From contig JAHEDT010000001.1 of the NCBI GenBank assembly GCA_024641085.1, positions 124,001-188,000 of the forward strand: a stretch of DNA of 64,000 nucleotides, given 5' to 3'. Each line of letters starts with the position of its first letter. The stretch's first letter is position 1. The position numbers and the translations under genes were made by a program. Source of the DNA: Geobacteraceae bacterium. GTDB lineage: Bacteria > Desulfobacterota > Desulfuromonadia > Desulfuromonadales > BM103. This document shows positions 1-64,000 of the stretch, piece by piece. The notes under the pieces were generated by a model. That model did no database searches and was not told where the DNA came from. It saw only the letters and a program-made list of their open reading frames with translations.

Positions 1-1
1 T

Positions 2-319
2 GGCCCCGACGGCAAGCAGGTTCAGGTTGTATTTATCACCGTCGATCCGCAACAAGACACGCCCGCCAGGCTGAAGGAGTATCTGGCATATTTCGGTGTC
101 AACGCCTTGGGTCTGACCGGGACAAAAGCACAAATCGATGAGGTGGCCAAGGCTTATCATGCCTATTATGAAAGGGTCTCCACCGAATCGGCCCTGGGGT
201 ATACGATCTCCCACACCGTAACCGTCTATCTCATCGGCAGCCAGGGCAAGGTGCACCATCTGTTCGCTCCGGAGGACAGTGTCGAAAGAATGGCCGAGGT
301 CATCAAGAAGTTTCTCTGA
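2..319 (+). CDS. SCO1/SenC family protein, C-terminal part (truncated by window edge)
   Basis: About 105 residues of the C-terminal half of a SCO1/SenC/PrrC protein; the start lies left of the window. The stretch FITVDPQQDTP matches the family's ITVDPxxDTP strand, and ISHTVTVYLIGSQG contains the conserved histidine that in characterised family members binds copper. The CxxxC copper motif should lie upstream and cannot be seen. SCO proteins have a thioredoxin fold, sit on the outer face of the cytoplasmic membrane and deliver copper to the CuA site of cytochrome oxidase or act as thiol reductases. Stop TGA at 317-319. No terminator is evident before the convergent gene that ends at 585. Confidence 0.85.
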   Translation, partial: GPDGKQVQVVFITVDPQQDTPARLKEYLAYFGVNALGLTGTKAQIDEVAKAYHAYYERVSTESALGYTISHTVTVYLIGSQGKVHHLFAPEDSVERMAEVIKKFL

Positions 320-584
320 GTCTCCACGTAGAACAATGGCAGAAATCTGGCTTGTGGCCTGATCAAGCGATCTTAACCCTGAATAAGGTCATTTTGGGCG
401 CCTTGGTGTTTGCGTGGCAAGCATCAGTTTTGGGGGGTATAGAATCGAAACAAAACAGCTCAGCGTGCTTCCAGATCCGGCTCTCATATCAGTATTTCTG
501 CCATCCATTCTCAGCAGCCCCGGGAGAGTTGAGGCCCCAAATATATTCACAGAAGGCTAAAAGATGTCTCCCAGCCGTTCGATG

Positions 585-1442
585 CTACAGGACGGTGGAA
601 ACCTTTTTCCCTTGAAAAAATCGGTCTTCGAGCATGATCTCGAACTCGGCAAGGGCGATCTCATCGAGGCCCAGAAGCTGGGCTTCACCTGTGGTCGGCA
701 GGACCAGCTCTGGAGACCGGTCCAGGCTGAGCCCTAGCTTACGGCAGCCCTTATTCGCCAGTTTGACCAGGGCAACCATGATATTGCGGGGATCCAAATC
801 ATCGGTATGGTGATCGGCAACCACATCGAGATAGGTCTCGGCGAGATTCCATTTCTTGAGCAGATGAACACCCTGTTCGATGTGCATGGTGGCAAGCACC
901 TCCGCAACCAGGGAATCAGCGAGCTTTATGCCGTCCCCTCCGCTAAGGGCGAGTTCCTCCAGTGTGGCCAGGAGCAGGTACTTGCCGATATCGTGGAGCA
1001 TGCCGGCCAGGTAGGCCTGCTCGGAGAGCCTCTGGTAGCCGCAGCGGATCGCCAGCCAGCGGGCACCGACCGCGCACCCCTGGGCATGCCGCCAGAGGTT
1101 CGGCAGGTAGCGTGGCAGGAGCGGACCCTGGCGGCAGCTTCGCCCTTCCTGGCATGCCTGTTCGACAACCTGTGCCGCCTTGCCGCTGCCCAGGCGGGTT
1201 ACCGCCTCCTCGATCGAGACGGTTTTCTGAAGGCCGGCATAGAAGGAGGAATTCGCAGCCCGGAACAGGCTGCAGAGCAGCGCCGGGTCACGGCTGACTA
1301 ATGACCAGAAACGCTTTGAATCCGGGCCCCCGGCCGCCAGGCAGGCAGGAACCTGTTCGGCCAGACTGGGAAGGAACGGCAGGTGTACACGGTCGGCACT
1401 GATCATCTCCCTGATAATCTCAGCCAGAGGTATGCCGGTCAT
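585..1442 (-). CDS. HDOD domain protein
   Basis: 285 residues with an HDOD domain spanning roughly residues 20-220. HDOD proteins are non-canonical HD-fold relatives found in signalling and gene-regulation proteins. Here the motif LHDIGKYLL is present, so the His-Asp pair is retained at that site, and a second HH pair follows in VVADHHTDD. No receiver, GGDEF or EAL domain is attached. The ATG overlaps the stop codon of the upstream GspE-type ATPase gene by 4 bp (ATGA), so the two are very likely translated together. This suggests a role tied to the ATPase, for instance in pilus or secretion control, but no direct function can be read from the sequence. Confidence 0.85.
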   Translation of the reverse strand: MTGIPLAEIIREMISADRVHLPFLPSLAEQVPACLAAGGPDSKRFWSLVSRDPALLCSLFRAANSSFYAGLQKTVSIEEAVTRLGSGKAAQVVEQACQEGRSCRQGPLLPRYLPNLWRHAQGCAVGARWLAIRCGYQRLSEQAYLAGMLHDIGKYLLLATLEELALSGGDGIKLADSLVAEVLATMHIEQGVHLLKKWNLAETYLDVVADHHTDDLDPRNIMVALVKLANKGCRKLGLSLDRSPELVLPTTGEAQLLGLDEIALAEFEIMLEDRFFQGKKVSTVL

Positions 1443-3376
1443 GGCGATTCTCCCAGGAGGCGGCGCAATTCGTGCAGCGGGCGTGGTTTTACCGGGCGCG
1501 GCAGCCTGCGCATGACCTCGGCCAGAGAAACCTTACCGCCGGCCGCCTTGGCAATCCCGTCCTCCAGAAGTGTGATCAGGCCGGAACTCTCGATGCTGAT
1601 GCGGCGGATGTCCTGCACCGTTTTGCGGGCCAGGACCGCGTCTTTGACCTCGTCGTTTAGGGTCAGGAGTTCGAAGATGCCGACACGACCCCTGTAGCCG
1701 GTGAACCGGCAGGCCCTACAGCCACGGCCGGTCTGCAGGTTGGCTCCGGCCAGGTCGCCATGGGTGTAGCCCAGCCGCCGGTATTCGTCCGGGGTCGGTA
1801 GGTAGTTGGACGCACACTGTGGACAAACCCGGCGCAGCAGGCGCTGGGCCAGCATGCAGCTGATTGTCGATGCAATCAGGAACGCCTCGATTCCCATGTT
1901 CAAAAGGCGCAGCAGGCCGCCGACAGCATCCTCGGTGTGAAAGGTCGTCAGGACCTTGTGCCCGGTCAGGGAGGCCTGGATCGCAGTCTCTGCAGAGAAG
2001 GTGTCGCGGACTTCCCCCATGACGATGATGTCGGGGTCCTGGCGGACGATGTGGCGCAGCGTTTCGGGGAAGGTCAAGCCGATTTTCGGATTGATCGAGC
2101 ACTGGGCGATGCCGTCGATAACGTACTCCACCGGCTCCTCTGCGGTAATGATGCTTGCCTCGAGGTCGTTGAGGTGGTTGACGCAGCTGTACAGGGTCGT
2201 GGTTTTTCCGGCGCCGGTCGGGCCGGTCACGACAATGATGCCGCTGGGCGAGGCCAGGACGTTATCCCGGAATTGCTGCAGCATGCGCGGCGCCATGCCA
2301 ATGTCATCGATGTCGAGCAACTCCCCCTGCTTGTTCATCAGTCGCAGGACGATCTTTTCGCCATGCACGGTGATGTAAAAGGAAACCCGCAGGTCAAGGG
2401 TCATTCCGCTGGCAGGGCTTTCGTAGAGGATGCGGCCGTCCTGGTGGCGGCGGCGCTCGGCAATATCCGCTTCGGCCATGACCTTGAGACGCGTGGCCAC
2501 GGGGGCTGCCAGTTCCAGGCTCATCTCCTTGTGTACCGCGAGCACTCCATCGCGACGGAAACGGATGCGCAGCCGGTTCTTCAGCGGCTCGATATGAATG
2601 TCGCTGACCCCCTCCTGCATGGCCTCGTCAAACAGGCCGTTGACGATGCCGATGATCGTCGAATCGTCTGCTTGTTGAAGGGCACCGCGCCGGGCGCCGC
2701 GCCGATGCAGTTCGATGACTTCGCGGATCGCCTGCCGGGTCGCGATCGCCGGCAGGATCTTGCGGCCGAAGACCCGGTCGGCGGCCTCATGGTCCTGGAG
2801 ATCGAGGGGGTCGGCAAAAGCAACGATGACCCGGTTGGTTTCTTGCGCCACCGGCACGAAGGCATGCTGTGCATACACCTTGGCCGGCACCCGGCTGAGC
2901 AGTTCCCGGTCGATACCGGAAAAGACCGGTTCGACAAACGGATAGCCGAGTTTCGTGGCGAGAATCTCCATCAGGCGAGGCTCTTCGATGAACCCGTACT
3001 CGACCAGGATGTCGCCGAGCTTAAATTGCTGGTTTTCTCTCTGGATAGCCAGGGCGGCGTCCAGTTCGCCCTGGCGGATCTGCCCAAGTTCGACCAGCAG
3101 GTCGCCGATGAGAATATTCACGGGCTGCTTCTTGAGCGCCTGGCTGAGCTGCTGGGCGGTCAGCAGGCGTAGCTCCTTGCAGATTTCCACCAGGGAACGG
3201 TCGGAAACCAGTTTGGCCTTGACCCGCTTGGCGTAGGCCAACTGGTCTTCAGTGATCAGCCCTTGCGCAACCAGCAGGCGGGGTATCGTCTCACCGTTGT
3301 GTGGATCTGGGGGAGTTTGCGTGACGGGAATGCTCCGCGGCTGCTCCGGGGAGCTGGCAGTACCTGGCTCGGTCAT
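1439..3376 (-). CDS. GspE/PilB-type secretion or pilus assembly ATPase
   Basis: 645 residues. The N-terminal part (about 30-160) holds repeated MshEN-type segments (pattern GxLLVxxGxI..xL..AL). The C-terminal ATPase has Walker A GPTGAGKTT at 385-393, Walker B DPDIIVMGEVRD at 447-458 and a tetracysteine zinc site (C518, C521, C553, C556) typical of GspE/PilB. Such hexameric ATPases drive assembly of type IV pili or type II secretion pseudopili from the cytoplasmic face. No pilM-Q, pilC or gsp partner lies beside it, so it is an orphan copy or works with a distant locus. The MshEN region may bind cyclic di-GMP, as in MshE; that is inference. Only a weak ribosome binding site precedes the ATG at 3376. 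Confidence 0.9.
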   Translation of the reverse strand: MTEPGTASSPEQPRSIPVTQTPPDPHNGETIPRLLVAQGLITEDQLAYAKRVKAKLVSDRSLVEICKELRLLTAQQLSQALKKQPVNILIGDLLVELGQIRQGELDAALAIQRENQQFKLGDILVEYGFIEEPRLMEILATKLGYPFVEPVFSGIDRELLSRVPAKVYAQHAFVPVAQETNRVIVAFADPLDLQDHEAADRVFGRKILPAIATRQAIREVIELHRRGARRGALQQADDSTIIGIVNGLFDEAMQEGVSDIHIEPLKNRLRIRFRRDGVLAVHKEMSLELAAPVATRLKVMAEADIAERRRHQDGRILYESPASGMTLDLRVSFYITVHGEKIVLRLMNKQGELLDIDDIGMAPRMLQQFRDNVLASPSGIIVVTGPTGAGKTTTLYSCVNHLNDLEASIITAEEPVEYVIDGIAQCSINPKIGLTFPETLRHIVRQDPDIIVMGEVRDTFSAETAIQASLTGHKVLTTFHTEDAVGGLLRLLNMGIEAFLIASTISCMLAQRLLRRVCPQCASNYLPTPDEYRRLGYTHGDLAGANLQTGRGCRACRFTGYRGRVGIFELLTLNDEVKDAVLARKTVQDIRRISIESSGLITLLEDGIAKAAGGKVSLAEVMRRLPRPVKPRPLHELRRLLGESP

Positions 3377-3593
3377 AGTGACAATCCATTACATGAGAAC
3401 ATTGCATTGACTTACGAAAGCCTGCCGGGCAACCTGGCCCCTCAGCGATCAATCCCCCGGCAGACTCTAAGGTTAGCACAGATTCCGCGCCACGCAAAAA
3501 ATGACTCGCCTTGGTCCTGCTCTTCCTCCATTCCTCAGTGCCACTGCGTTGATAAACGGGAGTTGCCTTTGTATTCGGTAAAGGCCAAAAGGG

Positions 3594-4340
3594 TCAATCC
3601 CTCTTCAGCAGCTCGCGAATCACCTCTCCGGCCATGGTTAGGCCGAACAGGGGGGGGATCACCGAGGAGCTGCCGAGTGGGGCACGCTGGGACTGGTAGC
3701 TTCCGGGGGCTTGCGTGGAGCTCTCCCGCCGTCCGAGGGTCAAAGGCCGGAACAGTTCTGTCGAGTAGACCGTTTTGACACCGCCGAGGATGCCGCGGCG
3801 CCGCAGTTCGCGTCGCAGGATGCGTGCCAGGCGGCACTTGTGCGTATCGGCCAGATCGGCGATGTGAATACAGGTCGGGTCAAGCTTGTTGGCGGCCCCC
3901 ATCGACGAGATGATTGGCAGTTGCCTGTTGACGCAGGTTTCGATCAGATGGAGTTTGGCCGTGATCTGGTCGATGCAATCGAGGACGTAATCGTAGCCGC
4001 GCTGCAGCAGCTCCTCGGAGGTCTCCTGGCTGTAGAATGCCTGCAGCGGTTCGACGTGGACGCCGGGGTTGATCGACCGGCAGCGCTGTGCCATCACCAG
4101 GGCCTTGGGATGGCCGATGGTGCCATCGTGGGCATGGATCTGGCGGTTGCAGTTGGTGATATCAACCTGGTCGAAGTCGATCAGTGTCAGGCGGCCGACG
4201 CCACCGCGCACCAGGGCTTCGACGGCATAACTACCGACCCCGCCGAGGCCGAACACCGCCACCGAAGCCTGCCCGAGGCGTGCCAGTCCGGCCTCACCGA
4301 CCAGCAGCGCGAGGCGGTCAAAACGATCAGGGCTGTTCAT
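3594..4340 (-). CDS. tcdA: tRNA threonylcarbamoyladenosine dehydratase (TcdA/CsdL)
   Basis: 248 residues of the ThiF/MoeB/E1-like superfamily. The Rossmann nucleotide motif GLGGVGSYAVEAL lies near residues 31-43, followed by DFDQVDITNCNRQ, the family's ATP-contacting Asn/Arg segment. DCIDQITAK and the LTMAGEVIRELL end match TcdA. The enzyme uses ATP to cyclise t6A37 of ANN-decoding tRNAs to ct6A in the cytoplasm. It lacks the double CxxC zinc motif of MoeB/ThiF, as TcdA proteins do. Its start overlaps the end of the upstream tatD-like gene by 14 bp, indicating a two-gene operon. A spacer of 217 bp separates it from the GspE-type gene downstream. Confidence 0.9.
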   Translation of the reverse strand: MNSPDRFDRLALLVGEAGLARLGQASVAVFGLGGVGSYAVEALVRGGVGRLTLIDFDQVDITNCNRQIHAHDGTIGHPKALVMAQRCRSINPGVHVEPLQAFYSQETSEELLQRGYDYVLDCIDQITAKLHLIETCVNRQLPIISSMGAANKLDPTCIHIADLADTHKCRLARILRRELRRRGILGGVKTVYSTELFRPLTLGRRESSTQAPGSYQSQRAPLGSSSVIPPLFGLTMAGEVIRELLKRD

Positions 4341-5136
4341 GGATGCTTTCCTTCGGTGTCTCCGGCATGGCCTGCGCCGGCAGTTTCAGAATGCGGCAGG
4401 CGTTGGCCGTGGTGATGCGCGCAGTTTCCTGCTTGCTCCAGTCGCGCAGGGCGGCAACGCGTTCGGCCACCAGGTCGAGATAGGCCGGCCGATTCGGTTG
4501 CCCACGGAACGGTTCGGGGGCCAGGTCCGGCGCATCGGTCTCAAGGACCAGCGCTGTGGGAGGTACGCCGCGGACGACCTCCGGCAGCCGCCGGGCCGTG
4601 GCGAAGGTCACGACGCCGCCGACGCCGATGGCGAAATTCAGCGCAATAATTTCCCGGGCGGTTTCCAGACTGCCGGAAAAGGCATGAAAAATCCCGCCGA
4701 CCTGGCTGGCGCCCTCCCGGCGCAGCAGCTCGAGGACTCGCTCCGTACTGCGCCGGGCATGGATCAGCAGCGGCTTGTCCGCTTCCAACGCCAGACGGAT
4801 CATCTGGACGAAGAGCTCTTCCTGGACCTGCCAGGAGCACTCGACCAGGCGGTCGAGGCCCACTTCGCCGAGGGCAACCACCTTGGGTTGCTGCAGCAGA
4901 CGGCGTAATTCCTCGAGATCCGAAACGCTGCACCGGTCAGCAGCTTGGGGGTGAATGCCTGGCGCGGCATAGACCTCTGCATGCCTCGCGGTCGTTGCCA
5001 TCAGCGCCGGCCAGCGCTCGCATGAAGTCCCCGGCACGATCCAGGCCCCGACGCCGGCCCTGCGGGCCTCTTCAAGCTGGGCCTGCGGCGCATCCAGGTA
5101 GTCCAGGTGAATATGGGTATCAATATAGCTGGTCAC
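4327..5136 (-). CDS. TatD family metal-dependent hydrolase (DNase)
   Basis: 269 residues from a GTG at 5136, which gives the usual TatD start (TSYIDTHIHLDYL). A TTG at 5157 would add seven residues; neither has a convincing ribosome binding site. Metal-ligand motifs of the amidohydrolase-like TIM barrel are all present: THIH near the N-terminus, GEVGLDRL, LLIHARR, GIFHAFSGS and LETDAP. TatD proteins are cytoplasmic 3'-5' exonucleases or hydrolases linked to DNA repair and quality control; exact substrates vary. The gene overlaps tcdA by 14 bp. Confidence 0.88.
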   Translation of the reverse strand: MTSYIDTHIHLDYLDAPQAQLEEARRAGVGAWIVPGTSCERWPALMATTARHAEVYAAPGIHPQAADRCSVSDLEELRRLLQQPKVVALGEVGLDRLVECSWQVQEELFVQMIRLALEADKPLLIHARRSTERVLELLRREGASQVGGIFHAFSGSLETAREIIALNFAIGVGGVVTFATARRLPEVVRGVPPTALVLETDAPDLAPEPFRGQPNRPAYLDLVAERVAALRDWSKQETARITTANACRILKLPAQAMPETPKESIHEQP

Positions 5137-5470
5137 GTTCCACAGATCGTAGCACAACCTTTTGCGGGCGACTAGGAGGCTGTCGAACCATACGGGCCGC
5201 GCATGGATCGTATGACATGCTCCAGGGAGCCTGTTGGCCCGGCTTCGTCACCGCGGCCGTCGGCCGGACACCATATTCCGGGTTTCGAATGTTCGCCGTC
5301 GATAAGAGGCGCAGGCACGGTCCCAGGTTCACGTGCCGGCGCGGGTTGATCTTTGTCCCGTACTGACGCCACCTGGCCATGAGAATTTGGCTTGCCGCTT
5401 TTTACCTCGCTATGATAATCGTAAGCAGCTAATATGTTTTCATTTCCATGGGACTTGACAGGAGGCCCGC
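5137..5470. other. Intergenic region between divergent tatD-like and MCP genes
   Basis: This 334-bp spacer separates the leftward tatD-like gene from the rightward chemotaxis gene. Several short open frames run through it on both strands, but none has a ribosome binding site or recognisable product. Apart from a candidate promoter at 5387-5416 and a strong ribosome binding site (AGGAGG) just before the ATG at 5471, I see nothing in it. Confidence 0.6.
5387..5416 (+). promoter_or_regulatory. Candidate sigma-70-type promoter for the MCP gene
   Basis: A TTGGCT element at 5387-5392 and a TATGAT element at 5411-5416 are separated by 18 bp. This would place transcription start about 50 bp before the ATG of the chemotaxis gene. 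No sigma-28 flagellar-type element is evident. Confidence 0.4.
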
Positions 5471-7198
5471 ATGCAGAAGCCTGCACAAGGCAGCTCCAAT
5501 TATCTTCGCAAGCTGTTTCTTTTCAACCATGGTGCCGGCGTACTGGTCGGCGGCGCCTTCCCGCTTTTTGCCTCCCTGATGCTCGGCGTAACGGCCTTGA
5601 CACCAGCATTCTTCCTGTCCTGCGTCTTCGCCGGATTTTGCCTTGGCGCCGCATCTTTTTGGTTCGTCCGTCAAACCCTGAAAAAACAGCTTCACCAGCA
5701 GCTGCAGGCCCTGCATGAGCTGCTAGGCGAGGACTCTGGCCAGCACGCCGGACAGACGGTCGAAGACCTGTTCTCTGCGGTCAATAGCACGGTCAGCAAG
5801 GTTCGCAACCTGCTCAACAACCTGCAGGTGACGGTTGACGAATTCGTGCCCCTCTACCAGTCTCTCGCGGATGCCAGCCGCTTTCTCGCGGCACGGGCAG
5901 AAGACGGCCTGCAGGCAGGGCAAAAGGCCCGCGCCGACGTTGATGGCATGTACCAGAAGCAGCAGGCGGTCATCAAGCAGGTTGAAAACCTGACCAGCCA
6001 GTCGCAGGGCGACGCCGCCCTCTCGCGGGAACTGTCGGCGTCCCTCGAAGAGATGTCCGGAGCCCTGGAGCACTCGTCGCAGAAATTCCTCGAGACGGCC
6101 CGCAACGTTGACGAAATGGTGCGCTCTATAGAGAGTGCGACCGGCCAGGCACAGCAAATGGTGCAGACCACGGAGAGCACGGCCCGAGACCTGGACAAGA
6201 TCGGCGAAGCCCTCGACCGCTTGCGCACCGGCGTCGCCAGCAATGCCGACAGCTCCGCCGCCGTCAAGCAGGATGCCGAGCGGGGCGTCAAGGTCGTGCA
6301 GTCCTTCACCTCGGAAATGGACCGCATCGACGAGGAAAGCCGCAAGGCGATCACCGCCATGCAGCGACTCAACCGTCAGACCGCTGAAGTCACCAAAATC
6401 ATCGAAGTGATCAAGGACCTGGTCTCCGACACGGAGCTGCTCGCCTTCAATGCCGCGATCATTGCCGCCAAGGCTGGCTCCGAAGGGCGCGGCTTCTCGG
6501 TGGTTGCCGAGGAGATTCGCGACCTGGCCGACCGCACCACCACCAGCGCCGACGAAATTGAGACCATCATCAAGTCGATTCGCAAGGACACTGCGCAGGT
6601 AAACACGTCCGTCGAGTCAACCGGACACTTCATCGGCCGGGGGAAGGAGCTCTCGCGCTCGACCGCCGAAGCCCTGGGCAAGATCGTGGGCAGCTCAAGC
6701 CAGGCCGCTGCGGATTCCCACGAATTGGCCCAACAAACGGCCGAACAGGGCTTGCGGGCGCGCAACCTGATTGACCAGGCCGGCAGCAGCCTGCGTTCGG
6801 TTCGGTCGATTGTGGAAACCATGCAGGAGCAGAACGCCGCGGTCAGCCGCATCGATTCAGGGGTTGACGAGATGAAGTCGGCCGCCGACCAGATTGCCCG
6901 AGGCTTCGACGAGCAGGTCAAGGCCAACCGCGAATTTGACCGCAGCCTCATGGCCCGTGAGGAACAAATCCAGGCGATCTTTGAAGCCACCCGCTACCAG
7001 ATGGAAACGGTGGAAAAGATTTTTGCCCACTTTGGCCGCTCCGAAGAGCGCCTCACCGGCAACGCCCAGCGGGCGCGCACCACTATCAAGGAAATCAACG
7101 CCCTGGAAACGCTGGCCGACAGACTGCGCGATCTGGTTTCCTGCTTCCAGGGTGGTACGGAATTGCCGACCAAACCGGGCAGTTCAAAACGCAGCTGA
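5471..7198 (+). CDS. Methyl-accepting chemotaxis protein without a sensor domain
   Basis: 575 residues. Two closely spaced hydrophobic segments (about 18-38 and 42-62) form a hairpin with only a few residues between them, so no periplasmic ligand domain exists. A long helical region follows, with the MCP signalling hairpin centred near residues 310-350. The tip reads TELLAFNAAIIAAKAG then GRGFSVVAEEIRDLAD. The second half is family-typical, but the tip departs from the usual NLLALNAAIEAARAG at several positions, including the normally invariant Glu. It probably senses an internal or membrane-linked signal and relays it to a CheA/CheW complex. The ATG has an AGGAGG site. No che genes are nearby. 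Confidence 0.88.
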   Translation: MQKPAQGSSNYLRKLFLFNHGAGVLVGGAFPLFASLMLGVTALTPAFFLSCVFAGFCLGAASFWFVRQTLKKQLHQQLQALHELLGEDSGQHAGQTVEDLFSAVNSTVSKVRNLLNNLQVTVDEFVPLYQSLADASRFLAARAEDGLQAGQKARADVDGMYQKQQAVIKQVENLTSQSQGDAALSRELSASLEEMSGALEHSSQKFLETARNVDEMVRSIESATGQAQQMVQTTESTARDLDKIGEALDRLRTGVASNADSSAAVKQDAERGVKVVQSFTSEMDRIDEESRKAITAMQRLNRQTAEVTKIIEVIKDLVSDTELLAFNAAIIAAKAGSEGRGFSVVAEEIRDLADRTTTSADEIETIIKSIRKDTAQVNTSVESTGHFIGRGKELSRSTAEALGKIVGSSSQAAADSHELAQQTAEQGLRARNLIDQAGSSLRSVRSIVETMQEQNAAVSRIDSGVDEMKSAADQIARGFDEQVKANREFDRSLMAREEQIQAIFEATRYQMETVEKIFAHFGRSEERLTGNAQRARTTIKEINALETLADRLRDLVSCFQGGTELPTKPGSSKRS

Positions 7199-7303
7199 CA
7201 CCCAATCCCGCGGTCTATGCCCCGGCGCCGGTGGCCTGCATAGATTGCGAGGCATGCCTATTGCGCCGACCTTCCCTAAGCCAACGGGACGGGGTCGAAA
7301 CAC

Positions 7304-8008
7304 TTAATTCCTGCGCTTCACCTCATTGATCAATTCCATCTGAATCTCCTGGATCTCGACCAGCCGCTCCCATTGGTGGGAGAGCAGGTGATCGATTTTC
7401 TGGTGCAGATGACGGATCTCCAGTTCAGCCTTCAGATTCACCTGGTAATCCCGCTGGGCATGCAGCCGGTCCCGGGTCTCCTGGCGGCCCTGGCTCATCA
7501 TGATGACCGGAGCCTGAATAGCAGCGATGCAGGAGAGCACCAGATTGAGCAGGATATACGGATAGGGGTCGAAAGGTGTCTTGAACAGGCTGATCGTGTT
7601 GATGGCGATCCAGGAGAGCAGCACCGCCATAAAAATAGTGATGAAGCCCCAGCTGCCTGCCAGGCCGGCCAGGCGGTCGGCCATCCGCTGGCCAAAAGTT
7701 TGCCCTTCAGTAAGCTCCTGGTCGGGGTTTCTGGAGAGGATCTCCTGTGCCCTGAGGCTTTCGATAACTTCCTGGTCCAGAGAGCTGATTTCACCCTTTT
7801 CCTCCTGCAGTAAGCGCTGTACGTACTTGTGACGATAGCTTTGCAGGTCCTGGGTGCAGATCCAGCCATCCTCTGACCAGCGGCCCAGCTCCTGGCGGAT
7901 CAGGTCGGCAACCAGGGGCCGGACGAACACGCCGCGGTGCAGGTCGCAGCGTTTCTCGCAGCCGCAGATCTGGCAGGATGGTTTGCTTGGTGAAGGCTTG
8001 TTGTTCAT
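7304..8008 (-). CDS. DUF1003 family membrane protein
   Basis: 234 residues. An N-terminal cysteine cluster (CQICGCEKRC, about 10-19) may bind metal. Two hydrophobic segments around residues 115-165 (FITIFMAVLLSWIAIN and ILLNLVLSCIAAIQAP) and the MMSQGRQETRDR stretch that follows match the DUF1003 family. The C-terminus is charged and helical. Function of the family is unknown; members are inner-membrane proteins. The ATG at 8008 has an AGGAG site about 8 bp upstream. It converges on the chemotaxis gene, with a 105-bp spacer lacking an obvious terminator. Confidence 0.85.
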   Translation of the reverse strand: MNNKPSPSKPSCQICGCEKRCDLHRGVFVRPLVADLIRQELGRWSEDGWICTQDLQSYRHKYVQRLLQEEKGEISSLDQEVIESLRAQEILSRNPDQELTEGQTFGQRMADRLAGLAGSWGFITIFMAVLLSWIAINTISLFKTPFDPYPYILLNLVLSCIAAIQAPVIMMSQGRQETRDRLHAQRDYQVNLKAELEIRHLHQKIDHLLSHQWERLVEIQEIQMELINEVKRRN

Positions 8009-8144
8009 CGGGTAAGCTCCTGTTCAGAAAAAAGCCAGCTGTCAAATTCAGTGCTTTGGCAGTGGCGGGCTCTTTGCAACGCAGAAACGCAGCGGCAGTC
8101 AAAGGCATCGCTGACCCATGGAAGCCTATTCGTGTCAGGGATGG

Positions 8145-9128
8145 TCAAGGTGCTTGACGCTGGTTTCCGAATTGGCGCATGGCCAAGGCCGCTGCTCCTA
8201 TGACTCCGGCGGCGTTACGCAGTTGAGCGGGAAGCACCTTGAGGTTTTCACAAGCGATCTGCAGCGCCTTCTCCTTCGTTCCCTGCTGGATCTGTTGGAC
8301 CAATTCCGGCAGCCCCTCGATCACCCCGCCTCCGAGGATCAGTCGCTCGGGGTTGAAGGTGTTGATCAGGCCGGTCGCGCCGGCAATCAGGGCCTCGGTT
8401 GTCTCGGCAACGATCCGGCCGGCCAGCGGGTCACCGGCATGGGCCGCACGGGCGACCAGCTCGGCGGTGATAGCATCCTCTCGACCATGGGCCATTTCTT
8501 TCAACTGTGCGCCTTCTTGGGGGTCGGCTGCAACCGCCTCCCGGGCACGGCGGGCTATGGCCCAGCCCCCGGCAATGGCTTCCAGGCAACCACGGTTACC
8601 GCAGCTGCAGAGCGGACCGTGCAAGTCCACCGTGATGTGGCCCAACTCGCATGCGGTGTTGCTGCTGCCTGAGAGCATCCGCCCCGCACTGACGACGCCG
8701 CCACCAATGCCGGTGCCGACAAACAGGCAGACCAGGTCGTCACATCCGCGCCCGGCTCCGAACAGCCACTCGCCCCAGGTGGCGGCGCGCACATCGTTGA
8801 TCAGAGCTACCGGCAGCTCCAGCTGCTGTTGCAGGGCGGCCTGCAGCGGTACATTGTGCCAGGCCAGATTGGGGGCGAAGCGCACGGCCTCTCCGGAAGG
8901 GTCGATCTGCCCGGCCACACCAACCCCGAGACCGGCCGGGGAGCGCTCGGTTCCCTGCAGCAGCACGCGGACCGCTCCAGAAATCTTCGCTATGACAGCC
9001 TCAGGCCCTTCGCCGGCTTTGGTTGCCAACCTGAGGCCCTTGAGGATTTCACCGGAGCCGTCCACCAGGGCCGCCTGGATGTTGGTTCCTCCGAGATCAA
9101 CCCCGATGGCATACTGTTTATCCTTCAT
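8145..9128 (-). CDS. ROK family sugar kinase (glucokinase-like)
   Basis: 327 residues from the ATG at 9128, chosen because AGGTGG lies about 9 bp upstream and because the product then starts directly with the ATP-binding strand IGVDLGGTNIQAALVD. An upstream frame extension to 9218 is probably untranslated. The ROK signature and zinc site are intact: CELGHITVD followed by CSCGNRGCLEA, giving the His and three Cys ligands. ROK kinases phosphorylate glucose or related hexoses with ATP in the cytoplasm. No helix-turn-helix is present, so it is a kinase and not a ROK repressor. GLK-type is the best guess; substrate is not provable here. Confidence 0.88.
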   Translation of the reverse strand: MKDKQYAIGVDLGGTNIQAALVDGSGEILKGLRLATKAGEGPEAVIAKISGAVRVLLQGTERSPAGLGVGVAGQIDPSGEAVRFAPNLAWHNVPLQAALQQQLELPVALINDVRAATWGEWLFGAGRGCDDLVCLFVGTGIGGGVVSAGRMLSGSSNTACELGHITVDLHGPLCSCGNRGCLEAIAGGWAIARRAREAVAADPQEGAQLKEMAHGREDAITAELVARAAHAGDPLAGRIVAETTEALIAGATGLINTFNPERLILGGGVIEGLPELVQQIQQGTKEKALQIACENLKVLPAQLRNAAGVIGAAALAMRQFGNQRQAP

Positions 9129-9234
9129 CTTCTTCCACCTTGGCCAATAATTAGCCTCTTTCCGTGGTTGGCAATCGTTCTGATTGATATGATCTTTTTT
9201 TCTTATTCTATCAAACAACGGTTGATCTTCTGCA

Positions 9235-10785
9235 TCAATGCCCGACAGGAGGCCCCCCCCTGCTGGGCCGTAAAAGCAGCAGACAGGGGATGACCAGCAG
9301 AAAAGCGATGCCGAGTATCCAGAAGGTGTGGTTGAAGGCGAGAATCCCGGCCTGCCTGCTCACCATGTTGTAAATCATGGCGAGAGCGGTCTGTTCGGCC
9401 TCGCTCTGCGGCACCCCGCGCGCTACGACGGCTTGGCTGAGGACCTCCAGCTTTTTCTGGAACAGGGGATTGGTCGGCTGGACATGCGCGACCAGGGTGT
9501 TCTCGTAGAGTTTGCTGAAACGCGCTACCAGGGTCGCCGAGACGGCGATGCCGACGCTGCCGCCGATATTGCGCAGCAGGTTGTACATCCCGGTGGCGTT
9601 GCCCATCTCCGGTTTGGGAATGGCGGCCAGGGTGGTGGTGGTCAACGGCACGAAGATCATGCCCAGGCCGAGGCCCAGAACCATGCGCGGCCACACGAAA
9701 TCCCAGTAGGACGCCTCCAGGGTGAACCCCTGCATGATGAACATGGCCGTGGCCCCGATACAGAGTCCGCAGAACACGATCCGGCGACCCTCGACCCCCC
9801 TCGACAGGGCTGCGCCGACAAAGGGCATGGTACAGAGGGTGACGATGCCGCCCGGGGCCAGGACCATGCCTGCCAGGGTCGCGTCATAGCCCATCAGTGT
9901 CTGTAAAAGCAGCGGAATCAGCATGATCGCGCTGTAGAGGCAGAACCCGAATACGAACATCAGGAAATTGCCGGCCGAGTAGGAGACGATCCGGAACAGC
10001 CGCAGGTTGACGATCGGTTGCTTGTGGCGCAGTTCTACGATCACCAGCAGGACCAGGGAGACTGCCGCAACGATCGTGAAGGCGACGATGAACGCTGAAT
10101 CGAACCAGTCCTCCTGGTGCCCTTTGTCGAGGACGATCTGCAGGGCGCCGAAGCCCAGCACCAGCAGGGCCAGCCCCCAGTAATCGATACTGACTTTCTG
10201 GCGGTTTCTCAGGTATTCCGGATCAACCAGGTAGGCGGCGGCCATGATTACGGCAATCACCCCGATCGGGATGTTGATGTAAAAGATCCAGCGCCAGTTG
10301 AGCTGGTCGGTGACGTAGCCGCCCAGCGCAGGGCCGATGATCGGCCCGAACATGGCGCCGATGCCGAAGATCGCCATCGCCATGCCCTGCTCTTTCGGCG
10401 GGAAGGTCTCCATCAGGATCGCCTGGCTGTTGGGGACCAGTGCACCGCCTGCAGCGCCCTGGAGAATCCGGAAAAAGATCAGCGCGCCGAGATTCGGCGC
10501 GGCACCGCACAGGAACGAGGCCAGGGTGAAAATCACGATGCAGGTGATCAAAAATCGCTTGCGGCCGAACATGCGTGACAGCCAGCCGGTCATCGGCAGA
10601 ACGATCGCGTTGGCCACCAGATAGGAGGTCAGCACCCAGGTGATTTCATCAGTGGAGACGTTCAGGCTCCCCTGCATGTGCGGCAGGGCAACGTTGGCGA
10701 CCGAGGTGTCGACAATTTCCATGATCGTCGGCAGCATCACGGTGATGGTGATCAGCCATTTGTTGACAACTTTGCCCTGGCTCAT
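9235..10785 (-). CDS. emrB: DHA2 family multidrug MFS permease (EmrB-like)
   Basis: 516 residues from the ATG at 10785; a TTG at 10800 would add five residues. It has about fourteen hydrophobic segments, the DHA2 arrangement. Recognisable motifs are DTSVANVALPHMQGSL in the first TM, the MFS loop motif GRKRFL, and the antiporter-motif region GPIIGPALGGYV. It exports hydrophobic compounds by proton antiport and normally works with a membrane fusion protein and TolC. It is the last gene of a marR-tolC-emrA-emrB operon, 22 bp behind emrA. Substrates cannot be told from the sequence. Confidence 0.9.
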   Translation of the reverse strand: MSQGKVVNKWLITITVMLPTIMEIVDTSVANVALPHMQGSLNVSTDEITWVLTSYLVANAIVLPMTGWLSRMFGRKRFLITCIVIFTLASFLCGAAPNLGALIFFRILQGAAGGALVPNSQAILMETFPPKEQGMAMAIFGIGAMFGPIIGPALGGYVTDQLNWRWIFYINIPIGVIAVIMAAAYLVDPEYLRNRQKVSIDYWGLALLVLGFGALQIVLDKGHQEDWFDSAFIVAFTIVAAVSLVLLVIVELRHKQPIVNLRLFRIVSYSAGNFLMFVFGFCLYSAIMLIPLLLQTLMGYDATLAGMVLAPGGIVTLCTMPFVGAALSRGVEGRRIVFCGLCIGATAMFIMQGFTLEASYWDFVWPRMVLGLGLGMIFVPLTTTTLAAIPKPEMGNATGMYNLLRNIGGSVGIAVSATLVARFSKLYENTLVAHVQPTNPLFQKKLEVLSQAVVARGVPQSEAEQTALAMIYNMVSRQAGILAFNHTFWILGIAFLLVIPCLLLLRPSRGGPPVGH

Positions 10786-10807
10786 ATGCGGATCCGGCAA
10801 GCGGGTT

Positions 10808-11899
10808 TCAGAAGGGGTTGAGGTGGCCGATGATATCGCCGAGGCTGCGGCCGGTGTAGATGGTCGGCACGACGCTCATGCCAACCCGCAGCAGGTGCTG
10901 CGGGTCGCTGGCGCGGTCAATCAGGATCTTGACCGGAATCCGCTGCACCACCTTGACATAGTTGCCGGTGGCGTTCTCAGGCGGCAGCAGGGCAAATGCC
11001 GATCCCGTGCCGGCCATGATGCTCTCGACCCAGCCGTTGAAGTTGACGCCGGGATAGGTGTCGACCGTGAAGGTCACCTTTTGCCCGGGTTCGACATGGG
11101 TCAACTGGCTCTCCTTGTAGTTGGCCACCACCCAGGGGTCGTCGAGCTGGACTAGGGTCAGCAGGGCCTGGCCAGCCTGCACGTTGTTGCCGACTTCCAC
11201 CGCTTTACGGGTGACATAGCCGGCGACCGGGGCGACGATCCGGGTGTAGGAGAGGTTGAGCCTGGCCAACTCCAGTTCGGCGATCCGGCGGGCGACCCAG
11301 GCTTCCATGCCGCCGGTCGTGTCGGCACCCACGGAGGTCCGGGCCCGGGCCAGGTTCTCCCGGGCTTCCGCCGCCGCCCCGTCAGCGACTTTTTGCGCGG
11401 TCTGCAGCTGCTCGAGCTTTTCCCGCGGGAGCACTTCCCTGGCAAACAAGGCTTCGCCGCGCGACAGGTCAAGGTGCGCTTGAAGGCGACGGGCATCGGC
11501 CTGCTGCAAGGCCGCTTTTGCGGCATTGATCAGCGCATAATCGCCCGAGGTTTCGTTCCGGGCAATCTCCACCTGGGCCGCGGCGTTGTCGACCCTGGCA
11601 CGGTAATCGGCGTCATCGAGGGTGACCAGCAAATCTCCGGCAGCGACCGGCTGGTTATCTTCCAGTGGGACCTGCACGACATGTCCGGGCACCCGGGCCG
11701 ATACCTGATGAATGTGCGCCTGGATGAAAGCGTCGTCGGTCGATACCTCGATCTTGCTCTTGTACCAGAACCAGCCGACCGCGGTAATTCCCAGCACCAC
11801 CAGTACCAGCATGACCAGCCCGACCTTGCGGCGGCCGCCGTTGCCTTGCCTGGTTTCGGTTGCGGGAGGCCCCTGCCCCGAAGAGTTTTCCTCGCTCAT
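10808..11899 (-). CDS. emrA: EmrA-type membrane fusion protein (HlyD family)
   Basis: 363 residues from the ATG at 11899, which has GTGGAG about 7 bp upstream and lies 16 bp after the tolC stop. An upstream extension to 11992 would overlap tolC and lacks support. One TM segment near residues 25-45 anchors the protein. It is followed by a biotinyl-lipoyl-like half (DDAFIQAHIHQVSARVPGHV), a long coiled-coil hairpin (about 95-200) and the second lipoyl/beta-barrel half (VAPVAGYVTRKAVEVGNNV). It bridges EmrB in the inner membrane and the TolC-type channel. Confidence 0.9.
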   Translation of the reverse strand: MSEENSSGQGPPATETRQGNGGRRKVGLVMLVLVVLGITAVGWFWYKSKIEVSTDDAFIQAHIHQVSARVPGHVVQVPLEDNQPVAAGDLLVTLDDADYRARVDNAAAQVEIARNETSGDYALINAAKAALQQADARRLQAHLDLSRGEALFAREVLPREKLEQLQTAQKVADGAAAEARENLARARTSVGADTTGGMEAWVARRIAELELARLNLSYTRIVAPVAGYVTRKAVEVGNNVQAGQALLTLVQLDDPWVVANYKESQLTHVEPGQKVTFTVDTYPGVNFNGWVESIMAGTGSAFALLPPENATGNYVKVVQRIPVKILIDRASDPQHLLRVGMSVVPTIYTGRSLGDIIGHLNPF

Positions 11900-11915
11900 C
11901 TTTACTCCACTTATG

Positions 11916-13187
11916 CTAGAGGTTTCCAGCCGCACGCCGTACCCTGGCGACGGCCACATGGTAATCGAACCGGGACAATGCAAGATCGGCAAGGCTTTGG
12001 GTCAGCAGGGTCTGTGCATCCAGCACCTCGGTGGCTGTCCCGACCTGGGCTAGATAACGTTCCCGGTTGATGCGCAGGTTTTCTGCCGCCTGACGTATAG
12101 CGGTTTCGGCGACTTCGATCCGGCGCCTGGCGACCCTGGCGTCGGTGCTGGCCTGGCGATAGTCAAGTTCGGTCTGGGCGCGTACATCGTCCAGCCGCAG
12201 TTTTTCCCGGTCCAGGGCAATCAGTGACTGGCGGAGCCTGGCGTCCTTGGCCTGGCCGTCAAACAAGTTGACCCGTAGCCCGAGGGTTGCGCTGTAAATC
12301 GTCTGCTCCTTGACGTAGCTGTTGTCGACATAGTCGGCCGCGAGCCGGGCATACAGCTCCGGTAGGTAGGCGCTGCGACTCTCTTCAACGGCAGCGTTGG
12401 CCGCGACCACCCGCTGCTGTTGGGCGAGCAGCTCGGGACGCCCATTGAGCGTCGCAACGGCGAGCGCTGCCGTCTCGTCGGGAATCGCCTCCTCCACCAG
12501 CTCGGCCCTGGTCTCGCCAGGACGACCCGTCAGGTAGTTCAGAGCGAACCAGGTATTGTCCAGAACTCCCTGGCGAGCCAGCTGCTGCTGACGGCTGGAC
12601 GCCAGGCGTACCTCGGCCTGGAGAAGGTCGTTGCGCGTCACAACCCCTTGTTCATACAAGGCGGCTGCAACTCTTCGGTGTTCCTCTACCTGCGCAACCT
12701 CGTCGTTGGCGGTCCTCAGCAACTGCTCGGCCGCAAGGACCTGGAAATAGGTCCGGGTCGTGCTCAGGAACAGGTCCTGTTCGCTGGAAGCCAGGATCGA
12801 GCCGGCAACTTCCGCCTGGGCTTCGGCGCTATGCACCCGGGCCGCGGTACGACCGAAGTCATACAGCAGCTGTTCGGCACTCAGGGTCATATGAGCGTAG
12901 CTCTTGTCCTGGGTCGGGGCTTCCGCTGTGCCCAGAATCACCTCCTGGGGGGCGGCCTGGGCCGTGTAGCCGGCGTTCAGATCAACCTGCGGCAGGTAGC
13001 TGCTTCTGGCCTCCCGCACCTGCTCAGCAGCCAGCTGTGGGTTTTTGCTTGCGGACTGCAGAGCCAGGTTCTGCTGCCGGGCGAGTTGCAGGCACTCTTC
13101 CAGGTTCAGGCGCTGGGCCCTGGCCGGGCCGGCCCCGGCCGCCAGTACCGACAACGCGAGCCCAAGCAAAAGCAAAAGCTTATTCAT
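11916..13187 (-). CDS. TolC family outer membrane efflux channel (Emr operon)
   Basis: 423 residues with a signal peptide (LLLLLGLALSVLAAGAGPARA, cleavage near residue 24). Two outer-membrane-efflux-protein repeats follow, each made of long helices, for example LEECLQLARQQNLALQSA and the LGLRVNLFDGQAKDARLRQ segment. Such proteins trimerise into an outer membrane barrel with a periplasmic tunnel. The ATG has GGGGAG 6 bp upstream and overlaps the end of marR by 8 bp, so the four genes read as one operon. Confidence 0.9.
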   Translation of the reverse strand: MNKLLLLLGLALSVLAAGAGPARAQRLNLEECLQLARQQNLALQSASKNPQLAAEQVREARSSYLPQVDLNAGYTAQAAPQEVILGTAEAPTQDKSYAHMTLSAEQLLYDFGRTAARVHSAEAQAEVAGSILASSEQDLFLSTTRTYFQVLAAEQLLRTANDEVAQVEEHRRVAAALYEQGVVTRNDLLQAEVRLASSRQQQLARQGVLDNTWFALNYLTGRPGETRAELVEEAIPDETAALAVATLNGRPELLAQQQRVVAANAAVEESRSAYLPELYARLAADYVDNSYVKEQTIYSATLGLRVNLFDGQAKDARLRQSLIALDREKLRLDDVRAQTELDYRQASTDARVARRRIEVAETAIRQAAENLRINRERYLAQVGTATEVLDAQTLLTQSLADLALSRFDYHVAVARVRRAAGNL

Positions 13188-13611
13188 GGGGTTCTCCCCG
13201 CAGTTTCTTCAACAGGTCACAAAGATCCTGGTATTCGCTGTCCCGGAGATTGGAGGTCAGCTTCTCGCGTACCTGCATGGCCACCGGCAGCAGCTTTGCT
13301 TCCATCGAGCGTCCTGCCGGGGTCAACCGGACCAGCCAGACCCGGCGGTCGGCCGGGTGTCGGCAGCGTTCCACCAGCTCGAGTTTTTGCAGCCGGTCGA
13401 TCAGGCCGCTCAGCGTGGTCCGGTCGATCTCGGTTTTTTCCGACAGTTCGGCCTGGGAGAGGCCATCCTGTTGCCAGAGAAACGCCAGCAGGGCAAATTG
13501 CTGCGGCGTGACCCCGTAAGGTTCGAGCCCTACGCGAAAACAGGAATAGAGCCTTTGATAGGCCTTGGCGACCAGAAAACCGACACTCTCTTCGACGTTG
13601 AAGCGGCTCAA
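13180..13611 (-). CDS. MarR family transcriptional regulator
   Basis: 143 residues from a TTG at 13611 with AGGGGA about 7 bp upstream. The open frame extends to an ATG at 13695, but that ATG sits inside the candidate -35 box of the operon promoter, so it is unlikely to be transcribed. The winged helix-turn-helix is clear: VTPQQFALLAFLWQQDGLSQ, then IDRTTLSGLIDRLQKLELVER and the wing with DRRVWLVRLTPAG. MarR dimers usually repress the operon they belong to and release DNA on binding phenolic or other hydrophobic compounds. It is the first gene of the emr operon, so autorepression is likely. Confidence 0.88.
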   Translation of the reverse strand: MSRFNVEESVGFLVAKAYQRLYSCFRVGLEPYGVTPQQFALLAFLWQQDGLSQAELSEKTEIDRTTLSGLIDRLQKLELVERCRHPADRRVWLVRLTPAGRSMEAKLLPVAMQVREKLTSNLRDSEYQDLCDLLKKLRGEPHE

Positions 13612-13666
13612 AAAATAATCCCCTATATCGTTTCTATACTGACAATCAGCATGCTTCTTATTTTGT

Positions 13667-13695
13667 AGCCTACTCGCCACGACTGGACATGTCAA
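13667..13695 (-). promoter_or_regulatory. Promoter of the marR-tolC-emrA-emrB operon with candidate operator
   Basis: On the minus strand a perfect TTGACA (13690-13695) is followed after 17 bp by TAGGCT (13667-13672). An 8-bp perfect palindrome, GACATGTC at 13686-13693, overlaps the -35 box and could be part of a repressor site. Predicted transcription start near 13660 leaves about 50 nt of leader before the TTG start codon. Confidence 0.6.
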
Positions 13696-13845
13696 GATCG
13701 GTTCTCTTCTGAAATGCCTGCTCAGCGCAAAGCCAGGCTGGTTAAATTGGGTGATCGTGTTGCCTTGGAAAAGCTTCAGAGGGAAGACTCGGGATGTTAC
13801 AGCTCGGTCTTCATACCGAACGCAACAATCGGATACCGCACCGCA

Positions 13846-16413
13846 TCACTTACTGACGACTCCCTTGATGCCACCGCTGATCAGAGCCGTGATATTGAGC
13901 AGGATTCGCGGTAGGGCCAGGCCGCCCGGGCAGGCCAGGTAGCGCGGCTCCCAGACCGGATTGAACTTCTCCTTGTATTCACGCAGCCCCTCGAAGTTGT
14001 AAAAGTGTTCACCATGCTGGAAGACCGCTGCACCGATGCGGTGCCAGAGCGGTGCGAAGGGGCGGTCTTCCAGGCCGGAAAAGGGGGCCATGCCGAGGTC
14101 TAAAAACCGGTATCCCTGCTCCTTGCCCCACAACATCAGGTTGATAAACAGGTACTCCATGACCCCGCTCTGCGCCTGTCCGTCAAAGCGCATCAGGTCG
14201 ATCGCCAGTTCCTGCTGACCGGAGCCGCACCAGAGATTGGCGAAGCCGACGATCCTGCCCTGCTGTCTGACCAGGGCGACCGGAAAATGCTTGAGATAGG
14301 CTTCGTCAAAGCAGCCCAGGGAAAAGCCCTTTTCCCGAGTGCTCCGATCCTGCAGCCAGGTGTCGGAAATTTGCTGCAGGTCGGGCATCAGTTCGGGCAG
14401 CCTGTCCGCCGGCTGCACCTCGAAGCTGCAACCCTCCCGGTTGAGTCGGTTGTAGGTATAGCGCAGCCCCTTGCGCTCTGCGCCCTCCAGGGAAAATTCA
14501 GCCAGGGGCACCCTGGCCTCTTCGCCGAGTTTGAGGAGTGTCAGCCCCATATCCAGGTAGACGGGCAACAGGTTTGTGCCGACTTCGTAAAAAACCGTCT
14601 GGCCACCGTGGCGTTCCACCAGTTCACGGTATTTCCAGGCCAGCTCCCGGGCCACCTCTGGGGGACCGACCGGGTCCCCCAGGGCGATCCAGGAGTGCCC
14701 TTCGATGCCGTACATGACAAACCCGCTCTGCTGCTCATCGAACAGCAGTGCCTTGTCGCCGAGCAGCGCCAGGTTGGGTTGGGTTTCGGGGGCCTGAGCA
14801 ATGATGAGCTTGACCCTGGCCAGCTCGTCCGGACCCGGCAGGTCGGGATCTCTGGCGACCGGTCGGAGGAGCTTGGCCAGAGCAAAGCCAAGCAGGAGAG
14901 CCATGACCCCGACTGCCGCACGCAGAAAGCGGGGGGCGTCTCCGCGCAGCGCAAAGTGCCACCATAGCTCACTGCTGTAGGTGACGTGCTTATAGGCAAA
15001 GAGCCCGAGCCACACGCAACACAGCAGAACGAGCAAGACCGTGATGCTCCAGCCGAAACTGAACGGTTCGCTCAACAACGAAGCGCGCCGGTAGAAATAT
15101 CGACGGCAGGGGAGCAGGGCCAGCAGCATCAGGCCAAGCAGCAGGGCTTCTTCGTAATCTCCGCCCTTGAGCAGGGAGAAGGCGCTGCCGGCCCCGAGCA
15201 GAACGGCCGTGAGCAGGTAGGCGGCATCGAGCCGTCGCTGCAGTCCACGCGCCAGCAACAGCAGGCCCACCCCGACCAGGCTGCCCAGGAAGTGGGAGAG
15301 TTCGATCACCGGGAGCGGCAGGAGATCCTTCAGCCAGTGCAGGCGGTCGGGAAGGGCCGGGGTGGCAGCGGAGAAAAGCAGCACCGCACCGCTGACCAGG
15401 GTGGTCGCGGCCAGCAGCTGCGGAATGATAACCCCGCCCCAGCGACCGGCAAGCTGGGCCGCCTGTTTGATCAGCGATTTGCGCTGCAGAAGTTCATTCC
15501 CCCCGAGCAGCAGGGCGGCCAGCGCCAGGGGCAGCAGGTAATAGACGCCGCGATAGATCAGCATCGAACCGAGCAGTGCGTCCGCCGGGATGTCCGGGGC
15601 GGAGAGCAGGATCATCGATTCGAAAACGCCGAGGCCGCCCGGGACATGGCTGATCAGGGCGACGACCTGGGCCAGCAGGAAGATGCCGAGGAACTGGGAG
15701 AAAGCCAGCCCGGAGTGTGCGGGGAGCAGGACGAAGAGCACGCTGCCGGCCAGAATCCAGTCGAGGGCGCCGAGCAGCAGCTGCGCTCCGGCCAGGCGCG
15801 GTGACGGAATCGCCAGTTCCCAGTTGCGTATACGCAAGGGGTCTTTCCGCAACATGACGACCAGCAGGTAACCGGCAACCACGACGGTAAAGACCAGCCC
15901 GATGGGGCGTGCCGAATGGATCGATAAGTGCCCCAAAGCCGGCATTGCCAGCGGCTCGACGAGAAAGATAGCACCGCCGACGGTGACGATTCCCAGCCAG
16001 AAGGTCATGACGGTGAAGGTGACCAGCCGGGCGATCTCTTCAGCCGAAAGGCCCCAGGCCGAATAAAGCCGGTAGCGAATCGAGCCGGCGGTCAGCAAGG
16101 ACAGGCCGATGGTGTTGCTGAAGGCGTAGCTGATGAAGGAAGCCAGGGCCACCTTGCCTGCCTCCAGCGGGCGGCCGACATAGGCGATCGCCAGGCGGTC
16201 GTAGACCGTCATGACCAGGTAGCTCAAGATTGTCAATCCCAGGGCGGCCATGACACGGGACGCTGGAATCGCCCTGAGTTGAGCGAGGACCTGATGATAG
16301 TGGAAATGCCGTAAGGCATCGTGCAGCACCCAGAGGGCCGCAGTGAAGAGGATCAGGACGACCAGCGGCAGCAGCTGGTGGGCAAGGGTAGACTGTTTAA
16401 CTTTGGGCACCAT
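13846..16413 (-). CDS. mprF: MprF-like bifunctional aminoacyl-phosphatidylglycerol synthase/flippase
   Basis: 855 residues. The first ~510 are hydrophobic, with about 13-14 TM segments of the MprF flippase type (for example SYAFSNTIGLSLLTAGSIRY and SHVPGGLGVFESMILL). The C-terminal ~310 residues form the cytosolic DUF2156/GNAT-like synthase, with AIDLMRFDG, FLDLGMAPFSGL, GEHFYNFEGLREYKEKF and NPVWEPRYLA, all MprF hallmarks. MprF moves lysine or alanine from aminoacyl-tRNA to phosphatidylglycerol and flips the product, lowering surface charge and resisting cationic peptides. Amino-acid specificity cannot be read here. It is the last gene of the mntH-usp-vit-mprF group, 18 bp behind the VIT gene. 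Confidence 0.92.
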   Translation of the reverse strand: MVPKVKQSTLAHQLLPLVVLILFTAALWVLHDALRHFHYHQVLAQLRAIPASRVMAALGLTILSYLVMTVYDRLAIAYVGRPLEAGKVALASFISYAFSNTIGLSLLTAGSIRYRLYSAWGLSAEEIARLVTFTVMTFWLGIVTVGGAIFLVEPLAMPALGHLSIHSARPIGLVFTVVVAGYLLVVMLRKDPLRIRNWELAIPSPRLAGAQLLLGALDWILAGSVLFVLLPAHSGLAFSQFLGIFLLAQVVALISHVPGGLGVFESMILLSAPDIPADALLGSMLIYRGVYYLLPLALAALLLGGNELLQRKSLIKQAAQLAGRWGGVIIPQLLAATTLVSGAVLLFSAATPALPDRLHWLKDLLPLPVIELSHFLGSLVGVGLLLLARGLQRRLDAAYLLTAVLLGAGSAFSLLKGGDYEEALLLGLMLLALLPCRRYFYRRASLLSEPFSFGWSITVLLVLLCCVWLGLFAYKHVTYSSELWWHFALRGDAPRFLRAAVGVMALLLGFALAKLLRPVARDPDLPGPDELARVKLIIAQAPETQPNLALLGDKALLFDEQQSGFVMYGIEGHSWIALGDPVGPPEVARELAWKYRELVERHGGQTVFYEVGTNLLPVYLDMGLTLLKLGEEARVPLAEFSLEGAERKGLRYTYNRLNREGCSFEVQPADRLPELMPDLQQISDTWLQDRSTREKGFSLGCFDEAYLKHFPVALVRQQGRIVGFANLWCGSGQQELAIDLMRFDGQAQSGVMEYLFINLMLWGKEQGYRFLDLGMAPFSGLEDRPFAPLWHRIGAAVFQHGEHFYNFEGLREYKEKFNPVWEPRYLACPGGLALPRILLNITALISGGIKGVVSK

Positions 16414-16431
16414 CGGTATGTGAACCCCTTA

Positions 16432-17127
16432 TCAGGAAATCGCCCGGGCGATGGCGAAGGCGGCCGCGGCGGCTACGCCGCCGATCAGGCTGGTCTGCAG
16501 GGCACTGCGCAATGGAGGGGCGCCGGTGAAATGCCCTTTGGCAAAGCCGAAGGCGAACAGCGCCGCAAGGGTCATGCCCGCGGAGAGCAGCAGAGCAACG
16601 GTGGTGCTCTTCAGAAGCATGTACGGCAGCAGAGGGATCAGCCCGCCGGCGATGTAGGCCCCGGCGATGGTCAGGGCGCTGTTGCGGGCCCGCTTAGGAT
16701 CAATCTCTTCGAGGCCGAGTTCGAAGCGCATCATGAAATCGACCCAGGCCTCGGGCCGGCTGCGCAGCGCTTCGACCAGGGGTGCGACCTCCTCGGAACT
16801 GAGGCCGTAGCCGCGGAACACCTCGGCGACCTCGGCACATTCGGCCTCCGGTTTCTCGACGATCTCCCGCTCTTCGCGGCGTTTTTCACTGGCGTAATGC
16901 TCGATGTCGCTGCGGGTGGCCAGGTAACCACCCAGGCCCATGGCGATCGAGCCGGCGGCGATCTCGGCCAGCCCGGCGGTAACGATCAGCCCGGTGGCGC
17001 TGATCGCGCCGGTAAGTCCCGCGGCCAGGGCAAAGGGCACCGTGAGGCCATCGGACATGCCGATGACCATGTCACGGACGCTGTCGCTGGCGGTAAAATG
17101 CTGTTCGATGTGCGGTGTCATGGGCAT
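16432..17127 (-). CDS. VIT1/CCC1 family iron/manganese transporter
   Basis: 231 residues with five predicted TM segments. The first segment DMVIGMSDGLTVPFALAAGL and the GSIAMGLGGYLATRSD loop match the VIT1/CCC1 family; an acidic cytosolic helix-rich insert (about 75-140, rich in Glu) is the known metal-binding region of plant VIT1. Such proteins export Fe2+ or Mn2+ from the cytoplasm by proton exchange. The ATG has AAGGAGG 8 bp upstream. It sits 53 bp behind a Usp gene and next to the Nramp importer, implying an import/export pair for divalent metal. Confidence 0.88.
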   Translation of the reverse strand: MPMTPHIEQHFTASDSVRDMVIGMSDGLTVPFALAAGLTGAISATGLIVTAGLAEIAAGSIAMGLGGYLATRSDIEHYASEKRREEREIVEKPEAECAEVAEVFRGYGLSSEEVAPLVEALRSRPEAWVDFMMRFELGLEEIDPKRARNSALTIAGAYIAGGLIPLLPYMLLKSTTVALLLSAGMTLAALFAFGFAKGHFTGAPPLRSALQTSLIGGVAAAAAFAIARAIS

Positions 17128-17180
17128 GATGATGGCCTCCTTGACAAATCTTTCCTGCAGTCTCGGGCCTCTGCCCTTCG

Positions 17181-18077
17181 CTACACCGGGACCAGCAGCA
17201 GCGGCCGCGTTGTCTGTCCCTGTACCTGGGCAGCGATGCTGTTGGCCCAGAAAGCCTCGGCCCCCGCTTTGCCATGGGTCGCGAGGACGATGAGGTCGGT
17301 ATCCGTGGACTCCGCCATGGCGCAGATCGTCTTCGCTATCTTGCCGTATTTTACTTCCCCGACCACCTCAAGGCCCTGCTCCTCGGCCCGGGTCAGCAGC
17401 CGGCCGAGGTAGCCTTTCAGGGTCTCCAGGGTCACCCTCTGCAGGAACCAGCTGGCGCCGGGCAGGTAGCGTGACAGGGAGGCACGTCGGCCGGCCAGGG
17501 AAGAGAATTCGGGGACGACCGAAAGCAGTCGCAGCCTGGCCTTGCTGGCGGCGGCGAGGCTGCAGGCCAGCACGTAGCCGCTCTCGTGTTTAGCCTCCCC
17601 ATCGAGAGCGACCAGGATCTGGTGCAACTGGAAGGTCTTGCCGGTCGCCCGGTTGCCCGGGTTGGTCAGCAGCAGCGGCGTCTGCCCCAGAGCGACCACC
17701 TGCTGGGCCAGGCTGCCGCGCAGCAGGCGTTCGAGCCTTCCCGGGCCGTGGGTGCACATGATGATCAGGTCCGGCTGCAATTCATCCTCATGGGCGACGA
17801 TGCCTCCTGCCACCTGCACCACCGCATCGCTGTGCACGTGGACATCGCAGGGGATGCCTTCGGCGGCAAGCTGCTGACCGATCTGCGCCAGGTACTCCTC
17901 CGCCTCCGTCGGCTCCGTGAGGTGCCGCTCCCCATGAACCACGGGGACCGGCTCCGGTTCGATAACGTGCAGCAGAGTTACTTGCGCGCCAAGCAGTCTG
18001 GCCAGGGCTTTGGTTTCGATCAAGGCCGCCTCGGCCAGGGAGGTGCCATCCAGGGCGACCAGAATGTGTTTGATCAT
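17181..18077 (-). CDS. Tandem universal stress protein
   Basis: 298 residues made of two Usp domains (about 1-145 and 150-298). Both begin with the strand pattern ILVALDG, and domain 1 carries IIMCTHGPGRLERLLRGSLA, the G-2xG-9xG-type ATP-binding loop. Domain 2 has IVLATHGKAGAEAFWANSIA, a looser version. Usp proteins bind ATP or other ligands and modulate stress responses or transporters in the cytoplasm. It is only 3 bp behind mntH, so it could tune metal uptake; that is inference. Confidence 0.88.
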   Translation of the reverse strand: MIKHILVALDGTSLAEAALIETKALARLLGAQVTLLHVIEPEPVPVVHGERHLTEPTEAEEYLAQIGQQLAAEGIPCDVHVHSDAVVQVAGGIVAHEDELQPDLIIMCTHGPGRLERLLRGSLAQQVVALGQTPLLLTNPGNRATGKTFQLHQILVALDGEAKHESGYVLACSLAAASKARLRLLSVVPEFSSLAGRRASLSRYLPGASWFLQRVTLETLKGYLGRLLTRAEEQGLEVVGEVKYGKIAKTICAMAESTDTDLIVLATHGKAGAEAFWANSIAAQVQGQTTRPLLLVPV

Positions 18078-18080
18078 GGT

Positions 18081-19397
18081 TTATGCCCCCCACAGTATCT
18101 GGAAAACCAGGTAAAAATTCAGGCCGATGACCAGGGCGGTCACCAGCCAGGCCAGGATCGTCGTCAACTGCCAGTTGACCAGCGTGCCCATCAGGTCCCG
18201 GCGCCGGGTGAAGAGCACCAGCGGTACGATCGCGAAGGGCAGGCCGAAACTCAGCACGACCTGGCTGATCACCAGGGTGCGGGTCGGGTCAAAGCCCATG
18301 AAAATGACCACCAGTGACGGTACGATGGTAACCAGGCGGCGCAGCCAGACCGGGATATGGCGCTGCAAAAATCCCTGCATGATGACCTGACCAGCCATGG
18401 TCCCGACCGTGGTCGAAGCCAGGCCGGCCGCCAGCAGTGAGATGGCGAACATCCAGCCCGCGGCGGCGCCGAGCAAAGGCTCCAGGGTCCGGTGGGCCTC
18501 TTCGATCGAGGCGATGTCGCTCAATCCCTGGCTGTGGAAGGTGGCAGCAGCCATCATCAGCATAGCCGCATTGACGAATCCTGCCACGCCCATGGCGATG
18601 GTCACATCCGCCACCTCGAAGAAGAACAGACGCCGCTTATGTACGGGATCGGCGGTCACGATCCGTCCCTGGGTCAGGGAAGAGTGCAGGAAGATTACGT
18701 GCGGCATGATGGTGGCGCCGAGGATGCCGGTAGCCAGAAGCACACTCTCTGCGCCGGAAAACTGCGGGACCACGGCATGATAGGCGACTTTCGCCCAGTC
18801 GGGCTTGTCAAGAAAGGTTTCGATCACGTAGCAGAGCGCAATCACCCCGAGCAGGGCCGAGATGACCGCCTCCATCGGGCGAAAGCCACGGGACTGCAGA
18901 GCCAGGATGAGAAAGGTGACCACTGCTGTGAGCAGGCCGGCCAGCCAGAGCGGCATGTTGAACAGCAGGTTGAAGCCGACCGCCGCGCCGATGAATTCCG
19001 CCAGGTCGGTGGCGATAGCGACCAGTTCCATCAACACCCACATTCCCCAGACCACCGGCTTGGGGAAGTGATCGCGGCAGAGCTCGGCGAGGTTGTGGCC
19101 GGTGGCGATCCCGAGCTTGGCCGACAGGCTCTGGATCAGCATCGCCATCAGGTTGCTGGCAACCACGACCCAGAGCAGCGTGTAGCCGAATTTCGCGCCA
19201 CCTTCGATATTGGTGGCGAAATTGCCCGGATCGACATAGGCGATGCTGGCGATGAAGGCCGGCCCGAGGAAGGGCAGCAGCCGGGCCAGCCCCTTGCGTC
19301 CGTCGTCCCCGACCAGAATTCTGCCGGCGGCGGCGACGGTTCTGGCGTCGCCGTCGCCGGCAGGGGCGTTGCGCTCAGGTTTGCCTGATGTCCGCAT
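18081..19397 (-). CDS. mntH: Nramp family divalent metal transporter (MntH-like)
   Basis: 438 residues with about eleven TM segments. TM1 holds the DPGN metal motif (YVDPGNFATNIEGGAKFGY) and TM6 holds MPHVIFLHSS, supplying the Met-Pro-His metal site seen in Nramp structures. The consensus Asn after MPH is replaced by Val, a modest departure. Nramp proteins import Mn2+ or Fe2+ with protons across the inner membrane. It heads the mntH-usp-vit-mprF group and has its own predicted promoter. Confidence 0.9.
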   Translation of the reverse strand: MRTSGKPERNAPAGDGDARTVAAAGRILVGDDGRKGLARLLPFLGPAFIASIAYVDPGNFATNIEGGAKFGYTLLWVVVASNLMAMLIQSLSAKLGIATGHNLAELCRDHFPKPVVWGMWVLMELVAIATDLAEFIGAAVGFNLLFNMPLWLAGLLTAVVTFLILALQSRGFRPMEAVISALLGVIALCYVIETFLDKPDWAKVAYHAVVPQFSGAESVLLATGILGATIMPHVIFLHSSLTQGRIVTADPVHKRRLFFFEVADVTIAMGVAGFVNAAMLMMAAATFHSQGLSDIASIEEAHRTLEPLLGAAAGWMFAISLLAAGLASTTVGTMAGQVIMQGFLQRHIPVWLRRLVTIVPSLVVIFMGFDPTRTLVISQVVLSFGLPFAIVPLVLFTRRRDLMGTLVNWQLTTILAWLVTALVIGLNFYLVFQILWGA

Positions 19398-19460
19398 TTG
19401 TGAAGATACCCACCCTGTTCAGGAACCGCTGTCTGGAAAACTGCATTGCAACAGAAGCAA

Positions 19461-19488
19461 ATTATAATTCGGGGTTGTCGAGAAGCAA
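19461..19488 (-). promoter_or_regulatory. Candidate promoter of the mntH operon with AT-rich palindrome
   Basis: On the minus strand TTGCTT (19483-19488) is followed after 16 bp by TATAAT (19461-19466). The -10 box lies within the perfect palindrome AATTATAATT (19460-19469), which could be an operator for a metal-responsive repressor such as Fur or MntR; this is conjecture. The leader would be about 55 nt. Confidence 0.45.
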
Positions 19489-19538
19489 ACCCATATCAGA
19501 AATTGCGCCAGGGAGGGCGAGGATATGTCGTGCCGAAC

Positions 19539-19730
19539 TCAACCTTCCTTGATACCGAGCTTGCGCAAAATGGTGATCATCGGACACCAGTTGGTGAAGG
19601 CGCTCTGGAACAGGTTCAGGCCGACAAAGGCAGTGAAGAAGAGCCAGTAGGGCGAATGCAGTTGCGAGAGGGCCACGCTGAGCATAACGAAAAAGCCAGC
19701 GATCAGGCGCAGGTAACGATTGACGGTCAT
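19539..19730 (-). CDS. DUF2892 (YgaP-type) small membrane protein
   Basis: 63 residues with two hydrophobic segments (YLRLIAGFFVMLSVAL and YWLFFTAFVGLNLFQSAF) followed by CPMITILRKLGI, the typical end of DUF2892/YgaP transmembrane domains. In YgaP this region is fused to a rhodanese; here it stands alone. The start overlaps the stop of the upstream RND gene by 4 bp (ATGA), so it is translated with the efflux operon. Its role is unknown; sulfur-linked roles are suspected in relatives. Confidence 0.85.
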   Translation of the reverse strand: MTVNRYLRLIAGFFVMLSVALSQLHSPYWLFFTAFVGLNLFQSAFTNWCPMITILRKLGIKEG

Positions 19731-22700
19731 GACTGGAATCTCCTTGCATGAGCTTCAGGGTCACGGCCGTAGATCAGCCAGTAGACCACGGGGATGACGA
19801 TCAGGGTGAAGGCGGTGGAGGCGAAGACGCCGAAGATGATCGCCCAGGCCAGCCCGGAGAAGATCGGGTCGAGGGTGATGACCCAGTTGCCGAGCAGGGC
19901 CGCACCGGCGGTCAAAAGGATTGGACGCAGGCGCACGGCGCCGCTCTCAACCAGCGCTTCACGCAGCGGCACGCCGCGCTTGAGGGCATGGTGAATGAAA
20001 TCAATCAGGATGATCGAGTTGCGCACCACGATGCCGGCCAGGGCGATCATGCCGATCATCGCGGTTGCCGTGAAGAAAACCGGCGTGTGGTAGCCGCCCA
20101 CCGGATGGTCGAGCAGCAGGTTGAGCAGCCAGAAGCCGGGCATGATGCCGATCATGGTCAACGGTATGGCCCCCATGATGATCAGCGGCATGGCGTAGGA
20201 CCCGGTTTCCAGGATCAGCAGGATGTAGATCAGCACCAGGGCGGCGCCGAAAGCGAGCCCCAGGTCGCGGAAGACGTCGAGGGTGATTTTCCACTCCCCC
20301 TCACCGCTCCAGACCACCCGGGTGCCCTCCGGCAGGGGATGCTCGTCGAAATGGCCGCCGATGTTCAAAATCGCGTTGACCGGGCTGCGCCCGGCCATCT
20401 CACCGAACACGTAGACCACCCGCTCGAGGTTCTTGTGATAGATGGTCGACTCCAGCGTGTCGGCCTGGAACACGCCCAGTTCACCGAGCGGCACCAGGTT
20501 CCCGCCGGTGCCGCGCACCTGCAGGCTGTTGAGTGCGACCAGCGAGGAGCGTGCGGCCCGGTCCATGCGCAGCTCGATATGCAGCGGGTTGCGTTCGGTT
20601 GGCACGTGCAGCGTTCCCACCTGCTCGCCGCTCAGGGCCAGACGCAGGGTTCGGGCGATCTCGGCCACCGTGACCCCGGCCAACGCCGCCTTGCTGCGAT
20701 CGGGGAGGAAGTGGTAGCGGGCCTGGGCGAACTCCACCGTGTCGTCCACGTCAACCACTTTGTCCTCGGCGGCCATGCGCTCCGCGATCAGACCGGCTGC
20801 CTCTACCTGCTGGTTGTAAGGGGTGCCGGGATCGCCGTAGACTTCGCCGACCAAAGTTGCGATGACCGGCGGTCCCGGGGGGACTTCGACGATCTTGAGT
20901 CGGGCCCCGTGTGCTTCGGCAATCTGTGTCAGCTGATTGCGCAGGCGCAGGGTGATGTCGTGGCTCTGCTGAGAGCGCTCCCCCTTGCCGGCCAGGTTGA
21001 TGCGCAGGTCTGCCAGGTTGGGGGCCTGGCGCAGGTAGTAGTGGCGGACCATGCCGTTGAAGTCCATGGCGCTGGCGGTGCCGACGTAGGACGACACGTC
21101 CGTGACCTCGTTGACCGTCACCAGGTAGTCTTCGAGGGCCCGCACCGCGCGGTCGGTCTCCTCCAGGGTACGGCCCTCGTCAAGATCGACCACCAGCTGG
21201 AACTCGTTCTTGTTGTCGAAGGGAAGCATCTTCATCGGCACCAGCCCCAGAACCGGGAGCGCCATCGAGCCGAAGAGTAGGGCGACCACCGTGCCGACCA
21301 GCAGCCAGGCCCTACCGCGGCTGGCCAGGAAGGGGTCGAGCAGCCTGCGATAGACCCGGTAGGTGCGGCTCTCTTCGAGGACGAACTCGCCGTGACCGCC
21401 CTTGCCGTACTCCCCTTTCAGGACGTGGTAGCTCATCCAGGGGGTGATGGTGAAGGCGACCAGCAGCGACATGAGCATGGTCAGCGGCAGGTTGATTGCC
21501 ATCGGGCGCATGTAGGGCCCCATCATGCCGGTGATGAAGAGCATCGGCAGGAATGACAGGATCACCGCCAGGGTGGCCAGGATGACCGGCGGCCGCACCT
21601 CGTCGATTGCGGTCAGCACCGCATCGCGCGGCGGCTCCTTCTTCATCTTGAAGTGGCGGTAGATGTTCTCCACGTCGACGATCGGGTCATCGACCAGCAG
21701 GCCCAGGGCCAGCACCAGGGCGAACAGGGTCACCCGGTTGATCGTGTAGCCGAACCAGAAATTGACCAGCAGGGTCAGAGAGTAGATGATCGGGATCGAG
21801 ACGGCCACCACCAGCGCCTCGCGCCAGCCGAGGGCGAACAGCACCAGGGCGAGAACGGTCAGCACCGCGATCGTCAGGTGCATCATCAGTTCGTTGACCT
21901 TGTGGTTGGCCGTCTCGCCGTAGTTGCGGGTTACCCGGACCTGAATCTCCGGCGGGATGACCACGCCCTTGAGGCTGTCGACCGCAGTGATTACGTCTTC
22001 GGCCACCACCACGGCGTTGGTCCCCTTCTGCTTGGCGACGGCGATATGCACCGCATTGTAGCCGTCCGGCGCCACTTCGCTGACGCCGGTGGCCGGGCCG
22101 AAGCGCATGCGCGTGTAGCTGGTGGCTTCGGCCGAGGTGTCGTCGATCCTGGCGATATCGCGCAAAAAGACCGGACGATCGCCGTTGACGCCGACGACCA
22201 GGTCGGCAATCTCGTCGGCGCTGTTGAAAAAGCTGCCACCCCGGACGAGCAGCTCGGTGTTGTTCTGTTGAAAACTCCCCGCAGGAAGTTCAAGGTTGGC
22301 CCCGGCCAGGGCCTGGCGGACGCTCAGCAGGTCGAGATGGCGGGCCGCGGCGGCGGCCGGATCGAAGGTCACCCGCAGCGTGCGCGGCCGGCCGCCGATA
22401 ATTGTTGTCACCGAGGTGTTCTTGACCGCCTGCAGGCGATCGACGACTTCTTCGGCAACCCGGCGCAGTTCGTGGTCTGAGGCCTGGTCGGAAAAGAGGG
22501 TCAGGTTGACGATCGGCACATCATCAACCTCCACCGGCTTGATGACCCAGCCGTCTACCCCGGGCGGGACAATGTCGCTGTGCGTGGAGATCTTGTTGTG
22601 CAGTTTGACCAGCGACTGGATGCGGTCCTCGCCGACGTAGAAGCGCGCGGTGACGATCGCCAGGTCGGGGCGGGACATGGAATAGACGTACTCGACACCG

Positions 22701-22948
22701 TCAACCTGCCAAAGCAGCTTCTCCAGGCGGGTTGCGACCTGTTTCTCCACTTCGGCGGCACTTGCGCCCGGCATGTGCACGTAGACGTCGGCCAGCGGCA
22801 CGACGATCTGCGGCTCTTCTTCGCGGGGGGTCAGCGCCAGGGCGACAATCCCGGCGATCACCGAGAGGATGATCAGGATGGTCGACAGGTTGCCTTCGAG
22901 GAACCGGGCGACGATGCGGGATGGCAGCGAGTGCTTCTGACCGCTCAT
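19727..22948 (-). CDS. RND efflux permease (AcrB/MdtC-like)
   Basis: 1073 residues in the usual two-half RND plan: TM1 near 18-38, a large periplasmic porter domain, TM2-6, TM7, a second porter domain and TM8-12. The TM4 motif GLLVDDPIVDVENIYRHFK carries the paired Asp residues of proton relay. The family normally has Ala after the second Asp; here it is Pro. RND pumps move drugs, metals or lipophilic compounds out through a TolC channel. The ATG overlaps the adaptor stop by one base (TGATG), showing translational coupling. Substrate is unknown. Confidence 0.92.
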   Translation of the reverse strand: MSGQKHSLPSRIVARFLEGNLSTILIILSVIAGIVALALTPREEEPQIVVPLADVYVHMPGASAAEVEKQVATRLEKLLWQVDGVEYVYSMSRPDLAIVTARFYVGEDRIQSLVKLHNKISTHSDIVPPGVDGWVIKPVEVDDVPIVNLTLFSDQASDHELRRVAEEVVDRLQAVKNTSVTTIIGGRPRTLRVTFDPAAAAARHLDLLSVRQALAGANLELPAGSFQQNNTELLVRGGSFFNSADEIADLVVGVNGDRPVFLRDIARIDDTSAEATSYTRMRFGPATGVSEVAPDGYNAVHIAVAKQKGTNAVVVAEDVITAVDSLKGVVIPPEIQVRVTRNYGETANHKVNELMMHLTIAVLTVLALVLFALGWREALVVAVSIPIIYSLTLLVNFWFGYTINRVTLFALVLALGLLVDDPIVDVENIYRHFKMKKEPPRDAVLTAIDEVRPPVILATLAVILSFLPMLFITGMMGPYMRPMAINLPLTMLMSLLVAFTITPWMSYHVLKGEYGKGGHGEFVLEESRTYRVYRRLLDPFLASRGRAWLLVGTVVALLFGSMALPVLGLVPMKMLPFDNKNEFQLVVDLDEGRTLEETDRAVRALEDYLVTVNEVTDVSSYVGTASAMDFNGMVRHYYLRQAPNLADLRINLAGKGERSQQSHDITLRLRNQLTQIAEAHGARLKIVEVPPGPPVIATLVGEVYGDPGTPYNQQVEAAGLIAERMAAEDKVVDVDDTVEFAQARYHFLPDRSKAALAGVTVAEIARTLRLALSGEQVGTLHVPTERNPLHIELRMDRAARSSLVALNSLQVRGTGGNLVPLGELGVFQADTLESTIYHKNLERVVYVFGEMAGRSPVNAILNIGGHFDEHPLPEGTRVVWSGEGEWKITLDVFRDLGLAFGAALVLIYILLILETGSYAMPLIIMGAIPLTMIGIMPGFWLLNLLLDHPVGGYHTPVFFTATAMIGMIALAGIVVRNSIILIDFIHHALKRGVPLREALVESGAVRLRPILLTAGAALLGNWVITLDPIFSGLAWAIIFGVFASTAFTLIVIPVVYWLIYGRDPEAHARRFQS

Positions 22949-24054
22949 CAGTTGCGCTCCAGGCGTGCCCCGTGACGGGCCCTGGCCAACTCCCCGGCGG
23001 CGATCTCTTCTCCGGCCTGCAGACCCGAGAGAATTTCGACCTGGTCGCCATGCACGGTTCCCGTCCGTACCAGGCGGTAGTGCAGGATGTCGTGCTCGAC
23101 CACGTAAACCCCGGTCAACTGGCCACGGGTAACGACTGCCTGCCGGGGGATCATGAGAGTCGTCATCCCGGCGCCTTCGGTCAGGAGCACCCGGGCGAAG
23201 AGCCCGTTTTTCAGGGCCGGGTCATCAGGCAGGGACAACCACGCCGAGATGGTGCGCGAGCCCGGGTCGGCCGTCGGCAGCAGTTCCGAAAGGGTTCCGG
23301 TCAGCTCCTTGTCGAGCGCCGGGAGCTCGACCCGGAAATGGTCGCCGAGCTGATGCCGGGTCGCCAGGCTTTCGGGCAACGCCACCCGGACCAGCAGCGG
23401 TCCGCTGCGGTCAAGGTGCAGCAGGGGGGAGCCCGGCTGCACGGTGCTGCCGGAATCGACCAGGATTTCGGCAACCGTGGCGGCGTAGGGGGCCCTGACC
23501 GTCGCCTGCTCAGCCATGGTTCGGGCGCTGTTGCGTTGAGCCCGGCTGACCTCCAGGGCGGCTTTGACCGCACCCAGACGCTCTGCGGCGGCATCCCGCT
23601 CAGCCTTGACCTGGTCGAACTCATAGGGGGTGACCGCACGAGCGTCGCGCAGCTTGACGAAGCGTGCATAGGTCGCTTCGGCCAGCTCATGGTTGGTCTC
23701 GGCTTCTGCCAGGTGCCGTTCGGCAGCGGTCACGGACGATTCGGCAGAATGCAAATCACTGCTGGCCGTTTCGCCGCTCAAGGTCAGCAGGGTCTCGCCG
23801 GGCTTCACGACCTGCCCTTTGCTCACCAGAATGTGCGCCACCTGGCCGGGGATTCTGGCCGCCAGCAGCCCGCGGTCGGTGCTCTCGAGGGTCCCCGGCA
23901 GGGCATAGCGCGCCGGCACGGGGACCGGCTCAACCACCGTGGTGGTCAGTCCGCTCACGGCTGCAGGCTGGTCGGCCGTCTGCCCCGGTTCGATGCGCTC
24001 TCCACAGGAAGTGATAGTCAGTAGGACAGTCAGGAGGAGAAGCTGTCGGGTCAT
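22948..24054 (-). CDS. RND periplasmic adaptor (membrane fusion protein)
   Basis: 368 residues with an N-terminal lipoprotein signal (LLLLTVLLTITSCGER; lipid-attached Cys near residue 17). Lipoyl halves (LAARIPGQVAHILVSKGQVV and RAPYAATVAEILVDSG) flank a coiled-coil hairpin (about 105-165), then beta-barrel and membrane-proximal domains. It links the RND pump to the outer membrane channel in the periplasm. The start overlaps the tolC stop by 4 bp (ATGA). Confidence 0.9.
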   Translation of the reverse strand: MTRQLLLLTVLLTITSCGERIEPGQTADQPAAVSGLTTTVVEPVPVPARYALPGTLESTDRGLLAARIPGQVAHILVSKGQVVKPGETLLTLSGETASSDLHSAESSVTAAERHLAEAETNHELAEATYARFVKLRDARAVTPYEFDQVKAERDAAAERLGAVKAALEVSRAQRNSARTMAEQATVRAPYAATVAEILVDSGSTVQPGSPLLHLDRSGPLLVRVALPESLATRHQLGDHFRVELPALDKELTGTLSELLPTADPGSRTISAWLSLPDDPALKNGLFARVLLTEGAGMTTLMIPRQAVVTRGQLTGVYVVEHDILHYRLVRTGTVHGDQVEILSGLQAGEEIAAGELARARHGARLERN

Positions 24055-25397
24055 GGACGGGCCTCGCTTTCGGGACGCAGGGCCTGCAACAAGGTGCCCT
24101 GCTCGTAATAAATTTGTGCACGTGCAGCGATCAGGCCGGTTTCGGCGGCCGCCAGCTCACTGCGTACCCGGGCCAGTTCGGTCTGCACGGCGAGCAGGTC
24201 CGACATCGTGGCCAGGCCGGCGGCGTAGCGTTGGGAAACCAACTCGCGGCTGGCCTCGGCTGAGGCCAGCGAGCTTTGTGCCAACTCCAGTTGGGCCTCG
24301 GCCTCCCCGGTCTGCTGAATAGCCTCGGCGACTGCGAGCCGGGCCTGGCGATGCAGCTCGCGCTCCTGCAATTCTAGGGCGAGCTGTCGGGCGCGGGCTC
24401 CGGCCAGGGCACTGGAACGTTCCCCGGCATCAAAGATCACCCATTCCAAACCGGCGCTGACGCTCCATGCTTCGGCCTCGTCGGTGAAGGTCAGGTCGCG
24501 CTCGTTCCAGAAGTAGGATGCCTGCAGGCCGATGCGTGGCAGGTAGGTGGCCTGCTTTTGCCGGGTCGCAAGTTCGGCGCCGGCCACGGTCTTGGCCATG
24601 GCGGCGAGATCGCCGCGCTGCATGGCGGTATTTTTATCCGGGAGCGGGATCGCGTCGATCAGCGCCGGTACAGCGATATCGATCATCCCGTCTGGCCGGC
24701 CGATTGCCAGGGCCAGGCGGCGCTGAGCACTTTGTACGCTGTTGCGGGCGACCAGCAACTGCCGGCGCACGTCGTTGCGCAGGACTTCACTGCGCAGGGT
24801 GTCGGCATGCAGGCCCATGCCGGCAGCTTCGCGTTCCTGGGCCATGGTCACCAGCTCTCCGGCTTCGGCAAGCGACTGCTCGGCCCAACCCTGCCGGGCG
24901 TGGCCCTGCTGCACGGCAAGGTAGGCCATCAGGGTCGCCAGAACCGCCTCCTCACGGTGGCGGCCATGCCGAGCGCTGACCGCGTCGCGGTCGAGCGCCG
25001 CCCGCTCCTTGTCAAACTTGAGGTCGGGATCAAAGAGCGGTTGGCTGAGGGTCAGGCGGGTTTCGAAGTTGCTGCGTGCCGGGGGATCATTGTATGAGCT
25101 GGCATCAGGACTCAACTCAAAACGTTTCTGGTTCAAGCTGGTAAAGAGGCTGCCACCGGGCTCATCGGTGCGTGTGAAGCGCTCGCTCAGGCTCAGGCGC
25201 GGCAGGTAACGGCTCGACCGTGCCTGTGCGATGGCCTCAGCAGCGGCCACATCGGCAGCGCTGGCCTGCACCATGGGACGCTCACGAAGGGTCGCGGCCA
25301 GCGCCTCGCTGAGGGTCACCTGCTCTATGGCCCAGGATGGAGTCGTTGAGCAGAGCAGTATCAGGCCAAGCAACAGGTTTTGTGCAGTTCTTGTCAT
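24051..25397 (-). CDS. TolC family outer membrane channel (RND operon)
   Basis: 448 residues from the ATG at 25397. It begins with a signal peptide (LLLGLILLCSTTPSWA) and continues with two efflux-protein repeats, for example LSEALAATLRERPMVQASAA and LEWVIFDAGERSSALAGARA. The frame could extend to a TTG at 25439, but that codon coincides with the predicted -35 box. No ribosome binding site precedes 25397, and the predicted transcript would start only about 7 nt upstream, so the mRNA may be nearly leaderless. It is the first gene of the tolC-MFP-RND-DUF2892 operon. Confidence 0.88.
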   Translation of the reverse strand: MTRTAQNLLLGLILLCSTTPSWAIEQVTLSEALAATLRERPMVQASAADVAAAEAIAQARSSRYLPRLSLSERFTRTDEPGGSLFTSLNQKRFELSPDASSYNDPPARSNFETRLTLSQPLFDPDLKFDKERAALDRDAVSARHGRHREEAVLATLMAYLAVQQGHARQGWAEQSLAEAGELVTMAQEREAAGMGLHADTLRSEVLRNDVRRQLLVARNSVQSAQRRLALAIGRPDGMIDIAVPALIDAIPLPDKNTAMQRGDLAAMAKTVAGAELATRQKQATYLPRIGLQASYFWNERDLTFTDEAEAWSVSAGLEWVIFDAGERSSALAGARARQLALELQERELHRQARLAVAEAIQQTGEAEAQLELAQSSLASAEASRELVSQRYAAGLATMSDLLAVQTELARVRSELAAAETGLIAARAQIYYEQGTLLQALRPESEARP

Positions 25398-25410
25398 AGA
25401 TAACAATATA

Positions 25411-25439
25411 TATATATGAATGTTTAAGTACAAGCTCAA
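25411..25439 (-). promoter_or_regulatory. Candidate promoter of the tolC-MFP-RND operon
   Basis: On the minus strand TTGAGC (25434-25439) and TATATA (25411-25416) are 17 bp apart. The -10 region lies in an alternating AT run (25406-25417), so other registers are possible. The start point would fall within about 10 nt of the ATG at 25397. Confidence 0.5.
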
Positions 25440-25550
25440 TTTCGTATTTATTCGGATTGTTTAATTTTTAACATATTCTGGCCAAAAGTTAAGTTTCTCC
25501 AAGCAAATAGCAACCATGCGCGGGCTGATGACGTGCGCGGCGGAAAAGGG

Positions 25551-25579
25551 TTGCAAATAAAACACCGTTTGTTTAAAAT
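25551..25579 (+). promoter_or_regulatory. Candidate promoter of the TRAP transporter operon
   Basis: TTGCAA at 25551-25556 and TAAAAT at 25574-25579 are separated by exactly 17 bp. A second, consensus -10-like TATAAT lies at 25589-25594 but lacks a good -35 partner. The leader before the dctP ATG would be about 75 nt. Confidence 0.5.
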
Positions 25580-25659
25580 GCGGTTTCTTATAATGTGTTG
25601 TAACCATCGGATTCTCAGACGATTGTGGAAATTTAATCTAAAACAAAGGAGTGGCGACG

Positions 25660-26703
25660 ATGAAAAGATCTGTTCTGTTGGGTTTGATTGTTTGTGTGGC
25701 GCTGGCCGTAACCGTTGGCCTGAGTTTCGCTGCAGAGAAGAAGGACCCGCTCGCGGCCTGGAAGGCGAATTTCGATCCGAGTGGCGCCGAGTACACCTAT
25801 ATCCTGTCGAATATCTCCCACCCGGTCATCGAAGGTGTCGGCTTCGGTTATCGCCTGCGTGACCGCGTCTGGTCAGAATCAAAGGGCCGGCTCTATGTCG
25901 ACTTCCGCCCTCTCGCCCAGTTGGGCGGAGAAAAGGACGTCATCAACAAGCTCAAGCTTGGTGCGGTCCACGGCATGCTGAGTTCCTCGGTGGCCGCCGC
26001 CAACGTTGCCGACACCCTCGGCATCGTCAATCTGCCTTACGTCGTCGACACCTTTGACAAGCTCGACAAGTTCCGTAACACTCCGGAGCTCTGGAAGCCC
26101 TTTGCCGACAGCGCCCTGCCGAGCGGTCTCATGACGGTCGACGTCACCGGATACGGCCCCTACGGCTGGGCCACCACGACCCCGGTCAAGACCCTTGATG
26201 ACGCCAAGACCATCAACTTTCGTATCGCCGAAGCTCCGGTTAATGCCGATTTCTACAAAGCCTGGGGCCTCAAGTTCACCATCATGCCCTGGCCGGATGT
26301 TCCCCAGGCCCTGCAGACCGGCGTAATCAGCGGTCTCGACCACACGGCGATCGTCTGTAACATCACCAAGAAGTTCACCATCGCCAAGAACTTCACCGAA
26401 CTCGATTACGCCCAGGGGCTCTTCATCCACCTGATGAACAAGAAATGGTACGACAAGCTGCCCGCCGACCTGCAGAAGGTCCTGATCACGGCCATCGTCG
26501 AGGAAAGTGCCAAGACCCGTGACCTGACCCGCAAGCAGCATGACGACCAGGTCGCCAAGGCTAAGGAAGCCGGCGTCGCCTTCTTCAAGCTGTCGACGGC
26601 TGATCAGCAGAAACTGATCGACGTGACCGCCCCGGTCTATCAGTCCTGGGGTGAAAAGATCGGCATGGATTACTTTAAAAAGGTCCAGGCTGGCCTCAAA
26701 TAA
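25660..26703 (+). CDS. dctP: TRAP transporter solute-binding protein (DctP family)
   Basis: 347 residues from the ATG at 25660, with AAAGGAG about 8 bp upstream; a GTG at 25651 is less likely because it overlaps that site. A signal peptide ends near residue 24 (TVGLSFA). DctP features follow: the strand/helix pattern around LGAVHGMLSSS and the conserved Arg-containing segment TINFRIAEAPVNADF, where the Arg binds a carboxylate in family structures, then WPDVPQALQTGVISGLD. It captures an organic acid in the periplasm for DctQM. The ligand cannot be told from the sequence. Confidence 0.92.
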   Translation: MKRSVLLGLIVCVALAVTVGLSFAAEKKDPLAAWKANFDPSGAEYTYILSNISHPVIEGVGFGYRLRDRVWSESKGRLYVDFRPLAQLGGEKDVINKLKLGAVHGMLSSSVAAANVADTLGIVNLPYVVDTFDKLDKFRNTPELWKPFADSALPSGLMTVDVTGYGPYGWATTTPVKTLDDAKTINFRIAEAPVNADFYKAWGLKFTIMPWPDVPQALQTGVISGLDHTAIVCNITKKFTIAKNFTELDYAQGLFIHLMNKKWYDKLPADLQKVLITAIVEESAKTRDLTRKQHDDQVAKAKEAGVAFFKLSTADQQKLIDVTAPVYQSWGEKIGMDYFKKVQAGLK

Positions 26704-26736
26704 TTGATTCCTTAGACGAAACCCGTTATGCTTGGC

Positions 26737-26771
26737 GACCGGGGAGAGGCCCTCTCCCCGGTCGTTTTTTT
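26737..26771 (+). terminator. Strong intrinsic terminator between dctP and dctQ
   Basis: GACCGGGGAGAGG (26737-26749) and its exact complement (26751-26763) form a GC-rich hairpin followed by seven T (26765-26771). Lying 33 bp after the dctP stop and inside the operon, it probably acts as a partial terminator that keeps the binding protein in excess over the permeases. Confidence 0.88.
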
Positions 26772-26827
26772 GCAGTGCTCTCGCACATGGCGATGCTTCA
26801 ACCGGTTCTGGGCAGCCACAGACTCCG

Positions 26828-27349
26828 ATGAAAAAACTGATTTACTACATACACCGCACCTTTTCCCTGGTCGAAGACTGGAGCCTGTTTGTCACGGTCA
26901 TGGTGGCACTGGCCGTTGCCATTGCCAATGTCGCCCTGCGCAAAATCACCAATGACGTCAACCTCTACTGGTCCGACGAAGTCGTGCGCAAGACGATCTT
27001 TTTCACCACTTACGTCGGGTGCATCGCGGCGATCCGCAACCGGTCCCTGATCCGCATCGACGCCCTGCCGCAGCTCTTCCCGATCATCAAAAAGCCGCTG
27101 ACGCTGCTCAGTCACCTGGGCGTGCTGGTGTTTTCCGGTATCATGGTCAATCTCGGCTACCAGCTGACCGCGCTGGTCTACCAGGACCAGTACGCCAAGA
27201 CCGCCTCGCTGCAGATTCCGGAGTGGTACTTTTACGCCGTCCTGCCGATCATGGGGGCCATGATGTTCGTCCGTACCCTGATCGTCATGGTGGAAGACTG
27301 GTTCGGCATCACGCTGACGGATCCGCCGGTCAAGGACGAGGTGCCCTGA
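26828..27349 (+). CDS. dctQ: TRAP transporter small permease (DctQ family)
   Basis: 173 residues from the ATG at 26828. The frame is open further upstream to 26732, but that part runs through the terminator and is not protein-like. Four hydrophobic segments are present (about 15-35, 55-70, 90-110 and 135-155), with the DctQ features NDVNLYWSDEVVRKTIFF and RNRSLIRIDAL. DctQ pairs with DctM in the inner membrane. No clear ribosome binding site is seen before the ATG, which is unusual among its neighbours. Confidence 0.88.
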   Translation: MKKLIYYIHRTFSLVEDWSLFVTVMVALAVAIANVALRKITNDVNLYWSDEVVRKTIFFTTYVGCIAAIRNRSLIRIDALPQLFPIIKKPLTLLSHLGVLVFSGIMVNLGYQLTALVYQDQYAKTASLQIPEWYFYAVLPIMGAMMFVRTLIVMVEDWFGITLTDPPVKDEVP

Positions 27350-27351
27350 CC

Positions 27352-28644
27352 ATGGATACCAACTACCTGATTATCATTGCTTTGCTCATCGGCTGCCTGG
27401 CCTCGACAATCCCGGTCTTCATGGCCCTGTTTTTCACCGGCATGGTTGGCCTGGTATGGATTGCCGGGATCGATGCGCAGATCTGCATTGAAGTCCTCTA
27501 CCGCAGCATGGACAAGTTTGCCCTGATCGTGGTGCTCTTCTTCGTGCTCTGCGGCAATATCATGACCACCGGCAGCATCGTCGCGAAACTGATCAAGACC
27601 GCCAATGCTATGGTCGGTTTCCTCCCCGGCGGCCTGGCCATCGCCGGCGTGCTGGCCTGCGGCTTCTTCGGGGCGATTTCCGGGTCGACAGTGGCTACCG
27701 TGGTCGCCATCGGCGGCTTCATGATCCCGGCCCTGCTCAGGGAACAGTACGACGAGCAGTTTTCCGTCGGCATCATGACGACGGCGCCGATCCTCGGCAT
27801 CGTCATCCCGCCGTCGATTTCCATGATCCTCTACGCCATGGTCAGCAACGACCCGCTCGAAGCGCTCTTTCTGACCGGCTTCGTGCCCGGCATGCTGATC
27901 ATCATCTTCATGTCCCTGTACGCCTATTTCTTCTGCAAGCGCCAGGGGACGGCAACCAGCAAGCGGCCAAGCCTGGGCGAACTGCTGGCGACCCTGCGCG
28001 AAAGCTTCTGGGCCCTGATGTTGCCGGTGCTGATCTTCGGCGGCATCTATTCAGGCTACTTCACGGCCAACGAGGCGGCGGTGGTCGCCTGCTTTTACGC
28101 CTTTGTCGTGGAACTCTTCATTCATCGCGATCTCAGGCTGCGGGATATCAAGGATGTCGTCGTCTCTTCGGCCATCACCTCGGCCACGCTGCTGGTCATC
28201 GTGGCCGGCGCCTCGGTCTTCGGGGAATATCTGACCTTCGAACAGATTCCCGGCCAGATTGCCAATGCCGTGGTCGACAACATCCAGACCCCCTGGGTGT
28301 TCCTCCTGGCGGTCAACATTCTGCTGCTGATCATCGGCATGTTCATGGACATTATTTCCGCCACCCTGATCCTGACGCCGATTTTTCTCCCCCTGCTGAG
28401 CCGCTTCGGCATCGACACCATGCATTTCGGCCTGCTGATGACGCTCAACCTGGGGATCGGCTACTGCACCCCGCCCCTGGGGGTCAGCCTGTATATCTCG
28501 GGAGCCGTCGCCGACCGGGACCTGATTTACGTCTCCAAGGCAGTCATTCCCTTCCTGTTGATCCAGGTTGCCATCCTCATGGTGCTGACGTTCTGGCCCG
28601 ACCTGGTGCTCTTCCTGCCGAGGTGGGTCTACCCGTCGCCGTGA
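27352..28644 (+). CDS. dctM: TRAP transporter large permease (DctM family)
   Basis: 430 residues from the ATG at 27352, two bases after the dctQ stop; the frame stays open upstream inside dctQ but the ATG gives the usual DctM start. Twelve or so hydrophobic segments are present. Family features include GGLAIAGVLACGFFGAISGS and TAPILGIVIPPSISMILYAM, and near the end NLGIGYCTPPLGVSLYI. DctM is the sodium-coupled transport subunit of the ion-transporter superfamily, moving the DctP-bound acid into the cytoplasm. A hairpin without a T-run (28639-28661) overlaps the stop. Confidence 0.92.
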   Translation: MDTNYLIIIALLIGCLASTIPVFMALFFTGMVGLVWIAGIDAQICIEVLYRSMDKFALIVVLFFVLCGNIMTTGSIVAKLIKTANAMVGFLPGGLAIAGVLACGFFGAISGSTVATVVAIGGFMIPALLREQYDEQFSVGIMTTAPILGIVIPPSISMILYAMVSNDPLEALFLTGFVPGMLIIIFMSLYAYFFCKRQGTATSKRPSLGELLATLRESFWALMLPVLIFGGIYSGYFTANEAAVVACFYAFVVELFIHRDLRLRDIKDVVVSSAITSATLLVIVAGASVFGEYLTFEQIPGQIANAVVDNIQTPWVFLLAVNILLLIIGMFMDIISATLILTPIFLPLLSRFGIDTMHFGLLMTLNLGIGYCTPPLGVSLYISGAVADRDLIYVSKAVIPFLLIQVAILMVLTFWPDLVLFLPRWVYPSP

Positions 28645-28705
28645 CCGCCCGCCAGTCACGGGTGGTGCAACGCTTGATTTTGTCTTGGTTCTGATGGAGG
28701 CTGCA

Positions 28706-29134
28706 ATGGCAACGAAAACCCTGGTTCCCGTCGATGGCTCAATCACGGCAGGCCGCACCATCGAAAAAATCATCACTCAAAAGGAACGCTTTGCCCAGGA
28801 ACTCACCTTGCTGCATGTGGTCGATCTCGACAAGCTCGCTTATCGCATGATCGCCGATTTCCAGCTCAAAATGATCCGGGAGAATGCCAGCCAGGCCGGG
28901 CAGCAGCTTCTCGACAGCAAGGCGGCGCTGCTCGAGCAGGCCGGCTTCATCGTCGAGGCGCGCCTGGAATTCGGCGAGCGGCGCAAGACAATCTGCAGGA
29001 TGGCCAACGAAGAGGGGTTTGAACTCGTGATCCTCGGTCGGCGTGAGAGCACTGGTGAAATCCGGGATGTGCTGTTCGGCTCGGTGGCCAATTACGTTCT
29101 GCACAATGTCGCCTGCTCGGTCCTGCTCTTCTGA
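28706..29134 (+). CDS. Universal stress protein (TeaD-like, TRAP-linked)
   Basis: 142 residues from the ATG at 28706, with GGAGG 6 bp upstream. A single Usp domain runs from KTLVPVDGSITAGRT to the ATP-loop region LVILGRRESTGEIRDVLFGS and ends VLHNVACSVLLF. It lies 61 bp after dctM and on the same strand. In Halomonas the Usp protein TeaD sits at the same place in the teaABC TRAP operon and modulates ectoine uptake, so an analogous regulatory role here is a reasonable inference. Confidence 0.88.
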   Translation: MATKTLVPVDGSITAGRTIEKIITQKERFAQELTLLHVVDLDKLAYRMIADFQLKMIRENASQAGQQLLDSKAALLEQAGFIVEARLEFGERRKTICRMANEEGFELVILGRRESTGEIRDVLFGSVANYVLHNVACSVLLF

Positions 29135-29153
29135 CCGAAAGGTGCCAAGGCCG

Positions 29154-30683
29154 ATGAATCTCTCTCAAGAAGACCTGAAACAGCTTGCCGAACAAGGCAT
29201 CGAGCCTGCGGCTGCAGTCCGTCAGCTGGTCAGCCTGCGCAGCGGTCAGGCCGCGATCAGGCTGGAGCGGCCCTGCACTTCCGGTGACGGCATCGCGCAG
29301 ATTCAGCCCGCTGACCACGCCCGCCTGAATAAAATCTTCACTACCGCCGCCGCGACAGGCCGCCTGCAGCGTTTCATCCCTGCTTCGGGAGCGGCCTCGC
29401 GCATGTTCAGCCCACTTCAGGCCGATGCTGCGGTTCTGGCGGCCTGCCGCAGCGCCGAACCAGCAGGCCAGCCTGGCGCGGCAGAAAGCGATCTGCGCCA
29501 CTTTCTCGACGAATTGGGGTCCTTCGCTTTTTATTCCGACCTGGCCAGTGCCCTGGCCGACGACGGTCACAACCTGCCGCAGGCCCTTGCCGATCGTGAG
29601 CTGGCGCTGATCATCCGCTACCTGCTCGAACCGTGTGGCCTCGGCTACGCCAGCCTTCCCAAAGGGCTGCTGGCCTTTCATGCCGCTGTCGATGGTGCAC
29701 GCACTCCCTTTATTGAACACCTGGCCGAAGCGGCCCTCCTCAACGGTTTGGCCGGTACGGTCGCACTGCACTTCACCGTCTCCGCGGAGCACCTGCCGCT
29801 CTTCAAGGCTCAGTTTGCTGCCTGGCGCAGCGTCCTCGAAGAGACGTATGGCTGCCGCTTCGCCGTGACCTACTCGACTCAGAAACCCTCCACCGACACC
29901 CTGGCCCTGGCCGCGGATGGCCAAGCGCTGCGCGGTGCGGATGGCCGGCTGGTGCTGCGCCCCGGCGGGCATGGTGCCCTGATCGAAAATCTCAACGACC
30001 TGGCCGGCGACATCGTTCTGGTGCGCAATATCGACAATGTCGTCCCCGACGCGCTCAAGCAAGCCAACCTTGCCTGGACCAGGCTGCTCGCCGGCTACCT
30101 GCTGGTCGTGCAGGAGGAGCAGCACGCCCTGCTCAAGGCCCTGCATGAACAGCCGGGCGACCTGCTGGTGCGCGAGTTGACGGTCACTTTCCTGGCCGAG
30201 CGACTGCAGGTGGCCGTCTCGCCCGCGGAGGGCCCCAAGGCGCTGCTCGAGCGGCTGGATCGCCCCCTGCGTGTCTGCGGCATGGTCCCCAACAGCGGCG
30301 AGCCCGGCGGCGGCCCATTCTGGGTCCGCGACGCCCGGGGTGGAGCCACGCGGCAGATCGTCGAGGGTGCCCAGATCGACCGTGACGACCCCGGGCAAGC
30401 GGCCATCCTGGCAGGCTCGACCCACTTCAACCCGGTCGACATGGTGTGCGGCGTCAGCGACTGGCGCGGCCGGCCTTACGACCTGACCCGCTTCGTCGAT
30501 GAAGATGCCGTGATCATCACGACCAAGATGCAGCACGGCCGGGAGGTCAGGGTTCTCGAGCGTCCCGGGCTTTGGAACGGCGGTATGGCTGGTTGGCACA
30601 CCCTGTTTGTCGAAATTCCGCCGGAAGCTTTCAACCCGGTGAAAACGGTTTTTGACCTGCTGCGCCCGGCCCACCAGGCGTGA
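29154..30683 (+). CDS. DUF4301 family protein
   Basis: 509 residues from the ATG at 29154, 19 bp after the usp stop. The start NLSQEDLKQLAEQGI and the block RFIPASGAASRMF (about 76-88) match DUF4301. The latter resembles the glycine-rich NTP-binding loop of sugar nucleotidyltransferases. Further conserved-looking blocks are GGHGALIENLNDL and NPVDMVCGVSDWRG. The family's function is not established; a nucleotidyltransferase-like fold is inference. No signal peptide or TM segment. It may be cotranscribed with the TRAP operon, although no metabolic link is evident. Confidence 0.8.
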   Translation: MNLSQEDLKQLAEQGIEPAAAVRQLVSLRSGQAAIRLERPCTSGDGIAQIQPADHARLNKIFTTAAATGRLQRFIPASGAASRMFSPLQADAAVLAACRSAEPAGQPGAAESDLRHFLDELGSFAFYSDLASALADDGHNLPQALADRELALIIRYLLEPCGLGYASLPKGLLAFHAAVDGARTPFIEHLAEAALLNGLAGTVALHFTVSAEHLPLFKAQFAAWRSVLEETYGCRFAVTYSTQKPSTDTLALAADGQALRGADGRLVLRPGGHGALIENLNDLAGDIVLVRNIDNVVPDALKQANLAWTRLLAGYLLVVQEEQHALLKALHEQPGDLLVRELTVTFLAERLQVAVSPAEGPKALLERLDRPLRVCGMVPNSGEPGGGPFWVRDARGGATRQIVEGAQIDRDDPGQAAILAGSTHFNPVDMVCGVSDWRGRPYDLTRFVDEDAVIITTKMQHGREVRVLERPGLWNGGMAGWHTLFVEIPPEAFNPVKTVFDLLRPAHQA

Positions 30684-31045
30684 TGACTGGCAGCAAACTG
30701 CTGACTGACGATTCTGGCACAAAAGCCGCGGAACCGCTTGATTGAAAAAGAGCAGCACTCATCTCTGAAGATGTATCGCATTATTTAAGATTCGGTTAAC
30801 CTGTGGGGACTTTGGTGCTTCAAATATCCCTCTCGGGCGTCTGTGAATGACGTTCAGTAGTACTCATAGGGAAGCCCCAACCAGCTTAGGTTGGGGCTTT
30901 GTCCTTTGGATATTCTGATTTATAGGAAAATAGCCAACATAGCTCTAATTTGACTTGTCTCTTCACCGGGAAGCATACCGTTATCTTGTTTATTGATATT
31001 CGTGCTTTGTGTGATGGTTGAATTTTCCTGTGATCCCCTTTCGTA
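30684..31045. other. Intergenic region at the start of the AT-rich segment
   Basis: This 362-bp spacer follows the DUF4301 gene and holds one good hairpin (30872-30899). Base composition drops noticeably from here on. No open frame with a ribosome binding site was found in the remaining sequence. Confidence 0.6.
30872..30903 (+). terminator. Hairpin terminator after the DUF4301 gene
   Basis: AAGCCCCAACC (30872-30882) pairs perfectly with GGTTGGGGCTT (30889-30899) around a 6-nt loop. The T-run after it is short. It lies about 190 bp beyond the stop codon and could also end transcription of the convergent PKD lipoprotein gene. Confidence 0.6.
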
Positions 31046-32026
31046 TCAATTTCGACCGGATGCCATGACCGTCACATTATCTGGCAGACTGTTATCTAAC
31101 CCATCATCGACCACAAGCCTGATGACGTAAAAACCATTCATGTCGGCGGTAAAAGATGGATTAGCGGTATCGCTATCCGACAGGTCCGCCCGGCTGCCAG
31201 AAGGCTTGGAAATGAAGACCCAGGAATAGTTCAGAAAATCATTGTTCGCATCACTGGAGGCCCTCCCGTCGAGTGTGACAACCCCTGCTTGGACAACCTC
31301 CTGATCGGGGCCGGCGTTGGCGATAGGAATGCTGTTGTCGGCAGCAGCGTTGATCACGACAAGATCAATTGTGCTGCTGTCAGTTCCGTCATCGACAACC
31401 AGTCCTATGACAAAACTCCCATCGACATCTGCTACAAAGGAGGATTCGGCAAGATTGCCTGTCGAGAGAGAAGCGACGCTAGCAACGGGCCGGCTAACAA
31501 GGCTCCAATTGTAGCTGAGAGGGTCATTGTTCGCATCACTGCTGGCACTACCCCCGAGGGTGACAATGCCCCCTGTGACAACGTTCTGATCCTCCCCTGC
31601 GTTGGCGATCGGGGCACTATTGTCGCTTGTGGCCGTGATCTGTACCGAATCGGAATCCATGTAATCCCCGATACTGACCACCAGCCTGGCTACATACAGA
31701 CCGTCAACATCGGCAACAAAGGTTGTCCTGACTGCAGTCGGGTCACTTAACGTAGCGCTGCTGCCCGAAGGCACGGAGATAAAAGACCACTCATAAAATA
31801 ACTTTTTATCATCAAAGCTGTCACTTCTACTGCCATCTAGAGTAACCAGGGCCCCGGTGACAACGTTCTGGTCGTGACCGGCTTTGGCTTTCGGCTCTAA
31901 AATGTCGTCCCAATCAGTAAGCCCTGTTCCTCCACCCCCGCAACCAAGCGATCCGAGAGCCCATAAAACACACATCCAAGCGACTAATATGGATCTCGAA
32001 ATTTTCAACCCCTCGCCCTTGGTCAT
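31046..32026 (-). CDS. Lipoprotein with three PKD-like repeats
   Basis: 326 residues from the ATG at 32026, chosen because AGGAGG lies 6 bp upstream. An ATG at 32041 would add five residues but overlaps that site. A lipoprotein signal ends in LGSLGC (Cys29), followed by GGGG and an Asp-rich linker. Three Ig-fold repeats of about 90 residues follow (45-133, 139-228, 234-321), each with the pattern ANAGxDQxVVxxxxVTLxG, SSDANND, YxW and VDGxxVxxLVVxDG. Such PKD/REJ-like domains mediate extracellular protein or carbohydrate contacts. No enzymatic domain is present. It is probably anchored to the outer membrane; its partner is unknown. Confidence 0.8.
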   Translation of the reverse strand: MTKGEGLKISRSILVAWMCVLWALGSLGCGGGGTGLTDWDDILEPKAKAGHDQNVVTGALVTLDGSRSDSFDDKKLFYEWSFISVPSGSSATLSDPTAVRTTFVADVDGLYVARLVVSIGDYMDSDSVQITATSDNSAPIANAGEDQNVVTGGIVTLGGSASSDANNDPLSYNWSLVSRPVASVASLSTGNLAESSFVADVDGSFVIGLVVDDGTDSSTIDLVVINAAADNSIPIANAGPDQEVVQAGVVTLDGRASSDANNDFLNYSWVFISKPSGSRADLSDSDTANPSFTADMNGFYVIRLVVDDGLDNSLPDNVTVMASGRN

Positions 32027-32682
32027 GATGTTCCTCCTCATTGCCTAGAAATAGCCCTAGATTGGAACTGCTAGTGAAAATGAATGAAAGGGTCTCGTAA
32101 CCTTCCTTTCCGCGGCTTTTTTTCTCAATAACCAGATGCCGAGTTCAATGGAAACTGTGGACATGATCTGCCTCAGCCACCAAGTGAACTCTCTAGGTCA
32201 ATGCTTCCTCTTGCAAATGCTCACAGATAGCTCTGTTTAAGCTTCTGACTGATTGTGATCTTATAATGAGCATAGAACGTGCCAGAGGATCACTTGATTC
32301 ACAAATATCTGTTTACATTGAAGATTCTTCCTTTGCGAGGGGGCGGGGTGCAGGAAAAATATTAACAAGCCATCATTTAATGTGACTCGTATACATTTTA
32401 TGCTTAGGCGATATCCTCCTTTCAGACAGCCAAATCCTGTAAAAAGGGGCCCCTTTGAGGATGGAGCCAACGTCTTTTAATGTGTTGAAGTTTGAGAATA
32501 CGGGAAGCTTTGAGTAAGAAGCCTGGGATATGTCCATAAGTTCTCCCCCTGACTTTCAGTTGTGTAAACCTGGTGAACCTTAGGCTCTTCCTGGAAAGGC
32601 TGTAATGTAAGAAAAGCTCCCAGTCCGCAGATCGAGGGCTTGCTGTGGTTTATAGATGATTGTTAGGTTTGGAACCTCCCTT
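32027..32682. other. Long AT-rich intergenic region
   Basis: 656 bp without a convincing gene. A 69-codon frame at 32261-32470 (minus) lacks a ribosome binding site and any recognisable motif. The only structured element I see is the hairpin at 32611-32640, part of a set of similar hairpins. The rest may hold the promoter for the lipoprotein gene and degraded DNA. Confidence 0.55.
32611..32640 (-). terminator. Terminator-like hairpin, copy A of a shared element
   Basis: On the minus strand GCCCTCGATC, a TGCG loop and GACTGGGAGC form an imperfect stem (8 of 10 pairs) followed by TTTT. It lies 43 bp after the stop of the chimeric ORF and is similar in sequence, including the flank at 32641-32660, to the elements at 37461-37490 and 39955-39980. 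Confidence 0.55.
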
Positions 32683-33336
32683 TCAGAAGCCAACCGCCAG
32701 ATAAATCATCGGCCCGGGCATTTTTAAATTATACCGCTCTTTCTTGTTGTTAGTCACATATTCGATGTCTGCCTGGGTATATGCGCACCCTACCCCGAGA
32801 CCGACATGATCAAACGGCCAGTATTCCAAAGTCCCTCTGGCAAAATACAATTCTCCATCGTAATCACCATAGGTCAGGCTCATCCAGCCACCACCGTAAT
32901 AAAAAATGAGATTCTCTTGCAGGGCATAAGCCCCGCCGAAATAAATATTTGGTAAAGGAGCAAGCAGCTCTTCCTCGGCGGATCCGAGGTTCACAACGTA
33001 ATCTCCCGATCGAGCTTCATGATCCCCCGCAGAGATCATCTGCTTCTGATGGAATCTCTTGCCCTGTCTAGTCCACACCCATGTGCCTATGGCCCCGATG
33101 CATCCAAGAACGGGTGTTGCAGGAAGGACTCGAAAAGGCAGGTCCCCATGGACAAAGAGAGGTTTAGATGTCACGATTTCAAATACTATTTTTATAACCA
33201 CAAACATGAGAATAGCTAACCAAAGAAGTTTATCTTTGCCTGCCTGTCTTGCCTTATAAAGACTGGCGGATTCAACTGGCAAGTCACCCGTTGCACTTGC
33301 CAGTTGACTACACCATATAATTTTGACTCGCAACAC
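32683..33336 (-). pseudogene. Chimeric ORF: rhomboid-like fragment joined to outer membrane barrel fragment
   Basis: The 217-residue frame starts with GTG at 33336, directly after the phospholipase-like gene's stop, without a ribosome binding site. Residues about 37-90 hold two hydrophobic segments (LLWLAILMFVVIKIVFE and VLPATPVLGCIGAIGTW) resembling the end of rhomboid/rhombosortase-type proteins, but the position where a catalytic His would be expected reads Pro. Residues about 125-217 are barrel-like, with alternating aromatic strands (YFGGAYALQENLIFYYGGG, TLEYWPFDHVGLGVGCAY) and a terminal Phe as in outer membrane proteins. The two halves do not belong in one protein. I read this as fused remnants and not an intact gene. 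The family calls are tentative. Confidence 0.5.
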
Positions 33337-35211
33337 TCAGAGTAGTGGTTTTACAAAGCTTAAGAAGGCTTTGGTCCCACGCGCCCCTATCTCTTTTCCG
33401 AAGTCTTCTTCCCCTGCCTTTGGGAAGCTTCCTACATCTCTATAATTCTGATAAAAGTCGGGGTGGTCTACATCAACGCTCGGTTTACCCTCAATCAATT
33501 CAAATGATGCGGAGTAACGAAATGGCCAGACATCGACCAGTGGTATGATATTTGAGATTTCCACAAGTAATGCATTTGCTTCATTGATACCCATCAACCT
33601 GTTTTTCCGGGCGATGACCCACGAGTTCTCCGGTTTCATGTCTGATTTGATATGGTATTTCAAAATTCGCGAAAAGTTCATATCCCTGACGACCAGGCCG
33701 GACTCGGTGTTGATATTTTCACTACGTGGATCCAGGTTGTATGACCCGACAAAAGAGACGAGTTCATCCACCACCAGTGATTTTGCATGCACACAGAAGG
33801 AAGGCTCTTTGACCTTGTCGGAAAAGGCCCAGTGGTCTGCCTGGTAAGGTTCGTCTTCGTGCATAAGACTGCTCGGGGAATTTGGACGGCTCTTTTGATG
33901 CTCGGACCAGCTTAATGCCCTGGCCTTTACGCTGTCATATGTCGGCATGAATGTCCGCAGGTCACCGGGAAGCGGCTTAAACTCGTAAATTTTGAAATTT
34001 AGATCATCCAGGTAGGTTTTTTTTTGTTTATATGACAATGCATAGACATACCAGCTATCTGTTGCTGCCAAGCTGTTCGTAGAAATGCGTATATCAATGT
34101 CTGGGTGCTGCTTGCGGAGATTTTTGAACACCGCTATGGCCGGGGTCGTCAGCACCAGGTAAGGAGTTTGTATATAAACCGATTGATTGGCCCGTGAGAC
34201 TAACTCAGCCAATTCCTGTGTGATTTTGCTGTAACTGTCCATTCGAAACAGGGATCGTTCGGTTTTTTGCGGGTCGTCGGCAATAAAATGCGCTTGATCA
34301 ACCTCAATCAATGATCCGACATTCATTTGTGAGATCAGATCTGAGTTGTTTGCCTGGATATCTACATCATCGAAGAGGCCGTTCAGTTGAAAGCTGTCCC
34401 TGCTTTGCCACTTCTTTTCGAGCCTTTTCCCCTGATATTTTTTCACATCGGCCAGGTCAGCAATGCTGATAGCTCGCTCATACTCCCAGTAGCAATCGAA
34501 GCTCTCTGTCATCTCTCGAACGACTGGACCGATCGCCAAAATATCGCGATCTTTGTAATTCATTCCCCGGGCCTTGTCATAGTAGGCATTCTGGTAATTC
34601 CTCCCACCAGTGATGCCAATTATCCCATCCACTACAAAGGTTTTGTTATGCATGCGCTGATTCAAACGGTTAAAGCTGAAAATGACAGCGTACAACTTGT
34701 CTAAGGGGGAAGGTTCCGCTCTGACCTGACCCAGAAAGCCGGTGACCGGGTTGAAGAACTTGACCTGAAAGTTGGGATGGGCATAAGCGAGAAAAGTGGC
34801 TATTTCGATATTTTGTTCCGATGCAAGATGATCAATTAATAATTGCACCTGCACACCACGGCGAGCGGCCTGGATCAGCTCGTAAATGATCAAACGGCCG
34901 GTTTCGTCGTTGGCCCATATCATCGTTTGAATTGTAATGCTGCTCCTGGCGCTGCGAATAAGATGGATACGCGTGGCGAGAGCGTCGTTGCCGATTTCAA
35001 TAAGTCTTACGTAGTTCTTATCGGGCTTAACTGCCGCCAGCAACCTGGCATGAGCCATCAGCGGTGAATCCAGAGGGGAAGCAATCGTTGGTTCTGAAAT
35101 TTGTTCTGGCAACTCAGGCCGTGAAACCAATGCACAGCAACACAATGCCACAAGCAGGGCAGCGGAACAAAAGGACCTTATTGTCCCCCGTATCATGGTG
35201 AATTTATACAT
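33337..35211 (-). CDS. Phospholipase D family protein (cardiolipin synthase-like)
   Basis: 624 residues with a hydrophobic leader (LLVALCCCALVS) that may be a lipoprotein signal. Two complete HKD motifs are present: HNKTFVVD (His188) followed by GGRN, and HAKSLVVD (His475) followed by GSYN. The pair forms one active site in PLD enzymes. Layout and length resemble periplasm-facing ClsC/YmdC-like proteins, which transfer phosphatidyl groups between lipids. The ATG at 35211 has GGAGG 7 bp upstream. Codon usage and base composition are AT-richer than in flanking genes, suggesting later acquisition. Cardiolipin synthesis is the likely role; other phosphodiester substrates are possible. Confidence 0.85.
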   Translation of the reverse strand: MYKFTMIRGTIRSFCSAALLVALCCCALVSRPELPEQISEPTIASPLDSPLMAHARLLAAVKPDKNYVRLIEIGNDALATRIHLIRSARSSITIQTMIWANDETGRLIIYELIQAARRGVQVQLLIDHLASEQNIEIATFLAYAHPNFQVKFFNPVTGFLGQVRAEPSPLDKLYAVIFSFNRLNQRMHNKTFVVDGIIGITGGRNYQNAYYDKARGMNYKDRDILAIGPVVREMTESFDCYWEYERAISIADLADVKKYQGKRLEKKWQSRDSFQLNGLFDDVDIQANNSDLISQMNVGSLIEVDQAHFIADDPQKTERSLFRMDSYSKITQELAELVSRANQSVYIQTPYLVLTTPAIAVFKNLRKQHPDIDIRISTNSLAATDSWYVYALSYKQKKTYLDDLNFKIYEFKPLPGDLRTFMPTYDSVKARALSWSEHQKSRPNSPSSLMHEDEPYQADHWAFSDKVKEPSFCVHAKSLVVDELVSFVGSYNLDPRSENINTESGLVVRDMNFSRILKYHIKSDMKPENSWVIARKNRLMGINEANALLVEISNIIPLVDVWPFRYSASFELIEGKPSVDVDHPDFYQNYRDVGSFPKAGEEDFGKEIGARGTKAFLSFVKPLL

Positions 35212-35776
35212 AAAGTATCCTCCTCACCATATATCCTGTCCTTGCAGCCAGTCTCAAAACACACCTTCGAAACCAAAGACGGTGCAATTCAACAATAACA
35301 AGTGCAGACAATAGTTATGATTAGCAGTTTCTGTGCCGATATTGGCTTGGTAAGTTAATAGGCTTTTAATTACAGAGGGATAGGACGTTTTTTGTGCAAC
35401 CTAAGTGGAGCTCGGGGCAATGGCCCCTATCATTATTTGATTACTTCTGACAAAGAATGTTTACAACCAATGGTTGTGTGACCCTATTACACTGCACTGT
35501 TTTAGGATGTCTTGTTTATGGTCTTGTATTGGAAAGAAGGCTAGAAAATTGCCCCAATACGATTCCCCTGCAAACCCTGACAAAGAGTCAATGGATCCCC
35601 GGACAGATTCAGAAAGCCATCATTTTTTGTGTCAGTCCTATTGTGATGCTTACTTTGCTTCGGGGTGCTCGTCTTGACCAAATACGTAATTCTCTGGCCC
35701 TGACAAAAGCATTCTTGCCGCCTGAATAAGGAATGGGCTCTATGATTGGCATATATTCACAAGAATAACACCGTCA
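35212..35776. other. AT-rich intergenic region
   Basis: 565 bp without a supported gene. A 90-codon frame at 35457-35729 (plus) has no ribosome binding site or recognisable motif. A short hairpin (GGGGC at 35414-35418 with GCCCC at 35423-35427) lacks a good T-run. It probably contains the promoter of the leftward phospholipase-like gene. Confidence 0.5.
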
Positions 35777-35971
35777 TCAGGAGCTGCCGGTGTGGACAAC
35801 CAACTCCACCTGCAAAGGGTCCGAGTCCCAGGTGACTTCGGGGTAAAGTGTTTTGTCCATCTTGAGGTAGGATCCATCGAGTTGGGAATCTGCCCACCAG
35901 CAATCCCTAACTTTGTGTGGCCGTTCGTAAAACAGGTAGAGATCGTTGTTTTTGTCTCTTGCTAGATACAT
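35777..35971 (-). CDS. Small hypothetical protein
   Basis: 64 residues from the ATG at 35971, which has GGAGG 4 bp upstream; upstream codons to 36007 lack such a site. The sequence begins MYLARDKNNDLYLFYERP and continues with a Trp-Trp pair and DKTLYPEVTWDSDPLQVEL. This lysine- and aromatic-rich layout recalls small proteins seen on mobile elements and plasmids in other bacteria, but I cannot name a family. No signal peptide or TM segment. It stands alone between two long empty spacers. Confidence 0.6.
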   Translation of the reverse strand: MYLARDKNNDLYLFYERPHKVRDCWWADSQLDGSYLKMDKTLYPEVTWDSDPLQVELVVHTGSS

Positions 35972-36524
35972 ACAACCTCCAATCATATTGAGTGACCTGT
36001 CTAGCATGCAAGATGCCGGACGCTTCGGGGGCAGTATAGCAAATCGGAGGGGTGCGCCACTGTCTACCCGTTATTTTACCCGGTCCAGTGACCCATCCCA
36101 TCGGGCTTGCCACGGTTTCTTATATCGTTGAATCTTTTGGGCCCCCATATATCTCCCATCAAGCTTGCTTCCTTGGATCTTCAAGAATTTAATTTAATTT
36201 CAGATGGTTGTCAAATTGTGACAATATATCTCAAAAATCATCGTGACCTGTATTTAAGGGGATGTTGCTGCAAAACAGGAATTTCATGAAATCAATGAAT
36301 GGTAAGAATGGATTTAGCGCCGATGGTGAGGGTGGTCAGTGGAGAGCAAGTTGTTCCTATTTATCCTGCCACACTGTGCTGATCGTAAAGACAGCTCACT
36401 CAAAAAGCGGTATTACAGCCCCTGCAATGTAAGACAAGCCCATCCGGGGAGGACGGGTCGTTTTTCATTCTATCTGTCGAGCAATTCAAGGGTTTAGATG
36501 CCCCGCTTTAACCTAACCTGGCAC
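35972..36524. other. AT-rich intergenic region
   Basis: 553 bp without a supported gene. It holds a terminator-like hairpin at 36437-36460. Short open frames on the plus strand (around 36107-36289) have no ribosome binding site or protein-like composition. Confidence 0.5.
36437..36466 (-). terminator. Terminator-like hairpin after the 36525-37307 gene
   Basis: On the minus strand CCCGTCC, a TCCCC loop and GGATGGG pair over seven positions (one G-T), followed by CTTGTCTT. It lies about 65 bp past the lipoprotein stop codon. Its flank shares ATGAAAAACGA with the hairpin near 39955-39980. Confidence 0.5.
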
Positions 36525-37307
36525 TCAATCCCCTTCGCTAAGCTCTAATAACCTCTCGGCCGCCATTCCGGAGTACTGAATCGCCAATGACATCAGTGCT
36601 TCGCTGACAACCTCCGCAAAAGACTCATCCCTAACCGCCTTGTAATTCCATGCAGTCACAGACCATTCACTTGAGTGTCCAACCCCTGCCAGTGCGCTTT
36701 TATGACCGTCGGGCAGGACAACATCTATGACAAATTCTATGTCAAAATTTTTAACCACCGGACACACAAAACCTACTGACATATAACAGCTTGCATAATA
36801 CACAGATGCTGCCATGAGGCTGACTCCTGCCGTTTGCGGCCCAATACTCCACCCTCCGGAGCAATCATGTGCGCGGCATAGTGCAATCGCTTGCCATCCC
36901 CCAGACAACGGCAGACACATCTGCCGCTTCGTCTTGAACTCGACCAGGACCTGAGCCAAAAGGTCTCGCAATTCAGGACTCTCGCTCGTACCGAGGGTCA
37001 CTTTATCGATGGGGTTCCTTGCCATGCACCCGAGAGCATCAAGGCTTCCCTGGTCGGTTGACTGGCGGAGACGTTGTACGACGAGGGGAATGATGCGATC
37101 TCCCCTCTCGGGAAGGTAGTCGAAGTGAGAAGGTTCCGGCTGCTCTGGCGAGGACGCCCAGCCTAGCTTGCCGGACGGCTCTGGTGCACATCCATAGGAC
37201 ACAATTTGAACACAGAGAATGATTGCTGCGAGGCTTTTTACGTGGCACCTGTGCTTCCGGTTCCGGGCACGGTCCTGTACATTGATGACTTTACCGAGCT
37301 TAGCCAT
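36525..37307 (-). CDS. Hypothetical lipoprotein
   Basis: 260 residues from the ATG at 37307. A lipoprotein signal is visible as SLAAIILCVQIVSYGCAPEP, with the acceptor Cys near residue 40. A GTG at 37241 just before this segment would give a more normal leader and may be the true start. The mature part has scattered cysteines (CMARN, CLPLSGG, CRAHDCSGG, CYMSVGFVC) and no domain I recognise. It is AT-richer than the flanking core genes. The function is unknown. Confidence 0.65.
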   Translation of the reverse strand: MAKLGKVINVQDRARNRKHRCHVKSLAAIILCVQIVSYGCAPEPSGKLGWASSPEQPEPSHFDYLPERGDRIIPLVVQRLRQSTDQGSLDALGCMARNPIDKVTLGTSESPELRDLLAQVLVEFKTKRQMCLPLSGGWQAIALCRAHDCSGGWSIGPQTAGVSLMAASVYYASCYMSVGFVCPVVKNFDIEFVIDVVLPDGHKSALAGVGHSSEWSVTAWNYKAVRDESFAEVVSEALMSLAIQYSGMAAERLLELSEGD

Positions 37308-37460
37308 TCACCAGAGGTTTCCCCACCTTGACAGCCAGCACACTCTCCCTCGGGACCAAGTTTATCGTGAGAGTTCCGATTAAATTATTACCACCCCTTA
37401 AGGCTGACGCAACTTGCGACAAAGCAATCGTAATATTCTAAGAACCCCTGCTTTTTGATC

Positions 37461-37490
37461 AAATCCCCCGGTCCCGTGATCGAGGGCTTG
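37461..37490 (-). terminator. Terminator-like hairpin after kbl, copy B of a shared element
   Basis: On the minus strand CCCTCGATC, an ACGG loop and GACCGGGGG form a stem (8 of 9 pairs) followed by ATTTG. It lies about 63 bp past the kbl stop and so probably ends the tdh-kbl transcript. Sequence and flank match copies A (32611-32660) and C (39949-40002). Confidence 0.6.
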
Positions 37491-37553
37491 CGTGTTTTAT
37501 TGATGGTGACTTGCCAGCCCGTGCAGCACAGACTGAATTATTGGGGGCACAAT

Positions 37554-38744
37554 TCAGCGTCCCATCTGCTTCTTAACTCTCCCAAAAGCGTCAATCGCAC
37601 ATTCCAAGTCGTCCGATGTCAAAGCCGCCGACATCTGGGTGCGAATCCTTGCCTTGCCCCTTGGGACCACAGGATAGGAGAAGGCCACCACGTAAACTCC
37701 CTCCGCCAAAAGGGCCTCGGCCAATTTTGCTGCGACGCCGGCATCGTAGAGCATCACCGGAACGATCGGGTGCTCTCCTGGCAAAAGGTCAAAGCCCTGC
37801 CTCTCCAACCCAGCGCGAAAGACCGCCGTATTTTCCCTCAACCGATCGCGCAGTGAATTCGATGCGCTTACCAGCTCCAGTGCTTTTAACGCTCCAGCAA
37901 CCGCCGGCGGCGCTACCGTGTTGGAGAAAAGATAAGGCCGTGAGCGTTGCCGTAACAGTGCGACCACTTCCCGGCGCGCACTGGTAAAACCACCGCTGGC
38001 ACCGCCCAGAGCTTTGCCCAGAGTTCCGGTAAGGATATCGACCCGCTCCATACAGCCTCGGTATTCGGGTGTTCCACGACCGCCAGGGCCGATAAACCCG
38101 GTAGCATGGGAATCGTCGACGTGAACCAGGGCGTTATATTTATCGGCAAGGGTGCAGATTTCATCAACCTTGGCGATATATCCATCCATCGAAAAAACTC
38201 CGTCGGTGGTAATCAGTTTAAAGCGCGCCCCGCTTTGGTCGGCGGCCTTCAACTGCTCTTCAAGGTCGGCCATATCGCTATTGCGAAAGCGGTAGCGTTT
38301 GGCTTTACTCAGACGTACCCCGTCGATGATGCTGGCGTGGTTCAGTTCATCGGAAATAACCGCATCCTCTTCGCCCATCAGGGTTTCGAACAGCCCGCCG
38401 TTGGCATCAAAGCAGGAGGGGTAGAGGATTGTGTCCTCGGTGCCCAAAAACTCGCTCAGCTTGGCTTCGAGTTGTTTGTGCAAGGTCTGGGTGCCGCAGA
38501 TAAACCGGACCGAGGCCATGCCGAACCCCCAGGCGTCCAAACCCGCTCTGGCAGCTGCGTTCACCTCGGGGTGCTGCGCCAGGCCGAGATAGTTATTGGC
38601 GCACAGGTTGATCACCTCAGCACCGCTTCGGACCCCGACATGGGCGCCCTGCGGCGTCGTAATGACCCGCTCATTCTTATACAACCCTGCAGAGGTTATT
38701 TCTGCCAATTCGTGACTAATGTAGTTTCTAAATGCATCTTGCAT
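37554..38744 (-). CDS. kbl: Glycine C-acetyltransferase (2-amino-3-ketobutyrate CoA ligase)
   Basis: 396 residues of the alpha-oxoamine synthase family (fold type I PLP enzymes). [26 protein letters not shown] and the PLP lysine in [15 protein letters not shown] (Lys244) are all intact; length and Lys position equal the E. coli enzyme. It cleaves 2-amino-3-ketobutyrate with CoA to glycine and acetyl-CoA in the cytoplasm. The ATG has GGAG about 7 bp upstream. It follows tdh by 39 bp, so the pair carries out the two-step threonine-to-glycine pathway. Confidence 0.95.
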
Positions 38745-38783
38745 GGCTCTTCTCCATCAACCGGACTGAGAAACCCGGACCGT

Positions 38784-39812
38784 TCAAGACGCCCAATTTA
38801 AAATGACTTTACAGGCCGCGCCTGCGTTCATGGCGGCAAAGCCCTCTTCATACGCCTCATAGTTGAGACGATGGGTGATCACCGGAGTGATGTCCAGACC
38901 GGACTCAATCATCACCGACATCTTGTACCATGTTTCGTACATTTCCCGGCCATAGATACCTTTTAAGGTCAGCATGTTAAAGATCACCACATTCCAATCG
39001 ATCGCCACGTCGCCCACCGGGATCCCAAGAAGCGAGACCTTCCCGCCATGACACATATTCGCCAACATGTCCTTTAAGGCCGAAGGGTTTCCGGACATCT
39101 CCAGTCCCACATCAAAACCTTCCGACATGCCCAACGTCTTCTGCACATCCATAATATTTTCACGAGTGACATCTACTGTGCAGGTTGCGCCGAGCGCTTC
39201 AGCCAACTTCAGCCGCCCGGGATTGATGTCGGTTACCACGACGTGCCTTGCCCCGGCATGCCGACAAACGGGAACCGCCATGCAGCCAATCGGGCCGGCG
39301 CCGGTAATCAGAACATCTTCTCCGAGAAGATCATATTGCAATGCGGTATGCACTGCATTACCCAGAGGGTCGAAGAGCGCCGCCACATCCAGGTCGATAT
39401 TCGGGCGATGTTCCCAGACATTGGACATGGGCAAGGAGAGATACTCGGCAAAAGCCCCGGGGCGGCTGACACCAACGCTGCTGGTATGGGCGCAGAGATG
39501 ACGGCGCCCGGCCATGCAGTTGCGACACCGCCCGCAAACTACGTGCCCTTCACCGGAGACAATCTGGCCTGGTCGAAAATCGATGACGTTGGAACCGACA
39601 GTAACGATCTCCCCGACGAACTCGTGGCCCACAACCAACGGCACGGGTATGTTTTTTTGCGCCCACGCATCCCAGTTATAGATGTGCAGATCCGTTCCGC
39701 AAATGGCGGTACGCTTCACCTTAATCAGAACATCATTGATCCCGAGTTTCGGTTCGGGCACATCCTCCAGGCACAAGCCGGGAGCGGCTTCTTTTTTGAC
39801 AAGAGCTTTCAT
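38784..39812 (-). CDS. tdh: L-threonine 3-dehydrogenase
   Basis: 342 residues of the zinc-dependent medium-chain dehydrogenase family. Catalytic Cys38 lies in [16 protein letters not shown], with GHEFVGEIV after it. The structural zinc loop is [15 protein letters not shown], and the NAD fold motif is GAGPIGCMA. The N-terminal Cys38-Gly-Thr-Asp and overall length match the E. coli enzyme. It oxidises threonine to 2-amino-3-ketobutyrate with NAD+. The ATG has GAGGAG 9 bp upstream. It is the first gene of the tdh-kbl operon. Confidence 0.95.
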
Positions 39813-39948
39813 GAGTGGGATCTCCTCCCTGAATATTTATTATAGTAGAGATAAGGTCAAAGAACCAACTATCCCATATTTATTGTGTCAGAGGGTTTGG
39901 TCCGTTCATTCTCGTGGAAATGGCGGGGCCTTGAATTGTCTGGCCAAT

Positions 39949-40002
39949 AGAAAAAGCCCTTGGTCCGAAGATCGAGGGTTTTCGTTTTTCATAAATGGCG
40001 AG
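39949..40002 (-). repeat. Orphan terminator-like hairpin, copy C of a shared element
   Basis: On the minus strand CCCTCGATC, a TTCG loop and GACCAAGGG form a 9-bp stem (two G-T pairs) followed by CTTTTTC, a textbook terminator. No minus-strand gene lies upstream of it, so it terminates nothing visible. It resembles copies A and B both in stem and in about 20 nt of flank. Confidence 0.6.
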
Positions 40003-40155
40003 ATTTGAAAAATACCAAAAACATCGCCGCCACCCTTTAATCCGAAAATTATGGCCATTTGGTTGCATTGCCGGGCGTCTTTTTCTTTGACCTTAAGACT
40101 GAAAGACTGCTGTTTTAACTGGTCAAAATAAAGGGAAGCCTCAAACAGAAACTTC

Positions 40156-40164
40156 TGCTAGAAT
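40156..40164 (+). promoter_or_regulatory. Candidate extended -10 promoter of the PAS kinase gene
   Basis: TGCTAGAAT at 40156-40164 fits an extended -10 element (TGnTAnAAT-like). No good -35 is present. The start point would lie about 60 bp before the ATG at 40232. Confidence 0.35.
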
Positions 40165-40231
40165 CATTACCGCAAATGTCATATATTGAGAAGCCTTGGA
40201 TTGATTGTGCCCCTCGAGGAGACATTTACAG

Positions 40232-41419
40232 ATGAAAAGGTGCGGACCGGATCAGCTCTCAGAAGACAGCCTGGAGTCGTTGGAGCGTTTCAAGGAAACC
40301 ACTGATCTCGAAAGGGCTCTCGATGTTCGGAGACGGGTCGCCTTCGCCACAGACCTCTTCGAGAGTGATGTCGCCATTCGGACCTTGCTGGAATCTCTGG
40401 CCGAAGGCGTCGTGATCATCGACAGCTCTGCGACCATTGTTTTGGTGAACAGGCAGGTGGAACGGTTGTTTGGCTATACAAAAGAAGAAATCGTTGGCCG
40501 TCCCCTGAACATCCTTCTCCCCGCCAGAGTCCGCGACGTCCACCCAAAGCACGTCACAGGGTTTTTTGAACAACCCAAGATCAGGCCGATGGGGCTGGAG
40601 AATGAACTCTCTGCACGACACAAAAACGGTCGCGAGTTTCCGGTTGAAATTAGCCTCAGCCATCTTGAAACGGCCAGCGGTCGTCTGGCAATGGCCTTCT
40701 TAACAGACATCACCCTGCGGAAAGAGGCGATCAACAGCCTTGAAGCCAGGAATGAGGAACTCGACGCTTTTGCCCATACTGTCGCCCACGACCTGAGAGG
40801 TTCTCTTGCTGCGTTGATCGGTTATAGTGAGCTGCTCAACGATCGGGAGGTGACTCTAAGTGCGGCACAGACCCGGGAGTCTCTCGATATGATCGGCCGT
40901 ATAGGTCGGAAGATGTCTACCGTTCTCGATGAACTGCTGTTCCTTTCCAGTGTGAGAAAAGAGGATGTCATGGTCGCCCCGCTGGATATGGTTGCGATCA
41001 TCCACGAAGCGACTTTCCGGTTACGGCAGACAATCGAGGAACATGGCGCGGAGATCACTTTGGCCAGGAATTTCCCCACGGCCCTCGGTTATGCCCCCTG
41101 GGTAGAGGAGGTCTGGTATAATTACCTCGGCAACGCTGTCAAGTATGGCGGGACCCCTCCAAAAATTGTCCTGGGGGGCGAGCTCGTTGGAGATGGTTCT
41201 GCCAGGTTCTGGGTCAGAGACAACGGCCCGGGATTGTGTCAAGCCGACACAGCTCAACTTTTCAATTCCTCTTCATCACGAACCAGCGGTTCAGGAGGTA
41301 ACGGCCTGGGCCTCTCGATAGTGAAACGCATCGTGGACAAACTCAACGGCGATGTAGGGGTGGAGAGTCAGGTGAACGAAGGCAGTCTCTTCAGCTTTAC
41401 ACTTCCTGTCGACAAATGA
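40232..41419 (+). CDS. Soluble PAS-domain sensor histidine kinase
   Basis: 395 residues from the ATG at 40232, with GAGGAG 10 bp upstream. No TM segment is present, so it is cytoplasmic. A PAS domain spans about 45-165 (EGVVIIDSSATIVLVNRQ, RLFGYTKEEIVGRPLNIL). The H-box VAHDLRGSLAALIGYSELL carries His186, then the ATPase domain has an N-box (YNYLGNAVKYGG), G1 (VRDNGPGL) and G2 (GGNGLGLSIV). H-box and N-box spacing is that of HisKA kinases. No cognate response regulator lies nearby, so it is an orphan. The PAS ligand, possibly heme or flavin or none, cannot be inferred. Confidence 0.9.
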   Translation: MKRCGPDQLSEDSLESLERFKETTDLERALDVRRRVAFATDLFESDVAIRTLLESLAEGVVIIDSSATIVLVNRQVERLFGYTKEEIVGRPLNILLPARVRDVHPKHVTGFFEQPKIRPMGLENELSARHKNGREFPVEISLSHLETASGRLAMAFLTDITLRKEAINSLEARNEELDAFAHTVAHDLRGSLAALIGYSELLNDREVTLSAAQTRESLDMIGRIGRKMSTVLDELLFLSSVRKEDVMVAPLDMVAIIHEATFRLRQTIEEHGAEITLARNFPTALGYAPWVEEVWYNYLGNAVKYGGTPPKIVLGGELVGDGSARFWVRDNGPGLCQADTAQLFNSSSSRTSGSGGNGLGLSIVKRIVDKLNGDVGVESQVNEGSLFSFTLPVDK

Positions 41420-41484
41420 CCACTTAACTGAGGCCCTATTTTGAGATTGGATTGAAGAGCTCTGAATGCATCGACGTTCAAGCC

Positions 41485-41530
41485 AGCAAGGCCCCCAGCC
41501 TGTGAAACAGTTTGGGGGCTTGCTTTATTA
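41485..41530 (+). terminator. Terminator after the PAS kinase
   Basis: AGCAAGGCCCCCA (41485-41497) pairs with TGGGGGCTTGCT (41513-41524) with one bulged G, followed by TTATTAT. It lies 66 bp after the kinase stop. Confidence 0.75.
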
Positions 41531-41563
41531 TACAGTTATATAACCTGAAAAAAGGTGATGTAT

Positions 41564-41681
41564 GCCACGAAGACACCATAAAGGACATTATTCAGGGTTA
41601 AGATCGATTGATCAGGACAAGCAAGGGAAGTTGCATGCTCAGCATGCCAGTGATTGATTCGTGTCTTGGTGACTTAGTGGC
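41564..41681. repeat. Small inverted-repeat (MITE-like) element
   Basis: Left arm GCCACGAAGACACCA (41564-41578) and the reverse complement of the right arm, GCCACTAAGTCACCA (41667-41681), match at 13 of 15 positions. The 118-bp span codes for nothing. Similar 'CCACGAAGACAC' motifs recur in intergenic DNA of many related genomes, as I recall it. Confidence 0.5.
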
Positions 41682-41724
41682 TAACCTTTGTTTTGATTAT
41701 AGGTTCGCTGTTATAAGCCTTCAG

Positions 41725-41756
41725 GCCAATCATTCCTGATTGGCTCCGGGTTTTTT
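41725..41756 (+). terminator. Hairpin with T-run upstream of the zinc-ribbon gene stop
   Basis: GCCAATCA (41725-41732) pairs with TGATTGGC (41737-41744) around TTCC, followed six bases later by TTTTTT (41751-41756). The orientation fits plus-strand transcription, although no plus-strand gene lies close; the T-run is slightly displaced from the stem. Confidence 0.45.
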
Positions 41757-41776
41757 CGACCGGCTTGCCAACGCGG

Positions 41777-42091
41777 TCATTCCCGGGGAGGGCTGTCTGC
41801 ATTCAGAGGCAGGCCGCAGTGCACGCATCTGCGCAGTGGCAGGAAGGTCGGCCCGTTGGTATGGAACTGTTGGCCGCATCGCGGACATTTGACGACTGTG
41901 GCCAGGCCGACCGCGACACAGAGCAGGGCGACCCAGCCGACAAACAGCTTGGCCATGGTTCCGCCGCCGGCCCCCATCTGAAAGGCCAGCAACAGTCCTG
42001 GTACGTAGATCGCAATGGTTGCCCAGAGAATCCAGCGCCGCTGGCGCACCTTGACCAACCCGGGGCGCAGATCGGTTCCCTCGTCGCTCAA
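41777..42091 (-). CDS. Small membrane protein with C-terminal zinc ribbon
   Basis: 104 residues from a TTG at 42091, supported by AGGAGG 5 bp upstream. Two hydrophobic segments (WATIAIYVPGLLLAF and LFVGWVALLCVAVGLA) are followed by a four-cysteine ribbon, CPRCG then CVHCG. The ribbon likely faces the cytoplasm and binds zinc. No family is recognised. It follows the mgtC gene by 69 bp on the same strand. Confidence 0.7.
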   Translation of the reverse strand: MSDEGTDLRPGLVKVRQRRWILWATIAIYVPGLLLAFQMGAGGGTMAKLFVGWVALLCVAVGLATVVKCPRCGQQFHTNGPTFLPLRRCVHCGLPLNADSPPRE

Positions 42092-42160
42092 TCCGGCCTC
42101 CTGTCGTTGCCGCCAGGAAAAGGGACGCTTCCTTTCCCTCTAACCACGAACCACAGTTCC

Positions 42161-42862
42161 TCAGTGGTAATGAATTTTCCTGATCCCCTCGAGCTGGCTG
42201 ATTTCGGTGGTCAGCTCGTGACCGATGCGTTTCTGCTGCTGGGTGATGACCAACTGGTAATAGAGCTCGTGGTTGACCATATCCACATTGGAGCTGATAT
42301 CGGTCACCACGAGTTTGCGCGCTGCAAAGATGGCCTGTAATTCCTCGAGCAGCCCCTCGCGATGGGACGCGGTGACCGACAAGGTGAGGAAACGATCTTT
42401 TCTGATGATCGGATCGAGCTTTTTCAGGAAGGTCAGACTGACCAGAACCAACAGCGTCGCAATGGCGCCGAGGCTGTAGAAACCCATGCCGAAGGCCATT
42501 CCGAGTCCGGCGACGGTCCAGAGACTGGCGGCTGTGGTCAGGCCGCGCACCGACGGGCCTTCCTTGAGGATGACCCCGGCCCCGAGAAAACCGACACCGG
42601 TGACGATCTGGGCCGCCACCCGCGAAGGATCGATGCGTAGCGCGGATTGTGCATCAAACGCGCCGTATTTGGTGTAGAAGGCTTCGGAGACGATCACCAT
42701 GACGCAGGAACCGACGGCAACCAGCAGGTTGGTCCGCAGCCCGGCAGGGCGACCGTGTTTCTCGCGCTCCAAGCCGACCAGGCCGCCGGCCAAGGCTGCG
42801 AGAAGCAGCTTGACGGCAACATCCAGCTCTACGCTGCCCAGTAAGGTTGATTCAAAAAACAT
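42161..42862 (-). CDS. MgtC/SapB family membrane protein
   Basis: 233 residues with four or five TM segments. The signature LAGGLVGLEREKHGRPAGLR is near residues 25-44, followed by GVGFLGAGVI and VRGLTTAASLWTVAGLGMA. A soluble C-terminal domain (about 150-233) has an ACT-like pattern, as in Salmonella MgtC. MgtC proteins inhibit F-ATPase or modulate Mg2+ homeostasis; in other bacteria they affect survival at low Mg2+. An extended -10 (TGCTATGAT at 42916-42924, minus) lies 54 bp upstream of its ATG. It diverges from glgX. Confidence 0.9.
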   Translation of the reverse strand: MFFESTLLGSVELDVAVKLLLAALAGGLVGLEREKHGRPAGLRTNLLVAVGSCVMVIVSEAFYTKYGAFDAQSALRIDPSRVAAQIVTGVGFLGAGVILKEGPSVRGLTTAASLWTVAGLGMAFGMGFYSLGAIATLLVLVSLTFLKKLDPIIRKDRFLTLSVTASHREGLLEELQAIFAARKLVVTDISSNVDMVNHELYYQLVITQQQKRIGHELTTEISQLEGIRKIHYH

Positions 42863-43106
42863 GGTAGTGACTGATCTCCGTGTAAGAGGCCATTTATTAA
42901 TCGTTGTTACTGTACATCATAGCAAACAACCATCCAGTGCACCATAACCGAATAACCCGGCCACCGTTGATCGGTTCCCCTCCCCTGCCTTCCGGCGCCG
43001 CAGAGCGGGGCGCGGAGGAGAAGACAAAACAGTCGTGGCTCAAGATCGAGACTCTGGTAAACTGAGTCTTAACGACCAACCCTGGTGCCTCTGCTGAAAG
43101 AATCCT

Positions 43107-45209
43107 ATGGCCCGAACCGATCACCACAACCGCCTGCTGGATGCCGTGACTGCTGATTTCGCCGTACTGCGCGGCCGCCCGCAGCCCTTTGGAGTCAGTC
43201 TCCTGGCCGGAGGGGTCAACTTTGCCGTCTTTTCACGCCATGCCACGGCGCTGACCCTGGTGCTGTTTCGGCCGGGGGACCCGGAACCGCTGGTCGAGTT
43301 CCCTTTCGATCCGCAGATCAATCGCACCGGTGATGTCTGGCATATCGCCCTGCAGGGACTGGTCCCCGGGTTCGAGTACGGCTACCGGACGGCCCGGGAG
43401 AGTTCTGATGACTCGCCGGTACATCGATTCGATGCCGGGCAGGTGTTGCTCGATCCCTATGCCAGGGCGCTTTCCGGGCCGTCGCTGTGGCGGGCGGCCA
43501 CCCGCTGCGCGTCCCGCCAGGGCAACTGGCGCAGTCTGCTGGTTGACGACACCTTCGACTGGGGTCATGACCGGCCGCTCAACCATCATCTGGCCGACTC
43601 GGTGATCTATGAGATGCACGTCCGCGGCTTTACCCGAGACGCCTCCTCGGGGGTCAGCCACCCGGGCACTTTTCGCGGCGTGATGGAAAAGATCCCCTAC
43701 CTGAAGGAACTGGGCATCACCGCGGTGGAACTCCTGCCGGTTACCGAGTTCGACGAGGCTGACAATTACCGCAGGAATCCCCTGACCGGGGAGCCCCTGC
43801 ATAACTTCTGGGGCTATCATCCCTTGAGTTTTTTCGCTCCGAAGGCCGCCTACGCGGTGGAGATGACAGCCGGTGCCCAGGTCCGTGAGTTCAAGGAGAT
43901 GGTCAAGGCGTTGCACGCCGCAGGGATAGAAGTCATTCTCGATATGGTTTTCAATCATACCGGTGAAGGCAACCAGCAAGGGCGCTCTCTCTCACTGCGC
44001 GGACTCGACAACAGCGTCTACTATATTGTCGACCCCCAAAGCGGCGCCTACGCCAACTACTCCGGCTGCGGCAACACCGTCAACTGCAATCACCCGGTGG
44101 TGCGCGACCTGATCATCGATGCGCTGTGCTACTGGGTCACCGAGATGCGTGTCGATGGGTTCCGCTTCGACCTGGCCTCGATCCTCGGCCGTGGTTCCGA
44201 CGGCGCAGTGCTCACCAATCCACCGCTTTTGGAGCGGATCGCCGGCAACCCGGTGCTGGCTGACACCAAGCTGATCGCCGAGGCCTGGGACGCCGCCGGC
44301 CTCTACCAGGTCGGCACTTTTCCCAATTTCGGTCGCTGGGCGGAATGGAACGGCAAGTTCCGTGACGACCTCCGCCGCTTCGTGCGCGGCGACCGGGGTA
44401 TGGTGTCGATTCTGGCAACCCGCCTGGCCGGCAGTTCCGACCTCTACCAGGATGACGGAAGAGCCCCTTTCCACAGTATCAATTTCGTCACCAGCCACGA
44501 CGGCTTCACCCTGGCGGACCTGGTCAGTTACGCGCAAAAGCACAATGAGGCCAACGGCGAATACGGCGCCGATGGCGACGATCATAATTTCAGTGCCAAT
44601 CATGGATGCGAAGGGACGACGGACGATCCGGCCATCGGCGCGCTGCGTGCCAGACAGGTGCACAACTTCGCCACCCTGCTGGTTCTCGCCCACGGCGTGC
44701 CGATGCTCCTCGCCGGGGATGAAATGGCTCGCAGCCAGGGTGGCAACAACAACGCCTGGTGCCAGGACAATGCTACCAGCTGGCTCGACTGGACCCGGCT
44801 CGCAGCCAACCGTGAGCTGTTTGATTTCTTTCGCAACCTGATTGCCTTCCGGAAAAGGTACAGTCTGCTGCGGCCGCGTCACTTCGAGGGAGAAGAGAGC
44901 GGCGAGCGTCGCTTGACCTGGCACGGGAGCCAGTTGCATCATCCGGACTGGTCGGAAGACTCCCACGCCCTGGCCATGCACCTGCAGGGTAAACCGGAGG
45001 AGGCTGAGATCTATCTGATCGCCAGCGCGGCTCTGAACGATGCAGATTTTGCCCTGCCAGGTCCGGACCCACAAAGGCCCTGGCGGCGTTTCGTTGACAC
45101 GACGCTTGCTGCCGGGCATGCAAGCTGCCCCCCGGGAGAGGAGGCGCCGTTGCCGGGGCAGACCTGTTACCGGGTGCAGGGACGTTCCGTGGTCGTTCTG
45201 GTGAGATAA
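43107..45209 (+). CDS. glgX: Glycogen debranching enzyme GlgX
   Basis: 700 residues of the GH13_11 family. An N-terminal CBM48 domain (about 15-125) is followed by the catalytic barrel. DGFRFDLAS supplies the nucleophile Asp355, LIAEAWD the acid/base Glu at about 392 and TSHD the third acid Asp465. GNNNAWCQDN is typical of GlgX/isoamylases. The enzyme hydrolyses alpha-1,6 branches of glycogen limit dextrins in the cytoplasm. No other glycogen gene is next to it; the ROK kinase at 8-9 kb may use released glucose. Confidence 0.93.
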   Translation: MARTDHHNRLLDAVTADFAVLRGRPQPFGVSLLAGGVNFAVFSRHATALTLVLFRPGDPEPLVEFPFDPQINRTGDVWHIALQGLVPGFEYGYRTARESSDDSPVHRFDAGQVLLDPYARALSGPSLWRAATRCASRQGNWRSLLVDDTFDWGHDRPLNHHLADSVIYEMHVRGFTRDASSGVSHPGTFRGVMEKIPYLKELGITAVELLPVTEFDEADNYRRNPLTGEPLHNFWGYHPLSFFAPKAAYAVEMTAGAQVREFKEMVKALHAAGIEVILDMVFNHTGEGNQQGRSLSLRGLDNSVYYIVDPQSGAYANYSGCGNTVNCNHPVVRDLIIDALCYWVTEMRVDGFRFDLASILGRGSDGAVLTNPPLLERIAGNPVLADTKLIAEAWDAAGLYQVGTFPNFGRWAEWNGKFRDDLRRFVRGDRGMVSILATRLAGSSDLYQDDGRAPFHSINFVTSHDGFTLADLVSYAQKHNEANGEYGADGDDHNFSANHGCEGTTDDPAIGALRARQVHNFATLLVLAHGVPMLLAGDEMARSQGGNNNAWCQDNATSWLDWTRLAANRELFDFFRNLIAFRKRYSLLRPRHFEGEESGERRLTWHGSQLHHPDWSEDSHALAMHLQGKPEEAEIYLIASAALNDADFALPGPDPQRPWRRFVDTTLAAGHASCPPGEEAPLPGQTCYRVQGRSVVVLVR

Positions 45210-45250
45210 GAGTCAGGGTGCGGGCCACGACATTCGGCGGCGACGCTCGC

Positions 45251-46369
45251 CTAGTCGGTCTTGGCCCGCAGCTCCTCGATCAGGGCTGCGCCCTGGGCGA
45301 GGCTGTCGAAGATGATCGCCGAACTGATGGTCGCCGAGGTGACAGCGTCCACCTTGGGGTCGAAGGGGCGCGGCGCGGTGAGGTATTGACCCACCACCCG
45401 ACGGCGCATTGTTGTCACATCCTCATCGTTCCACAATACGTTTCCATACTTGGTCACCTGCAGCGGTTCGAAGCCGACGATCCGCGTCGTCATATCGAAG
45501 ACGTAGATGAAGTGCACGTCGTGGCAGACGTCGCAGACCGTCTGACGGCTGGCGACTTCGGCAAAGAGCCGTACACTCTGCTCCCCCCTGCGCATAACCG
45601 CAGTATAAACGCGCCGACCACTGCGCAGTTTGACCGGTCCGAAGGCAATCAGCTCGCCCCCGGTCTTGAGGAAGGCCTGCCGCACTTTTTCAGCCAGTCG
45701 CCAATCACTGTAGAGGGGCGTGATCGCCGTGCGCTTGCGCACGGCCTCTGCCCCCTGTCGCCGCAGGGAATCCACGTCAGCGCTGGCGAGTTGACGGAGT
45801 TCGCCAAACAGCTTGCTGACATCCGCATTCAACCCCAGGTGGGTTTTGGCCACCACGCCGGATTGGCCGGAGCTGTCCTGGCGGACATAAATGGAGAATG
45901 GTGTGGCACTGCCGCCCAGGGCGCGATGGGAGGCAAAACGTGGATCAGCGACAATCGGAAACGGCACCTGGTACGTCCGGCGAAAAGCCTCGACCTCCTC
46001 GGGCAGGTTGCCCACGGCGATGCCGAGCAGCTTGATGCGACCGCGGGTCGCCGGGGTTTTTTCGATCAGCTTGAACAGCTCGTTGTAAGACGGCACCTGC
46101 TGCTGGCAGTGGACGCAATGCACGTTGAGCAGCTCGACTAGGAGCAGCTCCGCTCTGACCTGGCTGGGTGTGAAGCTGGTGATGCCGAGTCCGAGGTAGC
46201 TGAGGTCGTGGCCCGGCCCGGTGAGGGTCAGTGCCAGTTCCGGAAAGGGATCGCCAAAAGCGATCAGCGGCCGCTCCTCGGCAGCAGCCGGAGCAAGGGT
46301 CAGCAGAGCCAGCAGCGGGACCGCCATCAGGTAACGTAGTTGTTTGATCATTCCAGGGCTCGATTTCAT
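45251..46369 (-). CDS. Exported thioredoxin-like / CxxCH / FMN-binding-type fusion protein
   Basis: 372 residues from the ATG at 46369, which overlaps the stop of the small TM gene (ATGA). A signal peptide ends near residue 30 (LALLTLAPAAA), so the protein is periplasmic. Residues about 35-185 form a TlpA/redoxin-like domain with the pair CVHC at 85-88. Residues 279-283 read CDVCH, a c-type heme attachment motif. Residues 290-370 resemble FMN_bind domains, with VDAVTSATISS (340-350) like the SGATxTS flavinylation motif of NqrC/RnfG. All three parts are seen directly; heme and flavin attachment are inference. A membrane-tethered electron-transfer or thiol-reduction role fits. No cytochrome maturation or flavin transferase gene is adjacent. 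Confidence 0.75.
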   Translation of the reverse strand: MKSSPGMIKQLRYLMAVPLLALLTLAPAAAEERPLIAFGDPFPELALTLTGPGHDLSYLGLGITSFTPSQVRAELLLVELLNVHCVHCQQQVPSYNELFKLIEKTPATRGRIKLLGIAVGNLPEEVEAFRRTYQVPFPIVADPRFASHRALGGSATPFSIYVRQDSSGQSGVVAKTHLGLNADVSKLFGELRQLASADVDSLRRQGAEAVRKRTAITPLYSDWRLAEKVRQAFLKTGGELIAFGPVKLRSGRRVYTAVMRRGEQSVRLFAEVASRQTVCDVCHDVHFIYVFDMTTRIVGFEPLQVTKYGNVLWNDEDVTTMRRRVVGQYLTAPRPFDPKVDAVTSATISSAIIFDSLAQGAALIEELRAKTD

Positions 46370-46503
46370 TCTGCTGCGATCAGAGAGAGAACCACCTGCA
46401 GCACCAGGACAAGCGTCACCAGAACGACAACGCCGCCGATAACGCAAAGCAGGATTATGCCGAGGGTCTTTTTGATTGCCGTCTCACTTGACCCAGTCTT
46501 CAT
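46366..46503 (-). CDS. 45-residue single-TM protein
   Basis: The ATG at 46503 overlaps the end of the selenoprotein gene by 20 bp, and its stop overlaps the next start (ATGA). The product is a short polar N-terminus (MKTGSSETAIKKT) followed by one long hydrophobic helix (residues 14-43). It is too small and simple for family assignment. Tight coupling on both sides suggests it anchors or links the two redox proteins at the membrane; that is inference. Confidence 0.6.
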   Translation of the reverse strand: MKTGSSETAIKKTLGIILLCVIGGVVVLVTLVLVLQVVLSLIAAE

Positions 46504-46822
46504 AAAGCTCTGCGTTGAAGCCGATGATGAAGCGGTCCTTGACCCGGTAGGTCGGTGCGCGCAGGTTTCCGCTCGGCCCCATCGCCTGGGCCAGGATCGC
46601 CTGCTTACCGTCGGCCGCAGTAGTGAAGTCCTGCACCTTCTTCCCCTTGGCAACAGTCACGGTTTTTGCCGTTTTCAGCAGTTCCCAAGAGGCGTCCTCG
46701 TCAAAGCGGGTTTGCTTGGCATCGACGACTTGTTTGGCACTGACCTGTTTGGACTCAAGAAACTCTTGAGCATTTTTACAGGAGGTTCAACCTTTGCGCA
46801 GGTAGGCCCAATCGATTTTCAT
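46484..46822 (-). CDS. ArsC/Spx-like selenoprotein with in-frame UGA
   Basis: 112 residues including a selenocysteine at position 12, encoded by TGA at 46787-46789. Translation through the UGA gives MKIDWAYLRKGU then TSCKNAQEFLES, so the redox motif is UxxC where ArsC/Spx relatives have CxxC. The rest, up to GNLRAPTYRVKDRFIIGFN, is uninterrupted and typical of ArsC-like thioredoxin folds. The ATG has AAAGGAG 6 bp upstream. A SECIS-like hairpin follows the UGA. ArsC-type selenoproteins are known in some deltaproteobacteria, which supports the reading. The substrate is unknown; arsenate reduction should not be assumed. It heads an overlapping three-gene operon. Confidence 0.8.
46754..46770 (-). 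promoter_or_regulatory. Bacterial SECIS-like hairpin after the UGA codon
   Basis: In the transcript CTCAAG, loop AGTTT and CTTGAG form a perfect 6-bp stem within the coding sequence. The loop lies 22-27 nt past the UGA and has a G at its second position. Bacterial SECIS consensus calls for an apical loop about 16-37 nt downstream with a G among its first two bases. Confidence 0.7.
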
Positions 46823-46856
46823 AACGATCTCCTTTCTGTCCCGAGTTCTTCCATCA

Positions 46857-46865
46857 AGGATAGCA
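46857..46865 (-). promoter_or_regulatory. Candidate extended -10 promoter of the selenoprotein operon
   Basis: On the minus strand TGCTATCCT at 46857-46865 fits an extended -10. Together with the upstream terminator-like hairpin it suggests an independent transcript beginning near 46850. No clear -35 was found. Confidence 0.35.
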
Positions 46866-46880
46866 TGGCTTTCGCCCTGG

Positions 46881-46898
46881 AAAAGGGCCCGGCCCTTT
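46881..46898 (-). terminator. Terminator-like hairpin at the end of the 46897-47400 gene
   Basis: On the minus strand AAAGGGCC (46891-46898) and GGCCCTTT (46882-46889) form a hairpin followed by T and CC. It begins within the stop codon of the upstream gene and probably separates it from the selenoprotein operon. Confidence 0.5.
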
Positions 46899-47400
46899 AT
46901 TGGCCATATCTACTGACGTTCATGGGTACGCGCAGAACCTCCTGACCTGAATCATAGCAGATGCAGACTCTCTCGCCGGAGTCTTTCGGTGGTATGCCAC
47001 TTGCCGGATAACCCTTTGCGAGGCAGAGGTCACGGCAGATGAGAGAGTCCGTGCGCGGTCCGAGATTGCCGACACTCCACTGGTGTAGGACCAGGAGCAG
47101 CAAAGGGGCAATTGTCAGAGCTGCAGAAGCCACGACATGCTGCCGGTTCAGCCCCGGAGAGGCTTCAAGGCGCTTCCCCGTAAGATAGCCGAGGACGACC
47201 GTCGCCGTCCACAATGCGAGGAACATCCCGGCCGCCAGGCTGGCCAGAAGCTGTTCGCTTGCGGCGGGCCAAGGGTTGTCGCCAAACAGGTACAGCCACA
47301 GGACGCCACTGACTGCCCCGAAGACCAGCAGGGTCATGATCAGGGCAAGGAACAGTCCCGGGATACCGAACAGCAAGGCGTAGACATGTCTTTTCTGCAT
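46897..47400 (-). CDS. Membrane protein with cysteine-rich C-terminal tail
   Basis: 167 residues from the ATG at 47400 (QKRHVYALLFGIPGLFLAL). The frame is open to an ATG at 47475, but neither start has a ribosome binding site and the shorter form begins at the first TM segment. Three hydrophobic segments (about 8-40, 55-80, 93-110) precede a polar tail with cysteines in CRDLC and CIC. No family is recognised. The tail could bind metal or form disulfides on the outer side. The gene is adjacent to the selenoprotein operon but appears separately terminated. Confidence 0.6.
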   Translation of the reverse strand: MQKRHVYALLFGIPGLFLALIMTLLVFGAVSGVLWLYLFGDNPWPAASEQLLASLAAGMFLALWTATVVLGYLTGKRLEASPGLNRQHVVASAALTIAPLLLLVLHQWSVGNLGPRTDSLICRDLCLAKGYPASGIPPKDSGERVCICYDSGQEVLRVPMNVSRYGQ

Positions 47401-47697
47401 AACAACAATACCGTGGTTGAATCTTCCGGTGGCGACCGGTTTGCCGAGGCCCATCCGAACGAGCGAATCATACATGATTTAAACTGTTTACACGATTGCC
47501 GTCTTGGGCCATGATGGTGTTGTATGCAGAGGGTTTCACCCTCTCGATGACGGTAACGTGATATTTTTGACCGTGCTCATTTCAGCCTGCGCGGCAGACA
47601 AAGACCCACACTCGAGCCGAAGCACAAGTCATCCGCTTATGCCGCAAGTGCACGCATAAGTTTACAAGAATTCAATCCAACCCACTATCCAGAATAC

Positions 47698-48648
47698 ATG
47701 ATGCTAGCCGATTTATCTTTTGCCATTCACATCACCGCGCCGATCTTCTGTATCCTGGGGTTGGGGATTTTCTTCAAGCGGCGAGGTTTGATCACCGATG
47801 ATTTTGCCAGGATCGGTTCCGAACTCGTCTTCAAGGTGACTCTCCCATGCCTGCTGTTCGTCAAGCTGGTCGTGACCGATTTCAGGCATTTTCTACCGAC
47901 GCAACTGGTCTTTTATGCTGTCGTCTCAACTTTGGCCGTGTATTTTCTTCTGGAAAGATTTGCCAGCCCGCGCATTGCCGATCACAGGGACCGGGGCGTG
48001 TTTGTCCAGGGCGTCTTCCGGGGGAATCTGGGCATTATCGGCTTGGCTTACTGCCTGAGTGCTTTCGGGGAGCAGGTCGTGCCGATTGCCTCGATTTACC
48101 TGGCTTTCGTGACGACCCTCTACAATGTGCTGGCAGTGATTACCCTGACCCGACACCAGGAACAGTCCACAAATGGGAAAAGGACTCAGTTCATCATCAA
48201 CGGAATCGTCAAAAATCCCCTGATTCTGGCAATCGCCGCCGGTGTCGGTCTGTCGTTGAGCGGAATAGCCGTTCCCCGGATCATCCTCAACACCGGGAGC
48301 TATTTCGCCCAGATGACCCTGCCGTTGGCCCTGCTCTGTGCCGGGGCTTCGATCCGCCTCAGGGAATTCCAGACCTCGCCGCCACTCTATTGGGCCATGG
48401 CGTGCAAACTGTTCCTGGTGCCGCTGCTGGTCACAGCGGGAGGGGTCGCCATCGGCCTGCGCGGTGAAAGCCTGGGAGTCCTGTTCCTGATGTTTTCCGC
48501 ACCTGCAGCAGCTGTCAGCTATCCCATGGCCCAGGCGTTTGGCGCCAACCATCACCTGGCGGCGGCAATCATTGCCGCAACCTCCCTGGGATCGATCGTG
48601 TCCTCGACGCTGGGGATCTTCCTGCTCCGGGTGTTCTCCCTTATCTAG
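47698..48648 (+). CDS. AEC family transporter (auxin efflux carrier type)
   Basis: 316 residues with about ten TM segments, beginning HITAPIFCILGLGIFFKRRG. The two-half AEC plan is seen, with FRGNLGIIGLAYCLS in the first half and SAPAAAVSYPMAQAFG in the second. Bacterial AEC carriers export or exchange organic acids such as malate, as in MdcF and MleP. Substrate is unknown. The ATG at 47698 or the one at 47701 could be the start. A second, divergent AEC gene follows 35 bp later. Confidence 0.87.
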   Translation: MMLADLSFAIHITAPIFCILGLGIFFKRRGLITDDFARIGSELVFKVTLPCLLFVKLVVTDFRHFLPTQLVFYAVVSTLAVYFLLERFASPRIADHRDRGVFVQGVFRGNLGIIGLAYCLSAFGEQVVPIASIYLAFVTTLYNVLAVITLTRHQEQSTNGKRTQFIINGIVKNPLILAIAAGVGLSLSGIAVPRIILNTGSYFAQMTLPLALLCAGASIRLREFQTSPPLYWAMACKLFLVPLLVTAGGVAIGLRGESLGVLFLMFSAPAAAVSYPMAQAFGANHHLAAAIIAATSLGSIVSSTLGIFLLRVFSLI

Positions 48649-48683
48649 AGGGCGGTATTGATCGCCCATCGTATTGACCTGCC

Positions 48684-49589
48684 ATGACAGAACTGTTCAG
48701 CGTCTTTATCAATGTGATCATGCCGGTCTTCGGCATCGTTCTGCTCGGCTACCTGCTGGGAGGTCGTCTGGCCCTGGAGGCCAGAACCCTGACCCGTTTG
48801 GCCTATTACGTGTTCGCACCGGCGTTCATTTTCAGGGCCATCGGCAGCTCTGCCATACCCTTGACGAGCGCTGCCAAGATGCTCTGCTTCATCGTGGCGA
48901 CCCACCTGCTGGCCGCCCTGGCTGCAGGCGGGATCGCCAGGTTGATGGGGCGGTCACGGGAGATGATTGCCGCCTTCGTGATGATCGCCGTGTTCGGCAA
49001 CGTCGGCAATTACGGGTTGGCAATGATCCGTTTCCGGCTTGGTGATGAGGCTGTCGCGCCGGCAACCATCTATTTTGTGGCGATCAGCATCACAGCCTTC
49101 GCGGTCTCTGTGGGTGCCGCCGGCTGGGCCCATGGCGGCAGCCGCGGCGCATTGGGCCGCATGCTGAAAACGCCTGCCCTGTGGGCAGCGGTTCCCGGAC
49201 TGATTGCTTCCCACGGCGGCCTGGAGCCGCCGCTGCTGTTGTCGCGCCTGATTGGCCTGCTGGCCGACGCAATGATCCCGGTCATGCTGTTCGCCCTGGG
49301 TCTGCAGATGCTCGAACAGAAGCGGATTTGCCTGACCACCGATGTCGTGGTCGCCTCGTCTGTCCGCTTGCTGCTGGCCCCGGTCCTGGCGTGCCTGGTG
49401 GCAATCCCTTTTGGCCTGTCTCAGATTGACTACGCTGCCGGCGTTCTGCAGGCGAGTATGCCCACGGCCATCTTTGTAGCCATCATTTCCAGGGAAAATA
49501 ATATTGTTCCGGAGTTCGCCACCTCCGTGGTGCTTTTCTCGACCCTTGCCAGCCTGGTGACCTTGACCTTGATCATGGTCATCCTGTAA
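48684..49589 (+). CDS. AEC family transporter (second copy)
   Basis: 301 residues with about ten TM segments. Key stretches are INVIMPVFGIVLLGYLLG at the start, AVFGNVGNYGLAMIRF and GVLQASMPTAIFVAII. It is only distantly similar to the preceding AEC protein, so the pair is not a recent duplication. Both genes are on one strand, 35 bp apart, and may be cotranscribed. The hairpin at 49619-49639 lacks a T-run but could end the transcript. Confidence 0.87.
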   Translation: MTELFSVFINVIMPVFGIVLLGYLLGGRLALEARTLTRLAYYVFAPAFIFRAIGSSAIPLTSAAKMLCFIVATHLLAALAAGGIARLMGRSREMIAAFVMIAVFGNVGNYGLAMIRFRLGDEAVAPATIYFVAISITAFAVSVGAAGWAHGGSRGALGRMLKTPALWAAVPGLIASHGGLEPPLLLSRLIGLLADAMIPVMLFALGLQMLEQKRICLTTDVVVASSVRLLLAPVLACLVAIPFGLSQIDYAAGVLQASMPTAIFVAIISRENNIVPEFATSVVLFSTLASLVTLTLIMVIL

Positions 49590-49834
49590 CGCTCTATCTC
49601 CCCTTCGCTGCCGCGAGAGAGGCCGGCGTCCCCGGCCTCCAACCGGCCGCTTCACTCCAGAAAATCACGTCCCGGCCCCGGGCCGTCTGAGGTCCCTTCT
49701 TGAGATGACGAGAAGATTTGCCAGCCGCATGGTAGAATTATAGTCAATCTGGGCTTTCCCTGCCGTCCCGGTGCGGGCCACGCCGCAAAATCCGCAGACC
49801 GACGGCCAGCTTATTACGCAACCAGGAGCCCCCT

Positions 49835-50638
49835 ATGATAAGCCTCTCCCTGGCAAGCTTTGCTAGGCTGCCGCTTGTACTCGCTGTTCTGGCGGTTTTT
49901 TTCGGAGGTTGTGCAACTCGACCCGCTGCTGTTCACGACCCCGGCCCTGATACCGTGCCCGTGGCAAGTCCTCCTGCCACGCTCGAGGGCGATGCTTTCG
50001 CCCTTGAAGGCGAGTTTGTGGAGGTTGCCACCGAACCGGTGTTCGACCCGTTGAGCGGCTACAACCGGGTGATGACCCAGGTCAACGACAGGATCTATTT
50101 CTGGCTGCTCAAACCGGTCGCCCAGGGTTACCGTGCGGTGATGCCCGAGGGGGCCCGGCTGGGGGTCGGGCGTTTTTTCCGCAACCTGCTGATGCCAGTA
50201 CGTTTTGTCAACAACCTGCTGCAACTGAAACCGAAACAGGCCGGGACCGAACTGGCGCGCTTCGTGGTCAACACGACAGTCGGCGTGCTCGGTTTCGGTG
50301 ATCCGGCGGCAAACAGCTACGGACTGCAGGCCTATCCGGAGGATTTCGGCCAGACCCTTGGTCATTACGGGGTTGGCAGCGGCTTTCACATCGTGCTGCC
50401 GCTGCTTGGACCTTCCAACCTGCGCGACGCTCTCGGACTCATCCCCGACTATTTTCTCGATCCGGTCAGTTACATCGACGACACCGAGACGCAGCTGGCC
50501 GTGCGTGCCTATGACCGGGTCAACTATACTTCCCTGCATATCGGGGAGTACGAGAGCCTGAAAAAGGACGCCGTCGACCTCTACACCTTCCTTAGAGACG
50601 GTTATGAACAGCGCCGGATCACACAGATCGAGGAGTAG
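49835..50638 (+). CDS. mlaA: MlaA/VacJ family outer membrane lipoprotein
   Basis: 267 residues with a lipoprotein signal (VFFGGC, Cys26). The MlaA core starts at DPLSGYNRVMTQVNDRIYFW and continues through GRFFRNLLMPVRFVNNLLQ, FGQTLGHYGVG and the GPSNLRDALG segment. MlaA removes phospholipid from the outer leaflet of the outer membrane and passes it to MlaC. The ATG has AGGAG 6 bp upstream. It is the first gene of an mlaA-mlaC-RND operon; the next gene starts 2 bp after its stop. Confidence 0.93.
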   Translation: MISLSLASFARLPLVLAVLAVFFGGCATRPAAVHDPGPDTVPVASPPATLEGDAFALEGEFVEVATEPVFDPLSGYNRVMTQVNDRIYFWLLKPVAQGYRAVMPEGARLGVGRFFRNLLMPVRFVNNLLQLKPKQAGTELARFVVNTTVGVLGFGDPAANSYGLQAYPEDFGQTLGHYGVGSGFHIVLPLLGPSNLRDALGLIPDYFLDPVSYIDDTETQLAVRAYDRVNYTSLHIGEYESLKKDAVDLYTFLRDGYEQRRITQIEE

Positions 50639-50640
50639 TC

Positions 50641-51267
50641 ATGCCACACCTGTTAACCAGCATCCTCTGTCTCTGCCTTTCTGTCGCCCCGGCCCTGGCC
50701 GGCGACCTGGACGAGGTGCGCGATTTACTCAAGGGTAAGATCGATAGCGTGGTGGTGCAGCTGCAGGACAAGACGCCGGACAAGGCTCTCAGGAACGAGC
50801 GGATTCTCGATATCGTCGCACCGATCTTCGACTACCAGACCATGGCCAAGCTGAGCCTGGGTTCGAAGTACTGGCCCAGTCTCAACCAGGCGAAACAGCT
50901 CGAATTCTCAAACCTCTTTATCCAGCGCCTGCAGGCCTCCTACCTTGACAAGCTCGATCTCTACACCGACGAGGAGATCCTCTATGGGGAGCCGCGCGCG
51001 GAAGGCAAAACAGTCCATATGCCGACGATCATGGTGTCCAAAGACAGCCGTATCGGCATGCTCTACAAGTTCTACCGCACGGCCCAGGGATGGAAAATCT
51101 ACGATGTGGAGATCGGCGGGGTGAGCGTCATCCAGACCTACCGTTCTCAATTCGACGGTGTCCTCAGCGATGGGTCCATCGACGACCTGCTTGGCAAACT
51201 CAAGAGCGACAGCAGTTTTGCCCTTCCCGATCCGGTTGACAAGGGTGTCCGCCCGGGAGCCAAGTAA
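50641..51267 (+). CDS. mlaC: MlaC/Ttg2D family periplasmic phospholipid carrier
   Basis: 208 residues with a signal peptide ending near residue 21 (SVAPALAG). The mature protein shows the Ttg2/MlaC pattern: ILDIVAPIFDYQTMAKLSLG, FIQRLQASYLDKL and GWKIYDVEIGGVSVIQTYRS. MlaC ferries phospholipid across the periplasm. In hopanoid loci the relative HpnM sits beside an RND protein, as here. The ATG has GAGGAG 5 bp upstream. The gene ends one base before the RND start. Confidence 0.92.
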   Translation: MPHLLTSILCLCLSVAPALAGDLDEVRDLLKGKIDSVVVQLQDKTPDKALRNERILDIVAPIFDYQTMAKLSLGSKYWPSLNQAKQLEFSNLFIQRLQASYLDKLDLYTDEEILYGEPRAEGKTVHMPTIMVSKDSRIGMLYKFYRTAQGWKIYDVEIGGVSVIQTYRSQFDGVLSDGSIDDLLGKLKSDSSFALPDPVDKGVRPGAK

Positions 51268-51268
51268 T

Positions 51269-53767
51269 ATGTTGAAACCCTGTTACGACAAGCTCATCCT
51301 TGCCTATCCGAAAACCGTCTTGCTGGTGATGCTGCTGGTGTTGACCGCACTGGGGTATCAGGCCCGCAAGCTCGAGATCGACGCCTCGGCCGAGACCCTG
51401 GTCCTCGAGGATGACAAAGACCTGCAATTCACGCGCCTGGTCAATGACCGCTATGGCAGTTCGGATTTCCTGGTCATCTCCTACATCCCGAGCGGCGATC
51501 TCTTCTCGGACGGAGTGCTGGCCGACCTGGCGACACTGCGTGACGAGATCGAGGCCCTCGAGGGGGTCGACTCAGTCATTTCGATTCTCGATGTCCCCCT
51601 GCTGGAAAGTCCGCCGCGACCGGTCAAGGAGCTGGTTTACGATGTCAAGACTCTCGAATCGGCGGAGGTCGATCGTGGGTTGGCCCGCCTGGAATTTCAG
51701 AACAGCCCCATTTACCGTAACCTTCTGGTCAGCCCCGACCTGCGTGCCACCGCTCTGCAGGTGAACCTGCCCGATGACCCACTCTTCAAACAACTCCTCG
51801 AGCGTCGCAACGCGCTCCGCAGGAAGGCTGACACCAATAGCCTTTCGGCGGCTGAGCGCGCCGAACTGCAAGACGTCCAGGATCGCTTCAAGACTCATCG
51901 CGACGCGACGCGGCTCAGCCAGCACCACAACATCGAGGAGGTCCGGGCCGTCATGGCCAGGCACCGGGGTTCGGCCGAGCTCTTCCTGGGCGGTGTCAGC
52001 ATGATTGCCGACGACCTGATCTATTTCATCAAGAGCGATCTGAAGGTCTTCGGCTTAAGCGTCCTCTCCCTGTTGGCGTTAACCTTGTGGCTGATCTTCA
52101 GGCAGTTGCACTGGGTTGTCCTCCCCCTGCTCTGCAGCGTCCTTTCGGTGGCCGCCACCTGTGGCCTGCTGGGTATGTTCGGCTGGGAGGTCACGGTCAT
52201 ATCCTCCAACTTCATCTCCCTGCAGCTGATCATCACCATGTCGGTGGTCATCCACCTGATCGTCCGTTACCGCGAGCTCATCTGCATGGATCCCGGGGCC
52301 CCACAGAGGGTTCTGGTCCAGGAGACCGTCCTCTCCATGGTCAAGCCCTGTAGTTTTGCTGTGCTCACCACGGTGGCCGGCTTCAGCTCCCTGATCCTGT
52401 GCGACATTCTGCCGGTGATCAATTTCGGCTGGATGATGAGCGCCGGAATCGGCATATCGTTGCTGCTGACCTTCATCCTCTTCCCGTGCATGCTGATGTT
52501 GATGCCCACAAGCATACCCATCTCCTGCCAGGTCTCGTTTTCCATCAGCAGGGCCCTGGGAACCTTTACCGAAAGGCATGGCCGGCTGATCATGGCCCTC
52601 AGCCTCCTGCTGCTGGCCGGCAGTGTCCTTGGCGTCACGCGGCTGGTGGTGGAAAACAGTTTCATCGACTATTTCAGAGAGTCGACGGAGATTTACCAGG
52701 GGATGAAAGTGATCGATGAAAAACTGGGGGGGACGACGCCCCTGGATGTCCTGGTGAGCTTTCCTGGCGACGAGGCGGCACCGGCAGAGCAGGCAGGCAG
52801 CGAGCCGATGGGGGTCTTTGCGGAACTCGAGGCGGAGTTCGAGGCGGAAAAGAGCCAGGCCCAGTACTGGTTCACTGATCGGAAGATGGCGAAGGTCGAG
52901 AGGGTTCACGACTACCTCAACGCCCTGCCGGAGACAGGCAAGATCCTCTCCCTGGGTACGATGCTCAAGGTCGGGCGCCGCATCAACCAGGGCCAGGAGC
53001 TGGACAATTTCCAGCTGGCCCTGATCTACAACGAGTTGCCGGAGACCTATCGCCGGATCATCCTGAGCCCCTATGTCTCCGTGGAGCACAACCAGGTGCG
53101 CTTCGCTCTGCGGGTCAAGGATTCGGACAAGAACCTGCGGCGCAACGAGCTGTTACGGTCCATACGGCAGGACGTGCCCCGGGAACTCGGCATCCCGCAG
53201 GAGGACGTGCAGCTTGCCGGGCTGCTGCTTTTGTACAACAACATGCTGCAGAGCCTTTTTTCCTCGCAGATTTTGACCATGGGAGCGGTGGTGGCCGCCT
53301 TGATGCTGATGTTCCTGATCCTCTTCCGTTCGCTGAAGATCTCCCTCATCGCCATCTTCCCCAATCTCCTCTCAGTGGGGACTGTTCTGGGATTCATGGG
53401 ATGGGTGGGGATCCCCCTTGACATGATGACCATCACCATCGCGGCGATCAGCGTCGGCATTGCCGTCGATGATACCATCCATTACATCCATCGGTTTAGG
53501 AGCGAGTTTGCCAAGAACGGCAATTACCTTGCGACAATGCATCGCTGTCACGGCAGCATCGGCTATGCCATGTACTACACTTCGGTGACCATCGTCATCG
53601 GTTTTTCGATTCTGGTGCTCTCCAATTTCATCCCGAGCATCTATTTTGGGTTGCTCACCGTACTGGCGATGGTCATCGCCCTGTTGGCGGCCCTGACCCT
53701 GCTGCCGCAGCTGATCGTCCTGCTGAAGCCCTTCGGGCCCGAGACGGAAGCTGCTCGCACCAGATAG
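51269..53767 (+). CDS. MMPL/HpnN-like RND lipid transporter
   Basis: 832 residues from the ATG at 51269, with GGGAG upstream; an earlier in-frame start at 51158 would run through mlaC and is rejected. The MMPL-type RND plan is clear: one TM (TVLLVMLLVLTALGYQA), a periplasmic domain (about 35-265), five TMs, a second periplasmic domain and five TMs. Hallmarks are VIHLIVRYRELI in half 1 and GIAVDDTIHYIHRFR in half 2. An Ala/Glu-rich insertion near residues 490-530 is seen. Context with MlaA and MlaC suggests lipid movement across the envelope, as for HpnN with hopanoids. Confidence 0.88.
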   Translation: MLKPCYDKLILAYPKTVLLVMLLVLTALGYQARKLEIDASAETLVLEDDKDLQFTRLVNDRYGSSDFLVISYIPSGDLFSDGVLADLATLRDEIEALEGVDSVISILDVPLLESPPRPVKELVYDVKTLESAEVDRGLARLEFQNSPIYRNLLVSPDLRATALQVNLPDDPLFKQLLERRNALRRKADTNSLSAAERAELQDVQDRFKTHRDATRLSQHHNIEEVRAVMARHRGSAELFLGGVSMIADDLIYFIKSDLKVFGLSVLSLLALTLWLIFRQLHWVVLPLLCSVLSVAATCGLLGMFGWEVTVISSNFISLQLIITMSVVIHLIVRYRELICMDPGAPQRVLVQETVLSMVKPCSFAVLTTVAGFSSLILCDILPVINFGWMMSAGIGISLLLTFILFPCMLMLMPTSIPISCQVSFSISRALGTFTERHGRLIMALSLLLLAGSVLGVTRLVVENSFIDYFRESTEIYQGMKVIDEKLGGTTPLDVLVSFPGDEAAPAEQAGSEPMGVFAELEAEFEAEKSQAQYWFTDRKMAKVERVHDYLNALPETGKILSLGTMLKVGRRINQGQELDNFQLALIYNELPETYRRIILSPYVSVEHNQVRFALRVKDSDKNLRRNELLRSIRQDVPRELGIPQEDVQLAGLLLLYNNMLQSLFSSQILTMGAVVAALMLMFLILFRSLKISLIAIFPNLLSVGTVLGFMGWVGIPLDMMTITIAAISVGIAVDDTIHYIHRFRSEFAKNGNYLATMHRCHGSIGYAMYYTSVTIVIGFSILVLSNFIPSIYFGLLTVLAMVIALLAALTLLPQLIVLLKPFGPETEAARTR

Positions 53768-53779
53768 TACGGACGCTGA

Positions 53780-54484
53780 TTATCCTGCCGGTTGAAACCT
53801 GTAACCGACTCCGTGAACAGTGAGCAGAAACTGCGGCGACGACGGGTCCGGTTCAATTTTCTTGCGTAACTGGGCGATATGCTGGTCGAGGGTCCTGGTG
53901 GTTCCGAAATAGTCAATCCCCCAGGCGGCATTGAGCAGATCATTGCGTGAAAGGACCTGATTTGGACGGGCCTGAAAAATTTCCAGGAGTTTCATCTCCC
54001 GCGAGGTCAGGCTGTATGAGCGGTCACCGACAGTGACCTGGTAGGTTTTACGGTCGACCAGGGCCTGTCCTATGGGGAACCGTTCCGGCAGGGTGCCCGG
54101 CGACTCTGCCTGCTGGTTCCGCACCCGGCGCAGGACTGCGGCGATGCGCGCACGCAGCTCGTGCAGACCGAAGGGCTTGGTGACGTAATCGTCGGCACCG
54201 AGTTCGAGTCCGACCACCTTGTCGATTTCCTCTCCTTTGGCGGTCAGCATGATGAGCGGCGTGCGGCCGTCGTTTTTCCTGATCTCCCTGCAGACATCGT
54301 AGCCGCTCAGCTCCGGCATCATGACATCGAGCAGGACCAGGTCGGGAGCCTCGCGGTGAAAGCAGTCCAGGGCCTGCCTGCCGTCCGCGCAGGGCAAAAC
54401 CTGGTAGCCTTCGCCTTCGAGCAGGTCGATCAGCCCCTGGCGCAGGTTGGGGTCGTCTTCGGCGATCAGCACGCGGATGCTCAT
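53780..54484 (-). CDS. OmpR/PhoB family response regulator
   Basis: 234 residues. The receiver domain has acidic residues EDD at 9-11, phosphoacceptor Asp53 in LVLLDVMMPELSG and the conserved Lys in LTAKGEEID. A winged-helix output domain follows (LTSREMKLLEIFQARPNQVL, then GTTRTLDQHIAQLRKKI). It binds DNA as a dimer after phosphorylation by the partner kinase. The ATG overlaps the stop of the upstream kinase gene by 4 bp. Target genes are unknown; the mlaA operon converges on it. Confidence 0.93.
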   Translation of the reverse strand: MSIRVLIAEDDPNLRQGLIDLLEGEGYQVLPCADGRQALDCFHREAPDLVLLDVMMPELSGYDVCREIRKNDGRTPLIMLTAKGEEIDKVVGLELGADDYVTKPFGLHELRARIAAVLRRVRNQQAESPGTLPERFPIGQALVDRKTYQVTVGDRSYSLTSREMKLLEIFQARPNQVLSRNDLLNAAWGIDYFGTTRTLDQHIAQLRKKIEPDPSSPQFLLTVHGVGYRFQPAG

Positions 54485-56154
54485 GCATCACCTCCCGTTG
54501 GTACAGTGAGTTGGAAACAAGCCCCGCCGCTGGTGTTCGGACAAAAGACCAGGGTCCCGCCGAGTCCTTCGGCGAGCTGGCGGGCGATGCTCAGTCCGAG
54601 TCCGCTCCCTTGCTGGCGGGCGGTCAGCGACGTGTCGACCCGATGGAACTTATCAAAAATCTGCTGGCGGTGGCTGCTGGGAATGCCGGGACCCTGGTCG
54701 CTGATGCGCAGCAGCCATCGGCCTTGCTGCGGTTGCAATTCGACCCGCAATAGCTTGCCGGCGGCGGCATATTTGATGGCGTTGTCGATCAGGTTGAGCA
54801 CGATCTGTTCAAGCGCGTCACGGTCGCTCATGATCAGGGCCGAAGTGGCCTCGATCTGCCGCGCCAACTGCATACCGGCTTCCTCGATGCGCACCAGCTG
54901 GCTGTCCAGCAGCCCGTGCAGCAGGGCGGCCAGGTCCAGCTCTTCCCTGGCAAACTTGCGGCGGCCCTGTTCGAGTCGGCTGAAATCGAGCACGTTGTTG
55001 ACCAGCCGGGTTAGGCGCTGGCTCTCGCGGATGATCACCTTCAGGTAACGTCTCTGTTTGTCTGGATCCTCGATGCGCTTTTCACCGAGCAGTTCGGCAT
55101 ACATGCGAATCGTGGTGAGCGGAGTCTTCAGCTCGTGCGAGACGCTTGAGACGAAAGAGGTCTTTTGCCAGGCATCCACCTGGTTACGGTGAGCCTGCCA
55201 GAGCAGCAACGAACCACCGAGCAGGATAGCGACCATGAAGGTGCCGACCAGCAGCGAGGCGAGCAGGAGGAAACTGCCGCCAGTGGCCCCGTCCGGACTG
55301 TTTGCATAAGCGGCAACCAGCCAGTGCGGCAGGCCGATGATGGCGGCAGTGGCCAGCGGCAGGCTGTCGGGGGTGATGTCCAGGCGCCCGACCTGGTGGA
55401 AGATCGCTCCATTGCCATCGATCAGGGCATAGGTTTCAGTGTCGGGTGGCTCAGCCGGGAAGTTGCCGAGCAGGCGGCCCATCAGGGCCATCATTTCGAC
55501 CTCGACACCGATCCGTTGCGGCCGGCCGGCCCACTCGTACCAACCGAGCAGGTGCAGGCTGTTGTCGGCGAACCAGGGCCGCCAGCCGCTGGTCCCGGCT
55601 CTGGCTGCGTCTGGCGCCGGCGCCCCGCTGATGTCTGCCGAGGCCGGGGCCTGCTTGGCGAGTTCGCGGAGCTCCCTGCGCTCCAGCAGGATGCTGCTCG
55701 CCTGATCGGTGGCGGTCTTTGCGGCGATATCGCCAGGCGGTCCCTGCCAGGCGGCTGGGTTGGCGAACAGGGAGCGGTAGCGGCGGATGAAGTCACCCTC
55801 CTCATCGCTCGACGGCATTTCGGGGTCGGGATAGCGCAGGCCGTGGCCGCGCTCCCAGATAAAGACATTTCGAACCAGAGGGTTGCCGCGCTTCCATTCT
55901 TCAAGCCGGTCAGCCTGGCGGGCAGGGTTCTCTTGCGGCAGGTTGCGCAGCGTTTCGAGCAAGCCGTCCTTGACCTCGGCAATGGCCAGATCGAGATTGC
56001 CGGCAATCGCCGCGCTGCGGTCGCCGGCCGCTGCCCTGGCACTGTTGGCCAGGCGGTTCTCTTCGCTCTTGAGCAGGTAAAGAGCGCCGAGGCCCAACAT
56101 CAGGGTCGGGACCAGCAGTAGCAGCCAGGTTGTGATGAGTCGTAGTCGAGTCAT
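54481..56154 (-). CDS. Membrane sensor histidine kinase
   Basis: 557 residues. TM1 covers about 8-28 and TM2 about 293-319, enclosing a large periplasmic sensor domain (30-290) with no recognised fold. The cytosolic part starts without a clear HAMP domain, then FVSSVSHELKTPLTTIRMYA with His340, an N-box (LNLIDNAIKYA) and a G-box region ending GSGLGLSIARQL. It autophosphorylates on His340 and passes the phosphate to the overlapping response regulator. The signal is unknown. Confidence 0.9.
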   Translation of the reverse strand: MTRLRLITTWLLLLVPTLMLGLGALYLLKSEENRLANSARAAAGDRSAAIAGNLDLAIAEVKDGLLETLRNLPQENPARQADRLEEWKRGNPLVRNVFIWERGHGLRYPDPEMPSSDEEGDFIRRYRSLFANPAAWQGPPGDIAAKTATDQASSILLERRELRELAKQAPASADISGAPAPDAARAGTSGWRPWFADNSLHLLGWYEWAGRPQRIGVEVEMMALMGRLLGNFPAEPPDTETYALIDGNGAIFHQVGRLDITPDSLPLATAAIIGLPHWLVAAYANSPDGATGGSFLLLASLLVGTFMVAILLGGSLLLWQAHRNQVDAWQKTSFVSSVSHELKTPLTTIRMYAELLGEKRIEDPDKQRRYLKVIIRESQRLTRLVNNVLDFSRLEQGRRKFAREELDLAALLHGLLDSQLVRIEEAGMQLARQIEATSALIMSDRDALEQIVLNLIDNAIKYAAAGKLLRVELQPQQGRWLLRISDQGPGIPSSHRQQIFDKFHRVDTSLTARQQGSGLGLSIARQLAEGLGGTLVFCPNTSGGACFQLTVPTGGDA

Positions 56155-56291
56155 AGGCTAAAATCGAGTTGAGAATATAGAATACAGAAGAAGTGTCATG
56201 CATTCTACCTGCTGTGTTCAGTCACCTGTTTCCTGTCTTGCCTGTTTTATCCCGGGGCGGGAAAACTCCCCGCCCCGGCCACCATAACAGA

Positions 56292-57632
56292 TCAATATTC
56301 CTTTTGCTGCTTTCGTACCTTGTAGCTTTCCGAGCGCAGCAGCTTTTTCTCCGCCGGGGCCATCGGCGCCGGAGCGGCGAAAGTATCGGCGTCCTGCTGC
56401 AGTGCGCCTTCGGCTTCCTGGGCGATGTCGCCGAAACCGAGCGCCTGGCTGCGGGAGGAGATCTCACTGCTCTTTTCTTTCAGCTGCTGCACCGCCTCAT
56501 CCTTGCGGCCGGCATTGTAGAGATCGAGCGCCTTGTCGCGGACCTCAGCCATTTCATTCTCCACGACGGCCTTCTGCACCACTTTGCTGGCAGAGCGGCG
56601 CACCTCCTCCTGGCGCGGCGAGAAGCGCACCTGGGCGGTGGCCACCGAACTCTCCGGTGCATTGGTCAGGGCGTTTTCATAGGAGCAGCGGGCGTCGGCG
56701 ATTGTCTTCATCTCGTCTTCGCGCCCCGGTTCGACCAGTACTTCGACCAGAGCATATTTCTCCTGGCCGCCGTAGAGCTGGTTGAGGTGAATCTCGACCC
56801 GGTTGCCGCGGATGCGGCCCTCGCGGCCGATGATGCGCAGCGGACGGACGCCGTTCGGGCAGTCGATTTCGATAATCACCTTGCGTGCGGCGACCGAGAG
56901 CACGTCGCCAAGTTCGGCGGCAAATATGCGCGGCAGGTCAAGGCTCGACTCAACGAAATAATGGTTGCCGTCACTGCGGTCGGCCAACTGGGTCATCAGG
57001 TCCTCGTTGAAATCGGTGCCGATACCGATTGTGGACACCGAGATCCCCTCCTTGATCAGCGCGGTGCCGAGACGGGCCAGGTCAGCCGGGGAACTCGGCC
57101 CGACATTGGCGAGGCCGTCGGAAAGCAGTACGATCCGGTGCACATAGCGGTCATAGAGGTTCTTGCGCACTTCGGCCGCACCCTGGCTGACGGCTCCATA
57201 CAGTGCGGTATTGCCACCGGTGCGGATGCTGTTGATGCGTGCTTCGATCCATTCGCTGTTGGCGGCAGTCTGTGGTGGGACCAGGGTTTGCACGTTATGG
57301 TCGTATATGACCAGCGAGAAGAGATCCTGCGGACCGAGGCGGCGCAGGGCGGCGATGGCCGCTTCGCGGGCCTTGGCGATCTTGTCTCCAGACATCGAAC
57401 CGGAGCGGTCCAGGACCAGGACCAGGTTGACAGGCGGCCGGGCTGTCTCGACCGGAATCGCCGGGACCTCAAGGTTGATCTTGATGACAGTCTTTTGTGC
57501 CTGGTCGGCAGGCAGGATGGTGCGGTCGAGAGAGAGGTCGCAGCCGACCAGGGGCGCGGCCTGGACCGGGACGGCACTTAACAGGACGGCCAGGGTCATA
57601 AGCAGCGTGTAAAGCTTGATTGTGGTTTGCAT
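56292..57632 (-). CDS. Exported VWA-domain protein
   Basis: 446 residues with a signal peptide (LLMTLAVLLSAVPVQA, cleavage near 25). The von Willebrand A domain covers about 65-250 with an intact MIDAS DxSxS (Asp75-Ser77-Ser79). Helical and charged regions make up the C-terminal third. Such batA-like or TerF-like proteins bind metal and protein partners in the periplasm. The ATG has GGAGG about 8 bp upstream. It is upstream of the kinase gene by 137 bp, possibly a regulatory target or partner; no further evidence. Confidence 0.88.
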   Translation of the reverse strand: MQTTIKLYTLLMTLAVLLSAVPVQAAPLVGCDLSLDRTILPADQAQKTVIKINLEVPAIPVETARPPVNLVLVLDRSGSMSGDKIAKAREAAIAALRRLGPQDLFSLVIYDHNVQTLVPPQTAANSEWIEARINSIRTGGNTALYGAVSQGAAEVRKNLYDRYVHRIVLLSDGLANVGPSSPADLARLGTALIKEGISVSTIGIGTDFNEDLMTQLADRSDGNHYFVESSLDLPRIFAAELGDVLSVAARKVIIEIDCPNGVRPLRIIGREGRIRGNRVEIHLNQLYGGQEKYALVEVLVEPGREDEMKTIADARCSYENALTNAPESSVATAQVRFSPRQEEVRRSASKVVQKAVVENEMAEVRDKALDLYNAGRKDEAVQQLKEKSSEISSRSQALGFGDIAQEAEGALQQDADTFAAPAPMAPAEKKLLRSESYKVRKQQKEY

Positions 57633-57757
57633 GGTCTTTCCTCCTTTTGGTTGACGTGTCGGGGCATGACATGGGTTGTTTACTGTGGGGCCCAGTAAAG
57701 CACCCGGCCACGATCATGTCGTCACGAGGAGGTCAGTAATTTGTAAAAAGATTGTCA

Positions 57758-57973
57758 TCACCGGGGCGGTTCCTGCAGCAGCGGTGCCAGGAACTTGTCA
57801 AAGGTGACCCTCTGCCTGGCGGTCAGCAGGTCGAGGTTGCCTTCGTTGTCGAGCAGGTAGGTTGCGACGCCGATGACCGTCCTGGCCAGGTAGCCGGTCC
57901 CGGCAACGCTCTTTTCAATTGCTGTGCTGTGCGTGGTGATCAGGGTTCTCAGCAAGTCCAGATCGACGTCCAT
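57758..57973 (-). CDS. Small conserved-looking hypothetical protein
   Basis: 71 residues from the ATG at 57973, with GGGAGG 6 bp upstream; a second ATG at 57979 overlaps that site. It is a helical, soluble protein: DVDLDLLRTLITTHSTAIEK then the segment RTVIGVATYLLDNEGN. No family is recognised. It lies 11 bp after the LysR gene on the same strand, so the two are probably cotranscribed. Confidence 0.7.
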   Translation of the reverse strand: MDVDLDLLRTLITTHSTAIEKSVAGTGYLARTVIGVATYLLDNEGNLDLLTARQRVTFDKFLAPLLQEPPR

Positions 57974-57984
57974 GGTCATCCTCC

Positions 57985-58902
57985 CTAAAGATCGTGGGCT
58001 GCTCCCGACTGGGGAAAGCCTTCCTGCATCAATGTGGCAAAAACCCGGGCCGCCGGTGACGCCGCCCGCCGGCTCCTTACCGCCAGCCAGAACTGCCGCG
58101 GCACGCTGAAACCGGAGACTGGAATCTTGACCAACTCGCCGCGCTGCAACTCCTGCCGGATCGAGATTTCCGAGAGGAACGCCGCACCGAGCCCGCCAAT
58201 GACGGCCTGACGAACGGCTTCGTTGCTGCCGAGGCGCACGGCAACCTGCAGCCGGGCCGGATCGAACCCGGCCTGGTGCAGGGCCTTACGCAGGGCCTGG
58301 TCACTCCCCGATCCGCCTTCCCGTACGACCAGGGGACTGCCCGCCAGGTCATCGAGAGTGATCGTCGCGCAGCGACTCCAGGGATGTCGCGGGTTGACCG
58401 CGAGGACCAGCAGGTCGCTGGCCAAGGGGATGAACTCGAGACCCCGCTGGTCGCTCCGGCTGCCGACTACGGCCAGTTCCGTGTTGCCGGCTTGCAACTG
58501 GTTGAGAATGGCCCGGCTGTCGCCGGTCTGCAGCGTCAGCCTGATCCCCGGGTGCTCGGCAGCCAGTCGCGGCAGAATCGCCGGGACCAGGTAGTTGGCG
58601 GGGATATTGCTGGCACCGACGGTCAGGTCAACCTGCTGCAGGCCCCGGAATCCGGTTATGGCCTGAAGTAGGGCGTCGCGTTCGGCAAGCACCTTGCGGG
58701 CGTGCTTCAGGAACAGCTCGCCGGCCCCGGTCAACAGGATGCCCTGCCTGGTGCGGTCCAGAAGGCTGATCCCGACCTCACTCTCGAGTGAGGCAACATG
58801 CTGGCTCACGGTCGACTGGGTCAATGACGAGACCTCGGCCCCGCGTGAAAAGCTGCCCGTCTCGACCACGGCAACGAACACTTCAAGTTGACGCAGATTC
58901 AT
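57985..58902 (-). CDS. LysR family transcriptional regulator
   Basis: 305 residues from the ATG at 58902; the frame extends to 58956 but this start gives the standard MNLRQLEVFVAVVE. The helix-turn-helix lies at about 18-40 (GSFSRGAEVSSLTQSTVSQH). The effector domain (90-290) begins VGASNIPANYLVPAIL and has DSRAILNQL and GNTELAVVGSR. This layout resembles LysR proteins annotated as selenium-metabolism-associated, but that is recollection of family pattern. Its target and ligand are unknown. It faces a divergent transglutaminase-like gene 126 bp away. Confidence 0.88.
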   Translation of the reverse strand: MNLRQLEVFVAVVETGSFSRGAEVSSLTQSTVSQHVASLESEVGISLLDRTRQGILLTGAGELFLKHARKVLAERDALLQAITGFRGLQQVDLTVGASNIPANYLVPAILPRLAAEHPGIRLTLQTGDSRAILNQLQAGNTELAVVGSRSDQRGLEFIPLASDLLVLAVNPRHPWSRCATITLDDLAGSPLVVREGGSGSDQALRKALHQAGFDPARLQVAVRLGSNEAVRQAVIGGLGAAFLSEISIRQELQRGELVKIPVSGFSVPRQFWLAVRSRRAASPAARVFATLMQEGFPQSGAAHDL

Positions 58903-59028
58903 AGCAAGCCCATCGAAAATACCGATACTATCCATCGTTTTTATTGAAATTATCAATTTGACCGGAGGCTGTCAATCCATGACAATCCAGCGAGCTTTTA
59001 TAACCTGAATTTCTAGGAGCGACCGTCG

Positions 59029-60039
59029 ATGAAGAGACTACTGCTGGCACTGGCCACAGTGACTGTAATGTTTGCGATGCCCGCCTGGTCCATGAACCGC
59101 TCCGGATCTGTGACCATGGATTTCGATTTGAGTACCGAAGCGGCGGGTGAAGCGGTTCGGCTCTGGATCCCCTACCCGGTCTCCGACCAGGACCAGCTGA
59201 TCGGCAAGATCCACTTCGCAGGAGACTATAGCGCGGCGGGCGTCTACACCGTGCCCGCCAACGGTACGCCGCTGCTGTACGCCGAATGGCCCCAGGGAGG
59301 CACGAGCCGCAAGTTGACCCTCGCCTTCGAGGTGACGCGTACCGAACTGCGCCGTGGGGACTTCCCGGTCCGGGAGCCGGTCTGGAACCCGGCCGACTAC
59401 GCCGTATTCCTGGCTCCCACCAGGATCGGGCCGACCGATGGGGTCGTCAAGGAACTGGCTGACAAGATCGTCTCGGGCAAAACAACCGTGCTGGAACGTG
59501 CCAAGGCAATCTACGACTGGACCGTGGAGAACATGTACCGTGACCCCGAGACCCGCGGCTGCGGCAAAGGGGACGTCTGTTACCTGCTGATCAGGCCGGG
59601 CGGCAAATGCACCGACATCTCTTCAGTATTCGTCGCTCTCTGTCGAGCGGCAGGAGTGCCGGCTCGCGAGGTTTTCGGCCTGCGTCTCGGCAAGCAGGCC
59701 GAGCAGGACATCACCACCTGGCAGCACTGCTGGTCTGAGTTCTTCCTGCCCGGCTACGGCTGGGTCGCCGCTGACCCGGCCGATGTGCTCAAGGCAATGC
59801 TGGTGGAGAAACTCCCACTTACCAGCCCGCAGATTGTCGAACGACGGGACTACTTCTGGGGGGGCGTCGACGCCTACCGTTTCAAACTGGCCAGCGGTCG
59901 CGACCTGGTGCTCAACCCAGCCCAATCCGGGGAACCGCTCAACACATTCGGCTATCCCTACGCCGAGGTTGACGGCAAGCCCCTCGACTTCTATGAGCCG
60001 AAAAGCTTCATCTACCGATTCAGCTTCAAGGAGCTGTAG
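59029..60039 (+). CDS. Exported transglutaminase-like protein
   Basis: 336 residues with a signal peptide ending near residue 21 (FAMPAWS). The transglutaminase core is complete: Cys194 in GGKCTDISSVFVALCRAAG, His233 in TTWQHCWSEFF and Asp249 in VAADPADV. Such bacterial domains act as cysteine proteases or crosslinkers; the true reaction is unknown. The ATG has TAGGAG 9 bp upstream. The gene is divergent from the LysR gene and could be its target. Confidence 0.85.
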   Translation: MKRLLLALATVTVMFAMPAWSMNRSGSVTMDFDLSTEAAGEAVRLWIPYPVSDQDQLIGKIHFAGDYSAAGVYTVPANGTPLLYAEWPQGGTSRKLTLAFEVTRTELRRGDFPVREPVWNPADYAVFLAPTRIGPTDGVVKELADKIVSGKTTVLERAKAIYDWTVENMYRDPETRGCGKGDVCYLLIRPGGKCTDISSVFVALCRAAGVPAREVFGLRLGKQAEQDITTWQHCWSEFFLPGYGWVAADPADVLKAMLVEKLPLTSPQIVERRDYFWGGVDAYRFKLASGRDLVLNPAQSGEPLNTFGYPYAEVDGKPLDFYEPKSFIYRFSFKEL

Positions 60040-60049
60040 CCAACAAACA

Positions 60050-60099
60050 GCGTGTGGCGGGAAAGATTTCTCAACCGCCCCCTGCCACGCGCGGTTTTT
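60050..60099 (+). terminator. Terminator after the transglutaminase-like gene
   Basis: GCGTGTGGC (60050-60058) pairs with GCCACGCGC (60084-60092) with one G-T pair; the inner region can pair further. TTTTT at 60095-60099 follows. It starts 11 bp after the stop. Confidence 0.7.
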
Positions 60100-60157
60100 C
60101 CTCTCACGCCCGGGACGTAGTGCAACAGGGTTCCTGGGCCGCCCCCTGTTAGATTCA

Positions 60158-61144
60158 TTATTGTTTGGCTAAACGGTCGGCGAGGGTGCCGACTGCGACG
60201 GCAAACGTATTGGCGCGATTCCATCTGAGCAAAACCTGGAAGTTGCCGTAGATCAGGTACGCAGGCCCGTCGCCGCCGTCGGGGAGGATCAGCGAGGCCT
60301 GCAGGTTGCGTCGTGGGAGGGCCCGGCCGCTGCTGGTGCGCACGCCGAGCGACTGCCAGCGCGCCAGGGTCAGGCGGGTCTTCAGGCCGGCCAGGGATTG
60401 GTCGAACCCCTTTGGCAGTCTGACCGGTCGACCCCAGGTCTGGTCGTCCTGCCAGCCAGCCTGTGCCAGATAGTTGGCCGCCGAGGACAGCGCATCGGGA
60501 ATCGAATTCCATAGATCGATCCGGCCGTCACCGTCGCCGTCGACGGCATACTGGCGATAGGAGGAGGGCATGAACTGGAAAAGCCCCATGGCCCCCGCCC
60601 AGGAGCCCTGCATCTGTGCCAAGGGGATCTGCCCGGCATCGAGGATGCGCAGCGCATCGATCAGTTCCTTGCGGAAGTAGGCGCCGCGGCGGGTGTCATA
60701 GGCCAGGGTGACCAGTGCCGGGATGATCGGCAGTTTGCCCGTGTGCCGGCCGTAGCCGCTCTCGATCCCCCACAGGGCGACGATGAAGCGCCTCTGTACC
60801 CCGTACTTGCGCTCGACGCGGCCGAGCCAGGTCGGGTAGCGGCGCAGCATCTGCTGCCCCTCGGCGATGCGTTCCGGACTGACCCGCGCGGCGACATAAT
60901 CGACCAGCGACTGGGTCTTCTCGGGCTGGGCCCGGTCGCTGTCGAGCACCCGTTTTTGCGGTGCTTCGATCCCGGCCAGGGCCGCGTCCAGGGTTGCCGG
61001 CTTAATCCCTTCGGCACGTGCATCGGTGCGCAGCTGTTCCAGCCATTGGGCAAAATCCGGGGGCGTGTCCTGCGCCCGGATCTCGGGCACAGTCAGCCCG
61101 CACAGGCAGACGAGCAGCAACAGTAATCGGGTAAAATTCCTCAT
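60158..61144 (-). CDS. Lytic murein transglycosylase (MltB-like)
   Basis: 328 residues with a signal peptide (LLLLLVCLCGLTVPEIRA). It matches the MltB/RlpA-linked SLT_2 family: WGIESGYG supplies catalytic Glu128, followed by YDTRRGAYFRKELIDAL, QMQGSWAGAMGLFQFMPSSY and DGDGDGRIDLWNSIPDAL, a calcium-binding-like loop. It cleaves the MurNAc-GlcNAc bond in peptidoglycan with 1,6-anhydro product. No clear lipobox, so it may be soluble in the periplasm. A weak -10-like TATAGT lies just before its ATG. Confidence 0.9.
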   Translation of the reverse strand: MRNFTRLLLLLVCLCGLTVPEIRAQDTPPDFAQWLEQLRTDARAEGIKPATLDAALAGIEAPQKRVLDSDRAQPEKTQSLVDYVAARVSPERIAEGQQMLRRYPTWLGRVERKYGVQRRFIVALWGIESGYGRHTGKLPIIPALVTLAYDTRRGAYFRKELIDALRILDAGQIPLAQMQGSWAGAMGLFQFMPSSYRQYAVDGDGDGRIDLWNSIPDALSSAANYLAQAGWQDDQTWGRPVRLPKGFDQSLAGLKTRLTLARWQSLGVRTSSGRALPRRNLQASLILPDGGDGPAYLIYGNFQVLLRWNRANTFAVAVGTLADRLAKQ

Positions 61145-61266
61145 GGTCTAACTATAGCACCGCAACGGCTACATACCACAGGGGTGATGAAAGAACAGTG
61201 GCCCCGACCGTCGCATGGTGACAGTTGCGGGCCGAACAGGTTGGCCGGTCAGAAACAGGTCGTGGC

Positions 61267-61599
61267 TCAGAGTTTTTCGAGCAGCTTGTAATACTCCTGG
61301 ATGCTGCGCAGGGATTCCAGCGTGGCCTGGTACAGGAACCAGCTGATCGCCAGGATGGCAATGGTGAGGCCGATCTTCCAGGTTCGCGAGGTGTGCGGCC
61401 GGCACCAGATCAGGGGCAGGGCCAGGGGCCCGACGCTCAGAAGCGCCACGACGATGAAGGTCGTGCTGAAGTACCAGGGGAGCTTGGTCACTGCAGAACT
61501 TCGGTACGAAAAGCTCTCAAGAAACTCGCCGCAATGTTTGCACTTGAGCGCTTCGTCCTGGATATCTTCCGCGCAGAAGGGGCATTTTTTCATGGGCAT
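61267..61599 (-). CDS. Small membrane protein with N-terminal zinc ribbon
   Basis: 110 residues from the ATG at 61599; an ATG at 61593 would remove two residues. It begins KKCPFCAEDIQDEALKCKHC, a double CxxC ribbon of the zinc-ribbon_2 type, then two TM segments (TFIVVALLSVGPLALPLIW and IGLTIAILAISWFLYQ). Proteins of this layout are common but uncharacterised. It follows the YcxB-like gene by 41 bp on the same strand. Confidence 0.8.
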   Translation of the reverse strand: MPMKKCPFCAEDIQDEALKCKHCGEFLESFSYRSSAVTKLPWYFSTTFIVVALLSVGPLALPLIWCRPHTSRTWKIGLTIAILAISWFLYQATLESLRSIQEYYKLLEKL

Positions 61600-61640
61600 C
61601 TTTCCGTGTTGGCGTTCAGGCGACGAGGAGCCGGCGGTGC

Positions 61641-62138
61641 CTAGAGCTTCGGCACACCTGCAGCGGTGAGGAACTGTTCCAGGCGTTCGGTGGCCGTCTC
61701 CGCCATGGCTGCTGCGGGAATGAAAAAGAACGCGTTGCGGTCGTGATAGAGGAGGACGCCGGGCTTGAGGCGGCGGTAGCCGAAAAAATTGTTCCAGGGC
61801 TGGCGGTAACCGGCGGTGCCGCAGCGCACTTCGATCTCCGCGGGTCCGGCCGTCACGGTCAGCTCTTTGCCGAAGAAGGGATGCCGGCAGGCCCCGCGCA
61901 GCGACTTGATCACCAGTAGCGGTTTCGACAGGACCGCGAAAAAGCCGGTTGCCATCAGCAGAACCGCGACCAGCGGCGACGAGTAGTAGCCACCGAAACC
62001 GAGGCAGCCGATGATGATACACACCACTCCCCACAAGTAGCGCTGTTGCAGCGTGCGCTGGCAACTGTAGTGGGCCTCGAAAAAGCTTCGCCAGAGTTCC
62101 CTGGTGAGCCGGTACTGGATAGTCATGGTTTCAGGCAT
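61641..62138 (-). CDS. YcxB-like family membrane protein
   Basis: 165 residues from the ATG at 62138; an ATG at 62126 is an alternative. It has two TM segments (YLWGVVCIIIGCLGFGGYY and PLVAVLLMATGFFAVL) followed by a soluble beta domain with WNNFFGYRRLKPGVLLY and FFFIPAAAM, the pattern of the YcxB-like C-terminal family. Function is unknown. It appears to be in an operon with the zinc-ribbon gene. Confidence 0.75.
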   Translation of the reverse strand: MPETMTIQYRLTRELWRSFFEAHYSCQRTLQQRYLWGVVCIIIGCLGFGGYYSSPLVAVLLMATGFFAVLSKPLLVIKSLRGACRHPFFGKELTVTAGPAEIEVRCGTAGYRQPWNNFFGYRRLKPGVLLYHDRNAFFFIPAAAMAETATERLEQFLTAAGVPKL

Positions 62139-62365
62139 GGTGGATGGCCGTCAAGCATATGGTGTCCTCGGGCGCAGGTCCTGAAACTGTTGTACCTCAT
62201 GAGCGGGGTTTTGGGAAGGGCAGGGTTGACTTGCGTTTCTTTACGCCCGTGCTAAGAGTTTAAACCAAGCGAGGGTCCATACTCTGCAGCTTGCTTCGGA
62301 ATCGGCTCTTTCTGCACACCAGGGAGCCCCGCCTCATACACCACCCGGCCCGGGAGATTCACGCT

Positions 62366-62902
62366 ATGGCAAAAAAAATGCTTCCTCTGTCCAAGGTTTA
62401 CGGCCTGCTCGAACCGGGGCCGGTTTTGCTGCTCACCACTGCCAAGGACGAGCAGACCAACGTTATGACCATGTCGTGGCAGACGATGCTGGAGTTCGAC
62501 CCCCCCACCCTGGCTTGCGTGATCAGCGAACAGAGCTACACTTTCGATCTCCTCACCGACACTCTGGAATGCGTACTCAACATTCCGACTGTAGCCCTGG
62601 CCGAGCAGGTCGTCGGCTGTGGCAACTGCAGCGGGCGCACCACTGACAAGTTCATGGCTTTCTCCCTCACCGCCGTGGCCGCCTCGCGGGTGCGGGCGCC
62701 GCTCATCGATGAATGCTATGCCAGTATTGAGTGCAAAGTCATTGACACCAGCATGGTCGACGTATACAACCTCTTTGTCCTCGAAGGCCGCAAGGCGTGG
62801 ATCGACCCGTCGATCAGCGATCCGCGGACGCTCCATCATCGCGGCAAGGGGGCGTTCATGGTGGCCGGTGAAACCATCAAGCTGCCCTCCAGGAAAAAAT
62901 AG
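62366..62902 (+). CDS. Flavin reductase family protein
   Basis: 178 residues from the ATG at 62366, with GGGAG 9 bp upstream; the frame is open earlier but lacks such a site. The FMN-binding split-barrel pattern runs from PVLLLTTAKDEQTNVMTMSW through PTLACVISEQSYTFDLL to VGCGNCSGRTTDKF. This is the DIM6/NTAB-type family, which includes flavoredoxin-like proteins of anaerobes. It binds FMN and likely passes electrons to another protein. Partner unknown. Confidence 0.88.
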   Translation: MAKKMLPLSKVYGLLEPGPVLLLTTAKDEQTNVMTMSWQTMLEFDPPTLACVISEQSYTFDLLTDTLECVLNIPTVALAEQVVGCGNCSGRTTDKFMAFSLTAVAASRVRAPLIDECYASIECKVIDTSMVDVYNLFVLEGRKAWIDPSISDPRTLHHRGKGAFMVAGETIKLPSRKK

Positions 62903-63081
62903 CCGCAGGGGGAAAGCGCCGGGTCAGACAGAGGGGGCCCCTTAAGCCAAAGCCCCTTGTAACTCTCCTGCCGCCGGTCTCCATCAAACGTCAACGGGAA
63001 ATCTGCCGGGTTGTCGCAACACATTAAGGTGTCGTGGCAACCTTTCCCCTGGTTCAGGTCTCATTCAAGGAGAAGCTCGCG

Positions 63082-63654
63082 ATGTCTGCAGATACCCTGG
63101 CCCTGATTTCGATCCCGATCCTGGTTTTCCTTGCCCGCATCCTCGACGTGAGCGTCGGCACCCTGCGCATCATTTTTGTTTCGAAGGGCTTCAAGAATTA
63201 CGCGGCGCTGCTCGGGTTCTTCGAGTCGCTGGTCTGGATCCTGGCGGTCAGCCAGGTGATGAAGCACATGGACAACTGGGTGACCTATGCGTCCTTCGCC
63301 CTCGGATTCTCGGTGGGCAACTACGTGGGGATGCTGCTTGAGGAACGCATTGCCATAGGCAACCAGATCATCCGCATCATCACCCGCCACGACGCCACCG
63401 AGCTGGTCGACTATCTCAGGGAGCATGGCCACGGGGTGACCAGTATCGATGCCGACGGCGACGGCGGCCCGGTCAAGCTGCTCTTCACCGTCGCCAGGCG
63501 GCGCAAGCTCGAGACCATCATCGGCGTCATCAAGCGATTCAACCCGCACGCCTTCTACACGATCGAGGATGTGCGATTCGTCAAGGAGGCCTTCATCCCG
63601 CCCGTGACCGGACGGGGGATGGTGCCATTTCGGGCGCTGCGTATCAGGAAGTAG
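63082..63654 (+). CDS. UPF0316/DUF2179 membrane protein
   Basis: 190 residues from the ATG at 63082, with AAGGAG 9 bp upstream. Three TM segments are followed by a soluble DUF2179 domain. The starts ARILDVSVGTLRIIFVSKGF and FFESLVWILAVSQVM are the UPF0316 signature. DUF2179 domains adopt a small alpha/beta fold of unknown function. No operon partner is adjacent. Confidence 0.88.
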   Translation: MSADTLALISIPILVFLARILDVSVGTLRIIFVSKGFKNYAALLGFFESLVWILAVSQVMKHMDNWVTYASFALGFSVGNYVGMLLEERIAIGNQIIRIITRHDATELVDYLREHGHGVTSIDADGDGGPVKLLFTVARRRKLETIIGVIKRFNPHAFYTIEDVRFVKEAFIPPVTGRGMVPFRALRIRK

Positions 63655-63720
63655 TCGCTGACGGGTGGAGCGGAGTGCCCCTTGCGAAGATCTAACCGGG
63701 GGTGCAGTCCCCCAAGCAAT

Positions 63721-63750
63721 AAAAAAGGGCCCGGGAGATCCCCCGGGCCC
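63721..63750 (-). terminator. Terminator of the LivK-type gene
   Basis: On the minus strand GGGCCCGGG (63742-63750), loop GGATCT and CCCGGGCCC (63727-63735) form a perfect 9-bp stem followed by TTTTTT (63721-63726). It lies 27 bp past the stop at 63777. Confidence 0.9.
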
Positions 63751-63776
63751 GCACTGACTGAACTTCGACAAGACGA

Positions 63777-63998
63777 CTACTGAGCCATCACAAATTTACC
63801 ATTTTTGACCTCGACCATCACCATCGAATCGACTCCGAGCCCGTTGTGGTCTTCCGGGGTGATGTTGTAGGTCCCGGAAATGCCGACATAGTTCTTGGTG
63901 TCCTCGATCTGCTTGCGCAGCGCTTCCGGGTCGGTCCCGACTTTCCTGATGGCGTCGGCGACGATCATGATGGCGTCCCAGGCGTAACCTGAATGGGT
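63777..63998 (-). CDS. Branched-chain amino-acid ABC transporter substrate-binding protein, C-terminal part
   Basis: The last 73 codons of a LivK/LivJ-type binding protein; the start lies right of the window. THSGYAWDAIMIVADAI, then KQIEDTKNYVGISGTYNIT and PEDHNGLGVDSMVMVEV match the C-terminal lobe of periplasmic leucine/isoleucine/valine-type receptors. An ATG at 63968 is internal and not a start. Permease and ATPase genes would be expected beyond the window. Ligands of this family vary beyond branched-chain amino acids. Confidence 0.88.
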   Translation of the reverse strand, partial: THSGYAWDAIMIVADAIRKVGTDPEALRKQIEDTKNYVGISGTYNITPEDHNGLGVDSMVMVEVKNGKFVMAQ

Positions 63999-64000
63999 GT

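Follow-up and report, generated by a model that had tools for sequence, protein, structure and literature searches.

Three overlapping reading frames with the appearance of a redox operon raise the question of whether a selenoprotein, a tiny membrane protein and a secreted thioredoxin-like protein act together across the membrane, or whether genes of separate origin were brought together here recently. All three frames are located on the minus strand of the window, i.e. the whole 64,000-nt stretch of Geobacteraceae DNA analysed in this work, and the coordinates given for them in an initial annotation hold. The selenoprotein gene (46484..46822) overlaps by 20 bp with a membrane protein frame of 45 codons, which opens at ATG 46503 and ends at the stop codon 46368-46366. 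This stop codon in turn shares 4 bp (ATGA) with the first ATG of the third gene (45251..46369; 372 aa from ATG 46369), confirming the proposed arrangement of three overlapping genes. The start of the third gene is uncertain, because a second in-frame ATG at 46351, six codons downstream, also precedes the signal peptide. A gene of the glgX/isoamylase type, assigned by Pfam (43107..45209, plus strand), is convergent with the trio. Upstream of the selenoprotein gene lies a gene (46897-47475, minus strand) for a membrane protein of 192 aa that contains several hydrophobic segments. This gene is kept at this place in the same-genus relative (G001); an sbcC-like gene is found there in genome G012. 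On the plus strand follows a tandem pair of adjoining AEC-type Mem_trans transporter genes (47698-48648 and 48684-49589).

The unit had also been credited with its own extended -10 promoter and an upstream terminator. The sequence TGCTATCCT is indeed present (46857..46865, minus strand), and the same-genus relative carries TGTTATGAT at the matching position; being a consensus match only, it is a candidate promoter from which the trio may be co-transcribed. The terminator did not stand up to analysis: the hairpin at this place shares bases with the stop codon before it, lacks a proper U-run, does not exceed shuffled sequences in stability (z -0.57) and was not picked up by a terminator scan. 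A search against Rfam gave no match.

The first gene is predicted to encode a genuine selenoprotein, in agreement with the initial annotation. Its product of 112 aa, terminated by TGA, scores 124.8 bits against the NCBIfam model NF041106 (ArsC_rel_Se_1), whose curated cut-off is 85. The selenocysteine (Sec) codon UGA is codon 12 (46789-46787, minus strand) within the motif GUTSC, and UGA is found at the same site in homologues from 80 named loci. A Sec-insertion hairpin of the bacterial type, with a 7-bp stem and a GUU loop (46754..46770, minus strand), begins at a distance of 19 nt, counted from the U of the UGA. Folding z-scores range from -2.8 to -3.3 in three genomes, and in 20 sequences the pairs are kept in 95.7% of cells as compared to 28.6-56.4% for slid versions of the hairpin, with two compensatory pairs. 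The genome also encodes SelB and a tRNA-Sec candidate scoring 47.9 bits, just above the gathering score of 47. An AlphaFold2 model (pLDDT 94.5) resembles Spx and ArsC-like structures in a structure search. The protein, which carries a UxxC motif in an ArsC/Spx-related thioredoxin fold, is predicted to be cytosolic, is ArsC/Spx/glutaredoxin-like in fold and is probably a thiol-disulfide or selenol reductase. The family is already catalogued: an 'Arsenate reductase-like protein' (COG1393, UxxC) is listed in PMC9312934, and the 'distant ArsC homolog' listed for Desulfuromonas acetoxidans in PMC1794560 probably belongs to the same family. Three copies of the gene (loci L026, L033 and L034) occur in one assembly with 7% contamination (G020), possibly representing several strains, and a permease-like gene lies close by in convergent orientation.

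The third protein had been described as a fusion of thioredoxin, heme and FMN parts. A profile of 13 homologues matches ResA structures (E 2.9e-9), consistent with a secreted ResA-like thioredoxin. Invariant in all 13 are both cysteines of the CxxC motif (CVHC; C85 and C88), a CxxCH motif (CDxCH; CDVCHDVHF here), which is a possible haem c site, and residues D341, A342, V343, A346 and T347 of the motif DAVTSAT. The FMN_bind domain (PF04205) reaches 13 bits, below the Pfam gathering score of 22, and hhalign with true FMN_bind domains yields an E-value of 3.6e-4 at a probability of 37% with the flavinylation motif aligned; the C-terminus may therefore work like FMN_bind, its membership in that family not being established. 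ApbE is encoded on the same contig (304 bits). A structure model of the third protein, built from two sequences only, has a pLDDT of 38, which is too poor for a fold comparison. Thus, this protein can fairly be read as 'thioredoxin / possible haem / FMN-like', haem and flavin being putative cofactors that would be attached to it: the secreted thioredoxin fold and the three motifs were recovered, and the FMN_bind assignment stayed below the Pfam cut-off. In two genomes (L018 in G056 and L019 in G045), paralogues of the third gene are located between genes that by eye resemble those of an NrfD-type membrane subunit and a TorD-type chaperone, a setting that suggests a link to a respiratory oxidoreductase.

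According to the initial annotation, the three proteins could constitute one cross-membrane thiol/electron pathway. The tight packing of the genes, a promoter candidate shared by two species and the redox chemistry of the first and third proteins speak for this idea. However, among 58 related genomes, 11 possess the third gene and 12 the selenoprotein gene, and the two occur together in only two, both of the window's genus, as compared to 2.28 expected by chance. The full gene order, for which conservation in Desulfuromonadia had been envisaged, is limited to G000 and G001, two genomes of one genus. Genome G012 has the selenoprotein gene and the membrane protein gene without the third gene, and in nine other genomes the third gene lacks its partners, this gene being usually found alone. 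Likewise, at the 80 named selenoprotein loci the third gene is nearby only at a same-genus locus (JAHEEU, Geobacteraceae Ww292), and the selenoprotein gene has no constant partner there: even the most frequent neighbours are found at about six loci at most, the larger clusters in this survey being antisense frames of the selenoprotein gene itself. Finally, the conserved segment of the membrane protein contains no invariant cysteine, which makes it improbable that this protein transfers thiol electrons itself. With partners lacking in nearly all relatives, we regard a common pathway as very unlikely.

The small membrane protein has a different distribution. It is present in six of 277 genomes of the class; no homologue with E < 1e-3 was found outside these six, and one further match (E 0.007) looks like chance. 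As judged by tblastn, glgX lies beside it in all six cases. In G005, G019 and G021 the membrane protein gene stands alone beside glgX. In the present genome, in G001 and in G012 (JACZKE, Desulfuromonadales MAG37) it follows the selenoprotein gene and is still convergent with glgX, and in the window's genus the third gene is located between the two. Within the family, five of the six genomes with the membrane protein also have the selenoprotein (P=0.02), an association that is weak and confounded by kinship, and that would still allow the two to be functionally linked.

The stand-alone gene, also convergent with glgX, encodes 35 residues and has an ATG start, a GAAAGGG Shine-Dalgarno site and a TTGACA/TAATTT-like promoter. 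In all three genomes with the selenoprotein gene upstream, ATC takes the place of this ATG (gctATGAAA---ACT vs gctATCAAAAAGACT; an alternative alignment puts the ATG opposite the next codon). The original Shine-Dalgarno site is lost as well, and a convincing site ahead of the ATC is not found in all three genomes. The conserved part of the single-pass membrane protein frame (46366..46476, minus strand) begins with this ATC codon (46476-46474) and comprises 36 codons and the stop. The upstream ATG and eight further codons of the 45-residue frame (46477..46503, minus strand) are open in the window's genome only: in G001 and G012 the fifth codon of the frame is a TGA (MKTG*), since the selenoprotein codon that overlaps it reads GTG or TTG in these genomes and not GTC. 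Decoding of this TGA as Sec was considered and rejected, since the sequence behind it forms no hairpin of the Sec type (z 0.3 and -1.2) and the present genome has TCA (Ser) instead. A GTG or TTG start inside the helix was likewise dismissed; it would lose the conserved residues KKT and is not common to the genomes.

Nevertheless, the membrane protein frame appears to be read. At the junction with the selenoprotein gene, known from three sequences only, two of which are known metagenome assemblies, the frame shows 14 amino-acid changes as compared to 22.3 +/- 2.3 under neutrality (P=0.0002), a dN/dS of about 0.2 and third-position bias. The stop position is the same in all three genomes, and the residues KKT just after the ATC are unchanged, indicating that translation probably begins at the ATC or before. 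Constraint and unchanged residues together imply that the frame is translated either from the ATC or from upstream through the selenoprotein stop. These data support a real coding frame under purifying selection. The proposed 45-aa protein is thus upheld in its transmembrane part; its ATG-started frame breaks off at codon 5 in both relatives, that is, next to the conserved neighbours the start of the frame is not conserved and the membrane segment is.

Our favoured explanation, to which we assign a probability of roughly 0.55, is that the trio represents a young, genus-level operon beside glgX, composed of three genes of separate origin, in which translation of the 36-aa membrane protein restarts at AUC. 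The membrane protein gene would ancestrally have been independent and equipped with a promoter-like site, a Shine-Dalgarno site and an ATG, all of which would have been lost when the selenoprotein gene arrived directly upstream. Most likely, ribosomes would end the selenoprotein and restart at the AUC a few bases beyond its stop codon. The third gene would have been inserted later, in the window's genus, between the membrane protein gene and glgX. This order of events is deduced from the six arrangements and not from a tree. A restart at AUC is favoured because its 36-aa product almost equals the 35-residue stand-alone form and because it requires the fewest assumptions; a dedicated pathway joining the three proteins, whose enzymatic roles are predicted, is not needed. 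Against it count the very poor performance of AUC as a start codon in E. coli and the upstream ATG frame (46503), which is open in the window's own genome and could be used.

Translation from ATG 46503 to give 45 aa in the window's species, where a GTC in place of a GTG selenoprotein codon keeps the frame open, is one alternative. We consider it doubtful, as TGA closes the frame in both relatives, anti-Shine-Dalgarno pairing upstream of the ATG is weak (-2.1 kcal/mol), and the extra N-terminus, absent from the stand-alone homologues, is dictated by the selenoprotein codons. Alternatively, ribosomes shifting by +1 at the stop codon of the selenoprotein gene could join the membrane segment to a minor fraction of the selenoprotein, which would thereby be anchored in the membrane, its Sec domain facing the cytosol. 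In each of the three genomes the membrane protein frame lies at exactly +1 and, as its constraint shows, is translated; owing to the in-frame TGA, ribosomes could enter it only at the stop codon of the selenoprotein gene or past it; no ATG, GTG or TTG is available between this TGA and the helix in G001; and basic residues ahead of the helix fit an N-in topology. If true, one message would yield a soluble and a membrane-bound selenoprotein, and UGA codon 12 and the terminal stop of the same short gene would both be recoded. However, the ATC occupies a position homologous to that of the former start codon, and a restart accounts for it without frameshifting. Moreover, the stop context is AAG-UGA-G in two genomes and AAA-UAA-G in the third, with no prfB-like stimulatory context common to them, and a Lys-tRNA that has slipped by +1 on AAG pairs poorly in its new register. 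No in-frame fusion was found among the 80 loci, nor does any homologue from the other 78 named loci have a homologous membrane tail, in-frame or shifted. Frameshifting is therefore unlikely in our view. Finally, the frame could be a decaying remnant that is untranslated in the selenoprotein-linked genomes, as its missing ATG and missing original Shine-Dalgarno site would suggest; given that third-position bias, a common stop position and significant departure from neutrality persist after the shared loss of the ATG, we deem this quite improbable.

Thus, rather than an established pathway, the trio is best described as a recent assembly, at the genus level, of genes of known kinds. With its six genomes the locus seems to show an operon in the process of forming, from glgX and the membrane protein gene alone, through addition of the selenoprotein gene upstream, to acquisition of the redox gene. 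Survival of the membrane protein gene without a start codon provides a natural test of how small overlapping genes are translated, be it by non-AUG starts or by recoding, and the locus is a warning against inferring functional pathways from gene overlap alone.

Compared with known systems, the selenoprotein agrees with the ArsC family (seleno)proteins of NF041106 in family model, UxxC site, Sec insertion and host group, and nothing in the protein itself sets it apart; only its genomic neighbours at the present locus are unusual. The survey of flavinylated proteins in PMC8238504 describes, in the parts consulted, hybrid thioredoxin/flavin systems made of separate proteins. The third protein resembles the ApbE-flavinylated FMN_bind proteins treated there in its flavinylation-type motif, in the presence of ApbE in the genome and in the idea of a thioredoxin partner, but would unite thioredoxin and FMN_bind-like parts with a CxxCH motif in one chain, a fusion not found described in those parts of PMC8238504. 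With the periplasmic thioredoxins ResA and TlpA it shares a signal-peptide-like N-terminus, the thioredoxin fold detected by profile and the CxxC motif, and it differs from them in about 200 extra C-terminal residues that contain the invariant CxxCH and the FMN_bind-like DAVTSAT. The membrane protein gene, in turn, is reminiscent of known cases in which coupled translation employs a rare start codon, the AUU starts of infC and pcnB in E. coli being examples, in that a non-AUG start would be used close to an upstream stop. Unlike in such cases, however, its putative AUC would have arisen by loss of an ATG that is still used in relatives.

Follow-up and report, generated by a model that had tools for sequence, protein, structure and literature searches.

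ArsC-like selenoproteins were described by Zhang et al. (2006; PMC1794560) in Desulfotalea psychrophila, and the same paper lists a distant homolog of ArsC in Desulfuromonas acetoxidans. A 2022 review (PMC9312934) includes an arsenate reductase-like UxxC family, and a 2026 review (PMC13188914) tabulates the NCBI family model NF041106 under the name 'Arsenate reductase-like protein, UxxC'. We analyzed a 64-kb stretch of bacterial DNA (the window) in which a preliminary description had proposed a hidden selenoprotein gene with an in-frame UGA. The reading holds: homologs, covariation in the selenocysteine insertion sequence (SECIS), Sec-decoding genes and the curated family model all support it, and positions 46484-46822 of the minus strand very probably encode a genuine bacterial selenoprotein that belongs to NF041106 (Table 1).

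Table 1. Features of the locus, in window coordinates.
Feature	Position	Strand	Remarks
ArsC-like selenoprotein gene, very probable (NF041106, ArsC_rel_Se_1)	46484..46822	-	112 aa, single in-frame UGA
Ribosome-binding site AGGAG	46829..46833	-	6 nt 5' of the ATG; comparable sites in most homologs
UGA codon 12, very probably read as selenocysteine, residue 1 of UxxC	46787..46789	-	UGA at 38/38 orthologous loci
Cys15 codon TGT, second redox residue of UxxC	46778..46780	-	invariant among 36 aligned proteins
Putative bacterial SECIS hairpin, 6-8 bp, G in apical loop	46754..46770	-	standard pairs in 86% of cells; compensatory changes
Small single-helix membrane ORF, 45 aa	46366..46503	-	overlaps the selenoprotein gene; outside the selenoprotein family
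Thioredoxin-like (AhpC/TSA) protein	45251..46369	-	downstream; CxxC motif (CVHC), signal-peptide-like N-terminus

The reading frame opens with the ATG at 46822 and runs through 11 leader codons (MKIDWAYLRKG) to the TGA at 46789-46787, beyond which 100 codons stay open up to the terminator TGA at 46486-46484. The sequence therefore matches the claim that an 11-residue start with a ribosome-binding site is joined through the TGA to a 100-residue domain in the same frame, and the translation, which carries the motif U12-T-S-C15, places the UGA at the first redox position of UxxC, as had been described. Across the 64-kb window just 2 TGAs lie in a frame that has a start preceded by a ribosome-binding site, 80 or more open codons on the 3' side of the TGA and a Cys at +3. 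Besides the present codon, this applies to the TGA at 43252, which falls within the glgX ORF (43107-45209), in a different frame. The gene was also said to be missed by gene calling. This is right for naive ORF calling, in which the selenocysteine codon passes for an internal stop. The family is nonetheless visible to the field, since NCBI maintains a dedicated model for it.

The read-through protein scored 124.8 bits against NF041106 ('ArsC family (seleno)protein', cut-off 85), the match spanning positions 1-107 of the 107 in the profile, and 20.2 bits against TIGR01617 (Spx/MgsR), which is below the curated cut-off of 75.05. Scanning representative genomes for homologs yielded 39 loci, 38 of which are orthologs, from Desulfuromonadales, Desulfobulbaceae (Desulfobulbales), Desulfobacterales and related draft genomes; one ortholog (L058) ends after 22 residues at a contig end. 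The scan covers close relatives, and because its patterns leave out the UGA it is not biased to Sec forms. All 36 aligned proteins matched NF041106. Codon 12 is UGA at each of the 38 orthologous loci, and UxxC is present in 37 of them. In the remaining ortholog (L044, 2995-3321) the motif is UxxS, with the resolving Cys either lost or altered by a sequencing error. Extending the search to 395 sampled genomes of the phylum gave NF041106 members over the cut-off in 28 genomes, with exactly one TGA in 28/28. The preliminary description had suggested looking among homologs for a Cys in place of U at position 12; the position is indeed constant, as UGA, and a Cys form over the NF041106 cut-off was found neither among the 38 loci nor in the 395-genome sample. 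That the family is Sec-only in the sampled genomes points to an important role for selenium chemistry in its reaction. Weaker matches in the phylum, such as L121 with UTTC, fall below the cut-off and were set aside as a different ArsC-like group. The distant ArsC/Spx-like proteins with U-T-T-C at L121 (about 1500-1800) and L120 (about 1500-1790) apparently make up an ArsC-type selenoprotein group of their own, with scores under that cut-off.

On the 3' side of the UGA, the perfect 6-bp hairpin that had been reported 20 to 36 nt downstream was recovered at 46770-46754 (CUCAAG-AGUUU-CUUGAG; U of the UGA counted as 1), with a G in its apical loop. In RNA folding the stem lengthened to 8 bp and enclosed a GUU loop (z = -2.26). 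We used resampling of synonymous codons as a control for the protein code. Measured in this way, the hairpin of the window copy is stronger than expected (P = 0.011), the mean best stem of the 38 sequences (the window and 37 homologs) is 7.0 bp against 4.3 bp expected, and the best stem reaches P < 0.05 in 20 of the 38. When the six pairs were followed through the 38-sequence alignment, 86% of the cells held standard pairs, compared with 81% in shuffles and 22-55% with the helix slid. Compensatory changes were found at columns 32/46 (U-A to G-C, C-G and A-U), 34/44 and 37/41, the last of which closes the apical loop and is C-G instead of A-U in seven sequences. As for pairs changed on both sides, their number does not exceed that of the shuffles, 80 of 500 of which reach it; since events are also shared between related sequences, the covariation alone is moderate evidence. 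Judged from its sequence and position, the hairpin fits a bacterial SECIS.

We then consider the Sec machinery. The selD, selB and selA genes adjoin each other on one contig of the same assembly (C146, 6537-11247), each over its cut-off, with profile scores of 618.6 bits for selA, 397.2 bits for selB and 373.9 bits for SelD, and SelD carries a UGA of its own at the usual Sec site (SKSSGUAAK). The assembly gave no Rfam match for selC; the sole match over the cut-off was a tRNA-Trp, and the eight best Rfam matches, taken as tRNA-Sec candidates, proved by ARAGORN to be ordinary Trp, Ser, Leu, Gly, Tyr and Thr tRNAs. Pattern and DNA searches of the assembly did not find selC either, nor was it found beside selA and selB on their contig. 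Among relatives, selC is present in 18 of 20. Of 20 selC loci that were examined, 15 have a YedF-type protein next to selC, and at least 10 have ispG beyond the YedF-type gene. Neither yedF nor ispG was found in the genome under study. Besides this genome (G000), the drafts of a member of its genus (G001) and of a member of its family (G011) lack selC, yedF and ispG alike. The ispG product is a housekeeping enzyme of the isoprenoid pathway. Because the neighbor yedF and the housekeeping gene ispG are missing along with selC, a gap in assembly or binning, shared by the three drafts, is likelier than gene loss; the completeness estimate of 99.5% is compatible with a gap as small as the ispG-yedF-selC block. 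The sel genes whose presence the preliminary description had proposed to check are thus there in the case of selA, selB and selD, whereas selC, whose absence had been given as a possible refutation, was not recovered from the assembly and apparently lies in a gap.

The absence of selC bears on two other explanations of the locus. The UGA might be a mutated Cys codon, with the downstream ORF a relic or internally started, and a genome from which selC was not recovered would agree with this. Yet the UGA occupies the same codon at 38 loci from several orders, the SECIS is conserved, and purifying selection has acted on both sides of the UGA. Comparing codons 1-11 of 35 homologs with the window copy gave 164 synonymous and 3 nonsynonymous codon differences, which shows that the leader is coding and excludes a chance origin for it; third positions hold 165 of the 170 base differences. 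The downstream part is likewise conserved as protein, with G82, G85, L87, R88, A89, P90, G101 and Y107 invariant in the 36 aligned sequences. Conservation of the UGA makes a pseudogene or chance arrangement untenable, and we give it practically no weight. Alternatively, the selenoprotein could be real in the lineage, with selC and yedF lost in this species or genus and the UGA consequently terminating translation or being suppressed. Both genes are indeed absent from this genome, from that of the same genus (G001) and from that of the same family (G011). However, ispG, which adjoins yedF in relatives, is absent from the same three drafts, pointing to a missing block of assembly; moreover, this genome retains intact selA, selB and Sec-containing selD genes, and the ArsC-like gene itself shows no decay. 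Such a loss is therefore highly improbable.

As to what the protein does, its predicted fold is of the Spx/ArsC type and thioredoxin-like. The AlphaFold2 model built from the 36-sequence alignment has a pLDDT of 95 and a pTM of 0.88, and among solved structures it comes nearest to Spx and proteins of the ArsC family (Foldseek E 1.5e-4, TM about 0.55; Z 7-9, VIA Z 8.8 with Spx). Searching solved structures with the alignment profile also returned Spx, at E 7.6e-5 to 2.8e-4, with CTSC of Spx over UTSC; the single-sequence search of solved structures returned nothing useful. The structure matches are moderate, and function is accordingly assigned by fold class only: the protein is probably a stand-alone selenol/thiol UxxC oxidoreductase of the ArsC/Spx-like class. 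The family name and the ArsC-type fold matches would also suit a true arsenate reductase, but Pfam gave no match at E <= 0.01, the profiles nearest to it in sequence, its own family apart, are Spx and YruB/Grx-like, and the UxxC aligns over the CxxC of Spx. We therefore regard arsenate reduction as unlikely, and the name ArsC refers to the fold rather than to a measured activity. A transcription regulator switched by selenocysteine, in which an Spx-type protein of Desulfuromonadales and Desulfobulbales would sense redox state through selenium and bind RNA polymerase, is highly improbable.

For the oxidoreductase that we favor, a working scheme can be drawn. Given the SECIS and the sel genes, SelB with Sec-tRNA would bind the hairpin just 3' of the UGA, and selenocysteine would be inserted at residue 12 in place of termination. 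The UxxC motif and the fold suggest that the U12 selenol may then attack an oxidized or electrophilic substrate, that C15 could resolve the intermediate as a selenenyl-sulfide (U-S bond), and that a thioredoxin- or glutaredoxin-type donor (a cellular dithiol) would reduce this bond and regenerate the enzyme.

At its 3' end the gene is overlapped by the 45-aa ORF, whose stop overlaps the ATG of the thioredoxin-like gene, and this small ORF is possibly translationally coupled. In a close relative (L022) the 45-aa peptide is kept with mostly synonymous changes, and a TGA stands just after its ATG, because of which the true start of the ORF is uncertain. Among the homologs examined, the thioredoxin-like gene adjoins the selenoprotein gene only in this closest relative. 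Since downstream genes vary among homologs, we inferred no partner and dropped operon function as a guide.

These results indicate that a true selenoprotein can be picked out by reading raw DNA alone, and NF041106 is a compact candidate among orphan selenoprotein families for the assignment of a function. The discovery itself is modest because the family is already catalogued. Decoding would follow the SelB-dependent system (SelA, SelB, SelC and SelD), of which selA, selB and selD are shared and selC was not recovered in this assembly; the hairpin starts 16 nt after the UGA. The predicted fold is shared with Spx (B. subtilis; 3gfk, 1z3e and 6ghb), at 14-19% identity in structural alignments; where Spx has CxxC, the protein studied here has UxxC, with Sec in the place of the first Cys. 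The ArsC-like selenoproteins of D. psychrophila and D. acetoxidans (PMC1794560) come from the same clades and fit the same description, which is the basis on which we liken them. The closest likeness is to the family of NF041106 and PMC13188914, with a full-length match over the curated cut-off, Sec first in UxxC and no difference of substance. Because such proteins are already described in PMC1794560, PMC9312934 and PMC13188914, the locus is an additional member of a small family of redox proteins that is already on record in selenium biology, a further ortholog from a Desulfuromonadales-type draft genome: a well supported selenoprotein, and an unsurprising one.
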